Shown here piece after piece: positions 1 to 50,047 of a stretch of DNA of 50,047 nucleotides. Source of the DNA: Thermoplasmata archaeon (GTDB taxonomy: Archaea; Thermoplasmatota; DTKX01; VGTL01); the NCBI GenBank assembly GCA_038851035.1, contig JAWCLH010000021.1:1-50047 (forward strand). The letters are read 5' to 3'. The notes under the pieces were generated by a model. That model was not told where the DNA came from. It saw only the letters and a program-made list of their open reading frames with translations, and made no database searches. The number at the start of each line of letters is the position of its first letter. Positions within the stretch are counted from its first letter, which is position 1. Made by a program: the position numbers and the translations under genes.

Positions 1-2
1 AT

Positions 3-644
3 GGTACGGAGAAGGCTCTGGCCGAAGTGAGCATCGTTGTCCTGAAGGCCGAGAAGGTGACGGTTCAGGACACTGGGTGGGTGGCGGGGGCTGGATTAGC
101 GCTCGGCATCGTTATCCTGCTGGTCGTTCTTGCCGCTGTCTTTGTGGCGGTCTCGAGGAGGCGCAGGAGGGCTGGCGAAGAGGCGGGCGCGGCCGCTGCA
201 GGGATTGCAGCGGGTGCAGGCGCCGCTGCGGGAGCCGGTGCAGCTGTGGCAGCCGCGAGGCCTTCGAAAGAGGACGAAGTCCTCAAGGAGGCGAAGAAGC
301 TCGTCGCCGAGGTCGAGGACGCGCTTGCGGAGCATCTTGAAGAGCACCCGGAGGGAGCGGCGCAAGTCTCGGGCGCTATGGAGAAGCTGGATTTAGCGCG
401 CGATTTCATAAAGGAAGGCGACGGGGAAGCGGCGATGCAATTCGCGATGGAGGCTAAGGGAGCTCTGAAAGAGGCGAGAGTAGCGAGCTCGTCACCGGAG
501 ATTGCGGGCACCGGTGCCGCAGCCCCCACGACTGCGAAAAAGCGGTCGAAGGAGAAGGTGGGTGGTCTCAGGTGCCCCTCCTGCGGCGAGGCGCTTGAGC
601 CCGAGTGGTCGGTCTGCCCCTCGTGCGGACACCAGACGCGCTGA
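3..644 (+). CDS. Membrane protein with C-terminal zinc ribbon (5' partial, copy A)
   Basis: The reading frame is open from base 3 with no upstream stop, so the N-terminus lies outside the window; the GTG at 27 is only an internal candidate start. One membrane segment (about residues 21-43 counted from that GTG) is followed by an Arg cluster, so the rest should be cytoplasmic: an Ala/Gly linker, a charged helical domain of about 80 residues, and a C-terminal zinc ribbon with two CPSCG knuckles. The missing N-terminal part is probably extracellular. A second copy lies inverted at the right end of the window (49621-50047) with long blocks of identical DNA. The gene converges on porB with a 21-base gap. 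Function is not recognised; the shape suggests a surface protein with a cytoplasmic metal-binding tail. Confidence 0.8.
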   Translation, partial: GTEKALAEVSIVVLKAEKVTVQDTGWVAGAGLALGIVILLVVLAAVFVAVSRRRRRAGEEAGAAAAGIAAGAGAAAGAGAAVAAARPSKEDEVLKEAKKLVAEVEDALAEHLEEHPEGAAQVSGAMEKLDLARDFIKEGDGEAAMQFAMEAKGALKEARVASSSPEIAGTGAAAPTTAKKRSKEKVGGLRCPSCGEALEPEWSVCPSCGHQTR

Positions 645-665
645 TGCTTGCATCCTTCGGCACGC

Positions 666-1571
666 TCAGAATCCAAACTGGGCGCACTGCTCGTCAACCA
701 TTTTCTGAATCTTCGCAATCTCTGCCGGATTGTCTATCAGATGGCGGAAGCGGCCCTGGGTCTTCAGGTACTCGATAACCGGCTTCCGCTCTTTGGGTTT
801 CTTGGAGAGCTTGATGTCTTTGAGATTCGGACCCTCCAGTTCCCAGAGGATGAACATCCCGGTTTCAACCGCCAGCCGTGAGATCGCGATTGTGTCGGCG
901 CTGTCGTGCCTCCAACCAGTCGGACATGGGGCGAGTATGTGTAGGAAGCAGGGGCCCTGCAGCTCGCAGGCCCGCTTCACCTTCCTCTTTAAATCGGCGT
1001 GGTAGGCGATGGTGGCTGTGGCGGTGTACTTGATTCCGTGCGCAGCCATTATCAATGCAATTGGCTTTTTTGGCCTCTGCTCGCCAATCGAGCACTTGCC
1101 GGCGGGGCATGTCGTTGTGCTGGCCCCGTAGGGCGTCGAAGAGCACCTCTGAATTCCTGTGTTCATGTAAGCCTCATTGTCGAAACAAACAAAGATGATT
1201 CTTTGGCCCCTCTCCATGGCCCCAGACAGGGCCTGCAGGCCTATATCGAAAGTGCCTCCGTCGCCCGCGAACGCCAGAATATTTTTCCCCTCCCTCTTCC
1301 CCAATTTGGTCAATGCTGCGTCTATGCCTGAGGCAACGGCAGCTGCGTTCTCGAACGCGGCGTGTATCCAAGGGACCTCCCATGCCGTCTCGGGCCAGGC
1401 GGTGGTAGCGACCTCAAGGCATCCGGTCGCATTCGCGATTATCGTGTTCGGCCCGGCGGCCGCGAGTACATGCCTCACCGCGACCATCTCTCCGCAACCC
1501 GCGCACCCCCTGTGCCCAGGTGCAAAAAGGTCTCTCTCCTCCGCCTTTTCTCCCTTCGTCTCTTCCACCAT
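666..1571 (-). CDS. porB: 2-oxoacid (pyruvate):ferredoxin oxidoreductase, beta subunit
   Basis: This is the thiamine-pyrophosphate subunit of the enzyme that oxidatively decarboxylates pyruvate or a related 2-oxoacid to acyl-CoA and reduces ferredoxin. Visible motifs are CAGCG near residue 23 with further cysteines near 51 and in a CPTGW motif, the set that holds a 4Fe-4S cluster in PorB, and the TPP motif GDGG (103-106) followed by the conserved Asn near 132 and YMNTG. The ATG at 1571 is preferred over the GTG at 1580 because GGGGTGA sits five bases before it; that GGGGTGA overlaps the end of porA. It is the last gene of porC-porD-porA-porB. Pyruvate is the most likely substrate from the subunit organisation, but a 2-ketoisovalerate enzyme cannot be excluded by eye. 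Confidence 0.92.
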   Translation of the reverse strand: MVEETKGEKAEERDLFAPGHRGCAGCGEMVAVRHVLAAAGPNTIIANATGCLEVATTAWPETAWEVPWIHAAFENAAAVASGIDAALTKLGKREGKNILAFAGDGGTFDIGLQALSGAMERGQRIIFVCFDNEAYMNTGIQRCSSTPYGASTTTCPAGKCSIGEQRPKKPIALIMAAHGIKYTATATIAYHADLKRKVKRACELQGPCFLHILAPCPTGWRHDSADTIAISRLAVETGMFILWELEGPNLKDIKLSKKPKERKPVIEYLKTQGRFRHLIDNPAEIAKIQKMVDEQCAQFGF

Positions 1572-1582
1572 CGCCGTCACCC

Positions 1583-2761
1583 CTACAAAACCTCCCTGTT
1601 CAATCCAGCCCAGAGCGTGAACTCCTCGGGCCTTCCGGTCCTGAGCACTTTCTCCGTCCTCTCCACAATCTCCTCGAAGTGCTCGGGCAAGATGTCCCTC
1701 CCGCCCAGTCCGAGAATGCTACTGGTCAGCACAGGGCGCTTCGACTCATTCACGAGGTGCCCGGCCAGCTCAGCGTAGGTCGAGCCGCCGTAGCCAAGGG
1801 AGACGGCTCTCTCGGCCACCGACACGGCCCTCGCTCCCTTTATCGCCTCTTTAAGCTGGTCAGCCGGAAAGGGCCTGAGGACTATAATCTTAGCCATCCC
1901 GACCTTCTTCCCTGCCGCCCTCATCCTATCGATCGCGACTCTACAGGTGCCGGCCATCGAGCCCATCGTGACGATGATAATATCGGCGTCCTCGGTCCTG
2001 TAGGTCTCGACCCTCCTATACCGCCGGCCGAAAACCCTGCCCCACTCCTCGAACACCTCGTCAATCACATGGGCCGAATTCATCAGCGCCTGGTGAAGTG
2101 CGTAGCGGGTCTCCATGTAGTACTCCGGCGTCCCGAGGGCCCCGATTGTTAAGGGGCGCTCTGTGTCTAGCAAACAATGGGGAACGTACTTTGGAAGGAA
2201 CGCGTCAACCTTCTCCTGTTCTGGAACTTCCACGGCCTCCATCGTGTGGGTCAGGACGAAACCATCGAGGCCCACGAGGGCCGGAAGGTAGACCCTTTTA
2301 TCCTCAGCCACTCTGAATGCGATTATCATGAAGTCGAGCGCCTCCTGGTTGCTCTCGGCGTAGAAGTGTATCCAGCCCGCGTCCCTCTCGGACACGGAGT
2401 CCTGCTGGTCGCCCCAGATATTTATTGGTGCGGAGAGGGCCCTGTTGCCCACGGCCATCACGATGGGGAGCCTCATTCCGGCGGCTATGAAGAGCATCTC
2501 ATGCATTAGGGCGAGGCCTTGGGATGCGGTGGCGGTGCAGACGCGGGCTCCAGCAGCGCTCGCACCTATCGCCGCGCTCATAGCGCTATGCTCGCTCTCG
2601 ACCAGCATGAACTGTGCGTCCATCTCACCGTTCGCAACATACTCGGAGATTCGCTCCGGAAACAGTGTGGAGGGTGTTATCGGATAGGCGGGAACGACGT
2701 CGGGTCTCGCGAGCTTCGCCCCAAGCGCCGTAACCTCATTCCCCCTCATGATTCTCTGCAT
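1583..2761 (-). CDS. porA: 2-oxoacid (pyruvate):ferredoxin oxidoreductase, alpha subunit
   Basis: The 392-residue alpha subunit has the usual length for archaeal PorA. It carries the YPITPST motif near residue 27 and the ESEHSAM segment near 55, whose Glu contacts TPP in the family, then the pyrimidine-binding and transketolase C-terminal-like domains. A strong GGAGGTGAGGTGAT precedes the ATG and lies partly inside the end of porD. The gap to porD is one base and to porB it is shorter than a codon if the GTG start is used, so translation of the four subunits is probably coupled. No anomalies were seen. Confidence 0.93.
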   Translation of the reverse strand: MQRIMRGNEVTALGAKLARPDVVPAYPITPSTLFPERISEYVANGEMDAQFMLVESEHSAMSAAIGASAAGARVCTATASQGLALMHEMLFIAAGMRLPIVMAVGNRALSAPINIWGDQQDSVSERDAGWIHFYAESNQEALDFMIIAFRVAEDKRVYLPALVGLDGFVLTHTMEAVEVPEQEKVDAFLPKYVPHCLLDTERPLTIGALGTPEYYMETRYALHQALMNSAHVIDEVFEEWGRVFGRRYRRVETYRTEDADIIIVTMGSMAGTCRVAIDRMRAAGKKVGMAKIIVLRPFPADQLKEAIKGARAVSVAERAVSLGYGGSTYAELAGHLVNESKRPVLTSSILGLGGRDILPEHFEEIVERTEKVLRTGRPEEFTLWAGLNREVL

Positions 2762-2762
2762 A

Positions 2763-3032
2763 TCACCTCACCTCCTGTTCCATGGTTATGGCCTTCGCCG
2801 GACACTCGGCGGCGCAGATGCCACAGCCCTTGCAGTAGTCGTAGTCAGGTCTGGCACTCTTCTCTCCCTTGTTCATCGCCGAGTCCGGACAGTATATCAC
2901 GCATAACCAGCATCTCTTGCACTTCTTCTCGTCCACCACAGGTCTCAGAGTCCTCCAGCTCCCAGTCTTGTTTCTCCGGCTCGACCCGGGCTCAGTGGCG
3001 ACAAGTCCGAGAGTGATTTTCGGCAAATTCAT
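2763..3032 (-). CDS. porD: 2-oxoacid:ferredoxin oxidoreductase, delta subunit (2x4Fe-4S ferredoxin)
   Basis: This 89-residue ferredoxin-like subunit contains two CxxCxxCxxxCP motifs (CKRCWLCVIYCP and CKGCGICAAECP), giving eight cysteines for two 4Fe-4S clusters that carry electrons from the TPP site to external ferredoxin. The ATG overlaps the stop of porC by four bases (ATGA) and is preceded by AGGGGGGT. Length and position between porC and porA are typical of archaeal four-subunit enzymes. Confidence 0.94.
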   Translation of the reverse strand: MNLPKITLGLVATEPGSSRRNKTGSWRTLRPVVDEKKCKRCWLCVIYCPDSAMNKGEKSARPDYDYCKGCGICAAECPAKAITMEQEVR

Positions 3033-3577
3033 ACCCCCCTGGTTTTTTCGTAGGCCTCCCTAGCCGCCCGCACGTTCTCCTCGGTCTTGATGGGAGCGTT
3101 TTCCCGAATCGCTCTCTCAATGGCGCTCATCCCGATGTTCCCCGCTGCCCTGGAGTAGGCCCCGAGGATAGCGGTGTTCACTATCGGGTTGGTCGCGGTG
3201 CCGAGCCTGTTCGCAACGGCGATGCCCGTTGCATCCACGGTGAAGACCCTCGCCCCTCTATATTTGAATTCAGAAGGGTGCTTCGTGCTATTGAGCACCA
3301 GAACGCCCCCATCCTTCAGACCAACGGTGATGTTGACAACCTGGATAAGGGTGGTGTCGAGAACGACCACCGCGTCAGGCGTGTATACCTGGGTTCTCGT
3401 GACAATGGGCTTTTCGTCGAGCCTCAGGAAGGCCATGACTGGCGCTCCTCTGCGCTCCACCCCGAACATCGGGAATGCCTGGACCTTCTTCCCTTCAATG
3501 AAAGCGGCCGCTGCCAGAATATTGGCCGCCGTGACCGCGCCCTGACCACCCCGCCCATGGAACCTGACCTCGTACAC
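3029..3577 (-). CDS. porC: 2-oxoacid:ferredoxin oxidoreductase, gamma subunit
   Basis: The first gene of the operon encodes about 182 residues beginning with the family's FHGRGGQGAVTAA signature. A longer frame reaches 3646, but the GTG at 3577 gives the canonical N-terminus, has GAGGGTGG about eight bases upstream, and lies some 40 bases downstream of a TATA-like TATATATGA (3616-3623), which fits a short leader. The domain is the pyruvate/ketoisovalerate oxidoreductase gamma fold (binding CoA in the holoenzyme). It overlaps porD by four bases. Confidence 0.92.
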   Translation of the reverse strand: MYEVRFHGRGGQGAVTAANILAAAAFIEGKKVQAFPMFGVERRGAPVMAFLRLDEKPIVTRTQVYTPDAVVVLDTTLIQVVNITVGLKDGGVLVLNSTKHPSEFKYRGARVFTVDATGIAVANRLGTATNPIVNTAILGAYSRAAGNIGMSAIERAIRENAPIKTEENVRAAREAYEKTRGV

Positions 3578-3615
3578 CCCGAACCACCCTCTTCGAGGCC
3601 CGGCATTGAAATAGT

Positions 3616-3623
3616 CATATATA
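3616..3623 (-). promoter_or_regulatory. TATA-like box of the por operon
   Basis: Read on the minus strand, GGTATATATGA lies about 40 bases before the porC GTG, leaving a leader of roughly 13 bases that contains the GAGGGTGG ribosome site. It is back to back with the rnp2 promoter region. Confidence 0.5.
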
Positions 3624-3681
3624 CCTATTGTGGAAGCGTGACACATTCACACACGCGCGCGGGCAATGGCCGACCGATAGA

Positions 3682-3690
3682 GATATTATT
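3682..3690 (+). promoter_or_regulatory. TATA-like box of rnp2
   Basis: GATATTATT lies about 33-40 bases before the candidate rnp2 starts at 3720/3726, at the spacing expected for an archaeal promoter with a very short leader. No ribosome site is visible before the starts. Confidence 0.35.
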
Positions 3691-3719
3691 CACGAATTAC
3701 GTAACACGCTGCGTTCATC

Positions 3720-4091
3720 TTGACGGTGCGAAGGAGAGTCGGGCGAATTCGTTACATAGGCTTCGTTGTGAATTCAGCGGAGGGAGTAGGTAGGAGCGAG
3801 CTTGAGGCCTCTCTGGGCGAGCTCTCCCGTCTCCTTCCCCCTCTTGAAGGTCGCAGGGGCCGTATCGAGCTTACGGTCTTCACCGGGAAAAAGGGCATTC
3901 TGAGAGTCCCCCACAGATGGAGGAACTCGGTGGTCGAGCTTCTTCCCCGCATTACAATGAAGAGGTTCGGCGGAACAGCTCTGGAGCTCAGACCGGTTGT
4001 CACATCGGGAACGATCTCCAAGGTAAAGCGGAGACTGGGCTTTGCGGCGCGGCGCCCTCCGGCGCGCGCCGTGAAGGGGCCTCCCTTCTGA
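3720..4091 (+). CDS. rnp2: RNase P protein component 2 (Pop5/Rpp14 family)
   Basis: The 123-residue protein has the Pop5 pattern: an early RYIGFVV strand, a central G-I-L-R-V-P-H segment (the family's G-x-x-R-C-x-H region), and a C-terminal VTSGTISKVKRR that matches the SGTI-x-x-L/VKR ending of archaeal Rnp2. It would act with the catalytic RNA in 5' maturation of tRNA precursors. The start is uncertain: TTG at 3720 and GTG at 3726 are both in frame and neither has a clear ribosome site. The final 25 residues are basic and extend past the conserved core. The family call rests on motif recognition without alignment. Confidence 0.75.
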   Translation: MTVRRRVGRIRYIGFVVNSAEGVGRSELEASLGELSRLLPPLEGRRGRIELTVFTGKKGILRVPHRWRNSVVELLPRITMKRFGGTALELRPVVTSGTISKVKRRLGFAARRPPARAVKGPPF

Positions 4092-4121
4092 GCAATGCTC
4101 CGGATATAGGCGAGACCACAA

Positions 4122-4131
4122 AATCTTTATT
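4122..4131 (+). promoter_or_regulatory. TATA-like box before the proline-rich gene
   Basis: AATCTTTATT lies about 40 bases before the ATG at 4166 and is followed by a T-rich stretch and an AGAGG ribosome-site candidate at 4154-4158. Confidence 0.35.
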
Positions 4132-4165
4132 CGCGCAATCGTTTTTCTCTCGCAGAGGCTTTGAG

Positions 4166-5455
4166 ATGGCCGCCGCTGAAGATGAGTGGGGAGGGGACCT
4201 TACGAGATTTCTCGACAGGCTCCCTTCCCGCCCCTGTCTTGTGCCGCCCCCACCAAGCTTCTGCAGCGTCTGCGGAAAGCTCAACAATCCCGTCGCCTCC
4301 TTGTGCAGATATTACCCGCTCAGGTTCGAGCGCGCCAGGGGCGACACCCGCATCGGCCCGTATACGACAACCACTCTGGATTTCGAGGTAGTGCCGGGCG
4401 AAGACGAATTCCCGGACGCACCACTGATTGAGTACGAGAGACCGGGCCGGCCGGCAGGGGTGATTACCATGGCCCCTGCCGGGGCTGCTCCAAGGCTGGG
4501 TGTGAAGAAAATACCCCACACCAGAGGAGTTGCCGCCCCCGTCTCCAGGGCAACTCGCGCCCGCAGACCAGCGAGAACGCCGCGCCCCCCCACGAGAAAG
4601 GCCGTGAAGCCGCCGAGCCCGGAGGTCTTCGAGGCAGAAGTCGTCGAGATAGTGGAAGAGCCTCCGAAGAAGCCGGCGGAGGAGGTTCCTGAGAAAGGTG
4701 CGGAGGTGGAGCGGAGAGAGAGACTGGCGGAGAAAAAGAGTGAGGTTCCAGCGGGGACAGAAAAGGAGAAAAGGACGGAGGACGCGGAACAGCGAGCCGC
4801 CCTTGAGGAGGCAGAGAGGCTTGAGAGGGAGTTCATTGCAGCTGGAAAGATCCGGCCTCTTGACGAGGCCCCCACCCCGCCGCCGACTCCGAAGGAGCCC
4901 CGAATTCCCACGATCGCACCGATATACAAGGAGCCAATTTTAAAGATCCTCTCCGCTGAGCCGCCAAAGCCCTCTGTCGGAGCCCCCACCGCCAGAGGAG
5001 CGGCCCCTATGAAGGAGACCTCGTTGCCCCCTCCTCCACCGGGCTTCCACGCGGCCCCCGCGGCGGCGCCTGCTCCAACGCCACCAACTCTCCCGCCGTC
5101 CACTCCTGTGGCCGCTCCCGCAGCGACGCCCCCTTCACCACCGCCCCAACCCACCATCGCGTCCTCCCCCCAGCCCCAGCCCTCTCCCCCTCCCGGACCT
5201 CCTCCATCGCCCCAACCCCCAACGCCCGCTACATCTCCAGCACAGCCAGCACCGTCCTCAACTACGCCCCCGCCAGTTCCTGCAACCGGTAGAAGGACCG
5301 GCGGCCTTTATGATATTCTCAGAAAAAAGGGCACCGAAGAGAAAAAAGAGGCACCCACGCCCCCCTCCCAGCCTGCCACTACCGAGAGCGGCGGAACAGG
5401 AAAAACTGAGAAGGACGAAGAGTTTCTGAAGAAGCTCAAGGAGATCTCGAAATAA
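4166..5455 (+). CDS. Proline-rich protein with N-terminal Cys motif, unknown function
   Basis: The frame is open from 3917, but the ATG at 4166 is the better start: it follows a TATA-like box and avoids overlap with rnp2. The 429-residue product starts with a short conserved-looking domain containing CSVCGKLNNPVASLC, which may bind a metal with partners not visible here. Then come a Glu/Lys-rich coiled segment (around residues 150-230), a long Pro/Ala/Ser low-complexity stretch (about 250-385) and a charged C-terminal helix ending in a DEEFLKKLKEISK-like sequence. No signal peptide or membrane segment is visible, so it should be cytoplasmic. The long middle region is probably disordered. No family is recognised. 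The short charged C-terminal helix resembles in character the end of the PKD protein at 21606-25712. Confidence 0.75.
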   Translation: MAAAEDEWGGDLTRFLDRLPSRPCLVPPPPSFCSVCGKLNNPVASLCRYYPLRFERARGDTRIGPYTTTTLDFEVVPGEDEFPDAPLIEYERPGRPAGVITMAPAGAAPRLGVKKIPHTRGVAAPVSRATRARRPARTPRPPTRKAVKPPSPEVFEAEVVEIVEEPPKKPAEEVPEKGAEVERRERLAEKKSEVPAGTEKEKRTEDAEQRAALEEAERLEREFIAAGKIRPLDEAPTPPPTPKEPRIPTIAPIYKEPILKILSAEPPKPSVGAPTARGAAPMKETSLPPPPPGFHAAPAAAPAPTPPTLPPSTPVAAPAATPPSPPPQPTIASSPQPQPSPPPGPPPSPQPPTPATSPAQPAPSSTTPPPVPATGRRTGGLYDILRKKGTEEKKEAPTPPSQPATTESGGTGKTEKDEEFLKKLKEISK

Positions 5456-5517
5456 CGGCGCCTCGCCCTGCAAAGGGCCCAAATAGCTCATCGGATATCC
5501 AATGCAAAGGGGGCAGC

Positions 5518-6246
5518 ATCATCGGCGCGATTGCCAGACTAGAGAAGGTCTCCAAAAACTAAGCCTCAAGAATGGGGACTGTCAGGGTCATCAATGACTT
5601 CTACCTCGAGATTGAAACCGGAGAGTTCCTTACTATATTCGGACCGAGCGGCTCCGGAAAGACAACGCTACTCAACTTGATCTCCGCGCTGGTCCGGCCT
5701 ACCTCAGGCAGGATATTCATCGGGGGCACGGAAATCACCGCGCTGAGCGACGCCCAGGCGACGAGGTTCAGGGCCGAGAACCTCGGCCTCGTGTTCCAGT
5801 TCTTCAATCTCTTCCCGGAGTTGAACGCACTCGAGAATGTATAAATCGGCGTGGCGCTCAAGGTTCGCGACCCGGTCGAGAGGCGCAGAAAATCCCTGAA
5901 ATATATTGAGATGGTAGGGCTGGGGGGTATGGAGAACAGATTCCCCTCCCAGCTCCCGGGCGGAAAGCAGCAGAGGGTTGCGGTAGCGAGGGCTCTGGCG
6001 ATGGAGCCCCTCCTGCTCCTCGCCGACGAGCCAACGGGCAACCTGGACGCGGAGACAGGCCACGCGATCTGGAGACTGCTGCGGGAGCTCAACAGGGCGA
6101 CGGGCACGACGGTGGTCTCGGTGACTCACTGGGCCGAGGCCGCCGGAATCTCGCACAGGACGGTATACCTGAGGTCCGACAGGGTGGAGAGAGTCGAGCT
6201 GAGGGAAAAGAGAGGGGCGGAGAAAAGAGGCGGGGGACTGACGTGA
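5518..6246 (+). pseudogene. ABC transporter ATPase (LolD/MacB type), interrupted by two in-frame TAA codons
   Basis: One continuous frame from about 5518 to 6246 encodes an ABC ATPase of the export/FtsE-LolD group, but TAA interrupts it at 5560-5562 and 5842-5844. All key motifs remain: Walker A GPSGSGKTT, Q-loop VFQFFNLF, signature LPGGKQQR (LSGGQ variant), Walker B LLLADEPTGNLD and H-loop THW. The first stop falls where the family has the aromatic residue that stacks on ATP (SKN-stop for SKxY). AAAGGGGG at 5506-5513 is placed for a start at 5518 or 5521, yet both codons there are ATC, so the start may be lost too. The second part (from ATG/GTG near 5851) cannot form a full nucleotide-binding domain. 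The paired permease downstream is also broken. Confidence 0.8.
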
Positions 6247-6338
6247 CTGGCGCCGGCGGGTCGCTCCCCGATGGAAGAGCGGCAGATCCTAGTGGAGGAG
6301 GGGGGTGCCAACCGGTGGAGCGGTGAGGGGGTGAAGGT

Positions 6339-8715
6339 GTGGGGAGCTATCTTCTGCGGAGATCCAGTCGAACCCTCTGGAGAATTCGCTATCGCGCTCT
6401 CGGAAGCGCCTCTCTCATCGTCGCCTCTGCCGCCCTCTACGTCTCTCTCGCCGCCATGATTCCCTCCGCGGAGCGTGCGCTCGAAGAGAAGGTTACTGAG
6501 CTTGCGCTCAGTGACTATCTCGTTCACGTGAGCGGAGGGCGCGAGAACGAGACGGCGACCCTGGTCGCCATTGAAGGAGTGGAGAGGGTAGAGGCGCGCC
6601 TCCAGAGCTCTTCCCGGATAGAGCAGGGACACACCGGTGGAGAGAGGACCACAGCGGCGACACTCGTCGGGCTCGACCCTTCCAGGAGGTCACTTGTCAA
6701 CAGCGTCGAGGTGACGAAGGGAAGCTACTTCGACGGCTGCGGAACTGCTCTGCTGGAGCGAAACTTCGCCGTGAGGGCCGGGCTGGGCGTCGGGGACAGA
6801 ATTCGCGTCCTGACCGCCGGGGGGCGCGAGGAGCTCAGGATAGCGGGTCTCGTCCTCAGCCCCGAGCACCTGGTCCTCTCCTCCAGCCCGCAGGCCCTGA
6901 TTCCGGCTCCCGGGACGCTGGCTGTGGTCTTTGTTCCGCGGGACTGGCTCAGGAGCGCATTCGGGCTTGGGACAGACGACGTGAACGAGTTCCTCTTCCT
7001 CCTTTCGGACCCGGGACCGGAGGTGCGCCGCGCGATAGACGCGGCCCTGGCTCGGGACATTGTCATATACTCTCTGAAAAAGGACGAGGTCTACGGCTAC
7101 GCCCTTATCAAGGAGGACCTGCGACAGGGCGAGAGTTGGGCGGCCGTCATCGCCCTCATCATGCTTTTGATCGCGTTCTTCATCACCTATGTCTCCCTGA
7201 CCCGGCTCGTACAGGAGCAAAGGAGGGAGATAGGTGTTCTCAGGGCGCTGGGCTACTCGCGCGGAGCGGTCCTTGGGGCCTATCTCTACCTAGCTGCGCT
7301 GATAGGACTCGCGGGATCCGTTACCGGCGTCCTCATCGGAGCCTCACTGGCCCACGCTTTGTCCGGGTTCTACGTCGAGTTGATGATAGGCGCACCGCTC
7401 GTCTCCTTCACCCTCAGCCCGAAAACACTTACTGTGGGCCTCTTCTTCGGCCCCCTCACGACCCTGCTCGTCTGCAGTGTGGCGGTCTGGGGCACGGTGT
7501 CCCTCGAGCCGCAGGAGGCGATACGTGGCTCTCCACCGGTCCGTTTCTCGCCCAGAGACTGTTCGGGCTGTGCCCTGAGCGCTCCCGTGAGGGGCACCTA
7601 CCTGACCCACTACGCCTTCATGCACCTCTCCAGCCACCCGGTCAGGACCTGTCTTACAACCCTGGCCGTGTCCGGCTCAATCGTTATCGGCTGCATGGCG
7701 CTACTGATGTGGCCCGCATTCGTCAACTCGCTCAGCCAGAGCCTCCACGAGAGCGAGAGGTGGGAATTACTGGTCGAGTTTTCCAGTCCCTTGAACGCGT
7801 CTCAACTATCTGCGCTCGCTCCGGGTGATGCAGTTGAGGTCGCGCCGCTCTCGCAAATAACCGCGTCGTAGTCCCGCGCCGGAGCCACGGGTGCGCCGGC
7901 GGAACCTGTCGTGGTCGTGGGGCTTGGGCTGGAGCAGCGCCTCCACATATTCAGGATAAAAGAAGGGCGAAGGGCGCTTTCGGACGGGGAAGCGATGGTG
8001 GAGAGATCTATCTCAGAGAGGAAAGGGATTGGGGTGGGCAGCTCTGTCCTACTTAGGGGCCCGGGCGGCGCGCAGGAGCTGAGGGTGTGCGGGGTCTTTG
8101 AAAATTCCTTGGGCGGGTTCTTCGTCGCCCCGGAGGTTTTCGAGGCACTAGCCGGCAGGGAGCTTTACTGAGGCCTCTACCTGAGCCTCCCGGAGGGCAG
8201 GGCGGCGGAGGTGAGGGAGGGCCTGAGCTCTTCCCCGGACGTCGCCGAATTGTATACCCCGGAATCCGCCCAGAGCGGAATTCTGGAGTTCATGGCCGAC
8301 TACGAGAACCTGATCTACATCTACTCGCTCGTCGGTATCGCGATGGCGGCTGTCACGGTCTCCAATACTGTCTCCGTGGGCGTGCTGGAGAGGTGGCAGG
8401 AGTACGGTCAGCTCAGGGCGATCGGCTACTCCCGGCGCCAGATAGCCTCTTCGATAATCACGGAGACTCTCGTCGTCGTGGGGGCCGCGTCGCTCCTGAG
8501 CGTTCCGATGACCTACGCGGTCCTGCTGGCCCTCGAGGGCGAGATGAAGAGCTTTTTCCCCATGTACTCAACTATCCTCCACCCGGCAGACTGGCTTGGG
8601 TTTCTCTCTCTCAGGCCAGAACCTTGTCTTTGCCCTCCTCGCCGCGGCGCCGAGCATTCGTGCGGTGAACAGGATGGAGCTCGTGAAGGCCGTCGGAGGC
8701 GAGCGGTTCGGATAG
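6339..8715 (+). pseudogene. ABC exporter permease (FtsX/MacB-like), two in-frame stops and one frameshift
   Basis: From the GTG at 6339 the frame encodes a permease with an N-terminal membrane segment, a large extracellular domain, an FtsX block of three helices with the VLRALGYSRG motif (near residue 300), and a second half with another FtsX block (QLRAIGYSRRQI). The frame is cut by TAG at 7869-7871 and TGA at 8169-8171. At a (TC)5 tract, 8603-8612, the frame shifts by one, and the last helix continues in the next frame up to TAG at 8713-8715, ending LVKAVGGERFG. The ATPase partner directly upstream is also interrupted. The family (LolCE/MacB/YknZ type exporters of lipoproteins, peptides or drugs) is clear; substrate is unknown. 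Confidence 0.8.
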
Positions 8716-8734
8716 AGAATATCTTCAGTGACTG

Positions 8735-8793
8735 TCAAATCCCAACCGCCAATAATTGGTCCTATTGGATAATACGCCCCGGTTGGGATTTGA
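8735..8793. repeat. 14-bp inverted repeat copying the T-arm/acceptor part of tRNA-Asp
   Basis: TCAAATCCCAACCG (8735-8748) is repeated in inverted form at 8780-8793, where it is the T-loop to acceptor part of the tRNA-Asp gene. The spacer holds a second small palindrome, CCAATAATTGG. It could be a leftover of a tRNA-targeted insertion or act as a hairpin between the broken permease and the tRNA. Confidence 0.6.
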
Positions 8794-8847
8794 ACCCAAG
8801 CCCAAGGCTCGACAGGCCTCGATACTAGACCGCTATACTACCGGGGC
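8775..8847 (-). tRNA. tRNA-Asp (GTC)
   Basis: Read on the minus strand the 73-base gene folds into a cloverleaf: acceptor GCCCCGG/CCGGGGC with discriminator G, D-arm GTAT/GTAT, anticodon stem GAGGC/GCCTT around the loop CTGTCGA (anticodon GTC), and T-arm TTGGG-TTCAAAT-CCCAA. No intron and no encoded CCA. A TATA-like element lies 24-31 bases upstream. The 5' ten bases overlap the 3' end of the PqqD-like gene, whose stop codon is within the acceptor/position 8 region. Confidence 0.93.
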
Positions 8848-9374
8848 TCCCTGCTGGCATGTCGTTTGGGTATTAATTCCTTTTCGCCAGCGGCGTAGTG
8901 TATGAGGCCGTTCCTCTCGAGGAGTGAGAGGAAGGCTGCGAGCCTCGCGTAGACCGGCTCCACGCCGGAACCGAACTCCTCCCTCAGAGCCTTCCCGAGC
9001 TCCCGTACCGATGTCCTACCGTCGATTGATAGCCAGACGAAGGTTCCGTAGGAGTCCAGATTGACCCTTATATTCTCTCCGACGCCGATGAGCCTGCAGA
9101 AGCCCCTGCCAACTCTCCCCCGGAACCTCGGTACGAGAATGGACACGGTACCCGGGGAACGTGGTTTTCCGGGGTACAGGGAGGGAGGAGGAGGGGGCCT
9201 TTGGGGTGGTGGGGCTGCGCCTTCTCCTCCCCTCCCCCTCCCGTCGGACGACGCGGGCGGGAGAGTGGGCGGTAGAATCTCATAGACAATACCAGAATTC
9301 TTGGCAGGAATCATATCCAGAAGGTTGCGGGCCTTCTTCCAGGTCCTACCCCTTCCTGAAGCGGTTGAGGACAT
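8838..9374 (-). CDS. PqqD-like protein with proline-rich insertion
   Basis: The last 90 residues (about 85-160) match the PqqD pattern: a VPRFRGRVGRGF strand region, then LDSYGTFVWLSIDGRTSVRELGKALREEFG and a helix with FLSLLERNGLI. PqqD-like domains bind peptide substrates for radical-SAM enzymes, but none is seen nearby, so its role here is unknown. The N-terminal segment TWKKARNLLDMIPAKN also looks conserved, which supports the ATG at 9374 inside the end of the transporter gene (29-base overlap). Between the two lies a low-complexity stretch of Gly, Arg and Pro of about 40 residues. The stop codon TAG lies inside the tRNA-Asp gene. Confidence 0.65.
   Translation of the reverse strand: MSSTASGRGRTWKKARNLLDMIPAKNSGIVYEILPPTLPPASSDGRGRGGEGAAPPPQRPPPPPSLYPGKPRSPGTVSILVPRFRGRVGRGFCRLIGVGENIRVNLDSYGTFVWLSIDGRTSVRELGKALREEFGSGVEPVYARLAAFLSLLERNGLIHYAAGEKELIPKRHASREPR
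8871..8878 (-). promoter_or_regulatory. TATA-like box of tRNA-Asp
   Basis: AATTAATA on the minus strand lies 24-31 bases before the mature 5' end, the spacing of archaeal tRNA promoters. It sits inside the 3' end of the PqqD-like gene. Confidence 0.45.
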
Positions 9375-11397
9375 AGCACTTGTAGTCCCGGAGCACCACC
9401 CTCCAGCCCTCCGCGAACTCTCTCCTGTTCATTGTCCTGATGTGCTCCCGAATGATGACGTAGGAGAGCAGGAGGGCGATGTAGACGAAGACCAGCAGAC
9501 CGGGGAGCTCGCCCGGGGTCCCGACAAGCCCCAGCTTGAGATTGAGGATGACAAAAAGGGCTATCACTACGCCCATGATGGCCTCACCCGCAATCAGACC
9601 CGACGCGAAGAGAATTCCCCTGTTCTGGTTCTCCTCCATTGCCTTCTTCAGCGCCGGCCCCCGCTCCCCCTCGGGCAGGACCTCGAGCTCTTTGCAGAGC
9701 TTCTTCTCCACGAACTTATCTGAGAACATCTGGACGAGGCCGCCGAGCATGATTGGCAGCGTCAGTGTGAAGGGCAGGTAGATTCCGATCGCAACCGCCA
9801 TCGGCGAGAGCTTGAGCACGAATTTCAGCACAAAGGCCAGAGCCACTCCCAATAGGAGCATCGGGAGGTTGATCTGCAGGTTGAATACACCCCTCGAGAT
9901 TGTGGCCATGACCACGGCCTGCGGGGCGGGAAGTGGGGACGGGTGGGTCGCATCGGGGAGAGCGATTCCGTAGGCCTGGGCCAGAAGCGCGACCACAGGC
10001 GGAATCACGATCGCAGCGACCAGAACACCGATGAACCTCGCTATTTGAATATTATACGGCGTGGCGCCAAGGAGCTGGCCTGTCTTGAGCTCCTGCATCG
10101 AGTCGCCCGCGATGGCCGCTGAGCAGCACACCACCGCGCCGACGATGATTGTCGCGGTCATGCCAATGTTAACATCTAGGAGGCCGAACTGGGAAAGACC
10201 GAGGAGGAGGGACGCGGTGAAGAGGAGGGTCGCCACCGTGACGCCGGATATCGGGTTGTTCGAGGAGCCGATGACGCCCGCGAGATAGCCCGCTACGGCG
10301 GTGAAGAAGAAGCAGAAGACCATCAGCACAAACGCGGAGACACCAGCGACCCAGCCGTTTCCGGTCACCCAGAAGTAGAGGCCGGCCATGAAGACCCCGA
10401 TGACCACAAAGTATATCAGGCTCATTGGGAAGTCCTTCTCGGTTCGAATGGGCGCGGGCTCGCCCCTCGCCTTCCTTCCGAACCCGCCCAGGCCCTTCAT
10501 TGCCTTCACGATCGCGCTCCTCAGCTGCCAGAGGGTGATGAGGCCCCCCGTGACGATTGCCCCCACACCTACATACATGGTCTGGCTGAACCAGAGCTCA
10601 TAGACGCCGCCGAGCATGGGGCCGAGCTGGGGGCCGACGGGGTCGTCTATGTAGAACCCGTGCTCTGGCCAGCCCGCAATTCCGCCGATTAGAGGGATGA
10701 GGATTATCCAACCTATAATTCCGCCGAGCACGACATTGGCCGCTATCCTCGCCCCCAGGATGTACCCAACGCCGAGGAGAGCTGGGGAGAGGCTCAGGCC
10801 TCCATACATCCTCGCACCCATACCGCCAACCACCGCCTCCAGCCTCTCTTTCCAGAGTCTGAGGCCATAGCCCGAGCTCGCGAATTTGAACAGCGCACCA
10901 ACCCCTAGGCCCACGAATATCAGCCCCATCCCCCTCCCGCCTTTATCGAGGGCCTTGAGCACCTCCGCGCTCGCGACGCCCTCGGGATAGGGCAGGTTAA
11001 GGTCTACTATCATTACACGTCTGAGGGGAATGGTGAATAGGATGCCGAGGAGGCCGCCGATGAAGGAGCCTATCATCATAACGGGCAGGTTGTCCATCAG
11101 GCTCTTCCAGCCCGCCGCGCCACCAGTGAAGTTGGGGTGGTATAGAACGAGCAGAGCGGGGAAGGTGAAGATGACGCCCGCCGCGAGGGCCTCGCCCGTC
11201 ACAGCCATCGCCTTCGAGAGGTTGATCTCGAGCACGGTGCCTTTGACCGGCTTTAGGAATATCAGGGCCATCACAACCGCCGGAATCGTGGCCGAGACCG
11301 TCATGCCGGCGTAGAGGCCGAGATAGGCGTTGGCCATCGCCATCACGATGGTCAGGATGATGCCCATAATGAGCATCTTGAGGGTAAGCTCTGGCAC
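9346..11397 (-). CDS. OPT-family oligopeptide transporter
   Basis: The protein has at least 683 residues with some 14 or more hydrophobic helices and the family's N-terminal ANAYLGLYAGMTVSATIPAAV block. OPT proteins import small peptides or metal chelates with protons; the presence of a surface protease and cytoplasmic peptidases in this window fits peptide uptake. The GTG at 11397 is probably not the true start: in the same frame upstream is ELTADEFVPYIPPEKIVPEL, which looks like the conserved N-terminus of archaeal OPT proteins, but no ATG, GTG or TTG precedes it before the stop at about 11463. A CTG at 11442-11440 or an indel is possible. The gene starts directly after the secreted protein ending at 11439. 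Confidence 0.88.
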   Translation of the reverse strand: MPELTLKMLIMGIILTIVMAMANAYLGLYAGMTVSATIPAVVMALIFLKPVKGTVLEINLSKAMAVTGEALAAGVIFTFPALLVLYHPNFTGGAAGWKSLMDNLPVMMIGSFIGGLLGILFTIPLRRVMIVDLNLPYPEGVASAEVLKALDKGGRGMGLIFVGLGVGALFKFASSGYGLRLWKERLEAVVGGMGARMYGGLSLSPALLGVGYILGARIAANVVLGGIIGWIILIPLIGGIAGWPEHGFYIDDPVGPQLGPMLGGVYELWFSQTMYVGVGAIVTGGLITLWQLRSAIVKAMKGLGGFGRKARGEPAPIRTEKDFPMSLIYFVVIGVFMAGLYFWVTGNGWVAGVSAFVLMVFCFFFTAVAGYLAGVIGSSNNPISGVTVATLLFTASLLLGLSQFGLLDVNIGMTATIIVGAVVCCSAAIAGDSMQELKTGQLLGATPYNIQIARFIGVLVAAIVIPPVVALLAQAYGIALPDATHPSPLPAPQAVVMATISRGVFNLQINLPMLLLGVALAFVLKFVLKLSPMAVAIGIYLPFTLTLPIMLGGLVQMFSDKFVEKKLCKELEVLPEGERGPALKKAMEENQNRGILFASGLIAGEAIMGVVIALFVILNLKLGLVGTPGELPGLLVFVYIALLLSYVIIREHIRTMNRREFAEGWRVVLRDYKCYVLNRFRKG

Positions 11398-11438
11398 GAT
11401 TTTCTCGGGAGGTATGTAGGGAACGAACTCGTCGGCCG

Positions 11439-12002
11439 TCAGCTCACCCCCGAAGCCGCGACAATTTTATAGTAATTATAAACGATGGTTAGGGTGAAAG
11501 CGTTGCCTGTGTCGGCCACCGTTCGGAGGCCCAGGGGGTCGGGGATGAATGGCTCCTGGTCGCCGCAGGCGCCGACCTCGACCACCACGTCCCAAGTGCC
11601 CATTCCGCGCTTCGAGGGCTTCTTCAGGGCTGTGTCCTCCGTCACATTGAAGGCGAAACGCACCGAGACGGAGCCGGAGTTGCCGCTGTCGCTCCGGGAT
11701 TCCCCTTCGGGGCTGCTGACGGTCACTCCTAGCGTATCGGGCTCGTTGGTCAGCCCTATCCTGCTCGCGGCCTCGTCCTGCCAGGTGAGGGTGACAATGA
11801 CCTCGACCAAGTTCGTATCGTTGATGACCACGCTGAACTGGGTCTCGGAGTTCTCGCTACCCTGACCCGCGAAACTCGTCTGAACGGATGTGAGCTCGGC
11901 TTTCTTCCCGCCGGGAAGGGCGTAGGGCTTCGTCTCTGGGCCACCGGTCACGCCTGCTAGTGCTAGGGCCACCACGGTGACCCCGAGCCCAAGGACGAGC
12001 AT
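11439..12002 (-). CDS. Secreted or membrane-anchored beta-sandwich protein, unknown
   Basis: The 187-residue product opens with a hydrophobic segment (LGLGVTVVALALAGVTG) acting as signal or anchor. The remainder reads as alternating beta strands with Asn-x-Ser/Thr sites (NDT, NVT), ending in TLTIVYNYYKIVAASGVS. The frame stays open upstream for about 17 codons (PFGAEGIALERNDRR) without ATG or GTG; GGAGAGG lies about 12 bases before the ATG at 12002. It is the first gene before the OPT transporter, with almost no gap, so the two are probably co-transcribed and the protein may be an extracellular partner of the transporter. No family is recognised. Confidence 0.65.
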   Translation of the reverse strand: MLVLGLGVTVVALALAGVTGGPETKPYALPGGKKAELTSVQTSFAGQGSENSETQFSVVINDTNLVEVIVTLTWQDEAASRIGLTNEPDTLGVTVSSPEGESRSDSGNSGSVSVRFAFNVTEDTALKKPSKRGMGTWDVVVEVGACGDQEPFIPDPLGLRTVADTGNAFTLTIVYNYYKIVAASGVS

Positions 12003-12121
12003 CCTGCGGTCATTCCTCTCCAGCGCTATCCCTTCAGCGCCGAATGGTATGTGGGTGTAATTAATCTTTTTACCAGAAGAAAATCCCCGGGGGCAGGGCG
12101 GAGGACAGTATGCGGAGCAAG

Positions 12122-12130
12122 CTATTAATC
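12122..12130 (+). promoter_or_regulatory. TATA-like box of the zinc ribbon gene at 12153
   Basis: CTATTAATC is centred about 27 bases before the GTG at 12153, which fits a leaderless mRNA. It is part of a 14-base sequence that recurs at 15370-15383. Confidence 0.5.
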
Positions 12131-12152
12131 TGAGGAGCGGAATTCATCCCTT

Positions 12153-12824
12153 GTGGGTGCCGACCCTGAGGAGAGGGGCGGGAGGCTCTGCCCGCGGTGC
12201 AAAGCGCGCGAGGATGACGAAACGGTGCGCACATGCAGGGTCTGCGGCGTGGAGCTGGTCGAGATTATCAGGGCGGAGGTTGTTGGTGGTCACAGACAGG
12301 AGGAGGCCGGAGAGACCGTCCGGAGCCCGGCGTGCGACGCACCGCTAGCAGGTCCTCCACTAAGCGAGTGCTTCCCGCGCGCCCCCTTCGAGCCGCGAAT
12401 TCAGCCAGTGGTTGTGCTGGGCGGTGCCTCACAGGAGGTCAGGCGAGTAGCTCTGGCGAGCATCGAAATCGAGTGCGGGGACGCGGACCTCCTGCCTCGA
12501 ATATCGAACCTCGTCCTCACGGCGGACGGGGCACAGATGTCCGGACCACCGAAGGACCATGTTCCTTTGGGGGTTGGTGAGAGTGTCGAGGTCTTCGCCC
12601 GTGGACTGGACGATAAGGGGAACTGGTTCCCCTTGCCCGAGAGCTTCCCCGTGAGGTGGAGTGCGGACCGCGAGCTCGAGCTCTCCTCCGGGGCCGGACA
12701 CAGAGTCACGATTAGACTCCTTCGAGAGCCTAAGGTGTCCGCGCTCGTGACTGCTAGAGCAAGGGGCTCCGACGGGAGAAGGCTCCAAAGGATATTCACG
12801 GTCGAGAGAAAGCCGCCCGGCTGA
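12153..12824 (+). CDS. Zinc ribbon protein with Ig-like domain, unknown
   Basis: The 223-residue protein starts with a zinc ribbon, CPRC-x12-CRVCG (residues 13-33). The next stretch is low complexity with extra Cys residues, and from about residue 85 a beta-rich domain resembles a bacterial Ig-like fold (ISNLVLTADGAQ, ESVEVFARGLDDKGNWFPL, PVRWSADRELELSS). No signal peptide or membrane helix is visible, so a cytoplasmic zinc ribbon and an Ig-like domain share one chain, which is unusual. The GTG is placed by a TATA-like box 27 bases upstream. It converges on the PAS sensor gene with a 14-base gap. Function not recognised. Confidence 0.65.
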   Translation: MGADPEERGGRLCPRCKAREDDETVRTCRVCGVELVEIIRAEVVGGHRQEEAGETVRSPACDAPLAGPPLSECFPRAPFEPRIQPVVVLGGASQEVRRVALASIEIECGDADLLPRISNLVLTADGAQMSGPPKDHVPLGVGESVEVFARGLDDKGNWFPLPESFPVRWSADRELELSSGAGHRVTIRLLREPKVSALVTARARGSDGRRLQRIFTVERKPPG

Positions 12825-12838
12825 GGAGCTGTATGGCC

Positions 12839-14050
12839 TCAGGCGCGGAGCTCAAAATCGAACCTGCAGCATCCGGCGCCCCGCGCGATTGTGGTGATTG
12901 GCCGGACCTCTCCTACTAGACCCGTCCATTCGAAGGTCCTCTTCAGAATCATCTCGCATAGCCTGCACAACAGGGGGCTCCTTTTTGCGTCCTGGAGCCA
13001 GCAGCAGTTGTGGAGCTCTAGGCGACCACCGGAGCCGGAGAGAGAACTCTCCGCCCTGACGTCGATATTTCCGAACAAACTGGAGAGGTACAGGAGGTAT
13101 CTCTTCAGCACACGAGCCGGTTCGCTCCGGTCCTTTAAGTCTCCGTTCTCGTACTCCTCCATCCTCCTCAGATTCTCGACGTGAAGCTGTCGGGCGCGCG
13201 CCTCGAACTCCTTCTCGAATACCTCCAGCGCGTGCTCGAGCTCCGCCTCTGTGAGTCTTGCTGACAGTAAGGGCAGGGCGGAGATGAGCACGATATGGAG
13301 GTCCGAGCCCCTGCGCTTCACCAGAGCCTCCTCGAGCGACCTTTTATCCGTGACGTCGGTGACGACGCCGAGCACATGCGCCCTCCCCATCAGCTTCACT
13401 GGCGAGAGGTTGACGTGGCAGTGTCTATAGGAGCCATCAGCAGATTGAATTCTGGTCGTGAACTCGATCTGCTCTCCGCCGAGCGCAAGGAGGAATTGCG
13501 ATAAGGCCTTCGTCTGGTCATCCGGGTGGATGTGCAGGCCCGCCCTTCTGCCCACGTGGTCGCCCGGCCAGCGGCCCACGATGCGGCCGCACTCCGGGTT
13601 AATCAACACGTAGTTCCCCTCCTCATCCAGAACGAATATTCCGACCGAAGCGTTGGTCACGACCTCCTCGAGGAACTCCGCCTTGGCCCTGAGCTCCTCC
13701 TCCCTTCTCCTAGCCTCAGTACAGTCCTCCACCGTGCCTTCGTATACGGTTGAGCCGTCCCTGCCAATCACGACCCTCGCATTCTCCCGCACGAGGAGCT
13801 CTCTGCCGTCGTGTGTTGTCCACACCGACTCAAGCCCTCTTATCTCCCCGTCGCGCATTATGCGCTCCCTGAACTGCGCTCTTGAGTAGTTTGGCTCGTA
13901 GGCCCCGCATTCGAGGTTCCGGGCCGCGAGCTCGCTAAAGGACCTGAAACCCAGCATTTTCACCACGGCGGCGTTGGCCAGAAGAATTTTTCCGTCGGAG
14001 GTGGTCCTGTAGACTCCTATCGGGAGGTGCTCAACGAGATCGCGATACAT
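12839..14050 (-). CDS. PAS-domain sensor protein with Cys-rich output domain
   Basis: Two PAS domains are visible: residues 1-115 (YRDLVEHLPIGVYRTTSDGKI to TVYEGTVEDCTEA) and about 125-240 (FLEEVVTNASVGIFVLDEEGN to VLGVVTDVTDK). A helical linker follows, and the last 110 residues form a domain with LHNCCWLQDAK, CRLCEMI and GAGCCRFDFEL. This Cys pattern resembles the methanogen output domain (MetOD1) of archaeal signalling proteins; the resemblance is from memory and untested. There is no kinase domain and no membrane segment, so it senses a cytoplasmic signal. The frame is open upstream with a charged coiled segment, but no start codon is available there; GAGGAG lies about ten bases before the ATG at 14050. 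Confidence 0.78.
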   Translation of the reverse strand: MYRDLVEHLPIGVYRTTSDGKILLANAAVVKMLGFRSFSELAARNLECGAYEPNYSRAQFRERIMRDGEIRGLESVWTTHDGRELLVRENARVVIGRDGSTVYEGTVEDCTEARRREEELRAKAEFLEEVVTNASVGIFVLDEEGNYVLINPECGRIVGRWPGDHVGRRAGLHIHPDDQTKALSQFLLALGGEQIEFTTRIQSADGSYRHCHVNLSPVKLMGRAHVLGVVTDVTDKRSLEEALVKRRGSDLHIVLISALPLLSARLTEAELEHALEVFEKEFEARARQLHVENLRRMEEYENGDLKDRSEPARVLKRYLLYLSSLFGNIDVRAESSLSGSGGRLELHNCCWLQDAKRSPLLCRLCEMILKRTFEWTGLVGEVRPITTIARGAGCCRFDFELRA

Positions 14051-14278
14051 CCTCTCGCGCTCCTCGGCCTCCGCGAGCTCCCTCTCGAGCTGTGTAACCC
14101 TCTGCCTCAGAGCCTCACAAGGGTCACCGGGCCCTCTCTCCTCTCCCCCCGCCCTTCCTCTCTTCGAGTTCAGAACCCCCTCGCCTCCATTGAACGAGGA
14201 ACGCGAAAAGGTGCAGGTATAAAAACGTGTCGAACCACTCGCTCAGGGTTGTCGTAGGGCTCGCCAGTGTGGTATCTG

Positions 14279-14479
14279 TCAGACCTCCCCGCCCCGGGCC
14301 TTCCCCCCTCTCCTGCGTTCGCATTGGCCAATGTGCGCCCATGGAACGGCTATGTATCCCCCAAACTCTGCGGCCTCAGCGCTGAGAAGAAGCGCCTCGA
14401 TGAGGGTCTGGGGCGCCTCCTGAGGGCCATTTGTCCCTCTTCCGGAGTTGCTGTCACGGTGCTCCCGCCTCTCGCTCAT
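14279..14479 (-). CDS. Small protein (66 aa), unknown
   Basis: The ATG at 14479 is preceded by AGGAGGTC at good spacing and overlaps the stop of the upstream small frame as ATGA, two independent signs of real translation. The product has a charged N-terminus, a hydrophobic middle helix (TLIEALLLSAEAAEFGGYIAV) and a basic Gly/Arg end. No family is recognised. It lies between the Ras-like GTPase and the PAS sensor on the same strand. It might also be the second half of one gene split by a frameshift with the frame ending at 14476. Confidence 0.4.
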   Translation of the reverse strand: MSERREHRDSNSGRGTNGPQEAPQTLIEALLLSAEAAEFGGYIAVPWAHIGQCERRRGGKARGGEV

Positions 14480-14709
14480 CCCGACCTCCTGTCTACATCA
14501 GCAGTGAGACCGGCTTTTCTGCAGTATATGAGGGGGCCATCTTCAGAAGTCTCCAGCAAACGCTCGACAATGGGGGTGTGACCAAGGAGGAGGGGCCGGG
14601 GGCGAAGACCAGAGCGCTGGGAATGGGCGCGCCTTTGGTTTAGCAGCCCCTCAGGCTTGGTTTTTTCACTCGGAGTACCCTTGAATTGCTCTATGCACAG
14701 ATGGTCCAT
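14476..14709 (-). CDS. Small protein (77 aa) overlapping the GTPase 3' end, unknown
   Basis: This frame begins with ATG at 14709 inside the last codons of the GTPase gene and ends in an ATGA overlap with the next small gene. The N-terminal half is basic; the second half (LLGHTPIVERLLETSEDGPLI) looks like a folded segment. No ribosome site is seen, so expression would depend on coupling to the GTPase. Part of the support is that a strong ribosome site for the next gene lies within its 3' end. It may be non-coding. Confidence 0.3.
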   Translation of the reverse strand: MDHLCIEQFKGTPSEKTKPEGLLNQRRAHSQRSGLRPRPLLLGHTPIVERLLETSEDGPLIYCRKAGLTADVDRRSG

Positions 14710-15275
14710 CGAGATCCGCTCACTGAAGCGCCGTCCAACACCGACCCCGCCAGCTTTCTGAGGAGTCGCTCGAACGAGTTGTGCACATTCTGTCCTGTAC
14801 GCGCGCTCGCCAGTCGCAGCTCGCAACCGAAGCCGGCGCAGATGTCCTTGAGAAACTCGATATCCAGCCGCTTCTTCTCTAAAATGTCCATTTTGTTGAG
14901 AACAAGGACGACCGGGACTTTGCCGGCCTCCTCTCTCAGGTCTTCCAACCAGTCTATTGTTCCATAGAGCGTCTGGGGGCGGGTGGCATCCGCCACGACC
15001 ATTGCCCCATGGGAGCCTCGGAGGAAAAGCCTGTGGGCTCTGAGAAACCTCCTGTGGCCGGTGATGTCCCATACGCAGAGCTTCAAGCGGATATCGAGCG
15101 CGCAATCCGGAGAGCTGATGAGGACAGTTTTCCCAGAGACGAGAGTGCCTACTGTGGGACGCTGCTCGGGGTCGAAGGTGCCGCTGAGGTATCTCCTTAC
15201 TAGTGATGTTTTTCCCACTCCAGCGTCGCCAAGCACGCAGACCTTTCGCACGAGATGGTTTGTCCTTCTCTCCAT
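14691..15275 (-). CDS. Ras/Rab-like small GTPase
   Basis: The 194-residue product has the small GTPase motifs in order: P-loop GDAGVGKTS (16-24), switch I Thr near 41, G3 WDITGH (69-74), G4 NKMD (127-130) and G5 SAR (157-159). G3 has His where Ras and Rab have the catalytic Gln, so hydrolysis may be slow or partner dependent. The frame is open to 15398, but ATG 15275 gives the canonical N-terminus and is preceded by GGGAGG. A TATA-like ATTATTTAAATGA lies at about 15342-15354. Such archaeal GTPases are usually paired with roadblock proteins; none is recognisable here, though two small unknown genes follow. Confidence 0.88.
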   Translation of the reverse strand: MERRTNHLVRKVCVLGDAGVGKTSLVRRYLSGTFDPEQRPTVGTLVSGKTVLISSPDCALDIRLKLCVWDITGHRRFLRAHRLFLRGSHGAMVVADATRPQTLYGTIDWLEDLREEAGKVPVVLVLNKMDILEKKRLDIEFLKDICAGFGCELRLASARTGQNVHNSFERLLRKLAGSVLDGASVSGSRWTICA

Positions 15276-15341
15276 CCATCCTCCCTTGGTCTTCAATCCG
15301 CGCTCCCGCCGGCCTCGCAAATATACGTCGTCGGACTCATC

Positions 15342-15354
15342 ATTTAAATAATTA
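15342..15354 (-). promoter_or_regulatory. TATA-like box of the small GTPase gene
   Basis: On the minus strand AATTATTTAAATGA lies about 70 bases before the ATG at 15275 at the edge of the AT-rich intergenic region. The leader would be about 45 bases. Confidence 0.35.
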
Positions 15355-15357
15355 ACT

Positions 15358-15374
15358 GGAAAAATTAACAGCAA
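15358..15374. repeat. 17-bp inverted repeat, left arm
   Basis: GGAAAAATTAACAGCAA is present here and in perfect inverted form at 15607-15623, 232 bases away. Confidence 0.9.
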
Positions 15375-15421
15375 GCTATTAATACTAGAAAGAATCACCG
15401 TCGAGAAAATTGTTGGGATTT

Positions 15422-15435
15422 GACCAAATTTGGTC
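15422..15435. promoter_or_regulatory. Perfect 14-bp palindrome, possible operator
   Basis: GACCAAATTTGGTC is a perfect palindrome inside the AT-rich intergenic region between the GTPase and caspase-like genes. Its size fits a site for a dimeric regulator. Confidence 0.5.
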
Positions 15436-15606
15436 GATTTTCAAGAGCTTTCGGGTCATTTTTACGCTGATAATATCTTAATATAAAATTAAGAACTTGA
15501 TTTAACAGGCATTAATTTATAAAAATGTTATATTCCATAATCTATTTTTAACATTTTATATATTATTTAATTTTTAAATTATTAAGATTGCACTATCATA
15601 AATAAT

Positions 15607-15623
15607 TTGCTGTTAATTTTTCC
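15607..15623. repeat. 17-bp inverted repeat, right arm
   Basis: TTGCTGTTAATTTTTCC is the exact reverse complement of 15358-15374. No target duplication is visible outside the arms. Confidence 0.9.
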
Positions 15624-15626
15624 CGA

Positions 15627-15640
15627 AGATAATAAAAAGG
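15627..15640 (+). promoter_or_regulatory. TATA-like box of the caspase-like gene
   Basis: AGATAATAAAAAGG lies about 62 bases before the ATG at 15696; the leader of about 35 bases carries an AAGGGAG ribosome site. Confidence 0.4.
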
Positions 15641-15695
15641 GGCTGTGGTGTCGAGTTTGCGCCTCCTGAACAGAGGGGGCAGGAAAGGGAGAAAC

Positions 15696-16448
15696 ATGGA
15701 AACTGAGAAAAACGGGGAGAATAGGAGATGGGCAGCTCTTTTTGGGGCCCTTGTGGGCCTGATGCTGCTCGGAATGGGACTGCCCGCTGGAGGTGCCGTG
15801 GAGTTGGACTCGAAGGACTACGCCTACGCGGTCATCTTCGCGGTAGACGAGGACGGAGATTACGGGCCGATAAATGAGGGCTGGGCCCTGCACAACTGGC
15901 TAATCGACCACGGATGGCTCGATAGCCACATAACCTTCCTAGCGGACCATGACGAGGCCGACGGCCCAGCGACCAAGGAGAACCTGCGGGGCGCGATCGA
16001 GTACATCGCCAACCACTCCAGCTCGGAGAGCAAAGTGTTTATTTCTGTGATGGACCATGAATCATGGATAAATGGCCATTGTTATATTCAGACTAAAAAT
16101 GGTCTAGTCTCAGTCCTAGAGCTACGAGATTGGATTAACGATATCGCAATCTACAAATCGATGACCATTGAGCTCAGTTCCCGCTACTCGGGCGCGTTCA
16201 TCGAGGACCTCAGCGGCGAAGACAGGCTCATCGTGACCAGCCACACCTACTCGGAGAGCTACACGCCCAACCACTTCCTGCTGTCCGAGAGCCTGAGCGA
16301 CCCGGCCGCGGACACCAGTGGCGATGGTTTTGTCTCCGTCCAGGAGGCGTTCGCGCATCAAGCCAACAAAATACAGCAGCAGTACCCCGGAACCCAAACG
16401 CCGCAAATCGAGGACAGCGCCGGAACCGTCATCCTTGACGTCGCTTAA
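15696..16448 (+). CDS. Secreted caspase/C13-like protein lacking the catalytic Cys
   Basis: ATG 15696 follows AAGGGAG and opens a signal peptide (WAALFGALVGLMLLGMGLPAGGA). The 250-residue protein has the clan CD peptidase pattern: YAVIFAVDEDG, then a helix and LADHDEAD, a strand with VFISVMDHE (the His position), and IELSSRYSGAFIEDLSG with IVTSHTYSESY (the position of the Cys-x-Ser-Gly motif). Where active relatives have Cys before [YF]SG, this protein has Arg, and no other Cys is in the motif, so it should be proteolytically inactive. Near the C-terminus DTSGDGFVSVQEAF is a calcium-binding EF-hand-like loop. Bases about 16030-16170, between the His and the lost Cys, are poorer in GC than the rest. 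It overlaps the convergent STAND gene by 20 bases. Confidence 0.72.
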   Translation: METEKNGENRRWAALFGALVGLMLLGMGLPAGGAVELDSKDYAYAVIFAVDEDGDYGPINEGWALHNWLIDHGWLDSHITFLADHDEADGPATKENLRGAIEYIANHSSSESKVFISVMDHESWINGHCYIQTKNGLVSVLELRDWINDIAIYKSMTIELSSRYSGAFIEDLSGEDRLIVTSHTYSESYTPNHFLLSESLSDPAADTSGDGFVSVQEAFAHQANKIQQQYPGTQTPQIEDSAGTVILDVA

Positions 16449-19128
16449 GGGCTATGTCCCGGAGGAGGTCCTTGACCTCCTCCACTCTCTTGCGGGCCTT
16501 GCATTGTTGAAAAAGATGTAGGGCTTCCATTAAGATAGCATTGGCTTTATCCAGTTCCCCGCTGTTTTTTAGAGCCTCACCATAATAAAATAATTTCATT
16601 GCTATTTCGTATGGTATTGAATATTTTCTTAATATCGTTAAACTCTTTTCAAAATAAGAAAATGATTTTTCCCAATCTTTCATTCTTGCATAGACTTGTC
16701 CAAAATTAGAAAATCCACCCGCAATACTTAATTGATCCCCCGTATCTTCTGCAATTTTCATAGCTTTTTGAATACATCGTAATGCTTTATTAAAATCTCC
16801 TTTTATAGAGTAAGGGTCTGAAAGATTCATCAATGAAACAATCATTCCTTTTTTATTTTGCGTTTTTTTCGAAAGGAGATAACATCTTGTCCATGCTTTG
16901 ATCGCGTTGTCATAATCCTTCAGATCCAAGTACTGAATTCCCAAACTATTATACGCCCTCGCCATTGGATGAATCCACTTCCTCGCCTTGAAGAGCTCGA
17001 TTGCCCTATAATAATAATCTATCGCCTCCTCATATTTTCCGAGGCAGTTGTACACAAGCCCAAGGTCAATGTAGGTCTCCCCCCTCTCTGCCTCCATGTT
17101 CTCCGCCTTGAGGAAGTCCAGGCTCTTTTTCAAGTACGTCAGGGCCTCCTTGAACTCACCCTTCCTCCAGTAGACCTTCCCAATACCGCGGTATATCTCT
17201 CCGAGGGTGGGGATGTCGTAGAGCTTCAGGGCGCGCTTCTCGGCTAAAAAGTACTTCTTCAGAGCCCTGTCGTACGCCGCCTGCTCCCTGAGGGCGTGGG
17301 CCATCGCCGCCAGAATTCTGCCCTCTTCGGGGGGGTTCCCTTTCACATTGGCGAGCGCTCTATCGAGGTATATCTGGGCCATTCTCCACTCGCCCGAGGC
17401 GAGCGCGAGCTCAGACTTGATTTTGCACTCTGCAACAATACCCCGCGACGGTATGTCGACCCTCGCGGCCTCTTTGAGGAGCTCGTTTATCCGGTCGCTG
17501 AAGCCGGCCTTGAGCAGAGCCCTAACATGCTGGGCCCCGAGTTCCAGCGCCTCGACAATCCTGTCCGCAGCGGTGAGATGGTCTATAGCAGCCGCTATGT
17601 TCCCGTCGTTCTTAATGGAGAGGTGGTAATTGGCTGCGACTTGATGGTATCGCTTCCTGTCCTCGTGCTTCAGGGAGCGGTACACCGTGTCCACGACGAT
17701 ATCGGGGAGAGAGAACACGCCTGGAGGCGCCTCATTCACAAGCCCCGTCCTGACAAGCCTCTCGACTGCCTGAACCGTCGCCTGGGGAATCTGGAGGGCG
17801 CTGAACGGCACAGGGATTTTGAAGACGCTCAGGCAGCTCAGGACGGTTCTCTCGTCCTCGGAAAGCTTGGCGATAACCTCGCTCTCGATGAACTTTCTGA
17901 AGTCCTTCACTGCGCCGGACAAGCCTGAGCGGATAATCAGCTCGATGAAGAGAGGGTTGCCCCGCGTCAGCTCGTTGACCCTCTTCGCCGGGAGGGAGAA
18001 GGCTTTTCCAAGCTGGAGCATCTGCGCAACCTCGCTCTCTTTGAGGCCCCTTAGCTCCATCTCCCTCACGAGCTCCTTCAATAGGATGTCGCGTGGGTCG
18101 AAAACCCCGACCAATGGTTCGCGGGAGGTCGCTATGACCTTGACTTGGGTGGCGGCCCGTGGTGCGCGAGAGCCCTCCTGATGCGCAAAACTCAGGAAGA
18201 ACTTTAACATCGGTCTGAAGTCGATTTGGAGCTTATGCAGGTCGTCAAAAACGAACAGAGCCCTCACACCGCACAGGTCCCTCTTCAGTATTTCAGCGAT
18301 TTGCTGCATCGTTATCGGATTGAGTTCTGTTCGGAGGACATGCTCCAGTGTTCTATGTCCGCGTCTCGCGAGCAGCTCCGCCACGGGCTCGAGCAGGTTG
18401 CGCAGAGTGTCCCACTCCCGGCAGGAATGGAAGGCGACTGAGAGGTCGCCGGTAAGGCCCCTGATGAAGCGCGATACGAGTGAGGTCTTACCTATCGCGG
18501 CCGCGCCCGTCAATGAAAAGAGCCGGGCCTTCGGGTCGGCCAGAAACGAGGCGAGCTCCTTGAGTTCGGCCTTCCTCCCGACGAAGTGGGGGATGTCGAG
18601 GATGGCGTTTCGGAGGTCTATTATCTCCGGTCTGGCCAACCGTGGAGCCTCCGGCCTAGCCGGCTTCTCCCGGATTGCGTCGGCGCGGAGGCCATGGCGC
18701 TCATCCGTCGCCGTGAGCAGGGCGAAGAGGTTCCCCTCCATCCTCAGAGCCTTGCTGAGCTTTCTAAGACTCCTCACGGTAACTGTGCCATCGAGGCTGG
18801 TGAACCTAACCTTGCGTCGCAGAATCTCCTTGACCTCGGTCGCGGCAAGCTTCGCCCCGGCCTCGGTGAGAGAATAGGAGAGAGGGCTGCGCCTGAGGCC
18901 CGGAATTCTTACGCGTGAGGATGCCACCGAGCCCTCTGCGGTCAGTGAAGTAAGGAGCTTGCTGAGTCTGGGAACGCTGACGCCAAGGGCTTCGGCCATT
19001 CCCTTCTGCGTAAAGTCCTCAGGCCTCGCCTTCTTCCCAGCCCACATCTTCGTCTCCCTGAGGCTGTGGAGGTAGAGCAGAACCCGAACTTTTGGAGGGA
19101 GCGAGTCCCAAATGCTGGTGGGAAGCAT
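16429..19128 (-). CDS. STAND-type ATPase regulator with N-terminal HTH and C-terminal TPRs
   Basis: The 899-residue protein has a winged-helix domain (about residues 35-110; FTQKGMAEALGVSVPRLSKLL), a linker, then an AAA/NB-ARC type NTPase starting HFVGRKAELKEL (181-192) with Walker A GAAAIGKT (208-215) and Walker B LFVFDD (291-296) and a TSREP sensor segment. From about residue 590 to the end are ten or so tetratricopeptide repeats (for example YLDLGLVYNCLGKYEEAIDYYYRAI). This is the layout of MalT-like and archaeal STAND regulators in which TPRs bind the signal and ATP drives oligomerisation. The DNA encoding residues 723-876 (16500-16960) is strongly AT-rich, unlike the rest. It converges and overlaps with the caspase-like gene. 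Confidence 0.88.
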   Translation of the reverse strand: MLPTSIWDSLPPKVRVLLYLHSLRETKMWAGKKARPEDFTQKGMAEALGVSVPRLSKLLTSLTAEGSVASSRVRIPGLRRSPLSYSLTEAGAKLAATEVKEILRRKVRFTSLDGTVTVRSLRKLSKALRMEGNLFALLTATDERHGLRADAIREKPARPEAPRLARPEIIDLRNAILDIPHFVGRKAELKELASFLADPKARLFSLTGAAAIGKTSLVSRFIRGLTGDLSVAFHSCREWDTLRNLLEPVAELLARRGHRTLEHVLRTELNPITMQQIAEILKRDLCGVRALFVFDDLHKLQIDFRPMLKFFLSFAHQEGSRAPRAATQVKVIATSREPLVGVFDPRDILLKELVREMELRGLKESEVAQMLQLGKAFSLPAKRVNELTRGNPLFIELIIRSGLSGAVKDFRKFIESEVIAKLSEDERTVLSCLSVFKIPVPFSALQIPQATVQAVERLVRTGLVNEAPPGVFSLPDIVVDTVYRSLKHEDRKRYHQVAANYHLSIKNDGNIAAAIDHLTAADRIVEALELGAQHVRALLKAGFSDRINELLKEAARVDIPSRGIVAECKIKSELALASGEWRMAQIYLDRALANVKGNPPEEGRILAAMAHALREQAAYDRALKKYFLAEKRALKLYDIPTLGEIYRGIGKVYWRKGEFKEALTYLKKSLDFLKAENMEAERGETYIDLGLVYNCLGKYEEAIDYYYRAIELFKARKWIHPMARAYNSLGIQYLDLKDYDNAIKAWTRCYLLSKKTQNKKGMIVSLMNLSDPYSIKGDFNKALRCIQKAMKIAEDTGDQLSIAGGFSNFGQVYARMKDWEKSFSYFEKSLTILRKYSIPYEIAMKLFYYGEALKNSGELDKANAILMEALHLFQQCKARKRVEEVKDLLRDIALKRRQG

Positions 19129-19157
19129 GTCGAGGGCTCAATATGTCTTTCACTAGA

Positions 19158-19173
19158 TAAGGATATTTCCTTA
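19158..19173. promoter_or_regulatory. Short inverted repeat upstream of the STAND gene
   Basis: TAAGGA-TATT-TCCTTA is a perfect 6-bp inverted repeat about 30-45 bases before the ATG at 19128. It overlaps the likely promoter and could be an operator for autoregulation. Confidence 0.35.
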
Positions 19174-19215
19174 AAAAAGGCCAAAGAGCGGGTAGGGAGA
19201 GGCGCACCTCAGGAA

Positions 19216-19500
19216 TCAGATGCGGATGCGGGTCTCGAGGGGCGCCCTCGGGCTCGCCCTCGGTGCGGCGGTCTTGTGATCCAGCATTAGGGCCTTTATT
19301 GATTTTTCTGCACGCGCGTCCTGCGGGAGGCGGTTTGTAAGCCCTGTGAGAGCACCTCCGGTGTATAGAACCAAATCCTTTTCCGTTCTAGAAAACCGAT
19401 ACTCCCTGACGAATGATGCAAGCTCGGGGGCTCTCTTGCTTTTCGTGAGGGTGAAATTAATAATAGGTATGATACCGAAGATGACGGAGTGCGCACCCAT
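19216..19500 (-). CDS. Small protein (94 aa), unknown
   Basis: The ATG at 19500 lies about 45 bases downstream of a strong TATA-like TTTATATATT (19541-19550), with a purine-rich GGAAAAGTGGAAGAG just before it. The product has a hydrophobic start (VIFGIIPIINFTL), a middle segment with LVLYTGGALTGLTNRLPQDARAEK, and a basic Ala/Pro-rich end. No family is recognised. The frame extends to 19575, but that start would be inside the promoter. Coding status rests mainly on the promoter and open frame. Confidence 0.4.
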   Translation of the reverse strand: MGAHSVIFGIIPIINFTLTKSKRAPELASFVREYRFSRTEKDLVLYTGGALTGLTNRLPQDARAEKSIKALMLDHKTAAPRASPRAPLETRIRI

Positions 19501-19540
19501 CTCTTCCACTTTCCTTTTCGCTCTATAAATGGTATTGTAA

Positions 19541-19550
19541 AATATATAAA
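19541..19550 (-). promoter_or_regulatory. TATA-like box before the 94-aa gene
   Basis: TTTATATATT on the minus strand lies in a short AT-rich island (19520-19570) and would start transcription near 19518. Confidence 0.4.
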
Positions 19551-19687
19551 TCTTTATAAAGGTTTGATTCTCCATTTTTTATCCCTTCTCGGCCCCGACA
19601 TGGACACTGTTGGCACCGGTTTTCAGAGGCTCAGGCGTCGATTCCGATTTCAGACCACCCTGAGAGGGCGGAGGGTGGGGGGAGGAA

Positions 19688-19767
19688 GGGATTTGAATCA
19701 CAGAAGAGCGCTTGCTGGGCTCGGGATCTTCCTAGCCCGCGCCTCTCCTCGGCGCCATTCAAATCCC
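19688..19767. repeat. 11-bp inverted repeat with T-arm-like ends
   Basis: GGGATTTGAAT (19688-19698) and ATTCAAATCCC (19757-19767) are inverted copies that resemble the tRNA T-loop consensus TTCAAATCCC. Between them are smaller hairpins, GCGCC/GGCGC and GGGCT/AGCCC. Read on the minus strand, the sequence includes GCCGAG and GGC of a D-arm, a possible anticodon arm and a variable arm, but the T-stem does not pair. Confidence 0.5.
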
Positions 19768-19795
19768 CCCGACGGCGGACTATGGTGTTTGATAA

Positions 19796-19882
19796 CGCAG
19801 AGGGGGAGATTTGAACTCCCGAAGACCTTGAGGGTCCACCAGCTCTCAAGGCTGGCGCCGTTGGCCGCTTGGCTACCTCTGC
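19796..19882 (-). tRNA. tRNA-Ser (TGA)
   Basis: This 87-base class II tRNA has acceptor GCAGAGG/CCTCTGC with discriminator G, a D-arm with GCCAAGCGGCC, anticodon stem CCAGC/GCTGG around loop CTTGAGA (anticodon TGA), a long variable arm and T-arm GGGAG-TTCAAAT-CTCCC. No intron or encoded CCA. A TATA-like GCTTTAAC lies about 28 bases upstream. Confidence 0.94.
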
Positions 19883-19906
19883 ACGCCGGAGGAATGACGC
19901 TCGCTC

Positions 19907-19914
19907 GTTAAAGC
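19907..19914 (-). promoter_or_regulatory. TATA-like box of tRNA-Ser
   Basis: GCTTTAAC on the minus strand is centred 28 bases before the mature 5' end of the tRNA. Confidence 0.4.
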
Positions 19915-19922
19915 GTTTTGCA

Positions 19923-20681
19923 TCACCGATGATGCCGCCTCTCGCGCATAATCCTGTCAGCCTCAGCATAGCTCTCGGGCGAGCCGATATCGAACCACAT
20001 CCCGGAGAAAACGAAGCTATAAACGGGCCTCCGGCGGCAGAGCCAGGCCACGAAGTGGCCAGCGGCGTCGCAGGGGTTTCCCTCGTCAATATATGTCTGG
20101 AGGAGACGAAGGGCATCCGCATCGAAAACGTAGCAGGCCGTGGAGACGAGGGTTGAGGGTGGCTCCGGGGGCTTCTCTAGAAGGGACAGAATTCTCCCTG
20201 CTCGGTCCAAGGAGACCACACCGTAGAGCGACGCTCTCTCGTACGAGCCGATGTCGTAGACCGCCACGACGGACGTCCCGACTCTTCTGTGGTGTTCCAC
20301 GAGCTCTGAAAGCTCGAGATCGAACAGGTTGTCACCGGCGACCACAAGGGTGCTGTCGCTTGGCTTTTTTTTGGAGAAGAGGTGGGCGAGAGCCCCGACG
20401 CTCCCTAGCTTCTCACCCTCCCGCTCAGCATCTTCGACGAAGAGCTCGAAGGCTAGGCCTCCGCACTCCCTCTCCATGAATTCCCTGAAGTTTCTCTCGA
20501 ACTTCTTGTTGGTGGTGAGGTAGCACCTCCCGAGCCCACCGACTCTCCTGAGCTTCTCAATAGTATAGGAGAGAATTGGCCTTCCTCCGACAGGTAGGAG
20601 GGGCTTGGGGGTGTTCTCGGTCAGGGGTAGCAGCCTCCGGGCGAACCCGCCAGCCAGAATCACGCAATTTAGCTCCGTCAT
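19923..20681 (-). CDS. Sugar-phosphate nucleotidyltransferase
   Basis: The 252-residue enzyme has the nucleotidyltransferase signature LAGGFARRLLPLT near residue 9 and PKPLLPVGGRPIL near 25, followed by VVAGDNLFD (the metal-binding Asp) and EKPPEPPS. It would join a sugar-1-phosphate to an NTP to make an activated sugar for surface glycans or protein glycosylation, a plausible need with the large exported proteins nearby. The frame extends to 20753, but ATG 20681 gives the canonical MTELNCVILAGG start. The sugar and nucleotide (dTDP-glucose, GDP-mannose or another) cannot be told by eye; length fits a single-domain RmlA-like enzyme. It follows rimI closely on the same strand. Confidence 0.85.
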   Translation of the reverse strand: MTELNCVILAGGFARRLLPLTENTPKPLLPVGGRPILSYTIEKLRRVGGLGRCYLTTNKKFERNFREFMERECGGLAFELFVEDAEREGEKLGSVGALAHLFSKKKPSDSTLVVAGDNLFDLELSELVEHHRRVGTSVVAVYDIGSYERASLYGVVSLDRAGRILSLLEKPPEPPSTLVSTACYVFDADALRLLQTYIDEGNPCDAAGHFVAWLCRRRPVYSFVFSGMWFDIGSPESYAEADRIMRERRHHR

Positions 20682-20740
20682 CGAGCCTTGATTTCCCTCA
20701 CTGGATATAATCCCTTTGCGCCGCTCCAGAACGCTCGATA

Positions 20741-21226
20741 TCACCCGAGCCACTTCACCAGCACATGGGCGCTCTCGCCGTCTCTATAATAGTTCGGAAT
20801 CATGCCCGTTATGGAGAAGCCGAGCCTCTGGTAGAACGCTAGGGCACGGTGGTTGCTCATCCTGACCTCGAGCGTGACGGCATCGGCCGGCAGAGCTTTC
20901 GCCGCCTGTATGAAACTGGCAAGGAGGCATGAGCCCAGGCCCCGGCTCCTGTAGTTCGGATGGACCGCGAGCAGAAGGACCCTGACCTGCCTGGGCCCCG
21001 ATATCATCCCGAGGAGGAAGGCGGCGAGCTCTCCCCGCCTCTCGACGACCTGAAAACCGTCGGGCCAGCTCTGGTATAGATTGAGGTACATCTGCACATC
21101 GTACTTTTCCCTGAACACGCTCTCGACAAGCCTGGCGACTTGGGAGAGGTCCTCCAGCCTGAACCTTCGGATGACGAAATCCTCGTTACCGGTACCGCCC
21201 TCAGGGCGGTTGTCTGTAAGGCTCAT
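20741..21226 (-). CDS. rimI: GNAT acetyltransferase, RimI-like (protein N-terminal)
   Basis: The 161-residue protein has the GNAT fold: an N-terminal IRRFRLEDLSQVARLVESVF, motif A VLLLAVHPNYRSRGLGSCLL with the RxxGxG acetyl-CoA loop, and motif B NHRALAFYQRLGF followed by NYYRDGESA. The last two features are typical of RimI/Ard1-type N-alpha-acetyltransferases. The ATG overlaps the zinc ribbon gene upstream by four bases (ATGA). The specific substrate is inferred from family resemblance. Confidence 0.82.
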   Translation of the reverse strand: MSLTDNRPEGGTGNEDFVIRRFRLEDLSQVARLVESVFREKYDVQMYLNLYQSWPDGFQVVERRGELAAFLLGMISGPRQVRVLLLAVHPNYRSRGLGSCLLASFIQAAKALPADAVTLEVRMSNHRALAFYQRLGFSITGMIPNYYRDGESAHVLVKWLG

Positions 21227-21435
21227 TTAGTAGCCCTGACGCCGGCTGCAGGCGAGCTCTCTCCGGACTTCTCAGGCATTTTCCAGGAGCATTTCTGGTA
21301 GAACTTGGGAAGGACGCCCAGTATAGTGTCGCACTCGCTACAGACGATCAGGAAGTATAGGCCCTTGTCCCGAATGGACCCTTCGGTGTCCTTAGCACAG
21401 TGGGGGCAGATGCTCTTGGGCTTCTGCATTACCAC
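21223..21435 (-). CDS. Small zinc ribbon protein
   Basis: The 70-residue protein has a CPHC and CSEC pair separated by 20 residues, followed by GVLPKFYQKC, a simple zinc ribbon. The conserved-looking core ends around residue 55 and the tail is Ser/Ala-rich. It is translationally coupled to rimI by an ATGA overlap. Its function is not recognised; a role with RimI or in nucleic acid binding is only suggested by position. Confidence 0.75.
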   Translation of the reverse strand: MVMQKPKSICPHCAKDTEGSIRDKGLYFLIVCSECDTILGVLPKFYQKCSWKMPEKSGESSPAAGVRATK

Positions 21436-21553
21436 TCCCGGCTCACTACCCAGACCGGTTTCGTCGTAATTAAGCGTTACGAATGGACTTGAGGGCTGGG
21501 AAAAGGGCTGGGGTGGAAGACAGATAAAAATTATTGCATGGATAAGAAATCTT

Positions 21554-21560
21554 CATATAT
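21554..21560 (+). promoter_or_regulatory. TATA-like box of the PKD protein gene
   Basis: CATATAT lies about 50 bases before the ATG at 21606; the leader has a clear GGAGG (21594-21598) seven bases before the start. Confidence 0.4.
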
Positions 21561-21605
21561 CCAAGAGGGATTAATGTAGAGAAGTAGAAAATCGGAGGAT
21601 CGCGG

Positions 21606-24600
21606 ATGAAGAAGAAGAGTTCACTATCGAGAATCGGAGCGATCTACCCAGTTCTTTTGCTAGCTGGGTCGCTGCTTTGCCCATTCGTCCCGGGCGGAGG
21701 AGGAATGCGCGGCCCGGGCCTAGATGTCTCTGTCCTCGGCTTCTCCAACATCAAGGATCTTGACGACCCCGGTTTTCAGAAGCCCTACCCCACGGGACAG
21801 ACCAGCGTGAGGGTGAACGTGAAGAACACCGGGGATACCGCGACCTCGGCATTTGAGGTGAATATCGAGGTGGCGTATAACGATACAAATAGAACAGTCT
21901 TCTATGCTGACGCTGAGGGAGCCTCGATGCCGCCCGGCTGGACGGTCCGCGACTTCACCACCGGCAGATGGCATGTCACGAACAGGACCTGCTACTCCGC
22001 AACACACTCCGCCGGGTGCATCGGAGAGGGGCAGGCGGCAATTCAGTACGCTTCCAACTGGGAGGAGGCTCTGGAGAGCGCCGTGTCGATTTCCGTGCCG
22101 ACCGGGAGCCCGGTGCTGAACTTCAGGCACCGCTACGCCACCGCCGTGAGCCAGGACGGGGGCTATATTGAGATAAAGAACGGAACCGGTGAGTGGGAGA
22201 GAGAGGGCCCTGAGACCTGGAGCTTCAACACCCCGGGTTACAACACCGTCACCGCCCCCATCAATCCGATATCGAAAGACGTTCCCTGCTTCGGGGGTGA
22301 CAGCCATGGCTGGCTCTTCACGAGCGCTGACCTTAGTAAGTACGCGGGCTACAGTATCAAGATTCGATTCGTATTCAGCAGCAGCGGGACTTTCATAAGC
22401 CCGGATGGTGTCAGCGGCTGGTACATAGACGATGTGGAGGTTACCAACGGCATCGAGACGCCGTTCAAGGACGATTTCGAGTCTGGTCTGGGGAAGTGGA
22501 CGCCCAGAAACCTAAGGACGCTCGACGGCCCGGGAGGAGGGGTGGGCACTTCCTGGAACGTCTTCACGGACACGAGCCCGCCTTACAATCTCTCAAGCAC
22601 AAAATGCTTCTCCAATCGGAACCAGACCACAAACCAGTACGCCGATGGGGAGGACTCTGCATTGATATCGCCGCCGATTCAGCTCGCGGGCTTTACCCAC
22701 GCCCGCCTCTACTTCCAGAGCAAGATGCAGTCTGCGGGCGCGTGCGACGGCGGCTTCGTTGAGCTCCAGAGCGGCGCCGGGGAATGGGTGTACCTCAAGC
22801 CCTTCATGATGGAGTATGGGAACACGCTGGACTCCGGATCGCCCTATGGCAACATCGGGGGCTACAGCGGAATGAACCCCGGAGGCAACTGGCTTCGCGC
22901 GACGTTTGACCTGACCCCCTACGTGGGCACGACGGTGAAAATCAGGTTCCACTTCTATGCAAAGGAGGGCTCCCAGAGGAGTCAAGGGTGGCACATCGAC
23001 GAGATCACCGTCGTGGCCTGGAAGCTAGTCAACAAGGACCAGAAGAAAGTTCAGATTCAGCCGATGAGTGTGGGGGCGTCGGACACTGCCTCTGCGGTTT
23101 TCGACCTCGCCCAGCCGGGCTATTATGGACTAAGAGCGACAGCCCTGCTCCCCGGCGACACGGTCCCCTCTAACGATATATCCTACCTGCTCATCCGTGT
23201 CGAGAATGACTTCTCATTCAGAATGGAGCTCGGGACGAGCATGCCCGTGGAGATTATCCATGGAAGGAAAGGGGAGCTAGGCATAACACTAACCAACACC
23301 GGCAATACCGCGAATGAGGTGAACCTCACCATTTCGAATCCACCACAGGCTTGGATGATAAACCTCAGCAAGCCCAACCCGATATTCCTGACCTCTGGTA
23401 GCCAGATCAGCGTCCGTATGGATATTTTCGTCCCACTAGCAGAGAAGAGCGGTTCCTACAGCTTCAGGCTCAACGGGACTTCGAACAGAGACCCGACAAG
23501 GACGGAGGAGCGGGAGATACTGGTTCACGTGGTCAACCACCCCCCCACCGCCGTGCCGGGCCCGAAGAGAACCACGCGGGTTTACGCACCCGTAATGTTT
23601 GACGGCTCAGCCTCCAGCGACCCAGACGGCGACGAGCTCTTCTTCTCATGGGATTTCGGCGACGGAACCACCGCCACTGGGATGAAGGTCAACCACACAT
23701 ACACGCGTGCCGGGAGCTACAACGTCACCCTGAATGTTTCGGATGGGGGCCAGGGCTCGTGGAGCGTTGCCAGCACTGAAGTTGAGGTGAGCGACGACGC
23801 CCCAATTCCAATAATCACCATCGACACCTTGCCAAACAACGGCACCTATCAGAAGGGCGAGCCAGTGGTATTCAATGGAACAAGATCCCTCGACGAGAAT
23901 CCGGGGCTCCTGCAGTTCGATTGGGACTTCGGCGATGGCACAGAGCATGGCACGGGCGCGGTGGTCGAGCATGTGTATATAGAGGGAGGGAAGTACGATG
24001 TCATATTGACGGTCACCGACCCCGCCGGCCACAAGGGGACTTCGGACCCCTACCGCGTGGTGATCAACAATCCGCCCAAGGCGGTTATCTCCTCTCCCAA
24101 GGACAGGGCCTTTTTCCTCACCACTGATGAGATTCACTTCAGCGCCAACGGCAGCAGCGACCCCGACGGTGACGAGCTGACTTATGAATGGCGCTCCAAT
24201 CTCATGGGGGCGCTCGGGACCTCCCGCTTCTTTAATATGAAGATAAATGTGACCGGAACACACATCATCCAGCTGATGGTGTACGATGGGAAAGGGAGGT
24301 CGAGCTACGGAATCGCTATGGTCACCATCGACGTGAGTGAGAGGACAAACAACCCACCCGAACTGAGCAACGGGAAGGTAGACCCAACCGAGGGCGACGA
24401 GCTTATCACGACCTTCCGATACACCGTGACCTACAAGGACGCAGACAACGACATGCCCCTGTACGTCCACCTCATTCTCGACGGCATCAGCTCCTCCCCG
24501 CACGTGATGAGGGCGGTTGACCCGCTCGACACCAACTGCTCGGACGGAAAAGAGTATGAGTTCATAGTGATGCCGAACACCCTACTCAAGGGGGCAGTCT

Positions 24601-25712
24601 ATCCTCACAACTACTCCTTCGAGACCGCGGATGGTCATGGCTCGGGCAAGGTCGCGACCGAGACCCGGGAAGGCCCTCTGGTCAAGTGGCTCCGGGACAT
24701 ACGCCAGGACTCGTGGAGGCCGAACGTAGTTCTTGGACACGTTTATCAAGCGGGCCCATTCCGCACTCCCCTCAATGGGGTAAACGTAACGCCGCCGCCA
24801 GTGCCGGCGGGAAAGCTGGCGCTGGATCTCTGCTTCGTGATGAACACCACAGCTCCCCCCGAGCTCTGGTACTGGGCCAACCTCACAATCCGCTACTCAA
24901 CCCTAAATTTCAGCAGAGTAAACGAGAGCACTATAAGAATATACTGGAGCGTCGACGGCGGCGCCTGGACGCCCGTGCCCCTTCAGGGTCTAGAGCTGGA
25001 GAGCCAGCAGCTCTGGATGAACGTCTCGAGGGCGAACGTCCGCGTTGCCATCTTCGGCGACCCGATTCCCGTCGCCCGACCCCCATCCCATCGAGAGGAG
25101 GGCCCAAGCGCCCTGATGATATATGGTAGCGTCGCCGCCGTCGTGGTCGTCCTTCTGGCTGTCGTAGCGGTGATAGTGATGCGCCACCGCAGACCCGCGG
25201 CCCCTCCGGAACCGAGCTATGAGGAGGCCTACGCTCCGGAGAAGGAGAGGGTCGAGGCGCCCGCAAAACCGGCCAGGACCGAGAAGGCCACGCCCGCGCC
25301 CCCCGTTGTTCCAGTAACGACCACCGGGGAGCAGGTGAAGATATTCCGCCCCGCGACCGAGCAGGAGGTCAAGGTCTTTAGGCCCGCCGAGGCGGAGGAG
25401 GTCAAGGTGTTCAGGCCGGGGGGCGAAGGAGAGACCGAAGTGAAGGTCTTCAGGCCCGGGGGGAAGGAGGAGGAAGAGGAGGCCGGGGAGGGCGAGGCTG
25501 GGGAGGAGAAAGGCGAGGAGGGCGGGACGGGTGAACAGGGTGAGCCGGTCCGGGAGGCTGGGGCCGAGGAGCGGGAGGAGCTACGGGACAGCGCTGGAGA
25601 GGGCGGCGCTGGTCCGGGCGAGGGCACAGGGACCGAGGAGGACCAGGGGAAGGGAAGGGAGAAAAAGCTCCCCGACGACGAGCTGGACAGAATGCTCGAG
25701 GAGCTCAAGTGA
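21606..25712 (+). CDS. Large surface protein with jelly-roll and PKD domains and a VKVFRP-repeat cytoplasmic tail
   Basis: The 1368-residue protein opens with a signal peptide (to about residue 35). Residues about 160-290 and 350-480 contain two jelly-roll domains of MAM/LamG type, each ending in a WYIDDVEV or WHIDEITV motif. Three PKD-type domains follow (about 640-900; SWDFGDGT, DWDFGDGT, then a divergent YEWRS copy). After another beta-rich region a membrane helix lies near 1170-1195, followed by Arg-rich residues, so the last 170 residues are cytoplasmic. This tail holds four copies of [EQ]VK[IV]FRP between bases 25330 and 25460, then a very acidic Glu/Gly stretch and a final LPDDELDRMLEELK. 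The GGAGG site fixes the start. The outside part is adhesin-like; the tail has no recognised family. Confidence 0.85.
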   Translation: MKKKSSLSRIGAIYPVLLLAGSLLCPFVPGGGGMRGPGLDVSVLGFSNIKDLDDPGFQKPYPTGQTSVRVNVKNTGDTATSAFEVNIEVAYNDTNRTVFYADAEGASMPPGWTVRDFTTGRWHVTNRTCYSATHSAGCIGEGQAAIQYASNWEEALESAVSISVPTGSPVLNFRHRYATAVSQDGGYIEIKNGTGEWEREGPETWSFNTPGYNTVTAPINPISKDVPCFGGDSHGWLFTSADLSKYAGYSIKIRFVFSSSGTFISPDGVSGWYIDDVEVTNGIETPFKDDFESGLGKWTPRNLRTLDGPGGGVGTSWNVFTDTSPPYNLSSTKCFSNRNQTTNQYADGEDSALISPPIQLAGFTHARLYFQSKMQSAGACDGGFVELQSGAGEWVYLKPFMMEYGNTLDSGSPYGNIGGYSGMNPGGNWLRATFDLTPYVGTTVKIRFHFYAKEGSQRSQGWHIDEITVVAWKLVNKDQKKVQIQPMSVGASDTASAVFDLAQPGYYGLRATALLPGDTVPSNDISYLLIRVENDFSFRMELGTSMPVEIIHGRKGELGITLTNTGNTANEVNLTISNPPQAWMINLSKPNPIFLTSGSQISVRMDIFVPLAEKSGSYSFRLNGTSNRDPTRTEEREILVHVVNHPPTAVPGPKRTTRVYAPVMFDGSASSDPDGDELFFSWDFGDGTTATGMKVNHTYTRAGSYNVTLNVSDGGQGSWSVASTEVEVSDDAPIPIITIDTLPNNGTYQKGEPVVFNGTRSLDENPGLLQFDWDFGDGTEHGTGAVVEHVYIEGGKYDVILTVTDPAGHKGTSDPYRVVINNPPKAVISSPKDRAFFLTTDEIHFSANGSSDPDGDELTYEWRSNLMGALGTSRFFNMKINVTGTHIIQLMVYDGKGRSSYGIAMVTIDVSERTNNPPELSNGKVDPTEGDELITTFRYTVTYKDADNDMPLYVHLILDGISSSPHVMRAVDPLDTNCSDGKEYEFIVMPNTLLKGAVYPHNYSFETADGHGSGKVATETREGPLVKWLRDIRQDSWRPNVVLGHVYQAGPFRTPLNGVNVTPPPVPAGKLALDLCFVMNTTAPPELWYWANLTIRYSTLNFSRVNESTIRIYWSVDGGAWTPVPLQGLELESQQLWMNVSRANVRVAIFGDPIPVARPPSHREEGPSALMIYGSVAAVVVVLLAVVAVIVMRHRRPAAPPEPSYEEAYAPEKERVEAPAKPARTEKATPAPPVVPVTTTGEQVKIFRPATEQEVKVFRPAEAEEVKVFRPGGEGETEVKVFRPGGKEEEEEAGEGEAGEEKGEEGGTGEQGEPVREAGAEEREELRDSAGEGGAGPGEGTGTEEDQGKGREKKLPDDELDRMLEELK

Positions 25713-25737
25713 GCCCGGCCCTAACTAGCACCTTCCC

Positions 25738-27318
25738 TCAGACCGGCGTCCTTTTCCTCCGGAGCCCCCCGATTTTCCAGACCCTGAAGGCCACCAAGAG
25801 CGCCAGAGAGGCCGCAACCGCTCCGGCCACCCAGAGAATTCCGGGGCCCGAGGCAATCCCACGAGGTCCAGTGAAGGGTACGGTGAAGCAAGTTTCGTAA
25901 ATGAGGGAGCTCTTATTTCCGAAGAGAGCCCTGGCCTCGAGAGTGTGGTTGCCCTCGGCCAGCCCATTGAGTTCGAGAGACCAGTTGCCGAAGGGGCCGT
26001 TCCCTAGGCGCAGGGGTCTCCACGCGCCGCCGTCGATTCTGGCCTCGGCCCTCTCGAGCTCCCCGTATCTATTCCAAGCGAGTCCCCGCGCCCTCGCCAC
26101 CCGACCTTCGACAGTGACGCTTGTAACGAAGCACTGGAGGCCGGTGTCAACCCTTTCAACGTCACGCGTCCTCTCAGCCATTCTGACTGCCCTATAGGCA
26201 TCGACTATCCCCCATCCGTACTCCCTGTTCCAGAAGGGGTCGAGGTCTGGGGCAGAGGGCTCCCCCCTCCTCTCTGCGGTGGCCCTGAGAATCTCCCTGG
26301 CGACCGCCGGGCTGAGTTCGGGGTTCGCCTCCAGCATCAGGGCGACGATGCCAGCGACGAGCGGTGTGGCGTAGGAGGTGCCGCTCCCCCTAGGCCCGTA
26401 TCCATTCCCAGAGCCGTCGCCCACTCTGTCGAACTCTGCCTGTGTGATGTCCGTTCCGGGAGCGGCCACGTCGGGCCTGAGCTCGTTGAAAGGGTCACCG
26501 TCCCCATTGTCCTTTCTAGGCCCACGCGAGCTGTAGTCCGCGATAACGTCGTCCGAGCGGTCTATGGTGTCTTTGTCGTCGGTGGCGGCGACGCAGATGC
26601 CGTTGCTGGCTGCGCTCATACCCCTAAAGCCGTCATTGTCGGGTCCGTCGTTCCCGGCTGCGTGGACCACGATTATCCCGGCCTCAACCAGCCTGTCCAC
26701 ACCAGCGGAGTAGGGGTCGGAACCGTCCGATGAGCCACCGACGTCGATGCCCCACGAGAGGCTCAGGATGTCGATGCCCCTGTACTCATCCCCCCCGGAG
26801 GGCCACTGATGGTCTTTGTGCTCGAGAGCCCATTGAATTCCCTTCAGGGAAGCGTCATAGAGCTTGAGCGGGCCCTCGCCGGGGGCATAGCCAATCACAG
26901 TACCGATTCTCAGGTCAACGAGCCTCGCCCCGGGGGCCGAGCCCTGGTACCTGCCCTCAGGCGCTCCGGTGCCCATGGCGATTCCCGCGCAGGTTGTTCC
27001 ATGGCCGTGGGTGTCGTCAGCGTCGTAGGTCCCATCGCGGGGCGTGAGAGGGGTCTCGGGCTTGCTCATGTCCGCCCCCCCGAGCCACTTCCCCGCGAGG
27101 CTGGGGTGGTTGTTGTCCACGCCCGTGTCCATGATGCAGATCGTCACCCCTTTCCCTGTGTACCCCAGCTCCCACGCAGTGAACGGACTGTACTCGGCCG
27201 ACTGTTTTGCCTTTGTGGCTGGGTTGGCGATGTCGGATGCAGGGACGAGTGGGGCGGCGTGGGTCGTCAGGAGGGATATCAGGGTCAGGGGTAACAGGAG
27301 CCCAGAGACACGGGGCAT
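25738..27318 (-). CDS. Subtilisin-like (S8) serine protease, secreted and membrane-anchored
   Basis: The 526-residue protein has a signal peptide, then an S8 catalytic domain with Asp64 (IMDTGVD), His106 (HGHGT), oxyanion Asn223 (AAGNDG) and Ser315 (GTSYATP). There is no long propeptide. A beta-rich domain of about 90 residues follows (CFVTSVTVEG to LIYETCFTVPF) and the C-terminus is a membrane helix (GILWVAGAVAASLALLVAF) with a basic tail, so the protease is held at the outer cell surface. It probably degrades external protein or processes surface proteins. A TATA-like box 26 bases before the ATG implies a leaderless message. It converges on the PKD protein gene with a 25-base gap. Confidence 0.93.
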   Translation of the reverse strand: MPRVSGLLLPLTLISLLTTHAAPLVPASDIANPATKAKQSAEYSPFTAWELGYTGKGVTICIMDTGVDNNHPSLAGKWLGGADMSKPETPLTPRDGTYDADDTHGHGTTCAGIAMGTGAPEGRYQGSAPGARLVDLRIGTVIGYAPGEGPLKLYDASLKGIQWALEHKDHQWPSGGDEYRGIDILSLSWGIDVGGSSDGSDPYSAGVDRLVEAGIIVVHAAGNDGPDNDGFRGMSAASNGICVAATDDKDTIDRSDDVIADYSSRGPRKDNGDGDPFNELRPDVAAPGTDITQAEFDRVGDGSGNGYGPRGSGTSYATPLVAGIVALMLEANPELSPAVAREILRATAERRGEPSAPDLDPFWNREYGWGIVDAYRAVRMAERTRDVERVDTGLQCFVTSVTVEGRVARARGLAWNRYGELERAEARIDGGAWRPLRLGNGPFGNWSLELNGLAEGNHTLEARALFGNKSSLIYETCFTVPFTGPRGIASGPGILWVAGAVAASLALLVAFRVWKIGGLRRKRTPV

Positions 27319-27340
27319 CGCTGTGACATCCGCGGGTGGA

Positions 27341-27348
27341 TATTAATG
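27341..27348 (-). promoter_or_regulatory. TATA-like box of the S8 protease
   Basis: CATTAATA on the minus strand is centred 26 bases before the ATG at 27318, so the mRNA is probably leaderless. It lies at the very end of the upstream phosphoribosyltransferase gene. Confidence 0.5.
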
Positions 27349-28062
27349 CTTGTTGGTGCCCCTGAGCCCTCTCTCTGAGAGAAAAGCGGCCAGTGCCTCC
27401 ACAGCCTCCCGCGTGGTGAGGTCGTACCAGTCCTCATAGGCATCGGCGACCGCGAAGGGGCCGCCGCCCCTCACGTCGGGGCAGACGATTCTGTCCGCCT
27501 CGGCACCGACCATCCTGACGGACTCCGGCGGGGCGGTCGGGACCGCCACAACGATTTTCGAAGGAGAGCGGGCACGGACGGAGCGGACGGCCGCGAGCAT
27601 CGTGTATCCAGAGGCAAGGCCGTCGTCGGTCAGGACGACCACCCTGCCCTCCACGGGCGCCTCAACCGGCCCGAACTCCGCTCGCCTGCGTTCCAGCTCC
27701 TCCTTCGTCGCCTCCTGCGCCTTCCTGATGTCCGCCTCGCGCAGACCGAGGAGGAAAACCAGTTCGCGATTGAGCACCACCCCGCCCCCCAGACCCATGG
27801 CGCCGAAGCCCGCCTCCGTGTTGCCGGGTATCTGAAGCTTTCGAACGAGCTCGATACCGAGTTCCGCGCCAAGGGCGCGCGCGATTTCTATCCCAACCGG
27901 CACGCCACCGTTGGGAACCGCCAGAACTGTGCAGGGCTGGCCAGCGAGGTCCTTCAGCGACTCAGCCAGCACCCTCCCAGCGTGGCTCCTGTTGCGGTAG
28001 CGGGGCCTCGCTCGCCCTCCATGGAACAGCTCTCTAAAGCTCTCCTCCCGAAGGTTTCTCAT
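27343..28062 (-). CDS. Predicted phosphoribosyltransferase
   Basis: The 239-residue protein has an early strand VLAVPNGGVPVGIEIARALGA, a QIPGNTEAGFGAMGLGG flexible loop, and the PRPP-binding loop VVVLTDDGLASGYTM. This matches the predicted phosphoribosyltransferases of the COG1926 group, whose substrate is not established; they are not de novo purine or pyrimidine enzymes. Its ATG overlaps the stop of the methyltransferase by four bases. Residues PRYRNRSHAGRVLAESL near the N-terminus are typical of the group. Confidence 0.85.
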   Translation of the reverse strand: MRNLREESFRELFHGGRARPRYRNRSHAGRVLAESLKDLAGQPCTVLAVPNGGVPVGIEIARALGAELGIELVRKLQIPGNTEAGFGAMGLGGGVVLNRELVFLLGLREADIRKAQEATKEELERRRAEFGPVEAPVEGRVVVLTDDGLASGYTMLAAVRSVRARSPSKIVVAVPTAPPESVRMVGAEADRIVCPDVRGGGPFAVADAYEDWYDLTTREAVEALAAFLSERGLRGTNKH

Positions 28063-28754
28063 CGCTCACTCCTGTGAACACGCGATACCACGGGCCGCTG
28101 CTGGTCTCCCCTCCCCGCCCGTCGGCTCGGTCTCACATCCGCCTTCACCTCGAACAGCGCTAGCTCTTCGAAGTCCAGTCTGCGCGAGCGCAGCTTCCTC
28201 ATCCCGAGGCCCGGCGCCGGGGGCGGCACCGCTCCGGGCCTGAGGGAGAGAACGAGGAGGGCTTGGCCGCCCATCGCGAGGTGCGCTGGAAGCCCCCCAA
28301 GAAAGCGCCGCGCCACCTCGAGGCCGTCCGGGCCGCCGCAGACCGAGGCGTCGAGCCACGGATCCCGGGTCAGGTCGCCCTCCTCGGTCGGCAGGTGGGG
28401 CGGGTTGAAGAGCACGAGGTCGAACCGCCCACTTATCCCATCGAAAAGATTCGTCATCACGACCTCCACCCTCGCACCGACGCCATTCTTTTTCGCATTC
28501 TTTCTCGCGAGTCTCGCAGCGTGAGGATTGATGTCCGTGCAGACCACCTCCGCCCCCCGGAGGGCGCAGAGAATTCCCGCAAGGCCCGCGCCCGTTCCGA
28601 GCTCGAGAACCTTTCTCCCTCTTAGCTCCATTCTCCCAAGGCCGGAGGCGAGGAGAAGGCTGTCCTCAGAGGGCGGGTAGACCCTGTCGTCGCCACACAG
28701 CACAACCCTTTGGCCGCCGACTGTGTACGCCACCCCCACCGGAGCCTTTTTCAT
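28059..28754 (-). CDS. Class I SAM-dependent methyltransferase, HemK/PrmC-like
   Basis: From ATG 28754 (preceded by GAGGAGGAG, which overlaps the end of the upstream gene) the product is 231 residues. Motif I is VLELGTGAGLAGI, motif II VCTDINPHAARLARKN, and motif IV NPPHLP. HemK/PrmC and archaeal Mtq2-type enzymes, which methylate the Gln of the release-factor GGQ motif, carry NPPY here; His in place of Tyr is a departure. Length and the PPSEDSLLLA start are of the Mtq2 type. The C-terminal 25 residues are basic. It is coupled to the phosphoribosyltransferase. Confidence 0.8.
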   Translation of the reverse strand: MKKAPVGVAYTVGGQRVVLCGDDRVYPPSEDSLLLASGLGRMELRGRKVLELGTGAGLAGILCALRGAEVVCTDINPHAARLARKNAKKNGVGARVEVVMTNLFDGISGRFDLVLFNPPHLPTEEGDLTRDPWLDASVCGGPDGLEVARRFLGGLPAHLAMGGQALLVLSLRPGAVPPPAPGLGMRKLRSRRLDFEELALFEVKADVRPSRRAGRGDQQRPVVSRVHRSER

Positions 28755-28758
28755 CCCC

Positions 28759-31290
28759 CTACTCCTCCTCGCTATCAGTGCCATCATAACCCCGGCCGGA
28801 TGGAGTCCCGCGCCCACCGTACGCCCTCCAGGCGAGCCAGAGACCGAGAGCCGTCATTCCGATGGCCGCGAGCAGACTCGCTATCGGGACCAAGTCCAAT
28901 GCCCGACCCTCGTCGGTTGCGAGAAAAACATAGGTCGATGCCGTGGCGCGGTTCCCGCACCTGTCGAACGCCCTCACCACGATCGTGTTATTGCCGGGCG
29001 CAAGCGCCACGGTGCCCGACCACACTTCTCCCGTGAGCACGCACCTTTTCCATCCCCTCCCGCTCCTCGATACTTCGACGCATTCAATTCCGGAAGGGTC
29101 ACGGACGATTCCTGAGACCACCACCCTCCCCTCGCCCACCCTGAGCCCGGGTGAAGGGTTGAGAATTTCCAGCTCGGGTGGCGTCGTATCCGGCGGCGGG
29201 GGCTCGTAGAGGACCCAGAGTTCAAGAGCGGCGGTGTTGCCCGCGCGGTCCGCAGCCCTCACGCGGATGATGTTCCATCCGATGGATAGGTTAAGCGCAC
29301 AGCTCCAGCTCTCCGCCCCCTCGGCTGCTACCCAGACGGCTCCATCCAGAGACAGCTGGACGCTTGAGACGCCGCTTGGGTCACGAGCCCGCCCAATTAC
29401 TGTCACCTGACTCAGCCCGAGAGCAGAGCCGTTGGTTGGGTAAAGAACCTCTATCACGGGCGGCGAGAGGTCCGGGCGCCTGATGAAAACGACCAGTGAA
29501 GTCTCGGCCTGATTACCGAGCGTGTCCCTCGCCCTTATATACACTTTGGCGGTGCCCTCCATCAGAGCCACGAGAGTCCGCCAGCTCTCATTACCCTCGC
29601 ATCGGGTCCAGTTCCGCCGATCCGCGCTGACTTCAACAAGAGCCACCCCGTGGGGGTCGGAGCACTCCCCTTCGACCGGAATGACCACTTCGGCATGCTC
29701 GGAGAAGGGCGCGGGCGAGAGAATTCTGATGGTCGGCGGGAGCGTGTCGCGAACCACGAGCAGCTCGCTGCGAGCGGAGTTGCCAACCCCGTCCACTGCC
29801 TCGACGAGGGCTCGGTTCTCGCCCTCGCTCTCGAGGGACCACACTAGCTCGAGGGGAGTGTTGGGCTCGAAGGCCTCAAGACGGGCGCCGTTAAAAAAGA
29901 GGGATTGTCCATCGGAGGTTATTCGGACCGTCACATTCAGGGAGGAGGTCAGGTGACCCGGCGGTGGCCAGACATCGAGCGATGGGGGGGTGAGGTCTAT
30001 GGTGAAGAGTGCGACCGCCCTCCCCATATTTCTCCAAAGGTCCCATGCCCGGACCTCGAGCATATGGTCCCCCTCCCTTAGGTTCTCGAGTCTCAGGGAC
30101 CATTCCCGCGTCCCCTCCGCCGGAGCCCAGTCACCTCCGTCAAGCGAAACTTCGACAAGCGCAACGCCCGCTTCCCCCGTCCTCTCTAGCCTGTCCAGGG
30201 CCCTCCCACGCACCGTAATTTGTGTTGCGTTCAGCCACGTCCCGTTTTCTGGGAAGTCTATGAAGACGAGGGGTGGCGTGACGTCGATGAGGATGGTAAT
30301 GTTCAGGGGTTCCGAGACATCACGGACGAGCCAGCTCTTATGGCCGCCGGAGTTCGCGGATATATTGAAAGGTCCGTGATACCTTACGCCTCGGTTGAGT
30401 ACTGTGTGGGAGAGAACCCGCGCTCCCCTGACCTCCCCTAGTTCGTCGGCCTGGTAGAGCTCCTCGGGGCCGTCGAAGGGGCGGACAGAGAGGATAGCAC
30501 CTGCCGCGGGTGTCTGGTTGTCGAATATTACTCTGGCATCGAGACTCCAGGCGAGCTTGAGGGCGCTGGATGAATCAGCGACGGTTACATCGATGGGGTT
30601 GAGCCCGCAGTCTAGGGTCTCGAGTCGGGATGAATTGAGTAGCAGGACCGCCGCGCCGGTGTTCCCCTCGAGCGAGCAGCGGACGAGCGAGCAAGAGCCC
30701 GCGGAAGCGACCAGTCCCACCACGTTTGCCGTGAATGTGCAGTCGCGCACCGAGAGGGGGGCGCCGACGATGCAGAGGCCCGCAGCCGAGAAAGAGAAGG
30801 TCGAGTTCTCTAGAAGAGCGCTCGAGGTCTCGATAACCGGGCCCGAGAGCTCCGGTTCAGTCGAGCAGGTCCCGGCCCGGGAGATGGTGCTATTTGAGAG
30901 AACAACGCTTGAGCCATACAGGGCACGGAGGCCGTAGGAATTCCCCGAGGCGCTGTCCAGCCTCGAGTTGTGGGCGATTAGCTCCCCTCCAGACTTCACA
31001 AGGAGACCAAATTCGCCCGGGGATGTGCAGTTGAATAGCAGCGCGGCGTTTTCCAATCTGAGGCACCCCCCCGAGCCAACGGTGATGTTCCCGCAAACCA
31101 CGAGGGTTTCGTTGGCCACCACCTCGGTCGAGGCGACTGTCCAGTCCCGGGGACCTGGGGTTCCCTCGGGAGGGAAATGAGGTGCAGACCCTGCGGAGAG
31201 CCCCCGGGCGTGGGTCTCCGGAGCCGAAGCGGGGGGTAGAGTCACGAGGAGGGTGAGCGCTATTAGGGCGGCGCGCGCCGTCATCGCCAT
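28759..31290 (-). CDS. Surface protein with beta-helix and Ig-like repeats, C-terminal membrane anchor
   Basis: ATG 31290 is about 22 bases after a TATA-like TAATAAAT, so the mRNA is leaderless; the product of 843 residues starts with a signal peptide (ALIALTLLVTLPPASA). Residues about 70-260 read as a parallel beta-helix with repeated short strands (NAALLFNCTS, NSRLDSAS, NSTISRAG, NSTFSFSA). Next come five Ig-like repeats of about 90 residues, each opening PP-x-[IVL]-x-[IV] and ending in a helix-free strand of the DRAGN type. The C-terminus has a membrane helix (IASLLAAIGMTALGLWLAW) and a short acidic tail. The message probably continues into the methyltransferase gene. The role is likely structural or adhesive. 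Confidence 0.85.
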   Translation of the reverse strand: MAMTARAALIALTLLVTLPPASAPETHARGLSAGSAPHFPPEGTPGPRDWTVASTEVVANETLVVCGNITVGSGGCLRLENAALLFNCTSPGEFGLLVKSGGELIAHNSRLDSASGNSYGLRALYGSSVVLSNSTISRAGTCSTEPELSGPVIETSSALLENSTFSFSAAGLCIVGAPLSVRDCTFTANVVGLVASAGSCSLVRCSLEGNTGAAVLLLNSSRLETLDCGLNPIDVTVADSSSALKLAWSLDARVIFDNQTPAAGAILSVRPFDGPEELYQADELGEVRGARVLSHTVLNRGVRYHGPFNISANSGGHKSWLVRDVSEPLNITILIDVTPPLVFIDFPENGTWLNATQITVRGRALDRLERTGEAGVALVEVSLDGGDWAPAEGTREWSLRLENLREGDHMLEVRAWDLWRNMGRAVALFTIDLTPPSLDVWPPPGHLTSSLNVTVRITSDGQSLFFNGARLEAFEPNTPLELVWSLESEGENRALVEAVDGVGNSARSELLVVRDTLPPTIRILSPAPFSEHAEVVIPVEGECSDPHGVALVEVSADRRNWTRCEGNESWRTLVALMEGTAKVYIRARDTLGNQAETSLVVFIRRPDLSPPVIEVLYPTNGSALGLSQVTVIGRARDPSGVSSVQLSLDGAVWVAAEGAESWSCALNLSIGWNIIRVRAADRAGNTAALELWVLYEPPPPDTTPPELEILNPSPGLRVGEGRVVVSGIVRDPSGIECVEVSRSGRGWKRCVLTGEVWSGTVALAPGNNTIVVRAFDRCGNRATASTYVFLATDEGRALDLVPIASLLAAIGMTALGLWLAWRAYGGRGTPSGRGYDGTDSEEE

Positions 31291-31308
31291 ATCATTGTAT
31301 GCGGAATT

Positions 31309-31316
31309 ATTTATTA
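31309..31316 (-). promoter_or_regulatory. TATA-like box of the beta-helix/Ig protein
   Basis: TAATAAAT on the minus strand lies 19-26 bases before the ATG at 31290. Confidence 0.5.
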
Positions 31317-31406
31317 GTATTGTCCATGCATCACCAAGGGGGCCGGTCCGGGGCCCAGCTCCAGCGGCATTATCCGGGGGGGCGGCACCAAAGCGCAGGG
31401 ACAAAC

Positions 31407-31417
31407 GCTATATAGAG
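31407..31417 (+). promoter_or_regulatory. TATA-like box of the 54-aa gene
   Basis: GCTATATAGAG lies about 50 bases before the ATG at 31464; the leader carries GGGGAGAGGG. Confidence 0.5.
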
Positions 31418-31463
31418 GTTGTTGTATGCGGTAATTCAACCGTTGTCTGGGGGGAGAGGGCGG

Positions 31464-31628
31464 ATGGAAGAGCCTCTCTGTAACATCGAGATAAGCCGAA
31501 GCGCCAATCAGTTTGTTGCCCGCGTCCAGACCGAACTCGGGGGGGTGCGGGAGTACCGGAGCCGCACCTTCGAGGAGATTCTGGAGCAGCTCGTCATAGA
31601 CCTGCAGGAAGAGTTCGAATCCGGTTGA
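31464..31628 (+). CDS. Small conserved-looking protein (54 aa)
   Basis: ATG 31464 has GGGGAGAGG a few bases upstream and a good TATA-like box. The 54 residues read as a beta-strand pair (NIEISRSANQFVARVQTE, GGVREYRSRTFEEIL) followed by an amphipathic helix (LVIDLQEEFES). It has the look of a small alpha/beta regulator subunit but no family is recognised. It converges on the M29-like peptidase gene with a 16-base gap. Confidence 0.6.
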   Translation: MEEPLCNIEISRSANQFVARVQTELGGVREYRSRTFEEILEQLVIDLQEEFESG

Positions 31629-31644
31629 TTTCACCAACGGAGCC

Positions 31645-32739
31645 CTAGACCCTAAGCTCACCCCTCTCCAGCAGCGTCCTCTCCTTTCCCGAGCGGAGAA
31701 TCGCCGTGAGGGTGGGCTCGTTTATTACCCCGTCGTAGTGGATGAGAGCGGGGCCGTCGTTGTCGTAGTTAGACCCGATCGCGATGTGGCAGGTCCTATA
31801 GACCTTCTCGTCCTCCAGAATATTGCCAACAACGCGCGCGGCGCGGTTGAGTCCTATCCCAAGCTCGCCTATCGCGCGGGCGTTTGCGATGTATCTCTCA
31901 GCCTCCCTATCGGAGAGCCTCCCTTGCTCCGCGAGCCTGCGGGCCGCCGCCGCACCCCTCGCCACCGCCTCCCTGAGCCTCTTCGCTTCGGAGCCGCCGG
32001 ATATTCTCCGGACGAAGCCCCCCTCGACCTCCACAATAACGGGCCCCCTGAGCACCAGCTCCCCCCTGTCCGTGGCGATGCTCCCGTCAAATACCACCCT
32101 GCCATTCGAGGCCCCCAGCTCTGGCGAGACGAAGACCTCCCCAGCGGGCAGGTTCCCGCCCCTCCCGGGCTGTGAGAAGTCGCCATCGTCGAGGTGGCTC
32201 CTTCTTCCCCTCAGGCCGATGAGTATATCTGTCCCTCTCTCCGTCTCTATGTGAACCGCCTCGGCCCCGTCCAGCAATTTAGCCAGCGCCCTGCAGTCCC
32301 GACCCATTCTCGAATAGTCCACGGGGACTGTTCGCGCGAACATCTCCGCCGTGACGCCCGGGGACCAGAAGGCGCGTGATTTCTTCGCCGCGAGAAGATA
32401 CTGAAATGCACTGTCATATTTTCTTTTCCCCATCCGGTAGGGCCTCCTCAGGGCCACCCGGTCCTTGCCGAGCTTCTGGCGGCTTATAGATATCATGACC
32501 TCCGGCGCGCTCCTTATCGCCGCCAGCACGGCCTCCTCGGCGAAGTCGAGCTGGGTCTTAACTGGCTGGGTGATGAGCACAGGCGCCGCCCCGACCTCCG
32601 CCGCGGCGTCGAAGAGCTCTCTCGATATCCTCTGGCCGTCCTCGTGGGGGTTGGTCACGATGAGCACTCTCTCACCTCTATCTACCGCGAGAACGGTTCG
32701 AACCGCGACGCGTGCAGCCTTCGCGAGGTCTCCCTCCAT
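31645..32739 (-). CDS. M29-like aminopeptidase
   Basis: ATG 32739 follows GGAGGGGG. The 364-residue protein carries the M29 metal-site pattern: NLPAGEVF (Glu), GELGIGLN (Glu), CHIAIGSNY (His and Tyr) and HYDGVI (His, Asp), all in the right order. M29 enzymes are dimetal aminopeptidases that remove N-terminal residues from peptides; here it may finish digestion of imported oligopeptides. The upper half binds nucleotide-free substrate and is less conserved. A more divergent relative lies at 40151-41161. Confidence 0.85.
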   Translation of the reverse strand: MEGDLAKAARVAVRTVLAVDRGERVLIVTNPHEDGQRISRELFDAAAEVGAAPVLITQPVKTQLDFAEEAVLAAIRSAPEVMISISRQKLGKDRVALRRPYRMGKRKYDSAFQYLLAAKKSRAFWSPGVTAEMFARTVPVDYSRMGRDCRALAKLLDGAEAVHIETERGTDILIGLRGRRSHLDDGDFSQPGRGGNLPAGEVFVSPELGASNGRVVFDGSIATDRGELVLRGPVIVEVEGGFVRRISGGSEAKRLREAVARGAAAARRLAEQGRLSDREAERYIANARAIGELGIGLNRAARVVGNILEDEKVYRTCHIAIGSNYDNDGPALIHYDGVINEPTLTAILRSGKERTLLERGELRV

Positions 32740-32844
32740 GCGCAAGCCCCCTCCGCCGGCCTGTATCGCGCGGGAACATATAAAGTCAGAGGCTCTGTAG
32801 ATGTTCGGGCCTTCGTGACGCGCGGCTCGGCCTTCGCACAGAGA

Positions 32845-32852
32845 TTTTAATA
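32845..32852 (+). promoter_or_regulatory. TATA-like box of the SBBP/FN3 protein
   Basis: TTTTAATA is centred 26 bases before the ATG at 32874, which implies a leaderless mRNA. Confidence 0.55.
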
Positions 32853-32873
32853 GATGGAGACTTATTAGATATA

Positions 32874-35800
32874 ATGACCGGGGCTAGCCGGATGAGTCCG
32901 CGGGCGGGAGTTTCGATTGTTCTGTTGATAACATTGCTCATCAATCAGCCCGCCGGCTCCGGTCTTATTTATTTAAAGCTCCCAGGCGACGGACTGGAAA
33001 TCACTGAGCGTGCGGGCCACTCCTCAGCTAGCAGGACCAGACCAAACCCACGCCAAGAAGCACCGCCCGCACCGACGAGTTGGCCGCGATTCCCGAGCAG
33101 CGCAGGAATCATCCCGAACCTCGGCCAGATATCCGACCCTGAAGTCCTTTTCTGCACGGGCGAAGCGCACTTCACCTCCCGCGGTGTAATTTTTAGAGTG
33201 ATTGGCGGCGGCGACAGGGCCCGCCCTACGGCCCCCCTCCTCTCAACCTCCTCTCTCTCTGGCCGAACCGACTCCACAGCCTCTTCATTCCGGAGCAGCG
33301 CGTGGGTCTACAGGATGGAGTTCGACGGTGCGAACAGGGTCCGGCCTGAGGAGCTCGGCAGTCCGATATACAGAATCAATTTCTACTTCGGCAACGACTC
33401 AAAGCGCTGGGTCTCTGGCGTTCCGGTCTACTCGGGGCTGGTCTACAGGAATCTCTATGATGGAATCGATCTCGTTTTCAGGGCGGTGGCGGGGGGCCTG
33501 AAGTACGACTTCATCGTCGAGCCGGGCGCGGACCCCTCTCGTATTCGCCTGAGGTATGAGGGGGCATCGGTTTCGACCGACGGCTCCAGCCTGCTCATCA
33601 GCACACCCGCGGGAGTCCTGAGGGAGGGAGAGTTGGGGGCTTTCGAGGGCCCACTCCCCCTGGCCGGCGCGGATGTTGGAATCGAACATCCAGCTACGGC
33701 GTATTGCGAGGGGGGGCTGGAGGAGGTTAGTGGGAGGGTGGTCGTCGAGGGGGACACGGTTGGCTACAGTGTTGTCCGTGACCCCGGCATGACGCTTGTT
33801 ATTGACCCCCTGATATTCTCCACCTACATCGGAGGCTGGGCCGAGGATGGCGCGGTATCCCTCGCCCTTTCGCCCTCGGGGACCATCTACATGGCCGGCG
33901 AGACCCGCTCGCTCGACTTCCCCTCCACGCCGGGGGCCTATCAAGAGGCCCTTTCGGGAGGGAGGGACGTTGTGGTACTCGAGTTGAGTCACGACGGCAC
34001 CAGCCTCCTGCGCGCCACATACCTCGGAGGAAGTCTGGAGGAGCGGGCGGGCGAGCTCAAGGTAGGAGCCGAGGGCAACATCTATCTGGTGGGCACAACG
34101 CTCTCTCCCGACTTCCCCGTCACCCCCGGCTGCCCCGACAGCACTCTCGGTGGCGATTCGGACGCATTTGTCGCCATATTCACCCCGGACTGCGCGCGCC
34201 TTGACTTCTCGACCTATCTCGGCGGCTCATCGGAGGAATTCGGAAGCTCCCTCGAGTGGGCTCCTGACGGAGCGATTTATATCGGAGGAGAGACGCGCTC
34301 ATCCGACTTCCCGGTGACGGACGGAGCGCTCAACGTATCCCGCCCTGGCACGGGTGATGTATTCGTCGCCGGCATCCACGCCGACGGCGGGATATTCACG
34401 TCGGCCGTATTCGGGGGCTCGGGGAGGGAGGGCAGCGTCTCGATTCGCCGGGACCCCGCCGGACAGCTCGTGGTCTCCGGCTCGACGACCTCCACGGATT
34501 TTCCAGTGACCTCTGGCGCCCACGACCGGAGCCACAATGGAGGCATTGATGTTTTCATCACCAGAGGCAGTTTCAGCGGCCCGACCCCAATCCTCCAGTC
34601 GACCTTCCTCGGAGGCTCGGGCGACGATATCTGCACCGGAATGGCTCTGGATTCGAATGGCATCGTTCATGTCGCTGGACAGACCTTCTCCGGCAACTTC
34701 CCGACCACCGCCAAGGCTTACTCCCTCGTCTACTCCGGCTCGGGCGATGCTTTCGCGGCGAGCGCCAGCCGGGACCTCAGTGCCCTTCTCTTCTCCACGT
34801 ATATCGGCGGCTCGGGCGCGGACCTCGTCTCCGCCGTCGGGCTGGACACCGACGGATGCCTTCTCCTCACAGGAGGAACTGCCTCCCCGGAGTTCCCCGT
34901 CACTCAGGACGCGAGCGGGACCGGGCCTCCGGCCGGAATGGACGTGTTCCTCCTGAAGCTCGTCAACGGCTCGGGCCTGCGCTTCTCGACTCTCTTCGGG
35001 GGAAAGGGCGAAGACGCCGCCGAGGCCCTCGTCGTTGACTCGGAGGGCGTTGTCTGTCTGGCGGGCCGGACAGCCTCGCAAGATTTCCCGGTGAGCGAGG
35101 GCTGCCACGACGCTTTCTACAATCAGGGAGGCGACATCTTCGTCCTCGCACTTCGCCCGCCCGACCCCCCCAGCCCTCCCCGTATAGTCGAAGTCCGGGC
35201 CGGGCCCGGAGAGGTCGAGCTGAGGTGGTCCCCCCCGGAGCACGATGGCCGCTCTCCGATTCTCGGGTACCGAATTCACAGGGGCCCTGTGAGCAGCAAC
35301 CTCTCGCTCCTCGCCGCGGTTGACGGTAGCACCACCCGGTACCGCGACACAGGAGTGCGGAACGGCACGACATACTTCTACGCCCTGTCCGCGTTCAACA
35401 GGTTCGAGGAGGGCTTAATGTCGGAGGTGGTCAGGGCCGCGCCCGAGTCGGTCCCCGGGCCGCCGCTTAACCTGACCGCGAGACCGAACGACCGGACTGT
35501 GATTCTCTATTGGTCGCCGCCCGAGAACGACGGGGGCTGGCGTGTCTTCGAGTACAGAATCTACCGAGGAATGGAGCCGGGCGGTCTCCACCCCTTCGCC
35601 ACGAGGAACGCGGATGCCACGACGTTTCAGGACATCGGTCTGGAGAACGGCGCGAGCTATTTTTATGCGGTCTCCGCCGTCAACAGGCTCGGGGAGGGGC
35701 CGCGCACCGGGGCCGTCGAGGCGACTCCCGGATTTCCCCCCGGACCCCCCCGCAATCTCAGGGCCGAGGGAGTCGGGGCATTCATTGAGCTGCGGTGGGA

Positions 35801-37271
35801 GCCCCCAGAGTTCGATGGCTACAACAGAATTCTCAGCTACTCCGTCTACAAAAGGGAGAGGGGTGCCCTAGACAACGTCGTGGCCCGTCCCGGCCCGGGG
35901 GAGACCTTCTGGAGGGACGGACCCCTCGAGCCGGGAAAGGTTTGCTCCTACTACATCACCGCCCGTAACGCCGTGGGCGATTCTCCGCCGAGCAGCGTGG
36001 TCACAGCGTCGGCTGACGAGGCCCCTTCCGCGCCCCCCGGGGTCATGGCGGTCTCGAGGTCCGGGCCGATAGAGCTGAGCTGGCGCGAGCCCAACAGCGA
36101 TGGCGGGTCCCCCATTCTTTATTACAATATCTACAGGGGCGGGGGCGAAGCGGGGCTCTTCGAGCCTAGGGCCCGTGTTGACGATGCGCTATGGTTCCTC
36201 GACACTGAGGTCACTGAGGGAAGAAGGTACTTCTATAGGGTGGCTGCTGTTAATGAGATGGGCGAGGGACCGGCGAGCGAGGCGGTATCGGCCGTTTCGG
36301 ACTCGACCCCCCCGATGGTCTCGCTCCGGGAACCGGCAGAGGGGGCGTTCCTCGCCAATAGAATAGTGATTGTCTCGGGCCCGGCGTGGGACTCCAATGA
36401 GCTGCTTAGGGTCGAGGTCCTTGCCGGAGGAACCCATCCCGCGGGCCTCAGCGCGGGCAACTGGTCCTGCAGGCTGGAGCTGGACGAGGGCCGACACACC
36501 ATAGTCGCGGTCGCGATGGACGTCGGAGGCAACATTGCGGTCGCCTCCGTGAATGTCACCGTTGACCTCACGCCACCCCAGGTCTGCATAACGCGGCCCG
36601 CCCCCGGCTTGGTGACGAGCCGCCGCTGGATGGAGGTCGAGGGTCTCGCCTCGGACAACTTCAGGCTTGAGAGCGTCGAGGTCAGCGCCAACGGTTCCAT
36701 CTGGTTCCCCGCCGCGGGGAGGCCGGGCTGGAGGGCGCTGGTCGAGGCTCGCCACGGCGAGCTCGAGGTTATCGCAGTCGCCACAGACGCCGCGGGGAAC
36801 GCCGCAGTCGCGAGCGTGAACGTCACCAGCGACCTAGAGCCCCCCTATGTAGAGATTGTTTACCCGGAGGACGGCGTGAGAGTTCGGGCCAAGGCCTGTC
36901 CATTCATAACCAGGGCTCGCGTTGCGGCCTCGGATGACCACGCACTGAGCCGTGTGGAGCTCTCCACGGACGGCATCAGGTGGGTCCCCGCGCGCCTCGA
37001 CCTCCACTGGAGCGCCGACATCGTGCTCGACAGTGGCGAGCAGGTCATATGCGCCCGCGCGGTGGACGCGGCGGGCAACGTGCGCTACCACAACATAACC
37101 GTTCTCGTGGAGACCCCCCCTCCGGGAGCTGCTCCCCTCGAGCTCTGGGCGCCCGCCCTGGCGGCCGGCGTGGCGGCGGCGGTGCTCGGCTCGGTCTTTC
37201 TCCGTCGCAGAAGGGGCCCTCCACCACAACCCTTAAATCAAAAAACCAATATGGGCGCGGGAGCGGGGTAA
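32874..37271 (+). CDS. Giant surface protein: SBBP beta-propeller, FN3 and Ig-like domains
   Basis: The 1465-residue protein has a signal peptide ([17 protein letters not shown]), then a domain (about 80-310) of the type that precedes SBBP propellers, with [19 protein letters not shown]. From about 312 to 760 there are seven SBBP repeats, each with a [DNE]FP[VTS]T-like signature and FSTYIGGS-type strand, which fits one seven-bladed propeller. Four fibronectin type III domains follow (about 765-1140; [41 protein letters not shown]), then three Ig-like domains (PPMVSL, PPQVCI, PPYVEI) and a C-terminal membrane helix ([19 protein letters not shown]) with an Arg-rich end. A leaderless start is set by the TATA-like box. 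It is likely a surface adhesin or scaffold. Confidence 0.9.
37232..37239 (+). promoter_or_regulatory. TATA-like box of thi4
   Basis: CTTAAATC lies about 40 bases before the ATG at 37276 inside the end of the upstream gene; GGGGT precedes the start by eight bases. Confidence 0.4.
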
Positions 37272-37275
37272 AAAT

Positions 37276-38064
37276 ATGCCTGTGTTCGCGCCCGTTGGGG
37301 AGAAGGAGGTCTCGAGGGCTATTGTGGGGGAGTTCATGAAGGAGCTCCTCGAGTATCTTGAGAGCGACGTGGTGGTCATAGGCGGCGGGCCGAGCGGGCT
37401 GATGGCCGGGAGGGAGCTCTCGAGGCGTGGGGTCAAGACCGTTCTCTTCGAGAGCAACAACTACCTGGGCGGCGGTTTCTGGATAGGCGGCTACCTGATG
37501 AACAAGCTCACCTTCAGAGCCCCGGCCCAGCGAATTCTCGAGGAGCTGGGCGTTCCGTTCAGGGAGGCGGAAAAGGGCCTCTTCGTCTCCGACGGCCCCC
37601 ACACCTGCTCCAGACTGATCGCGGCCGCCTGCGACGCCGGTCTGAAGATAGTGAACATGACGAAGTTCGACGACGTTGTGCTGAGGGAGAGGAACCGGGT
37701 CGCGGGCGCGGTGGTCAACTGGACCCCCGTCGGCGCAATGCCGAGGCAGATAACCTGTGTGGACCCGATAGGGGTGGAGTGCAGGGTGCTGATTGACGCA
37801 TCGGGCCACGACGCGGTGGTGGTGAGGGCCCTCGAGAATCGCGGCCTCCTGAAGGCCCCGGGCTATGGCGCGATGTGGGTGGAGAGGTCGGAGGACCTGA
37901 TCGTGAAATACACCAAGGAGATCCACCCGGGGCTCGTCGTCACGGGCATGGCGGTCTCGACCGCCTTCGGACTGCCGCGAATGGGCCCGACCTTCGGCGG
38001 GATGCTCCTCTCGGGCGAGAAGGCCGCGAGGGTCGCCATGGACATACTCAAGAAAAAGGGCTGA
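37276..38064 (+). CDS. thi4: Thiamine thiazole synthase, archaeal Thi4 type
   Basis: The 262-residue protein has the Thi4 pattern: an N-terminal [23 protein letters not shown] helix, the dinucleotide loop [17 protein letters not shown], the [19 protein letters not shown] segment, and DASGHDAVV. The C-terminal [20 protein letters not shown] is the family signature. It forms the thiazole phosphate of thiamine from NAD and glycine. No Cys follows the GHD motif, so it should use free sulfide rather than donate its own sulphur, as described for archaeal Thi4. The gene starts five bases after the surface protein gene. Some databases name this family ribose-1,5-bisphosphate isomerase-like; Thi4 is better supported. 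Confidence 0.9.
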
Positions 38065-38194
38065 GACCCGCGGCTGTGGGGGGTGTGGGGCGGGGTGGCT
38101 GTCCAATGGTGGGGAGTCGCGGGCGCGCGGCGGTGGAGCAGGAGCTTGAGCGAGGGGCTGGAGAGGGAAGGAGACAGAAGGGGGGTATCGGCTG
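38065..38194 (+). other. G-rich intergenic segment
   Basis: The 130 bases between thi4 and the carbonic anhydrase-like gene hold no gene. The plus strand is rich in G runs (GGGGGG-TGT-GGGG-C-GGGG near 38076-38093, plus later runs) and could form G-quadruplex structure. GGGGGG near 38178 may serve as a ribosome site for the next gene. Confidence 0.5.
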
Positions 38195-38722
38195 ATGGCG
38201 GTCTACGAGTTCGAGGGAAAAAGACCCGTAATTGGTAAGGACTGCTACATTTTCGAGAGCGCCGCGGTGATGGGCAACGTTGTTCTAGGGGATAACGTGT
38301 TCGTTGGCCCGGGGGCGGTGCTCAGGGCCGACTACGGCCGCATAGAGGTCGGGGACCGCTCCAGCGTCGAGGACAACTGTGTCTTGCACGCCCGCCCGGA
38401 CCAGCTCTGCAGGGTCGGGAGCGACGTCACACTAGGCCACGGCGCCATCGTGCACACCGCCAGCGTTGGCAACTGGACCGTGGTCGGCATGGGAGCGGTC
38501 ATCAGCGACTTCGCCGAGGTCGGGGAGTGGTGCGTGATAGGAGAGGGGGCCGTGGTGAAGAACAGGACAATTATCCCGCCCAGAAAAATCGCGGTCGGCG
38601 TCCCGGCGAAGCCCGTCGCCGACGTCTCGGACGAGTACATCGCCCAGTGGAGCTCGTTCAAGAAACTCTACAACGAGCTCGCCGCCCGTAGGTACCCTGC
38701 GGGGCTCAGGCGTCTGGCATAG
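38195..38722 (+). CDS. Gamma-carbonic anhydrase-like hexapeptide-repeat protein
   Basis: The 175-residue protein is a left-handed beta-helix with many V-x-G/D-x-x-V hexapeptides. Zinc ligands of the gamma-class are in place: His65 (NCVLHARP), His82 and His87 (LGHGAIVH). A C-terminal helix (YIAQWSSFKKLYNELAARRY) packs in the trimer. It belongs to the YrdA/PaaY/CaiE group, members of which are either gamma-carbonic anhydrases or acyl-related accessory proteins, so CO2 hydration is possible but not certain. No promoter was identified; it may be co-transcribed with thi4. Confidence 0.85.
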   Translation: MAVYEFEGKRPVIGKDCYIFESAAVMGNVVLGDNVFVGPGAVLRADYGRIEVGDRSSVEDNCVLHARPDQLCRVGSDVTLGHGAIVHTASVGNWTVVGMGAVISDFAEVGEWCVIGEGAVVKNRTIIPPRKIAVGVPAKPVADVSDEYIAQWSSFKKLYNELAARRYPAGLRRLA

Positions 38723-38945
38723 CCCGCATCCCATCCCCAGGACCCCCGCCGCCACTCCCTGCCCAGTGTACTCCCTCGCCTCCATTTCGCCCCGCCCCAA
38801 CCGTCTCCCTCGACTCGATTGCCGCCACGTCCATCCTCACTCTCCGCACCACCTCCCCTCCCCATTCCCTCCACCCCTCTCCTCACCTCTTCCTCCCCGC
38901 CTTCCGACCCTTTCGCCTGCCCCTGCCTCTCTTGCCCCTCCTGCT
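38723..38945. other. Pyrimidine-tract region with low complexity
   Basis: The plus strand is almost pure pyrimidine over about 200 bases (C and T runs), including the basic Arg/Lys tail of the membrane protein on the other strand. Such mirror-like purine/pyrimidine tracts can form triplex DNA. No gene in 38723-38882 is supported. Confidence 0.5.
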
Positions 38946-39338
38946 CCGTCTGCTGTATGCGTATCCAACAATATGAACCGTGGCAAGCGAGACCACGCAA
39001 CCGATGAGCAGGGACCTCTGGTCGTTGAAGCTCATCCAGAAGTGGTTCCCCTCCGCAAAAAGCAGAACCAGGCCTATTGCGCCGTATGATTTGCTACCGA
39101 AGAGCAGGTAGAGCTCCTTGATTTTTCTGGCGACGATGAAGATGCCCAGGCCGATGTATATCGAGAGGGCCAAGAGCACGGGGTCGGGCATGTTGGTCGT
39201 AGCCAGCAGGAGGATGAAGCTGACTATGTTGCTCAGCACGTTCTCGAGCTGCGCCTTTGCGCCCTCCGCGAATATTCCGATGAGGATTGTTCCTATGATG
39301 CTTGCATAAGCCGCGTGGATCGGTTGAATCAGCTCCAT
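38883..39338 (-). CDS. Small multi-spanning membrane protein, unknown
   Basis: The 151-residue product has four hydrophobic segments (AAYASIIGTILIGIFA, VLSNIVSFILLLATT, VLLALSIYIGLGIFIVA, and RSLLIGCVVSLATVHIVGYA) plus a weaker one around YGAIGLVLLFAEG. The last 25 residues are nearly all Arg, Lys and Gly. The purine-rich sequence before the ATG (GGGATGAG) may serve as ribosome site. It lies 15 bases after the isochorismatase-like gene, so the two are probably one operon. No family is recognised. Confidence 0.7.
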   Translation of the reverse strand: MELIQPIHAAYASIIGTILIGIFAEGAKAQLENVLSNIVSFILLLATTNMPDPVLLALSIYIGLGIFIVARKIKELYLLFGSKSYGAIGLVLLFAEGNHFWMSFNDQRSLLIGCVVSLATVHIVGYAYSRRSRRGKRGRGRRKGRKAGRKR

Positions 39339-39353
39339 CCCGGGCTCATCCCT

Positions 39354-39926
39354 TCAGCTCTTGAGCCTTCTGAGCTCCTGAATCACCTCTTCGCAGGTCT
39401 TGATTTTCACGCCCACGTTCCTCATGTCCCGCAGATTCGCTTCGTGTATCTCGGGAGTCGAGGCCGTGGTTCCATCGGAGAGGACGGTCACGTCCAGATC
39501 GTATGCTAGGGCGTCGTACACTGTGCTCCGTACGCAGTTGGGGGTTTGGGTGCCCCCGACCACGACCGCCTTTATGCCGAGTCTGAGCGTGAGCAGGGGG
39601 AGCTCGGTCATGAAGAAGCCGCTCCAGCGCTTCTTGGGTATCACATACTCCCCCTCGCGCGGAGCGAGGGGGGCCACGATGCGCGCGCCGGGCGTGTTCT
39701 CTATCACCCTCGGCCCCTTCTCCGTGAACTCACGAATTCTCACCAGCTCCACGTCCGACCAGTCTTTTCTATAGAGCCTGATGATGTGGAAGACCGGCAG
39801 CCCCTTCTTTCTGAATTCGTCCAGGACGCGGCGCAGAAGGGGCACGGACTTCTGCGTTGCCTCCCTCATCTTCACGATGTCCTCCTGCATGTCCACGATC
39901 ATGAGGGCGGTTTTACCCCTGGGCAC
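39354..39926 (-). CDS. Cysteine hydrolase (isochorismatase/nicotinamidase-like)
   Basis: The 190-residue enzyme has the catalytic triad of the family: Asp12 (IVDMQ), a Lys in IPKKRWSGF (98-99) and Cys131 (GTQTPNCVRST) with the preceding cis-peptide-type sequence. Its GTG start is fixed by GGAGGTG seven bases upstream. The substrate could be nicotinamide, isochorismate or another amide; the ligand-binding residues cannot be assigned by eye. It is followed closely by the membrane protein. Confidence 0.85.
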   Translation of the reverse strand: MPRGKTALMIVDMQEDIVKMREATQKSVPLLRRVLDEFRKKGLPVFHIIRLYRKDWSDVELVRIREFTEKGPRVIENTPGARIVAPLAPREGEYVIPKKRWSGFFMTELPLLTLRLGIKAVVVGGTQTPNCVRSTVYDALAYDLDVTVLSDGTTASTPEIHEANLRDMRNVGVKIKTCEEVIQELRRLKS

Positions 39927-40150
39927 CTTCGCACCTCCATAATTCCGAAAACGGCTCCGGAAAAATAAACCTATGCTCCGGCGTATCGATATCGCAACGG
40001 CGCATCTGGCAATGCGCGGCGGTTATCTACATTCGACGGGCGAATTCTCAAAACCCCTCACGAGCCAACTCCCCCATGGCTGGACGCGAGGGCAGCTCCT
40101 TGGCTGCGAAACCGCGCCCGGGGCGGTGGAGAACATCCCCGGCCATCCCG

Positions 40151-41161
40151 TCAGAAGCCCTTCACACTAAATCTGCCTTCCCTAAGCAGGACCCTCTCCC
40201 CGCCGCTGCCGAGTTCTAGAATCACTGTGGGCCGCGTGATGAGGAAGTCTTGGTGAGTCCTCGAGAGGTTCTTCCCTCCGGGATAGTCCGAGTTGTTGCC
40301 AAAGGCCACGTGGGCCGTTCCATCGACCTTCTCCGTCTCGAGGAACTCGCGCATTATCCTCGCCTTTTTATTGAGGCCGACCGCGAATTCGCCCACGCAC
40401 CTCGCCCAGGGGTCGGTCGCCTGCACCCTCTCGATTCTTTTCCGCAGGGCCGCGCTGGGGCATTGGACCCTCACAACCCTTCCCCCGCGCACCTCGAGCC
40501 GGACCGCGTCTTCGATGAGACCTATGCCGCCTATCGCGCTCGCGCATACCAGCACACCATCCGCCGAGGTCTCGACGGGTCCCACGATAACCTCCCCCAC
40601 AGGCAGGTTCATCCACTTGAGCGTCTCCCAGTTGAGTCTCGTGTCGGTGAAGAACTCCCTTCCCTCGACGCTTAGGCGGAGGTCCGTGCCCTCTGGACAG
40701 GTCACCCTGAGCGCGACGGCGCCCTGGCAAAGCCTCATAAGCTCTTGGGCGCGGGCCTGGAGCTCCACGTAATCCCGCTCGCTCAGGGCGAGGGCGCCGT
40801 CGGTCAGCATGTCCATGGTGATACCGGGGCAGTGGCCGAGCCTGACCCTCCGCCTCCTCTCCAGACCAATCAGCTGAATTCGGAAGGGAGTCTCCTCCGC
40901 CCCTCCCCTCAGCACGTTCATGAAGATGTCCGGGCGGTCGGAGATAACAGCGGCCTCGAGAAGCGGCGGGACCCCCTTGCGCGGTCTCCTCTCCCTCGGT
41001 AGCTCGATGAAGCGGGTCCAGAGCCCCAGCTCCAGAGCGGCCGACGAGAACGCCCTCCCCACCTCTTCCAGCTCCTCGTCGCAGACCACTGTCAGGCTCT
41101 CACCCGCGCGGGCCTCGAGCACGCAGCTCAGAGCGTTTCTGGCGGCCTCCACACGGTCCAT
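40151..41161 (-). CDS. M29-like peptidase, divergent paralogue
   Basis: ATG 41161 follows GAGGGGAG at good spacing; a longer frame (to 41197) is less likely. The 336-residue protein shares the M29-type C-terminal metal-site elements: NLPVGEV (Glu), GEFAVGLN (Glu), AHVAFGNN (His) and THQDFLI (His). In the last motif His-Gln-Asp replaces the His-Tyr-Asp of the paralogue at 31645-32739. The N-terminal half is more divergent. It may be an aminopeptidase or a relative (such as leucyl aminopeptidase-like or metal-dependent oxygenase-like proteins that share this fold). Confidence 0.65.
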   Translation of the reverse strand: MDRVEAARNALSCVLEARAGESLTVVCDEELEEVGRAFSSAALELGLWTRFIELPRERRPRKGVPPLLEAAVISDRPDIFMNVLRGGAEETPFRIQLIGLERRRRVRLGHCPGITMDMLTDGALALSERDYVELQARAQELMRLCQGAVALRVTCPEGTDLRLSVEGREFFTDTRLNWETLKWMNLPVGEVIVGPVETSADGVLVCASAIGGIGLIEDAVRLEVRGGRVVRVQCPSAALRKRIERVQATDPWARCVGEFAVGLNKKARIMREFLETEKVDGTAHVAFGNNSDYPGGKNLSRTHQDFLITRPTVILELGSGGERVLLREGRFSVKGF

Positions 41162-41312
41162 TTGGCTCCCCTCTATACTCAGCTCAAAGTGCGGCACTTC
41201 ATGCGGTGCTCCATCCGGGCTCCCTCAGGTTGGCCACCTGAGGCGGCCCGGGGCCACAGGGCCTCGCTGAGTGCGCGGAGAAGACATGCCCCCTCCCCCT
41301 CATGCCCGGTTC

Positions 41313-44300
41313 TCATCTCTTCCGGCGCAGCAGGAGGGCCGCGAGCAGGGCCGCCGGGAGAAGCAGGAGGCCTGCGAAGCCTGGAATTCCTCCCCCTCCT
41401 CCGGAGGGCTCGACCCTGTAGACCGTGAGCTCGACCTGCTCCGTGTTGCCGGCCTTGTCCTTGAAGACGACGAGAATCGTATTGGGGCCTTTGCCCAAGA
41501 GGACCTCGCCGACGAAGCTCCCATCGGGTCTAATGCTGACCTTGTTGCCGTTGATTGTTACCGTGGCGCCCGGTTCGACATTGCCCGCGACGGTCACATT
41601 GCCGCGAGTCACCCTTAGGTTGTTCTTCGGCTGGGTCAGGTTGAAGACGACCACCGTATCTCTGATGATCGTTACAACCAGCTCCTCAGCGTAGTTCCCT
41701 GCGGCGTCTACAGCAACGATTGTGAAGGTGTGGGTCCCGTCGGTCTCCAGAGGCACCGTCAGCGAAAAAACCCCCCCAGCCCCCACCTCGACCTCCTCGT
41801 CGTTGATCGTTACCTTCGCACCGGTCTCGGTCCTACCCCTGAGCTCGACACTGCTGCTCCTGGTGATGAAGTTGTCGGGTGGGGAGGTCAGCCTCAGCTC
41901 CGGAGGAATCGTGTCGAGAATCACGGTGACAGTGGTCATGTTCCTGTTCTTGAGGGGGTCGATGGCCTCAATCGTGATGACATTCTCCCCCTCTTTGTCG
42001 AGCGTGATCTCGGCGACAAATGTCCTTCCTGAAAAGCTCACGCCTGCGCCGTTGACCTTGACTAGGGCCCCGGCCTCCGTCATCCCTCTGACCTGAATCA
42101 GGGGCGTGTTGAACAGCGCACCAGGAAGGGGCTCGAGCACCATCACCTCCGGGGGGGTTGTGTCCCTGAGCACGCTCAGCACTATGGCCTGGATATTCCC
42201 AGCCCTATCCCTCGAGGCGACCTCGACGCTGTTCTCTCCCTCGGAGAGCTGGATGGTAGCGGTGAAGTTGCCACGGCTGAGCTGGACCTGGACACCGTTT
42301 ATGGTGACGGTGCAGCCCTCCTCCGTGAAGCCCTTGATGACGAGCGAGGTCTCGTTTGTCGCTATGTACATCCCGATGGGCTGAGTGAGCTGGAGGACCG
42401 GTTTGACGGTGTCCAGCTCCCCGGAGACCTGGACGCGGGCAGTGTTCCAGACTGCGTCCGCGCACTCGACCGTGATCGTGTTGAATCCCTCCACAAGGCT
42501 GACTGGGGCCGCGAAGCTGCCGTCCGGGCTGACAGGAATCTCCCTTCCGTTGATGAAGGTGTGCCCGCTTGTGTCGTCCACCTTGCCCGTGACGGTTATC
42601 GTGCTCTGATTCACCACGAAGCCTTCCGCGGGCCAGCTCAGGTTGATCACGGGTGCGACCGTGTCCCTAATAACGGTGAGGGTCTGGTTCTGGTAGTTCC
42701 TCCCCCTGTCCACGCAGGAGACCGCGATGGTGTTCGGGCCCTCCTTCGGCAGCGGGACCGTCACCGACCACTCCCCGCCCTCGCCCATCTTCGCCGCCAG
42801 GCCATTCACCGAGACCCAGGTCCCTGGCTCCGCCGCTCCCTCGACACTGACGGAGGTCCTGTTCACGGTCTCGCCATCTCCCGGTGTGTCGACGCACACC
42901 CAGGGCGCGACGTCGTCGAGCGGGAAGACGAAATCGTAGCTCCTATTGAACGCCAGGATGGTCCAGTTGCTCACACCGCCTTTACTCGCGGTCAAGTTGT
43001 ACGGGGCCTTGGTCACGTTGGCCTCCGGCCTCGCACCCTGCGTCTTCTCTTCGATGATGAGCCAGTTGGTCCAGCCCTCGCTGTCGGTCACGACCGCGAC
43101 CGCTGTCCCGCCCCTCCTGTCGAGAACCTTGACTAGGGTCTCGGGCGCGGGGGCGCCGGTGCTCTGAATCACGGTCCTGATATGAAGCAACCATCGAATG
43201 CTGAGGATGGCGTTCTGGTCCGTTATGTTTATGGTCGTGTTGTCGTAGGTGGTGTTGATGAGGACGCAGGTTCCGCCGGCGTTCCCGCCCTCCTGATTGG
43301 CGAAGTGGATGTGGTGCAGGCTTCCGGAGATGGTGCAGTTGGTGAAGGTGCCGCCGAAGGGGGCACCGGTGCCATCGCCCGCGATGCCGGATACGGTGTT
43401 GTCCTTGATTGTCATGTCGTAGAAGAATGTGTTGCTGTTGGCGACCAGAATCACGCCCACGCGGTTCCTCTCGACGATATCGGAGCGGCTTGTGGAGCTG
43501 GACATTGTGGCAATACCGTAGCCGCCCGCGCTATCAGTAAATGTGTTGGAGTGGATGTGGTTCTGCTCGAGGATGCAGGAGCCTTGGCGAACGAAGATTC
43601 CGTCGGCGTTGCCGGTGACGTTGTTGCGGGCAATGTACGAGTCAGGGCCCACGTTCAGAATTCCCCATGAGAACGCGCTGCTTGTGCCCTTATGGCCCTC
43701 AATGCGGTTGTCGGTGATGTTCGGGTAGCCAGAGCCCTGGAGCCATATTCCCTGCGTCACCGAGTCCCTCGGGTCGATATTTGCCCTGATGGTGTTGTTG
43801 GTGATGAAGGGCGAGGCGTCTGCAACCAGTATGCCGCCGCCTGTGCTGGCGCCGCAGTTGCGCACGTTGCCGGAAATTGTGTTCCTGTCTATAATGGGCC
43901 GGCCCCCGCCCGTGACCGCCACCCCGCTCCAGTAGTTGCCGCTGATGTTGTTTTTATAGATATAGGGAGAGGCCCCGGAGTCGATGAAGATGCCGTAGAT
44001 GTTCTCAGTGAATGTGGAGTTTGATATCTGCACCTGGCTAGACTGGATGTAGGGGCCCAGGTTTTGATAGACGGAGCTCGATATGCCGCAGTCGCGGACC
44101 GTGCACTTCTCCAGTTGAGCTGTGGCACCTGAGCGTATCCAGAAGAGGTAGCGGTAGTTCGGGTTCACAGCCTGCACTGTGCAGGAAGTGGCCCTCAGGG
44201 TCGCTCCCTCCTTTACCTCGATGTGGTACTGACCGCCCGTGGTGCAGTTCATCTTCAATGTGACTCCGGTGGCGGTCAGGGAGCCCTCGATGGTCAGGTT

Positions 44301-44474
44301 GCCGGTGAGGATGATTGTGTCGCCCGACCAGCTCTGCGCGCCGACGACAGTCTGGTCGCCGAAGAGCTCGATGATGGCGCCACCGGCGTCCCAAGTCCAG
44401 CTGGGAAGAGTAAATACCCCGACGAAGGTGACCGCCGCAACGAGCACAGCCCTAATATTTAAGCCGATATACAT
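41313..44474 (-). CDS. Surface protein: beta-helix, six Ig-like domains and PGF-CTERM-like end
   Basis: ATG 44474 has GAGGGAGGG just upstream. The 1053-residue protein has a signal peptide, then a NosD-like right-handed beta-helix (about 30-420) with repeated N-x-I-x-G-N-type rungs (NNISGNYWSG, NTISGNVRN, NTIRANIDP, NRIEGHKG, NNVTGNADG). A linker domain with a Cys-free beta fold follows, then six Ig-like repeats from about 555 to 1010, each with an [AKP]P-x-[IVL] start. The C-terminus, GIPGFAGLLLLPAALLAALLLRRKR, matches a PGF-CTERM signal for archaeosortase A: short PGF motif, hydrophobic helix, basic end. This would give a lipid-attached, sorted surface protein, unlike the other large proteins here that end in ordinary membrane helices. 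Confidence 0.88.
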   Translation of the reverse strand: MYIGLNIRAVLVAAVTFVGVFTLPSWTWDAGGAIIELFGDQTVVGAQSWSGDTIILTGNLTIEGSLTATGVTLKMNCTTGGQYHIEVKEGATLRATSCTVQAVNPNYRYLFWIRSGATAQLEKCTVRDCGISSSVYQNLGPYIQSSQVQISNSTFTENIYGIFIDSGASPYIYKNNISGNYWSGVAVTGGGRPIIDRNTISGNVRNCGASTGGGILVADASPFITNNTIRANIDPRDSVTQGIWLQGSGYPNITDNRIEGHKGTSSAFSWGILNVGPDSYIARNNVTGNADGIFVRQGSCILEQNHIHSNTFTDSAGGYGIATMSSSTSRSDIVERNRVGVILVANSNTFFYDMTIKDNTVSGIAGDGTGAPFGGTFTNCTISGSLHHIHFANQEGGNAGGTCVLINTTYDNTTINITDQNAILSIRWLLHIRTVIQSTGAPAPETLVKVLDRRGGTAVAVVTDSEGWTNWLIIEEKTQGARPEANVTKAPYNLTASKGGVSNWTILAFNRSYDFVFPLDDVAPWVCVDTPGDGETVNRTSVSVEGAAEPGTWVSVNGLAAKMGEGGEWSVTVPLPKEGPNTIAVSCVDRGRNYQNQTLTVIRDTVAPVINLSWPAEGFVVNQSTITVTGKVDDTSGHTFINGREIPVSPDGSFAAPVSLVEGFNTITVECADAVWNTARVQVSGELDTVKPVLQLTQPIGMYIATNETSLVIKGFTEEGCTVTINGVQVQLSRGNFTATIQLSEGENSVEVASRDRAGNIQAIVLSVLRDTTPPEVMVLEPLPGALFNTPLIQVRGMTEAGALVKVNGAGVSFSGRTFVAEITLDKEGENVITIEAIDPLKNRNMTTVTVILDTIPPELRLTSPPDNFITRSSSVELRGRTETGAKVTINDEEVEVGAGGVFSLTVPLETDGTHTFTIVAVDAAGNYAEELVVTIIRDTVVVFNLTQPKNNLRVTRGNVTVAGNVEPGATVTINGNKVSIRPDGSFVGEVLLGKGPNTILVVFKDKAGNTEQVELTVYRVEPSGGGGGIPGFAGLLLLPAALLAALLLRRKR

Positions 44475-44518
44475 CCCTCCCTCTCGCTGGTCTCTCAGAA
44501 GACCTAACAAAATACAGT

Positions 44519-44530
44519 GTATATAAATAA
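44519..44530. promoter_or_regulatory. Shared AT-rich promoter of divergent genes
   Basis: GTATATAAATAA reads as a TATA-like box on both strands. It is 51 bases before the ATG at 44474 (minus) and 51 bases before the ATG at 44581 (plus). Confidence 0.5.
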
Positions 44531-44580
44531 TATGGTATGACGCCGTTGGGCGAAGAGTGGGCCGTGGGGGGTCCCGGAGA

Positions 44581-45330
44581 ATGGCTCGATGGGGGAGGAT
44601 GCTTGCAGAGGCGCTATCAAGAGCCGTCGAAAGAGGTCAGGCAGGCGTCTCGGGAGGGGTGCTTGCGTTCTCGGGAGGCCTCGACAGCTCCCTCTTGGCC
44701 CTGCTGATGGCCCGACAGGGACGCGCGCCCGAGCTGTGCACCGTAGGGCTCAAGGGGGCCCGGGATCTGGCCGCGGCTGAAAGGGCAGCTTCGCTCCTAG
44801 GACTCGAGGGAAGAACGGTTGCGCTCGTGGTGGAGGAGGGGGACGTGCTCGAGGCGGTGCGCCGGCTGCGCTCGCTCCTCCCCTCCGCTACCATGATGGA
44901 GCTCGCTTTTACTATCCCCTTATTCATCGTTTGCGCGCGGACGAGAGAGAGAGTGATTTTCACGGGCGACGGCGCCGACGAACTCTTCGGCGGCTACCAT
45001 AGATACCTTAGAATGCGTCCCGGAGAACTCGAGTCCGCCCTTCGAGCCGACCTTGAGCGCCTGATAGGAAATGGAATTCAGCGCCACCGCGCAATCGCCC
45101 GGAGCTTTGGCAGGGAGTTAGTGACGCCCTATCTCGACGATGAAGTCGTTGAGCTGGCCCGGAGAATTCCACCGTCGGAAAAGGTGGCGGGTGGGGAGAG
45201 GAAGCTGGTTCTGCGCGAGGCAGCCCGGCTCCTAGGCCTGCCAGAGGAGCTCCGCGGGGCGCCGAAGAGGGCAGCGCAGTACGGCTCGGGAGTAATGAAG
45301 GTGCTGGAGAAACACAGCGCGTTCTGTTAG
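44581..45330 (+). CDS. Asparagine synthetase-like (AsnB C-terminal domain only)
   Basis: The 249-residue protein has the PP-loop FSGGLDSSLLA near residue 31 and GDGADELFGGYHRY near 132, the AMP- and substrate-binding motifs of the AsnB synthetase domain. There is no N-terminal glutamine amidotransferase domain, and none is adjacent, so the ammonia source is unclear: free ammonia or a separate glutaminase. The ATG at 44581 has GGAG just upstream; GTG 44557 is less likely. It could be an ATP-dependent amide synthase for something other than Asp. The C-terminal YGSGVMKVLEK motif is common to AsnB proteins. Confidence 0.75.
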   Translation: MARWGRMLAEALSRAVERGQAGVSGGVLAFSGGLDSSLLALLMARQGRAPELCTVGLKGARDLAAAERAASLLGLEGRTVALVVEEGDVLEAVRRLRSLLPSATMMELAFTIPLFIVCARTRERVIFTGDGADELFGGYHRYLRMRPGELESALRADLERLIGNGIQRHRAIARSFGRELVTPYLDDEVVELARRIPPSEKVAGGERKLVLREAARLLGLPEELRGAPKRAAQYGSGVMKVLEKHSAFC

Positions 45331-45611
45331 ACCGGGCAAGGGCGGGCCTGCAGTCCACTCGGGCGGGCGGGACCGGAACGCCGATAGGAATTAGCCGGGG
45401 AGGTTCCTCCGTCTTGTCCAATTCAAGAGCATCAATGGTGTCAACAATTCATGCCACTAACCTGCTGCTCAGATGCGGGAGTAAATCCGGAGCTCAACAT
45501 TACTTAAGTTGGGGAGATATAAACAGAACCGCCCACGCCCCGTCTAATGGGGCGTTGAATTGGTAATCATTACCGCTCTTGCCATTCCCCTCTCGCAAGC
45601 ATCTCTCGTGG
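45331..45611. other. Intergenic region with TATA-like box, hairpin and palindrome
   Basis: No coding frame is supported in 281 bases. A TATA-like GATATAAAC (45515-45523) is followed by a 7-bp hairpin (45535-45555) and a perfect 13-base palindrome GGTAATCATTACC (45562-45574). The stretch might encode a small RNA or hold regulatory sites. Confidence 0.5.
45535..45555 (+). repeat. Hairpin, 7-bp stem
   Basis: ACGCCCC-GTCTAAT-GGGGCGT forms a strong stem-loop. It lies just before the 13-base palindrome at 45562-45574 and at the predicted transcription start after the TATA-like box. Confidence 0.7.
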
Positions 45612-47120
45612 TCAGTAGCTCAGCACCTCTCCCTTCATGTACTCGCGCATTAGGGCGGTGGCGTAGCAGCCGCGCGGGAGGGTGAACCTGAACAGGACCG
45701 CGTCCGGCTCGAGAACAATCTCCGGCTCGCCGGGCCTAAATGGGACGAGCACCTCCCTGCGCGTTCCCTTCGACGACGCTTCCGGAATCTCCGGGATTAT
45801 GAAGTCCTGAGGGCGTAGGCCCTCCTCCGCCACAACCGCCCTCTCTATCTCACCCATCCTTCCTTCCGCAAAGGGGGTCTCAGTGCCAAATAGAATTCCG
45901 GACACGAAGGCCCTCCCCTCGCGCGCCCTCCTCCTCGCCCTCTCTAGATTGTGCTCCTCGACCAGAATGTATCTATCGTGGTCCGGCCGCCCGTGCGCGT
46001 CCGCGGGGAGGACGATGTCTCCGACGACTGGCTCGCGCAGGGGAAGACCTCCGAGAATTCGCCTGCTCAGGACGCGATTGAAGAGCTGGGCTTGGTAGGC
46101 GTGCACAAACATCATTAATAGATTGAGGGGAAGCCGCCTGAGCGCGCCCGCCCAGTCCCCGGGGTGGTTGTGCAGGTGCTGGAGCAGCGTCCTCTCGAAC
46201 GAGAGGCGCTTGGGGAAGTACTTCAGCGCCTCGCCGAAGACTCTCTCCTTCACACCTCCGCCCTCGACACACCCTTCCGCATCGCCGCCCCGGATCCCAC
46301 ATGCCGCGGCTCTCCACTCCTCCTCCAACCGTGCCCTCGCTGCCCTCGCCTCCTCCCCCTCAGCTTCCATAGGCCGGCCGAGATAGGTCATCACCGCGCC
46401 CTCGAGGTTCCCCTGCACCATCAGTTTTCCGATGGTGTGCGTCACCGGCCTCAGCGCCCCGAACCTCTGGATGCCAAAGAAGTTCGGGAATCCCCCGGCT
46501 GCCCTGAGCTCCGAGGTGACCGCATCAAGAGCCGCTCTCAACTCCCCAGAGCTCTCACCTAGTCCCTGGTCCTCCGTCGGGCTCTCTTCCCGATGCCCAG
46601 ACACTCCCTCGCTACCAGAAATCGGGGGCTCCCCTGACGCCCCGGGGGCGGCCTGAGCCCCTCTCAGCCTTATCACGAACCTGTTGCCCAAGAGCTGCCC
46701 CAGCTCCACCGGCCTGTCGCTTGGATAGGTGTCGAGAACCTCGAAGTCCCCCAGCGAGACTCTCCGCACCTGCTCCTCGGAGGCTCTGAAGCTCATCATC
46801 TGGACCTTCACGCCGCGCTTGTCCTTTGTTCCCGCAAACTGAATTCTTTTTCGGCTGATTCCCATTGCCCGGGAAAGCTCCCTGACGAGACGGTTTGTCT
46901 CCCAGTTGCGCGAGCGGACGCGGGCCGCAACCCACTCCCCGCCTTCAACCCTGGGCGGAGGAAGGGAGAGTTCCTCGACTAAGAAGTCCTCGGGAAGGCT
47001 CTTGAGCCTCCCCCCGACGCCCGGCGAGCGGCTTAGGTAGACCTCAATACCGACTCCCCTCTCCACCTCCGGCGGCTGCGGCCCCATGCTCCTCGTTCCC
47101 GGGTCACCCGCTGCGCCCAT
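45612..47120 (-). CDS. truD: tRNA pseudouridine(13) synthase TruD
   Basis: The 502-residue protein has the TruD signatures: an N-terminal VGGRLKSLPEDFLVEEL, the catalytic Asp100 in FAGTKDKRGV, FPNFFGIQRFG near residue 214, and the LPLNLLMMFVHAYQAQLFN helix. It modifies U13 in tRNAs. A low-complexity insertion of about 45 residues (Gly, Ser, Glu, Pro; around 152-200) lies between the Asp domain and the FGIQRFG motif. The ATG at 47120 and one at 47087 (matching the usual archaeal start) are both possible. It follows rpoL on the same strand. Confidence 0.9.
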   Translation of the reverse strand: MGAAGDPGTRSMGPQPPEVERGVGIEVYLSRSPGVGGRLKSLPEDFLVEELSLPPPRVEGGEWVAARVRSRNWETNRLVRELSRAMGISRKRIQFAGTKDKRGVKVQMMSFRASEEQVRRVSLGDFEVLDTYPSDRPVELGQLLGNRFVIRLRGAQAAPGASGEPPISGSEGVSGHREESPTEDQGLGESSGELRAALDAVTSELRAAGGFPNFFGIQRFGALRPVTHTIGKLMVQGNLEGAVMTYLGRPMEAEGEEARAARARLEEEWRAAACGIRGGDAEGCVEGGGVKERVFGEALKYFPKRLSFERTLLQHLHNHPGDWAGALRRLPLNLLMMFVHAYQAQLFNRVLSRRILGGLPLREPVVGDIVLPADAHGRPDHDRYILVEEHNLERARRRAREGRAFVSGILFGTETPFAEGRMGEIERAVVAEEGLRPQDFIIPEIPEASSKGTRREVLVPFRPGEPEIVLEPDAVLFRFTLPRGCYATALMREYMKGEVLSY

Positions 47121-47282
47121 CTCGGCTCAACCTCACTTTTACTGCGCTCGGATAGCTGTCGCTTCCATCCTGGGTGGTCCACCCATATCCACCTCCCAAG
47201 GCCCTCTCCCCTCGGCACCGTGAATCTCGCGGGTCAGGTTAGGCCGGCCTCTGAAAAAACCGCACAATTGTGCTCCGTGAGC

Positions 47283-47567
47283 TCACACTTTGGGCTTCTT
47301 TGCCTTCTCTACAAGCAATTGAGCGTCCCTGAACTCTGCTGCCAGGGCCTTCGCGGCCTTCTTGAGAGCGGCGTGGGGCTTCCCCTGCCTCACCCTGACC
47401 CTGAGCCTGGGCCGGGCGAGCATGGGGTGGCCTATTTGGTAGGTCGCCTGCGCGACATTCTCGTCGGCGAGGAGCTTTTGCTTGAGCGGCTCGAGAATCG
47501 TCTCGTTGGCGCCGATGACCTCGACCTCAATGGTGTCCTTCTCTTTGCTCAGTATCCTAACCTCCAT
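47283..47567 (-). CDS. rpoL: DNA-directed RNA polymerase subunit L (Rpo11)
   Basis: The 94-residue protein matches archaeal RpoL/Rpb11: MEVRILSKEKDTIEVEVIGA at the start, the DENVAQATYQIGHPM motif that forms the dimer interface with RpoD, and the C-terminal helix KKAAKALAAEF. GAGGGGGCAGAGGG before the ATG supports the start. It contacts subunit D in polymerase assembly. Between it and truD lie about 160 bases without a gene. Confidence 0.95.
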   Translation of the reverse strand: MEVRILSKEKDTIEVEVIGANETILEPLKQKLLADENVAQATYQIGHPMLARPRLRVRVRQGKPHAALKKAAKALAAEFRDAQLLVEKAKKPKV

Positions 47568-47630
47568 CCCTCTGCCCCCTCACCCCCTCCACTCAGGACC
47601 GGGAGCGGCGGGGCCCATCACCCCCTCCCT

Positions 47631-48143
47631 TTAAAAAGATTGCCCCGCGTACTTCCTCCAGGCGGCCTCCGCGTCGCTCCTTTTCGCGATCTCGGCCTCC
47701 TCGAACCTCACCCAGTCGATTCCCTCTAGAGGGTTGCGGCCGAGTTGCTTCACAAAGCGTGTCGCAAAGTCCCTGACCTGCTCCTCGGTCCCGCTGACGC
47801 CCAGATTGATGTAGAATGCTTTCGTGTAGCTCCCGAGGTGCTTGTACCTCTGGCTGTTGATAACGACATTCACCTTCCCGCTCTCGATCACGACTATCCA
47901 GGATTTGTCCTCCTCCAGCCAAGAGTAGCCCACCAAGGACATGGTAATGTTATTGTCTATCTCCAGCGCGGCCTTCCTCGCCGCCAGACCGACGTCGGAA
48001 AAGTTGATAAAGGTCCGCAGGCTGAGGTAGCCCACCTCCTGATACCTCCCCTCCTCGAGCGCCGCCATCTGCACGTAGGGCTTTTCGTCACGCGGGCAGG
48101 CGTAGAAGGTCACCATGTTCTCCTGCGGGTCGACGTCGCTCAT
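47631..48143 (-). CDS. Unknown archaeal protein (170 aa)
   Basis: The product has no signal peptide or membrane helix. It reads as a mixed alpha/beta domain with a beta-rich core (SWLEEDKSWIVVIESGKVNVVINSQRYKH), the phrase YYINLGVSGTEE-like middle, and a C-terminal basic helix. No motif is recognised. It sits between the DNA methyltransferase and rpoL on the same strand, so it may be part of an information-processing gene set. Confidence 0.7.
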   Translation of the reverse strand: MSDVDPQENMVTFYACPRDEKPYVQMAALEEGRYQEVGYLSLRTFINFSDVGLAARKAALEIDNNITMSLVGYSWLEEDKSWIVVIESGKVNVVINSQRYKHLGSYTKAFYINLGVSGTEEQVRDFATRFVKQLGRNPLEGIDWVRFEEAEIAKRSDAEAAWRKYAGQSF

Positions 48144-48175
48144 CCTGCCTCAACTCTTAATTGGCGGGGGAGATT

Positions 48176-49495
48176 TTATCCTTTGCTATCCGGAGTTTCG
48201 GGAGGGGGCCGGGGGGTCTTCCCGGCGAGCGCGAGGAATCGCTTGAGATGCTTGTGCTCGAGCGAGCCATCTGGCTCTGCCAGACCCTTTTTTATCATCT
48301 GCGCGTTGACGAAAGTCCTATTCTTCAGAAAAACATAATAGAGGGGCTTGCCCTCGCTATCGCGCACCGCCCCATCGTCCTTAAGAAACACCTTGCGGCC
48401 CCTGAGCACACTTTTTAGAAACTCGACCGCCCTATCCCTAGCGCCCTCTCTCTCAACGACGCCCAGAAGGCCTACGACCCTCCCGTCCTCAAGAAGGAGG
48501 GTTGTGGGGGAGAGGACCTCCCTGACCGAGTGAAGCTCGCGCCCCGCCGGCCTCTCCCAGCTCACTCTAGACCCAAAGTCCCTAACCCGGGGGTCCACTA
48601 TTCTCCTAAAGCCGCGGGCGTCGTGAAACACATACGGAAGGCGCGAAATCTCCGCTCTAGGGTCGCTCTCCAAGGGCTTCTGGCGGATGAACTCAATCTC
48701 CGCATCGAATGACTCGAGCCTCTCCATGAGCCTTCTCCGGATTATGGGAAGGCACGCATCATTTATTTCATAACCGATAGAGCTGCGGCCGAGGTTCAGG
48801 GCGGCCAGCGACGTGGTTCCGGACCCCAGGAACGGGTCAAGTACTGTCTCCCCCTCAAAGGTGAACATCCGAATCAAGCGGCGCGGGAGCTCTTCCGGGA
48901 AGGGCGCGATGTGCTCCCTCTGCCTCTCCCCGGGGAAGCTCCAGTGCCCCGAGAAGTACTCATTCCACTCCGCCGCCGTCAGCGCCGACCTCCTCTTCAC
49001 ATCGGGCGGTGGCACCGGGGCGCGGCCCGGCTTCCTGAATATCAGAATGAATTCGTAGTCCAGCTTCAGGATACCGTTGCGGGGGTAGGGGTAGGAGCCC
49101 ATGACCGTCCCCCCTCCGCTCGTGTTGCAGGTAGTCACCTTTTGCCATATCACCGCGCCCATGTAGTCCGCTCCAGCGCTCTCGAAGAACTTTATAATCT
49201 CCGTCCTTATCGGCACGACCCTGTAACCGCCATAGTGTGCGGCCCTCGCGAACTGGTCGCCGATGTTGATGCACACACGGCAACCGGGGTGGAGGACGCG
49301 GAGGCACTCATTCCAGACCAGACCGAGGTGGTTGATGTAGTCTTCATAACTGTCGTTGAAGCCTATCTGACCACTAATTCCATAGTCCTTGAGCTGCCAG
49401 TAGGGCGGGGAGGTGACGACTAGGTGCACGCTTGAGTCCTCGACCTCCGCCATGCGCCTCGCGTCGCCCAAAATGATTCTATGGAAGGTGCCCAT
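48176..49495 (-). CDS. DNA methyltransferase (N4C/N6A type) with C-terminal SNase-like domain
   Basis: ATG 49495 has GGAG at good spacing; the TTG at 49507 is a worse start. The 439-residue protein has the amino-methyltransferase order beta: motif IV TSPPYW (28-33, typical of N4-cytosine and some N6-adenine enzymes) before motif I VLDPFLGSGTT (near 230), with a target region between. No restriction endonuclease gene is next to it. From about 300 to 415 the chain reads like a staphylococcal nuclease fold (VVGLLGVVEREG, AVEFLKSVLRGRKVFLKDDG, PLYYVFLKNRTFVNAQMIKKGLAEPD), but the catalytic Arg and Asp/Glu positions are changed. It may be a DNA-binding module. Confidence 0.82.
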   Translation of the reverse strand: MGTFHRIILGDARRMAEVEDSSVHLVVTSPPYWQLKDYGISGQIGFNDSYEDYINHLGLVWNECLRVLHPGCRVCINIGDQFARAAHYGGYRVVPIRTEIIKFFESAGADYMGAVIWQKVTTCNTSGGGTVMGSYPYPRNGILKLDYEFILIFRKPGRAPVPPPDVKRRSALTAAEWNEYFSGHWSFPGERQREHIAPFPEELPRRLIRMFTFEGETVLDPFLGSGTTSLAALNLGRSSIGYEINDACLPIIRRRLMERLESFDAEIEFIRQKPLESDPRAEISRLPYVFHDARGFRRIVDPRVRDFGSRVSWERPAGRELHSVREVLSPTTLLLEDGRVVGLLGVVEREGARDRAVEFLKSVLRGRKVFLKDDGAVRDSEGKPLYYVFLKNRTFVNAQMIKKGLAEPDGSLEHKHLKRFLALAGKTPRPPPETPDSKG

Positions 49496-49620
49496 CCGCC
49501 ACTCCAATTGGCGTAGGTAGGGAAAAAAGCATCGGCGCTACAGGGGTTTTGATTCTGGTAAGAAAAATAGGTTGTCTACAGGGTCCACACCGCTCAGTGT
49601 CGACGTCAACTAGGGTGCGG

Positions 49621-50047
49621 CTAGCGCGTCCCGTGCCCGCAGGCCGGACAGACAGTCCACTCGGGCTCCAGAGGCTCGCCGCAGGAGGGGCACCTGAGAC
49701 CACCCACCTTCTCCTTCGACCGCTTTTTCGCAGTCGTGGGGGCCGCGGCACTAGGGCCCGCAAGCTCAGGTGACGAGCCCGCTACTCTCGCCTCTTTCAG
49801 AGCTCCCTTAGCCTCCATCGCGAATTGCATCGCCGCTTCCCCGTCGCCTTCCTTTATGAAGTCGCGAGCGAGCTCGAGCTTCTCCATTGCGGCCGAGACT
49901 TGCGCCGCTCCCTCGGGGTGCTTCTCGAGATGCTCCGCAAGCGCGTCCTCGACCTCGGCGACGAGCTTCTTCGCCTCCTTGAGGACTTCGTCCTCTTTCG
50001 AAGGCCTCGCGGCTGCCACAGCTGCACCGGCCCCCGCGGCGGCTCTC
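49621..50047 (-). CDS. Membrane-protein C-terminal region with zinc ribbon (partial, copy B)
   Basis: The frame runs off the right end of the window, so the membrane segment and the N-terminus are missing. What remains is an Ala/Gly linker, the same helical domain of about 80 residues and a C-terminal zinc ribbon (CPSCG and CPACG) as in copy A at 3-644, in inverted orientation. The DNA has long stretches of exact identity with copy A broken by short divergent patches. The first in-frame start inside the window (GTG at 50019) is internal. Confidence 0.8.
   Translation of the reverse strand, partial: RAAAGAGAAVAAARPSKEDEVLKEAKKLVAEVEDALAEHLEKHPEGAAQVSAAMEKLELARDFIKEGDGEAAMQFAMEAKGALKEARVAGSSPELAGPSAAAPTTAKKRSKEKVGGLRCPSCGEPLEPEWTVCPACGHGTR

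Follow-up and report, generated by a model that had tools for sequence, protein, structure and literature searches.

What is a stretch of 301 bases, strikingly rich in A and T and carrying a perfect inverted repeat, doing between two divergent genes of a GC-rich archaeal genome? The island lies at 15340-15640 of the window, that is, of the whole 50,047-nucleotide stretch analysed here (contig C21). The original prediction offered three candidates: a small mobile element of MITE type, a regulatory hub of the divergent genes and an origin-like unwinding element. Our analysis indicates that the island is very probably an intergenic region from which two archaeal promoters diverge, and that the AT-rich stretch is what separates them. 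The features of the locus are as follows.

14691..15275, minus strand: Ras/Rab-like small GTPase, 194 aa, ATG at 15275; downstream of copy 1
15342..15350, minus strand: TATA-like box TATTTAAAT, in the same register as at the two unlinked copies; predicted start site near 15320
15358..15374, minus strand: copy 1 of the 17-mer TTGCTGTTAATTTTTCC, putative upstream element of the GTPase promoter
15375..15606, no strand: AT-rich spacer between the divergent promoters, ~230 bases, with a core at 15463-15606 of 15% GC
15422..15435, no strand: 14-bp palindrome GACCAAATTTGGTC, found nowhere else in the genome
15607..15623, plus strand: copy 2 of the 17-mer TTGCTGTTAATTTTTCC, putative upstream element of the right-hand promoter
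15631..15639, plus strand: weaker TATA-like box AATAAAAAG, spaced alike from copy 2; predicted start site near 15660
15696..16448, plus strand: secreted protein, 250 aa, with an N-terminal hydrophobic segment, ATG at 15696; downstream of copy 2

Results

Composition and symmetry of the island

The GC content of the island is 23.6%, against ~61% for the genome, and falls to 0.153 in the core. Within a background of ~430 kb of stretches sampled from the 2.69 Mb genome (sample mean 0.607), the 300-bp interval starting at 15341 has the lowest GC content. Other low-GC intervals of the sample come near it, at 0.243 to 0.29, and the runners-up that were examined lie inside genes. The earlier description of the island as nearly all A and T slightly overstates an A+T content of 76%. 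The spacer matches no RNA family in Rfam. Its extreme AT content over 230 bases is not explained by the operators proposed below.

AT-rich patches were also seen inside genes. An 899-aa AAA/TPR regulator-like protein is AT-rich in its C-terminal TPR part (16500-17100, GC 0.32) and GC-rich in the remainder, and further intragenic patches lie at 2790-3200 of L013 and 17600-20000 of L050. Together, these patches suggest mosaic genes.

The sequence GGAAAAATTAACAGCAA at 15358-15374 has its exact reverse complement at 15607-15623, so that the 17-bp perfect inverted repeat is found exactly where it was first reported. An exact inverted repeat of at least 17 bp arose in 1 of 3,000 dinucleotide-preserving shuffles of the island. 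The palindrome GACCAAATTTGGTC is likewise present as described. A palindrome of at least 14 bp was reached in ~13% of such shuffles; its length is expected by chance in DNA this rich in A and T and is not significant. A role for it as a second operator is possible but unsupported.

Four copies of the 17-mer in the genome

Exactly four copies of the 17-mer TTGCTGTTAATTTTTCC are present in the genome, where rough hand arithmetic from base composition gives ~0.001 or fewer chance copies. Two of the four are the arms of the island. The other two, found by searching the genome for the same terminal repeats, are single and unlinked:

Contig C3, 75376-75392: copy 3, single
Contig C17, 55741-55757: copy 4, single

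No further copy appears in this genome with one or two mismatches, and at three mismatches the three matches compare with four for the reversed control, which is background level. A 55-column profile built from the four sites with their flanks recovers all four at E values of 1.5e-8 or better, the next best hit in the same genome having an E value of 1.9, and yields nothing significant in the four nearest relatives of the class. The identical 17-mer is absent from the 389 other genomes of the phylum; scattered, isolated one-mismatch matches occur in nine of them (390 genomes were searched, including this one). The same site was found in none of the relatives, hence there is no phylogenetic footprint. 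Searches with the 16-mer plus a TATA-like box in the genome-contig collection, and with the 17-mer plus a TATA-like box in viral contigs, gave no matches.

Promoter-like anatomy at the four sites

All four 17-mers have one orientation, each shortly upstream of an ORF. A TATA-like box lies in the same register at every site and starts some nine bases past the 17-mer, with a range of eight to ten; the aligned TATA-like regions are TTATTTAAAT, GTATTTATAT, TTATTTATAT and TAATAAAAAG. How many sites there are, that they are unique, and how they are oriented and spaced from the box are direct observations. On the downstream side of the 17-mer the four promoters read as follows.

GTPase promoter: AGTTAAT-TATTTAAAT
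C3 promoter: AGCAAGG-TATTTATAT
C17 promoter: AGTAAGT-TATTTATAT
Right-hand promoter: CGAAGAT-AATAAAAAG, the weakest box

The same sequence therefore stands in four perfect copies at several promoters, with fixed orientation and distance to TATA/BRE at all four, most weakly at the right-hand copy in the window. The C3 copy has the fullest form, a dyad TTGCTG-N10-CAGCAA whose right half falls on the BRE position. At the right-hand promoter this right half is poorly kept (CCGAAG) and the box is weak. Transcription would be expected to start 25-27 nt beyond the box centre, at all four sites shortly before the ORFs, whose start codons on the other two contigs are these:

C3 PAS gene: TTG 9835 or ATG 9823 of L013
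C17 ORF: ATG 9806 of L014

In the C17 case, the open ORF has its first ATG ~10 nt past the expected start site. In this genome, the 7-mers most overrepresented upstream of genes are AT-rich ones such as TTTAAAT and ATATTTA, and the GC content in front of genes falls at positions -30 to -60. Given this general enrichment of TATA-like 7-mers, the boxes can plausibly be taken for promoters.

Given this anatomy, the two arms are best read as a pair of divergent promoters that have one upstream element in common. It is therefore misleading to say that the repeat frames a unit; the 17-mers mark promoters. In addition, the 17-mer looks like a landing site for a regulator because it also stands before two other genes. 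Of the three candidates, the regulatory hub finds support, the arms being one element in back-to-back promoters that recurs singly before two ORFs. The sequence evidence fits a promoter-proximal operator that would serve a small regulon, with two copies placed back to back where the promoters diverge.

Genes downstream of the sites

About eight Ras/Rab-like small GTPase paralogues occur in the genome (contigs C36, C24, C6, C5, C13 and C14), and two relatives of the same class carry 12-13. Further on, beyond the GTPase gene in the window, lies a PAS/MetOD1 protein, and the ORF downstream of the C3 site also encodes a PAS protein.

The secreted protein has a weak, sub-threshold match to peptidase C13, of which it may be an inactive relative. 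By eye, it apparently lacks the catalytic His-Gly and Cys, with DHES and RYSG there instead. The genome-contig collection contains no close homologues, and the AlphaFold model, with a mean pLDDT of 39, is uninformative.

The C17 ORF (P0001) is cut by the end of the contig, which has no exact overlap with other contig ends that would complete it. Its residues 56-73, ALFRPDAYVVLRILRALW, match the start of an HTH_45 winged-helix protein; over these 18 residues the identity to an HTH_45 protein from another genome of the phylum is 61%. The ORF has no Pfam match, its coding score hardly differs from that of a frame on the opposite strand, and its first 50 residues look atypical. Its reading as a winged-helix regulator, based on an 18-residue match in a contig-truncated ORF, is a lead, not a result. 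PADLOC placed none of the four proteins tested in a defence family. On the same contig (L014, 9440-9520), an inverted and direct repeat cluster of ATATATCC/ATATATTTT was observed upstream of a beta-propeller surface protein, ~250 bp from the 17-mer.

Discussion

Alternative explanations

The strongest alternative is that a promoter segment was spread to four places by recombination, so that the copies would be identical through common descent rather than because a regulator constrains them. We consider this unlikely. The 17 bases are identical at all four sites, spacer included, which is sharper than most operators and exceeds the needs of a simple dimer site; promoter-segment copying could account for it. 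The similarity between the C3 and C17 sites also runs on through the TATA box (14/18). However, the 17-mer is unchanged in all copies whereas the flanks, past ~16 nt in each direction, are unrelated, and a recent duplication would leave longer shared flanks. Even a duplicated segment would remain a shared promoter module.

MITEs of archaea are short AT-rich segments with terminal inverted repeats, and the island resembles them in both respects. Its arms form the perfect terminal inverted repeat of a 266-bp segment that is AT-rich and non-coding, the 17-mer is found again elsewhere in the genome, and IS-like genes at contig ends seem to be present more than once. According to this explanation, the copies on C3 and C17 would be solo ends left behind. 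Unlike archaeal MITEs, however, the island occupies a single locus: a comparison of its DNA with the genome gave matches confined to the neighbourhoods of the 17-mers, and both the interior and the two-armed unit are single-copy. The flanks AAATAATTAACT and CGAAGATAATAA show no target-site duplication. Moreover, among the left arm, C3 and C17, the similarity extends outward past the tip (12-14/18 identical) no less well than inward (7-10/16). The outward similarity crosses the tip of the arm and takes in the TATA-like box, the opposite of what the edge of an element would show, and the single copies lie just upstream of ORFs in promoter orientation. The mobile-element candidate is thus very unlikely. 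As a separate observation, the contig ends of L127, L140, L162 and L170 break within integrase-like C-termini that resemble one another (YNYRRPHWSLRLEECETPFQAFIRK and relatives), which makes it probable that several copies of an IS family are present.

A replication origin or DNA-unwinding element is the least credible candidate and very unlikely: the locus has inverted repeats and the lowest-GC 300 bp of the sampled 430 kb, but the repeats are accounted for as promoter elements common to two other unlinked promoters, the cumulative GC skew does not turn at 15.3 kb, and the two Cdc6_C matches (Cdc6/Orc1 genes) lie on contigs C3 and C38, in agreement with the earlier remark that the window contains no Cdc6/Orc1 gene, which leaves the origin with no positive evidence.

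A possible four-promoter regulon

Under the preferred reading, that of divergent promoters sharing an operator, the 17-bp element of each promoter would stand immediately upstream of the BRE and touch it. We infer from this layout a binding protein and the sign of regulation. Since the C3 element is a dyad, a dimeric regulator is suggested; perhaps of winged-helix type, it would bind the 17-mer beside the TFB/TBP site. There it could help to recruit TFB/TBP, resulting in activation, or occlude them, resulting in repression. In archaea, an activator usually sits directly upstream of the BRE, from where it recruits TBP or TFB, whereas a repressor binds over the core promoter or downstream of it (PMC5512572). 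Activation is therefore modestly favoured, as the element is upstream of the BRE and in contact with it.

Because there are four such promoters in the genome, the regulon would be small, comprising the Ras-like GTPase, the secreted C13-like protein, the PAS-domain protein and the HTH_45-like ORF. The truncated HTH_45-like ORF may itself be the autoregulated regulator. The full version of this proposal, a lineage-specific regulon of four promoters in which an autoregulated HTH_45 protein couples a Ras-like GTPase, PAS sensing and a secreted C13-like protein, is tentative, and we rate it as possible rather than probable.

If true, it would provide a first handle on the transcriptional control of archaeal Ras/Rab-like GTPases, in a little-known archaeal class. 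The preferred reading turns what appeared to be a mobile element or an origin into a defined cis-regulatory site, all of whose occurrences in the genome are listed, and it delineates a small archaeal regulon, testable and built around a eukaryote-like small GTPase. More generally, when a perfect inverted repeat lies between two genes that diverge, the explanation can simply be a single promoter element that occurs twice.

Comparison with known archaeal systems

Known archaeal regulators offer partial parallels. EarA of Methanococcus maripaludis binds the fla promoter at sites immediately upstream of the BRE (PMC5512572). These are activator sites, and the 17-mer shares their position; there, four 6-bp sites lie at one promoter, whereas here one 17-bp site lies at each of four. 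In Thermococcales, TFB-RF1 recognizes TCTG-N5-CAGA (TCTGAANTTCAGA) beside a weak BRE, in its own operon and one other (PMC5937170). Like that motif, the 17-mer has a CTG...CAG half-site dyad just upstream of BRE/TATA and serves very few promoters, the regulator's own included (here a candidate). In contrast, the half-sites are spaced by 5 there and by 10 here, the sequences differ, and the binding protein of the present site is a putative one. TFB-RF1 is a precedent for a tiny regulon to which the regulator's own operon belongs. In haloarchaea, GvpE acts through a 20-nt UAS adjoining the BRE/TATA of both divergent promoters, gvpA and gvpD (PMC9501494). Here, too, the same short element adjoins the BRE/TATA of two divergent promoters. 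The GvpE elements overlap in a 35-nt intergenic region (PMC9501494), whereas the two copies in the island are ~230 nt apart, and the present element also stands at two unlinked promoters. In place of gas vesicle genes, the ORFs found here are those of the GTPase and of the C13-like, PAS and winged-helix-like proteins. GvpE is nevertheless the close architectural precedent for a single element at two divergent promoters.

Follow-up and report, generated by a model that had tools for sequence, protein, structure and literature searches.

The PKD surface protein encoded in the window carries, in a tail predicted to lie inside the cell, four copies of a short VKVFRP-type peptide, followed by an acidic linker and a C-terminal amphipathic helix. 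Since the array was kept in an orthologue from a different genus while the acidic linker diverged, the comparison supports a selected array of short linear motifs in a cytoplasmic tail. The window—the whole stretch of 50,047 nucleotides that was analysed—is contig C21 of a Thermoplasmata assembly of 2.69 Mb in 50 contigs. Its PKD protein has an N-terminus that is hydrophobic by eye, and both of its PKD scores lie above the Pfam gathering score (PF18911, 155.8 bits against a cut-off of 27; PF00801, 95.1 bits against 23.5), which places it among PKD-domain proteins. Pfam also reports a MAM-like domain (PF20773, 49.8 bits against 26.9) and NCBIfam a choice-of-anchor J domain (38.1 bits against 30). 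An identity as GltJ (NCBIfam NF033761), suggested by a weak match that covers the tail and the membrane segment, was rejected at 18.8 bits against a cut-off of 450, the match being probably compositional. The features of the locus are as follows, all on the plus strand.

21606–25712, plus strand: ORF of the PKD surface protein, 1368 aa, ATG start.
About 25119–25181, plus strand: single predicted membrane helix near the C-terminus (AlphaFold2 helix), with RHRR directly after it.
25182–25709, plus strand: tail of 176 aa, net charge −20, mostly disordered by prediction (AlphaFold2).
25335–25352, plus strand: motif copy 1, VKIFRP (V1244), in frame, preceded by Q.
25368–25385, plus strand: motif copy 2, VKVFRP (V1255), in frame, preceded by E.
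25401–25418, plus strand: motif copy 3, VKVFRP (V1266), in frame, preceded by E.
25440–25457, plus strand: motif copy 4, VKVFRP (V1279), in frame, preceded by E.
25461–25670, plus strand: acidic linker, Glu/Gly-rich, without residue-order similarity to the linker of the orthologue.
25674–25709, plus strand: C-terminal amphipathic helix DDELDRMLEELK, LD-like (AlphaFold2, hydrophobic moment, conservation).

The basic RHRR cluster behind the helix, the distribution of N-glycosylation sequons (24 in the ectodomain, 0 in the tail) and the strongly negative tail together fit an ectodomain outside and a tail inside the cell; from the helix, RHRR and the sequons we infer a single-pass surface protein with an inside tail. 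The sequence-only reading had described four [EQ]VK[IV]FRP peptides at regular spacing behind the membrane helix, followed by an acidic tail with a defined C-terminal helix. All four peptides were recovered in frame, with Q, E, E and E as the preceding residues, and begin at tail positions 52, 63, 74 and 87; the starts are thus 11, 11 and 13 residues apart (33, 33 and 39 bases), so that the spacing holds for the first two gaps and is approximate overall. The acidity of the tail likewise stood, and the end helix was indeed modelled, although at low AlphaFold2 confidence. This run covered the C-terminal 434 residues with a two-sequence alignment and gave a mean pLDDT of 41.3, a low-confidence model in which the membrane helix spans residues 235–260 and the end helix residues 424–432 (pLDDT about 55–58), pLDDT stays below 50 across residues 268–421 and two of the four motif copies appear as strands.

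The array exceeds what the composition of the tail would produce. In 200,000 shuffles of the window tail, [KR][VI]F[RK]P never appeared more than once and appeared once in 140 of them, against four copies observed; the tail of the orthologue, also with four, gave 0 and 255 of 200,000, respectively. Both tails contain exactly four phenylalanines, every one inside a motif. A de novo measure of 6-mer repeats with at most one mismatch found four in the window tail, a value reached in none of 300 shuffles; in the orthologue it found two only (reached by 119 of 300), because the copies there have drifted. Codons differ among the copies both within and between the genomes (Arg as CGC or AGG, Phe as TTC or TTT), so that the array is not a young DNA repeat. 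The search for further proteins with the motif that the sequence-only reading had proposed came back empty within the host's own assembly: at the DNA level, a degenerate version of VK[IV]FRP, permitting Met and Ser as well at two places, hit five sites, namely the four array copies and one on contig C5, and VK[IV]FRP occurred in no listed ORF other than that of the PKD protein. The fifth site was discarded, as it runs antisense to a 301-aa ORF and falls in no listed plus-strand ORF of at least 100 aa. Against PDB sequences, the best E-value of the array profile was 0.4.

Conservation was assessed in G001, the one further member of the family among the genomes compared. Its orthologue (L027:5495–9577) shows 48% identity across the whole alignment (47% by BLASTP), carries VKVFRP, VRVFRP, EKIFKP and EKIFRP in its tail and ends in LDDLLDELNK. 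Variable, unconserved repeats in close relatives had been named in advance as what would count against a functional array, and G001 instead keeps the core four times. When the segments of the two tails were aligned, each against 2000 shuffles, the array gave a z of 9.67 (0 of 2000 shuffles), the C-terminal segment 3.73 (6 of 2000) and the N-terminal linker behind the membrane 3.81 (2 of 2000); the acidic linker of 71–75 residues, of which the composition alone was kept, gave −0.55 (1418 of 2000). Core motif columns are identical at 15 of 20 positions, as compared with 51 of 158 elsewhere in the tail, 29 of the latter being gapped (Fisher p 0.00035; p 0.0036 for ungapped columns). By residue alignment, then, the array and the end helix are conserved, as is in part the stretch behind the membrane, and the acidic linker has diverged. 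A search with the tail over 60 genomes including its own (E up to 10) matched 12 genomes at 21 places; beyond the window, the array was found only on contig C15 of G001, and a reading on both strands of the 20 places other than the window's own revealed no array except in L007. An array profile run over 389 genomes of the phylum (E up to 0.1) matched 13, with two strong matches—the window's own genome (G000) and G001—and all 11 remaining places, when read, lacked a four-copy array.

We consider it probable, with moderate confidence, that the disordered cytoplasmic tail acts as a docking strip, with VKVFRP engaging one partner multivalently and the end helix a second one. According to this proposal, the four V-K-V-F-R-P peptides, spaced about 11 residues apart, would dock several molecules of one cytosolic partner, or else a partner that has several sites, the plurality of peptides making binding by the tail multivalent. 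The alternation of V, V/I and F, forming a short strand closed by proline, could add to the edge strand of a β domain, whereas the amphipathic helix at the C-terminus may offer a second docking site for a partner of the helical-bundle type, with the acidic linker serving as a spacer. The sequence-only reading had drawn multivalent binding of a cytoplasmic partner, and hence a link between surface adhesion and the cell interior, from the repeats. The selected motif array on which it built is now supported; a protein partner, its multivalent binding, a role in adhesion and the connection to the interior are still inferences, drawn from the anatomy of the tail. Defined and conserved peptides of this kind can serve directly as bait for a cytosolic partner, and the array makes it possible to ask if contact at the archaeal cell surface is coupled to the interior.

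To place the array in a broader context, we compared five genomes of the class. In G002, which belongs to another family of the class, a homologue on contig C60 (L065:1197–5516) shares 29% identity across 1181 columns of the alignment (E 2e-101) and scores 410.9 bits against the protein profile, whereas G003 and G004 gave only partial matches to this profile. The G002 tail of 168 aa contains VV[DE]HDS three times, at tail positions 70, 80 and 95 (0 of 300 shuffles in the 6-mer measure), together with a single VAVWTP at position 53, which MAFFT aligns to the third copy of the window; V.[VI][FW].P arose in 157 of 100,000 shuffled tails. The expected conservation of the repeat number in relatives was accordingly borne out in G001, with four copies and the end helix, and failed in G002. 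With one VAVWTP and a different array in the latter, the four-copy VKVFRP array is a trait at the family level, seen by sequence comparison in two genomes, and the array motif itself seems exchangeable between families, VKVFRP in one and VV[DE]HDS in the other. A 219-aa protein of G004 (contig C202, L010:1492–2148, minus strand), with no match in Pfam or NCBIfam and without an obvious membrane helix, carries VKIWTP and VAIFHP in its acidic C-terminal end, EEEVKIWTPDSDGDGKVAIFHPEQDEEDQD. If this pair is real, the motif may be a more general ligand in the class, used beyond surface proteins.

As a control, 33 complete PKD-like ORFs were collected with a simple pattern from the fetched stretches, and 28 of them had a membrane helix and a tail: the window, G001 and G002 proteins plus 25 others. 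The strict motif [KR][VI]F[RK]P occurred in two of these 28 tails (window and G001) and the looser V.[VI][FW].P in three (the same and G002), the VxV[FW]xP pattern having been defined post hoc, with the sequences already seen. An LD-like end was present in four (window, G001, G002 and a G004 protein on contig C30) under a pattern that was also loosened post hoc, by allowing Ala at its first position so as to fit G002. Single look-alikes were encountered as well: RVFRP stands once in the ectodomain of another G001 protein (L018) and once in a 150-aa frame (L090), and a β-helix surface protein (L077:1–1626, contig C3 of G031) has a single RIFRP directly behind its membrane helix, before two CxxC pairs; without the PKD-like pattern, this last protein was not counted among the 28. 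The G004 pair and these single look-alikes pull both ways on the docking reading. Among the proteins examined, four-copy arrays were confined to the two orthologues. A further PKD protein of G001 (L135, contig C20) has a Pro-rich tail with PPRVVRTIP and PPRLVRAIP, a repetition not beyond chance (134 of 300 shuffles).

The end helix was examined in the same manner. Its hydrophobic moment was reached by only 7 of 5000 shuffles in the window protein, 10 in G001 and 83 in G002, whose homologue ends in EADDILADLLK. Without a stop codon, the helix pattern has five sites in the window's genome, the one C-terminal site being that of the PKD protein. DNA scans of the five class genomes for a C-terminal LDx[ILMF][ILMF]x[DE]L—followed by one residue and TAA/TGA, by two residues and TAA/TGA, or by two residues and TAG—returned three matches in all: the window protein, its G001 orthologue and a second, unrelated large G001 surface protein (L149, contig C1:28401–28433). 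Reversed-pattern controls gave 0, 1 and 2 matches, so that the number of matches alone is not significant; all three are nevertheless the ends of membrane-protein tails. The second G001 protein ends in LDDILNELEK after an unrelated Pro/Ala-rich tail, which at an E-value limit of 0.001 matched nothing in the other four genomes of the class. A PKD protein of G004 (L068, contig C30) likewise has a short acidic tail with LDDIIDEL close to its end.

These ends call to mind the LD motif of paxillin, for which PMC7703752 gives the consensus LDXLLXXL. Measured against this consensus, LDDLLDEL of G001 fits exactly, LDRMLEEL of the window has M in place of L, and ADDILADL of G002 deviates in two of the five residues that the consensus fixes. 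The likeness extends to a short amphipathic helix with a Leu-Asp start in a disordered region; unlike in paxillin, the helix here is a single copy at the extreme C-terminus of an archaeal membrane protein, with a putative binding role, and the resemblance is most likely convergent.

A second comparison concerns MIM1, the ESCRT-III motif recognised by MIT domains. The end helix is similarly C-terminal, leucine-rich and acidic, but it lacks the Arg of the MIM1 consensus. MIT was the one type of partner domain sought, and the five class genomes yielded four matches at E ≤ 0.01. The single match in the window's genome is a TPR protein (L145), so that the search for a partner domain proposed by the sequence-only reading gave no candidate there, and the two in G001 (L146 and L147) also resemble proteins of the TPR type. 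The fourth, in G002 (contig C54, L144:559–1839, minus strand), belongs to an AAA ATPase that matches MIT weakly at its N-terminus (17.7 bits, cut-off 30) and scores 198.9 bits for CdvC (cut-off 650)—possibly a Vps4/CdvC-like protein; no such ATPase was seen among the MIT matches of G000 or G001. The end helix may thus be MIM1-like, but the window's own genome lends no support to this. A local tblastn with this ATPase and the 219-aa G004 protein over 742,304 fetched bases returned self-matches only.

Receptor tails with arrays of short linear motifs are known chiefly from eukaryotes, where they signal from the surface to the inside. The tail described here resembles them in its repeated peptide, its predicted disorder on the cytoplasmic side and its diverged spacer, and differs in its archaeal host and putative partner. 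A more far-reaching idea, which we put forward as speculation and regard as rather doubtful, is that archaeal adhesion-receptor-like proteins recruit an inner scaffold through an array of identical peptides and an LD-like end helix, as an independently evolved counterpart to the focal-adhesion link, with the end helix retained and the array motif exchangeable between families. To our knowledge VKVFRP corresponds to no named motif; searches of open-access papers turned up no archaeal precedent for a tail-motif array, for PKD proteins in connection with Thermoplasmatota or for an LD motif, and for VKVFRP, KVFRP or VKIFRP they returned only work on sucrose phosphorylase, which is not on point.

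Other explanations of the array have to be weighed against docking. Were the VxVFxP strands to pair between neighbouring molecules, the tail could cluster the surface protein and a separate partner would be unneeded. The strand-like alternation and the two copies modelled as strands, albeit at low confidence, are what such self-association would predict; since long charged linkers separate the copies and the conservation of the end helix hints at one partner or more, we judge it unlikely. The basic and aromatic residues could alternatively clip the acidic tail to the inner face of the membrane rather than to a protein, in keeping with the K, F and R of every window copy amid an otherwise strongly acidic tail. 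Clipping of this kind seems quite improbable to us, given that VAVWTP of G002 has no basic residue, that the VV[DE]HDS array is itself acidic and that the G004 pair occurs in a protein with no obvious membrane helix. The array might also be a neutral remnant, left when a unit of about 33 bases was duplicated in tandem within a low-complexity linker, as the unit spacing and the composition of the tail would allow; its retention in a 48%-identical orthologue that lost the similarity of the acidic linker, the differing codons and the confinement of all tail phenylalanines to the motif already disfavour this origin, to which we give little credence. That the peptides are recognition tags for processing or turnover (e.g., by a protease) rather than for recruitment is highly improbable, even with a convergent subtilase gene adjoining the PKD gene in both family members, because the subtilase, judged by eye, possesses a leader as well as a C-terminal membrane helix, which would put its catalytic part outside, and because no subtilase was seen, by reading, beside the G002 homologue (ORFs of at least 150 aa, 7.5 kb listed).

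Docking thus stays the preferred reading of the tail. As to the surrounding locus, the subtilase gene (Peptidase S8) lies at 25738–27318 on the minus strand and is also conserved in G001, at 72% identity. Beyond it, positions 28759–31404 (minus strand) encode a surface protein with a β-helix and bacterial Ig-like domains, and an 867-aa protein is found in a similar position in G001 (L027:12509–15112).
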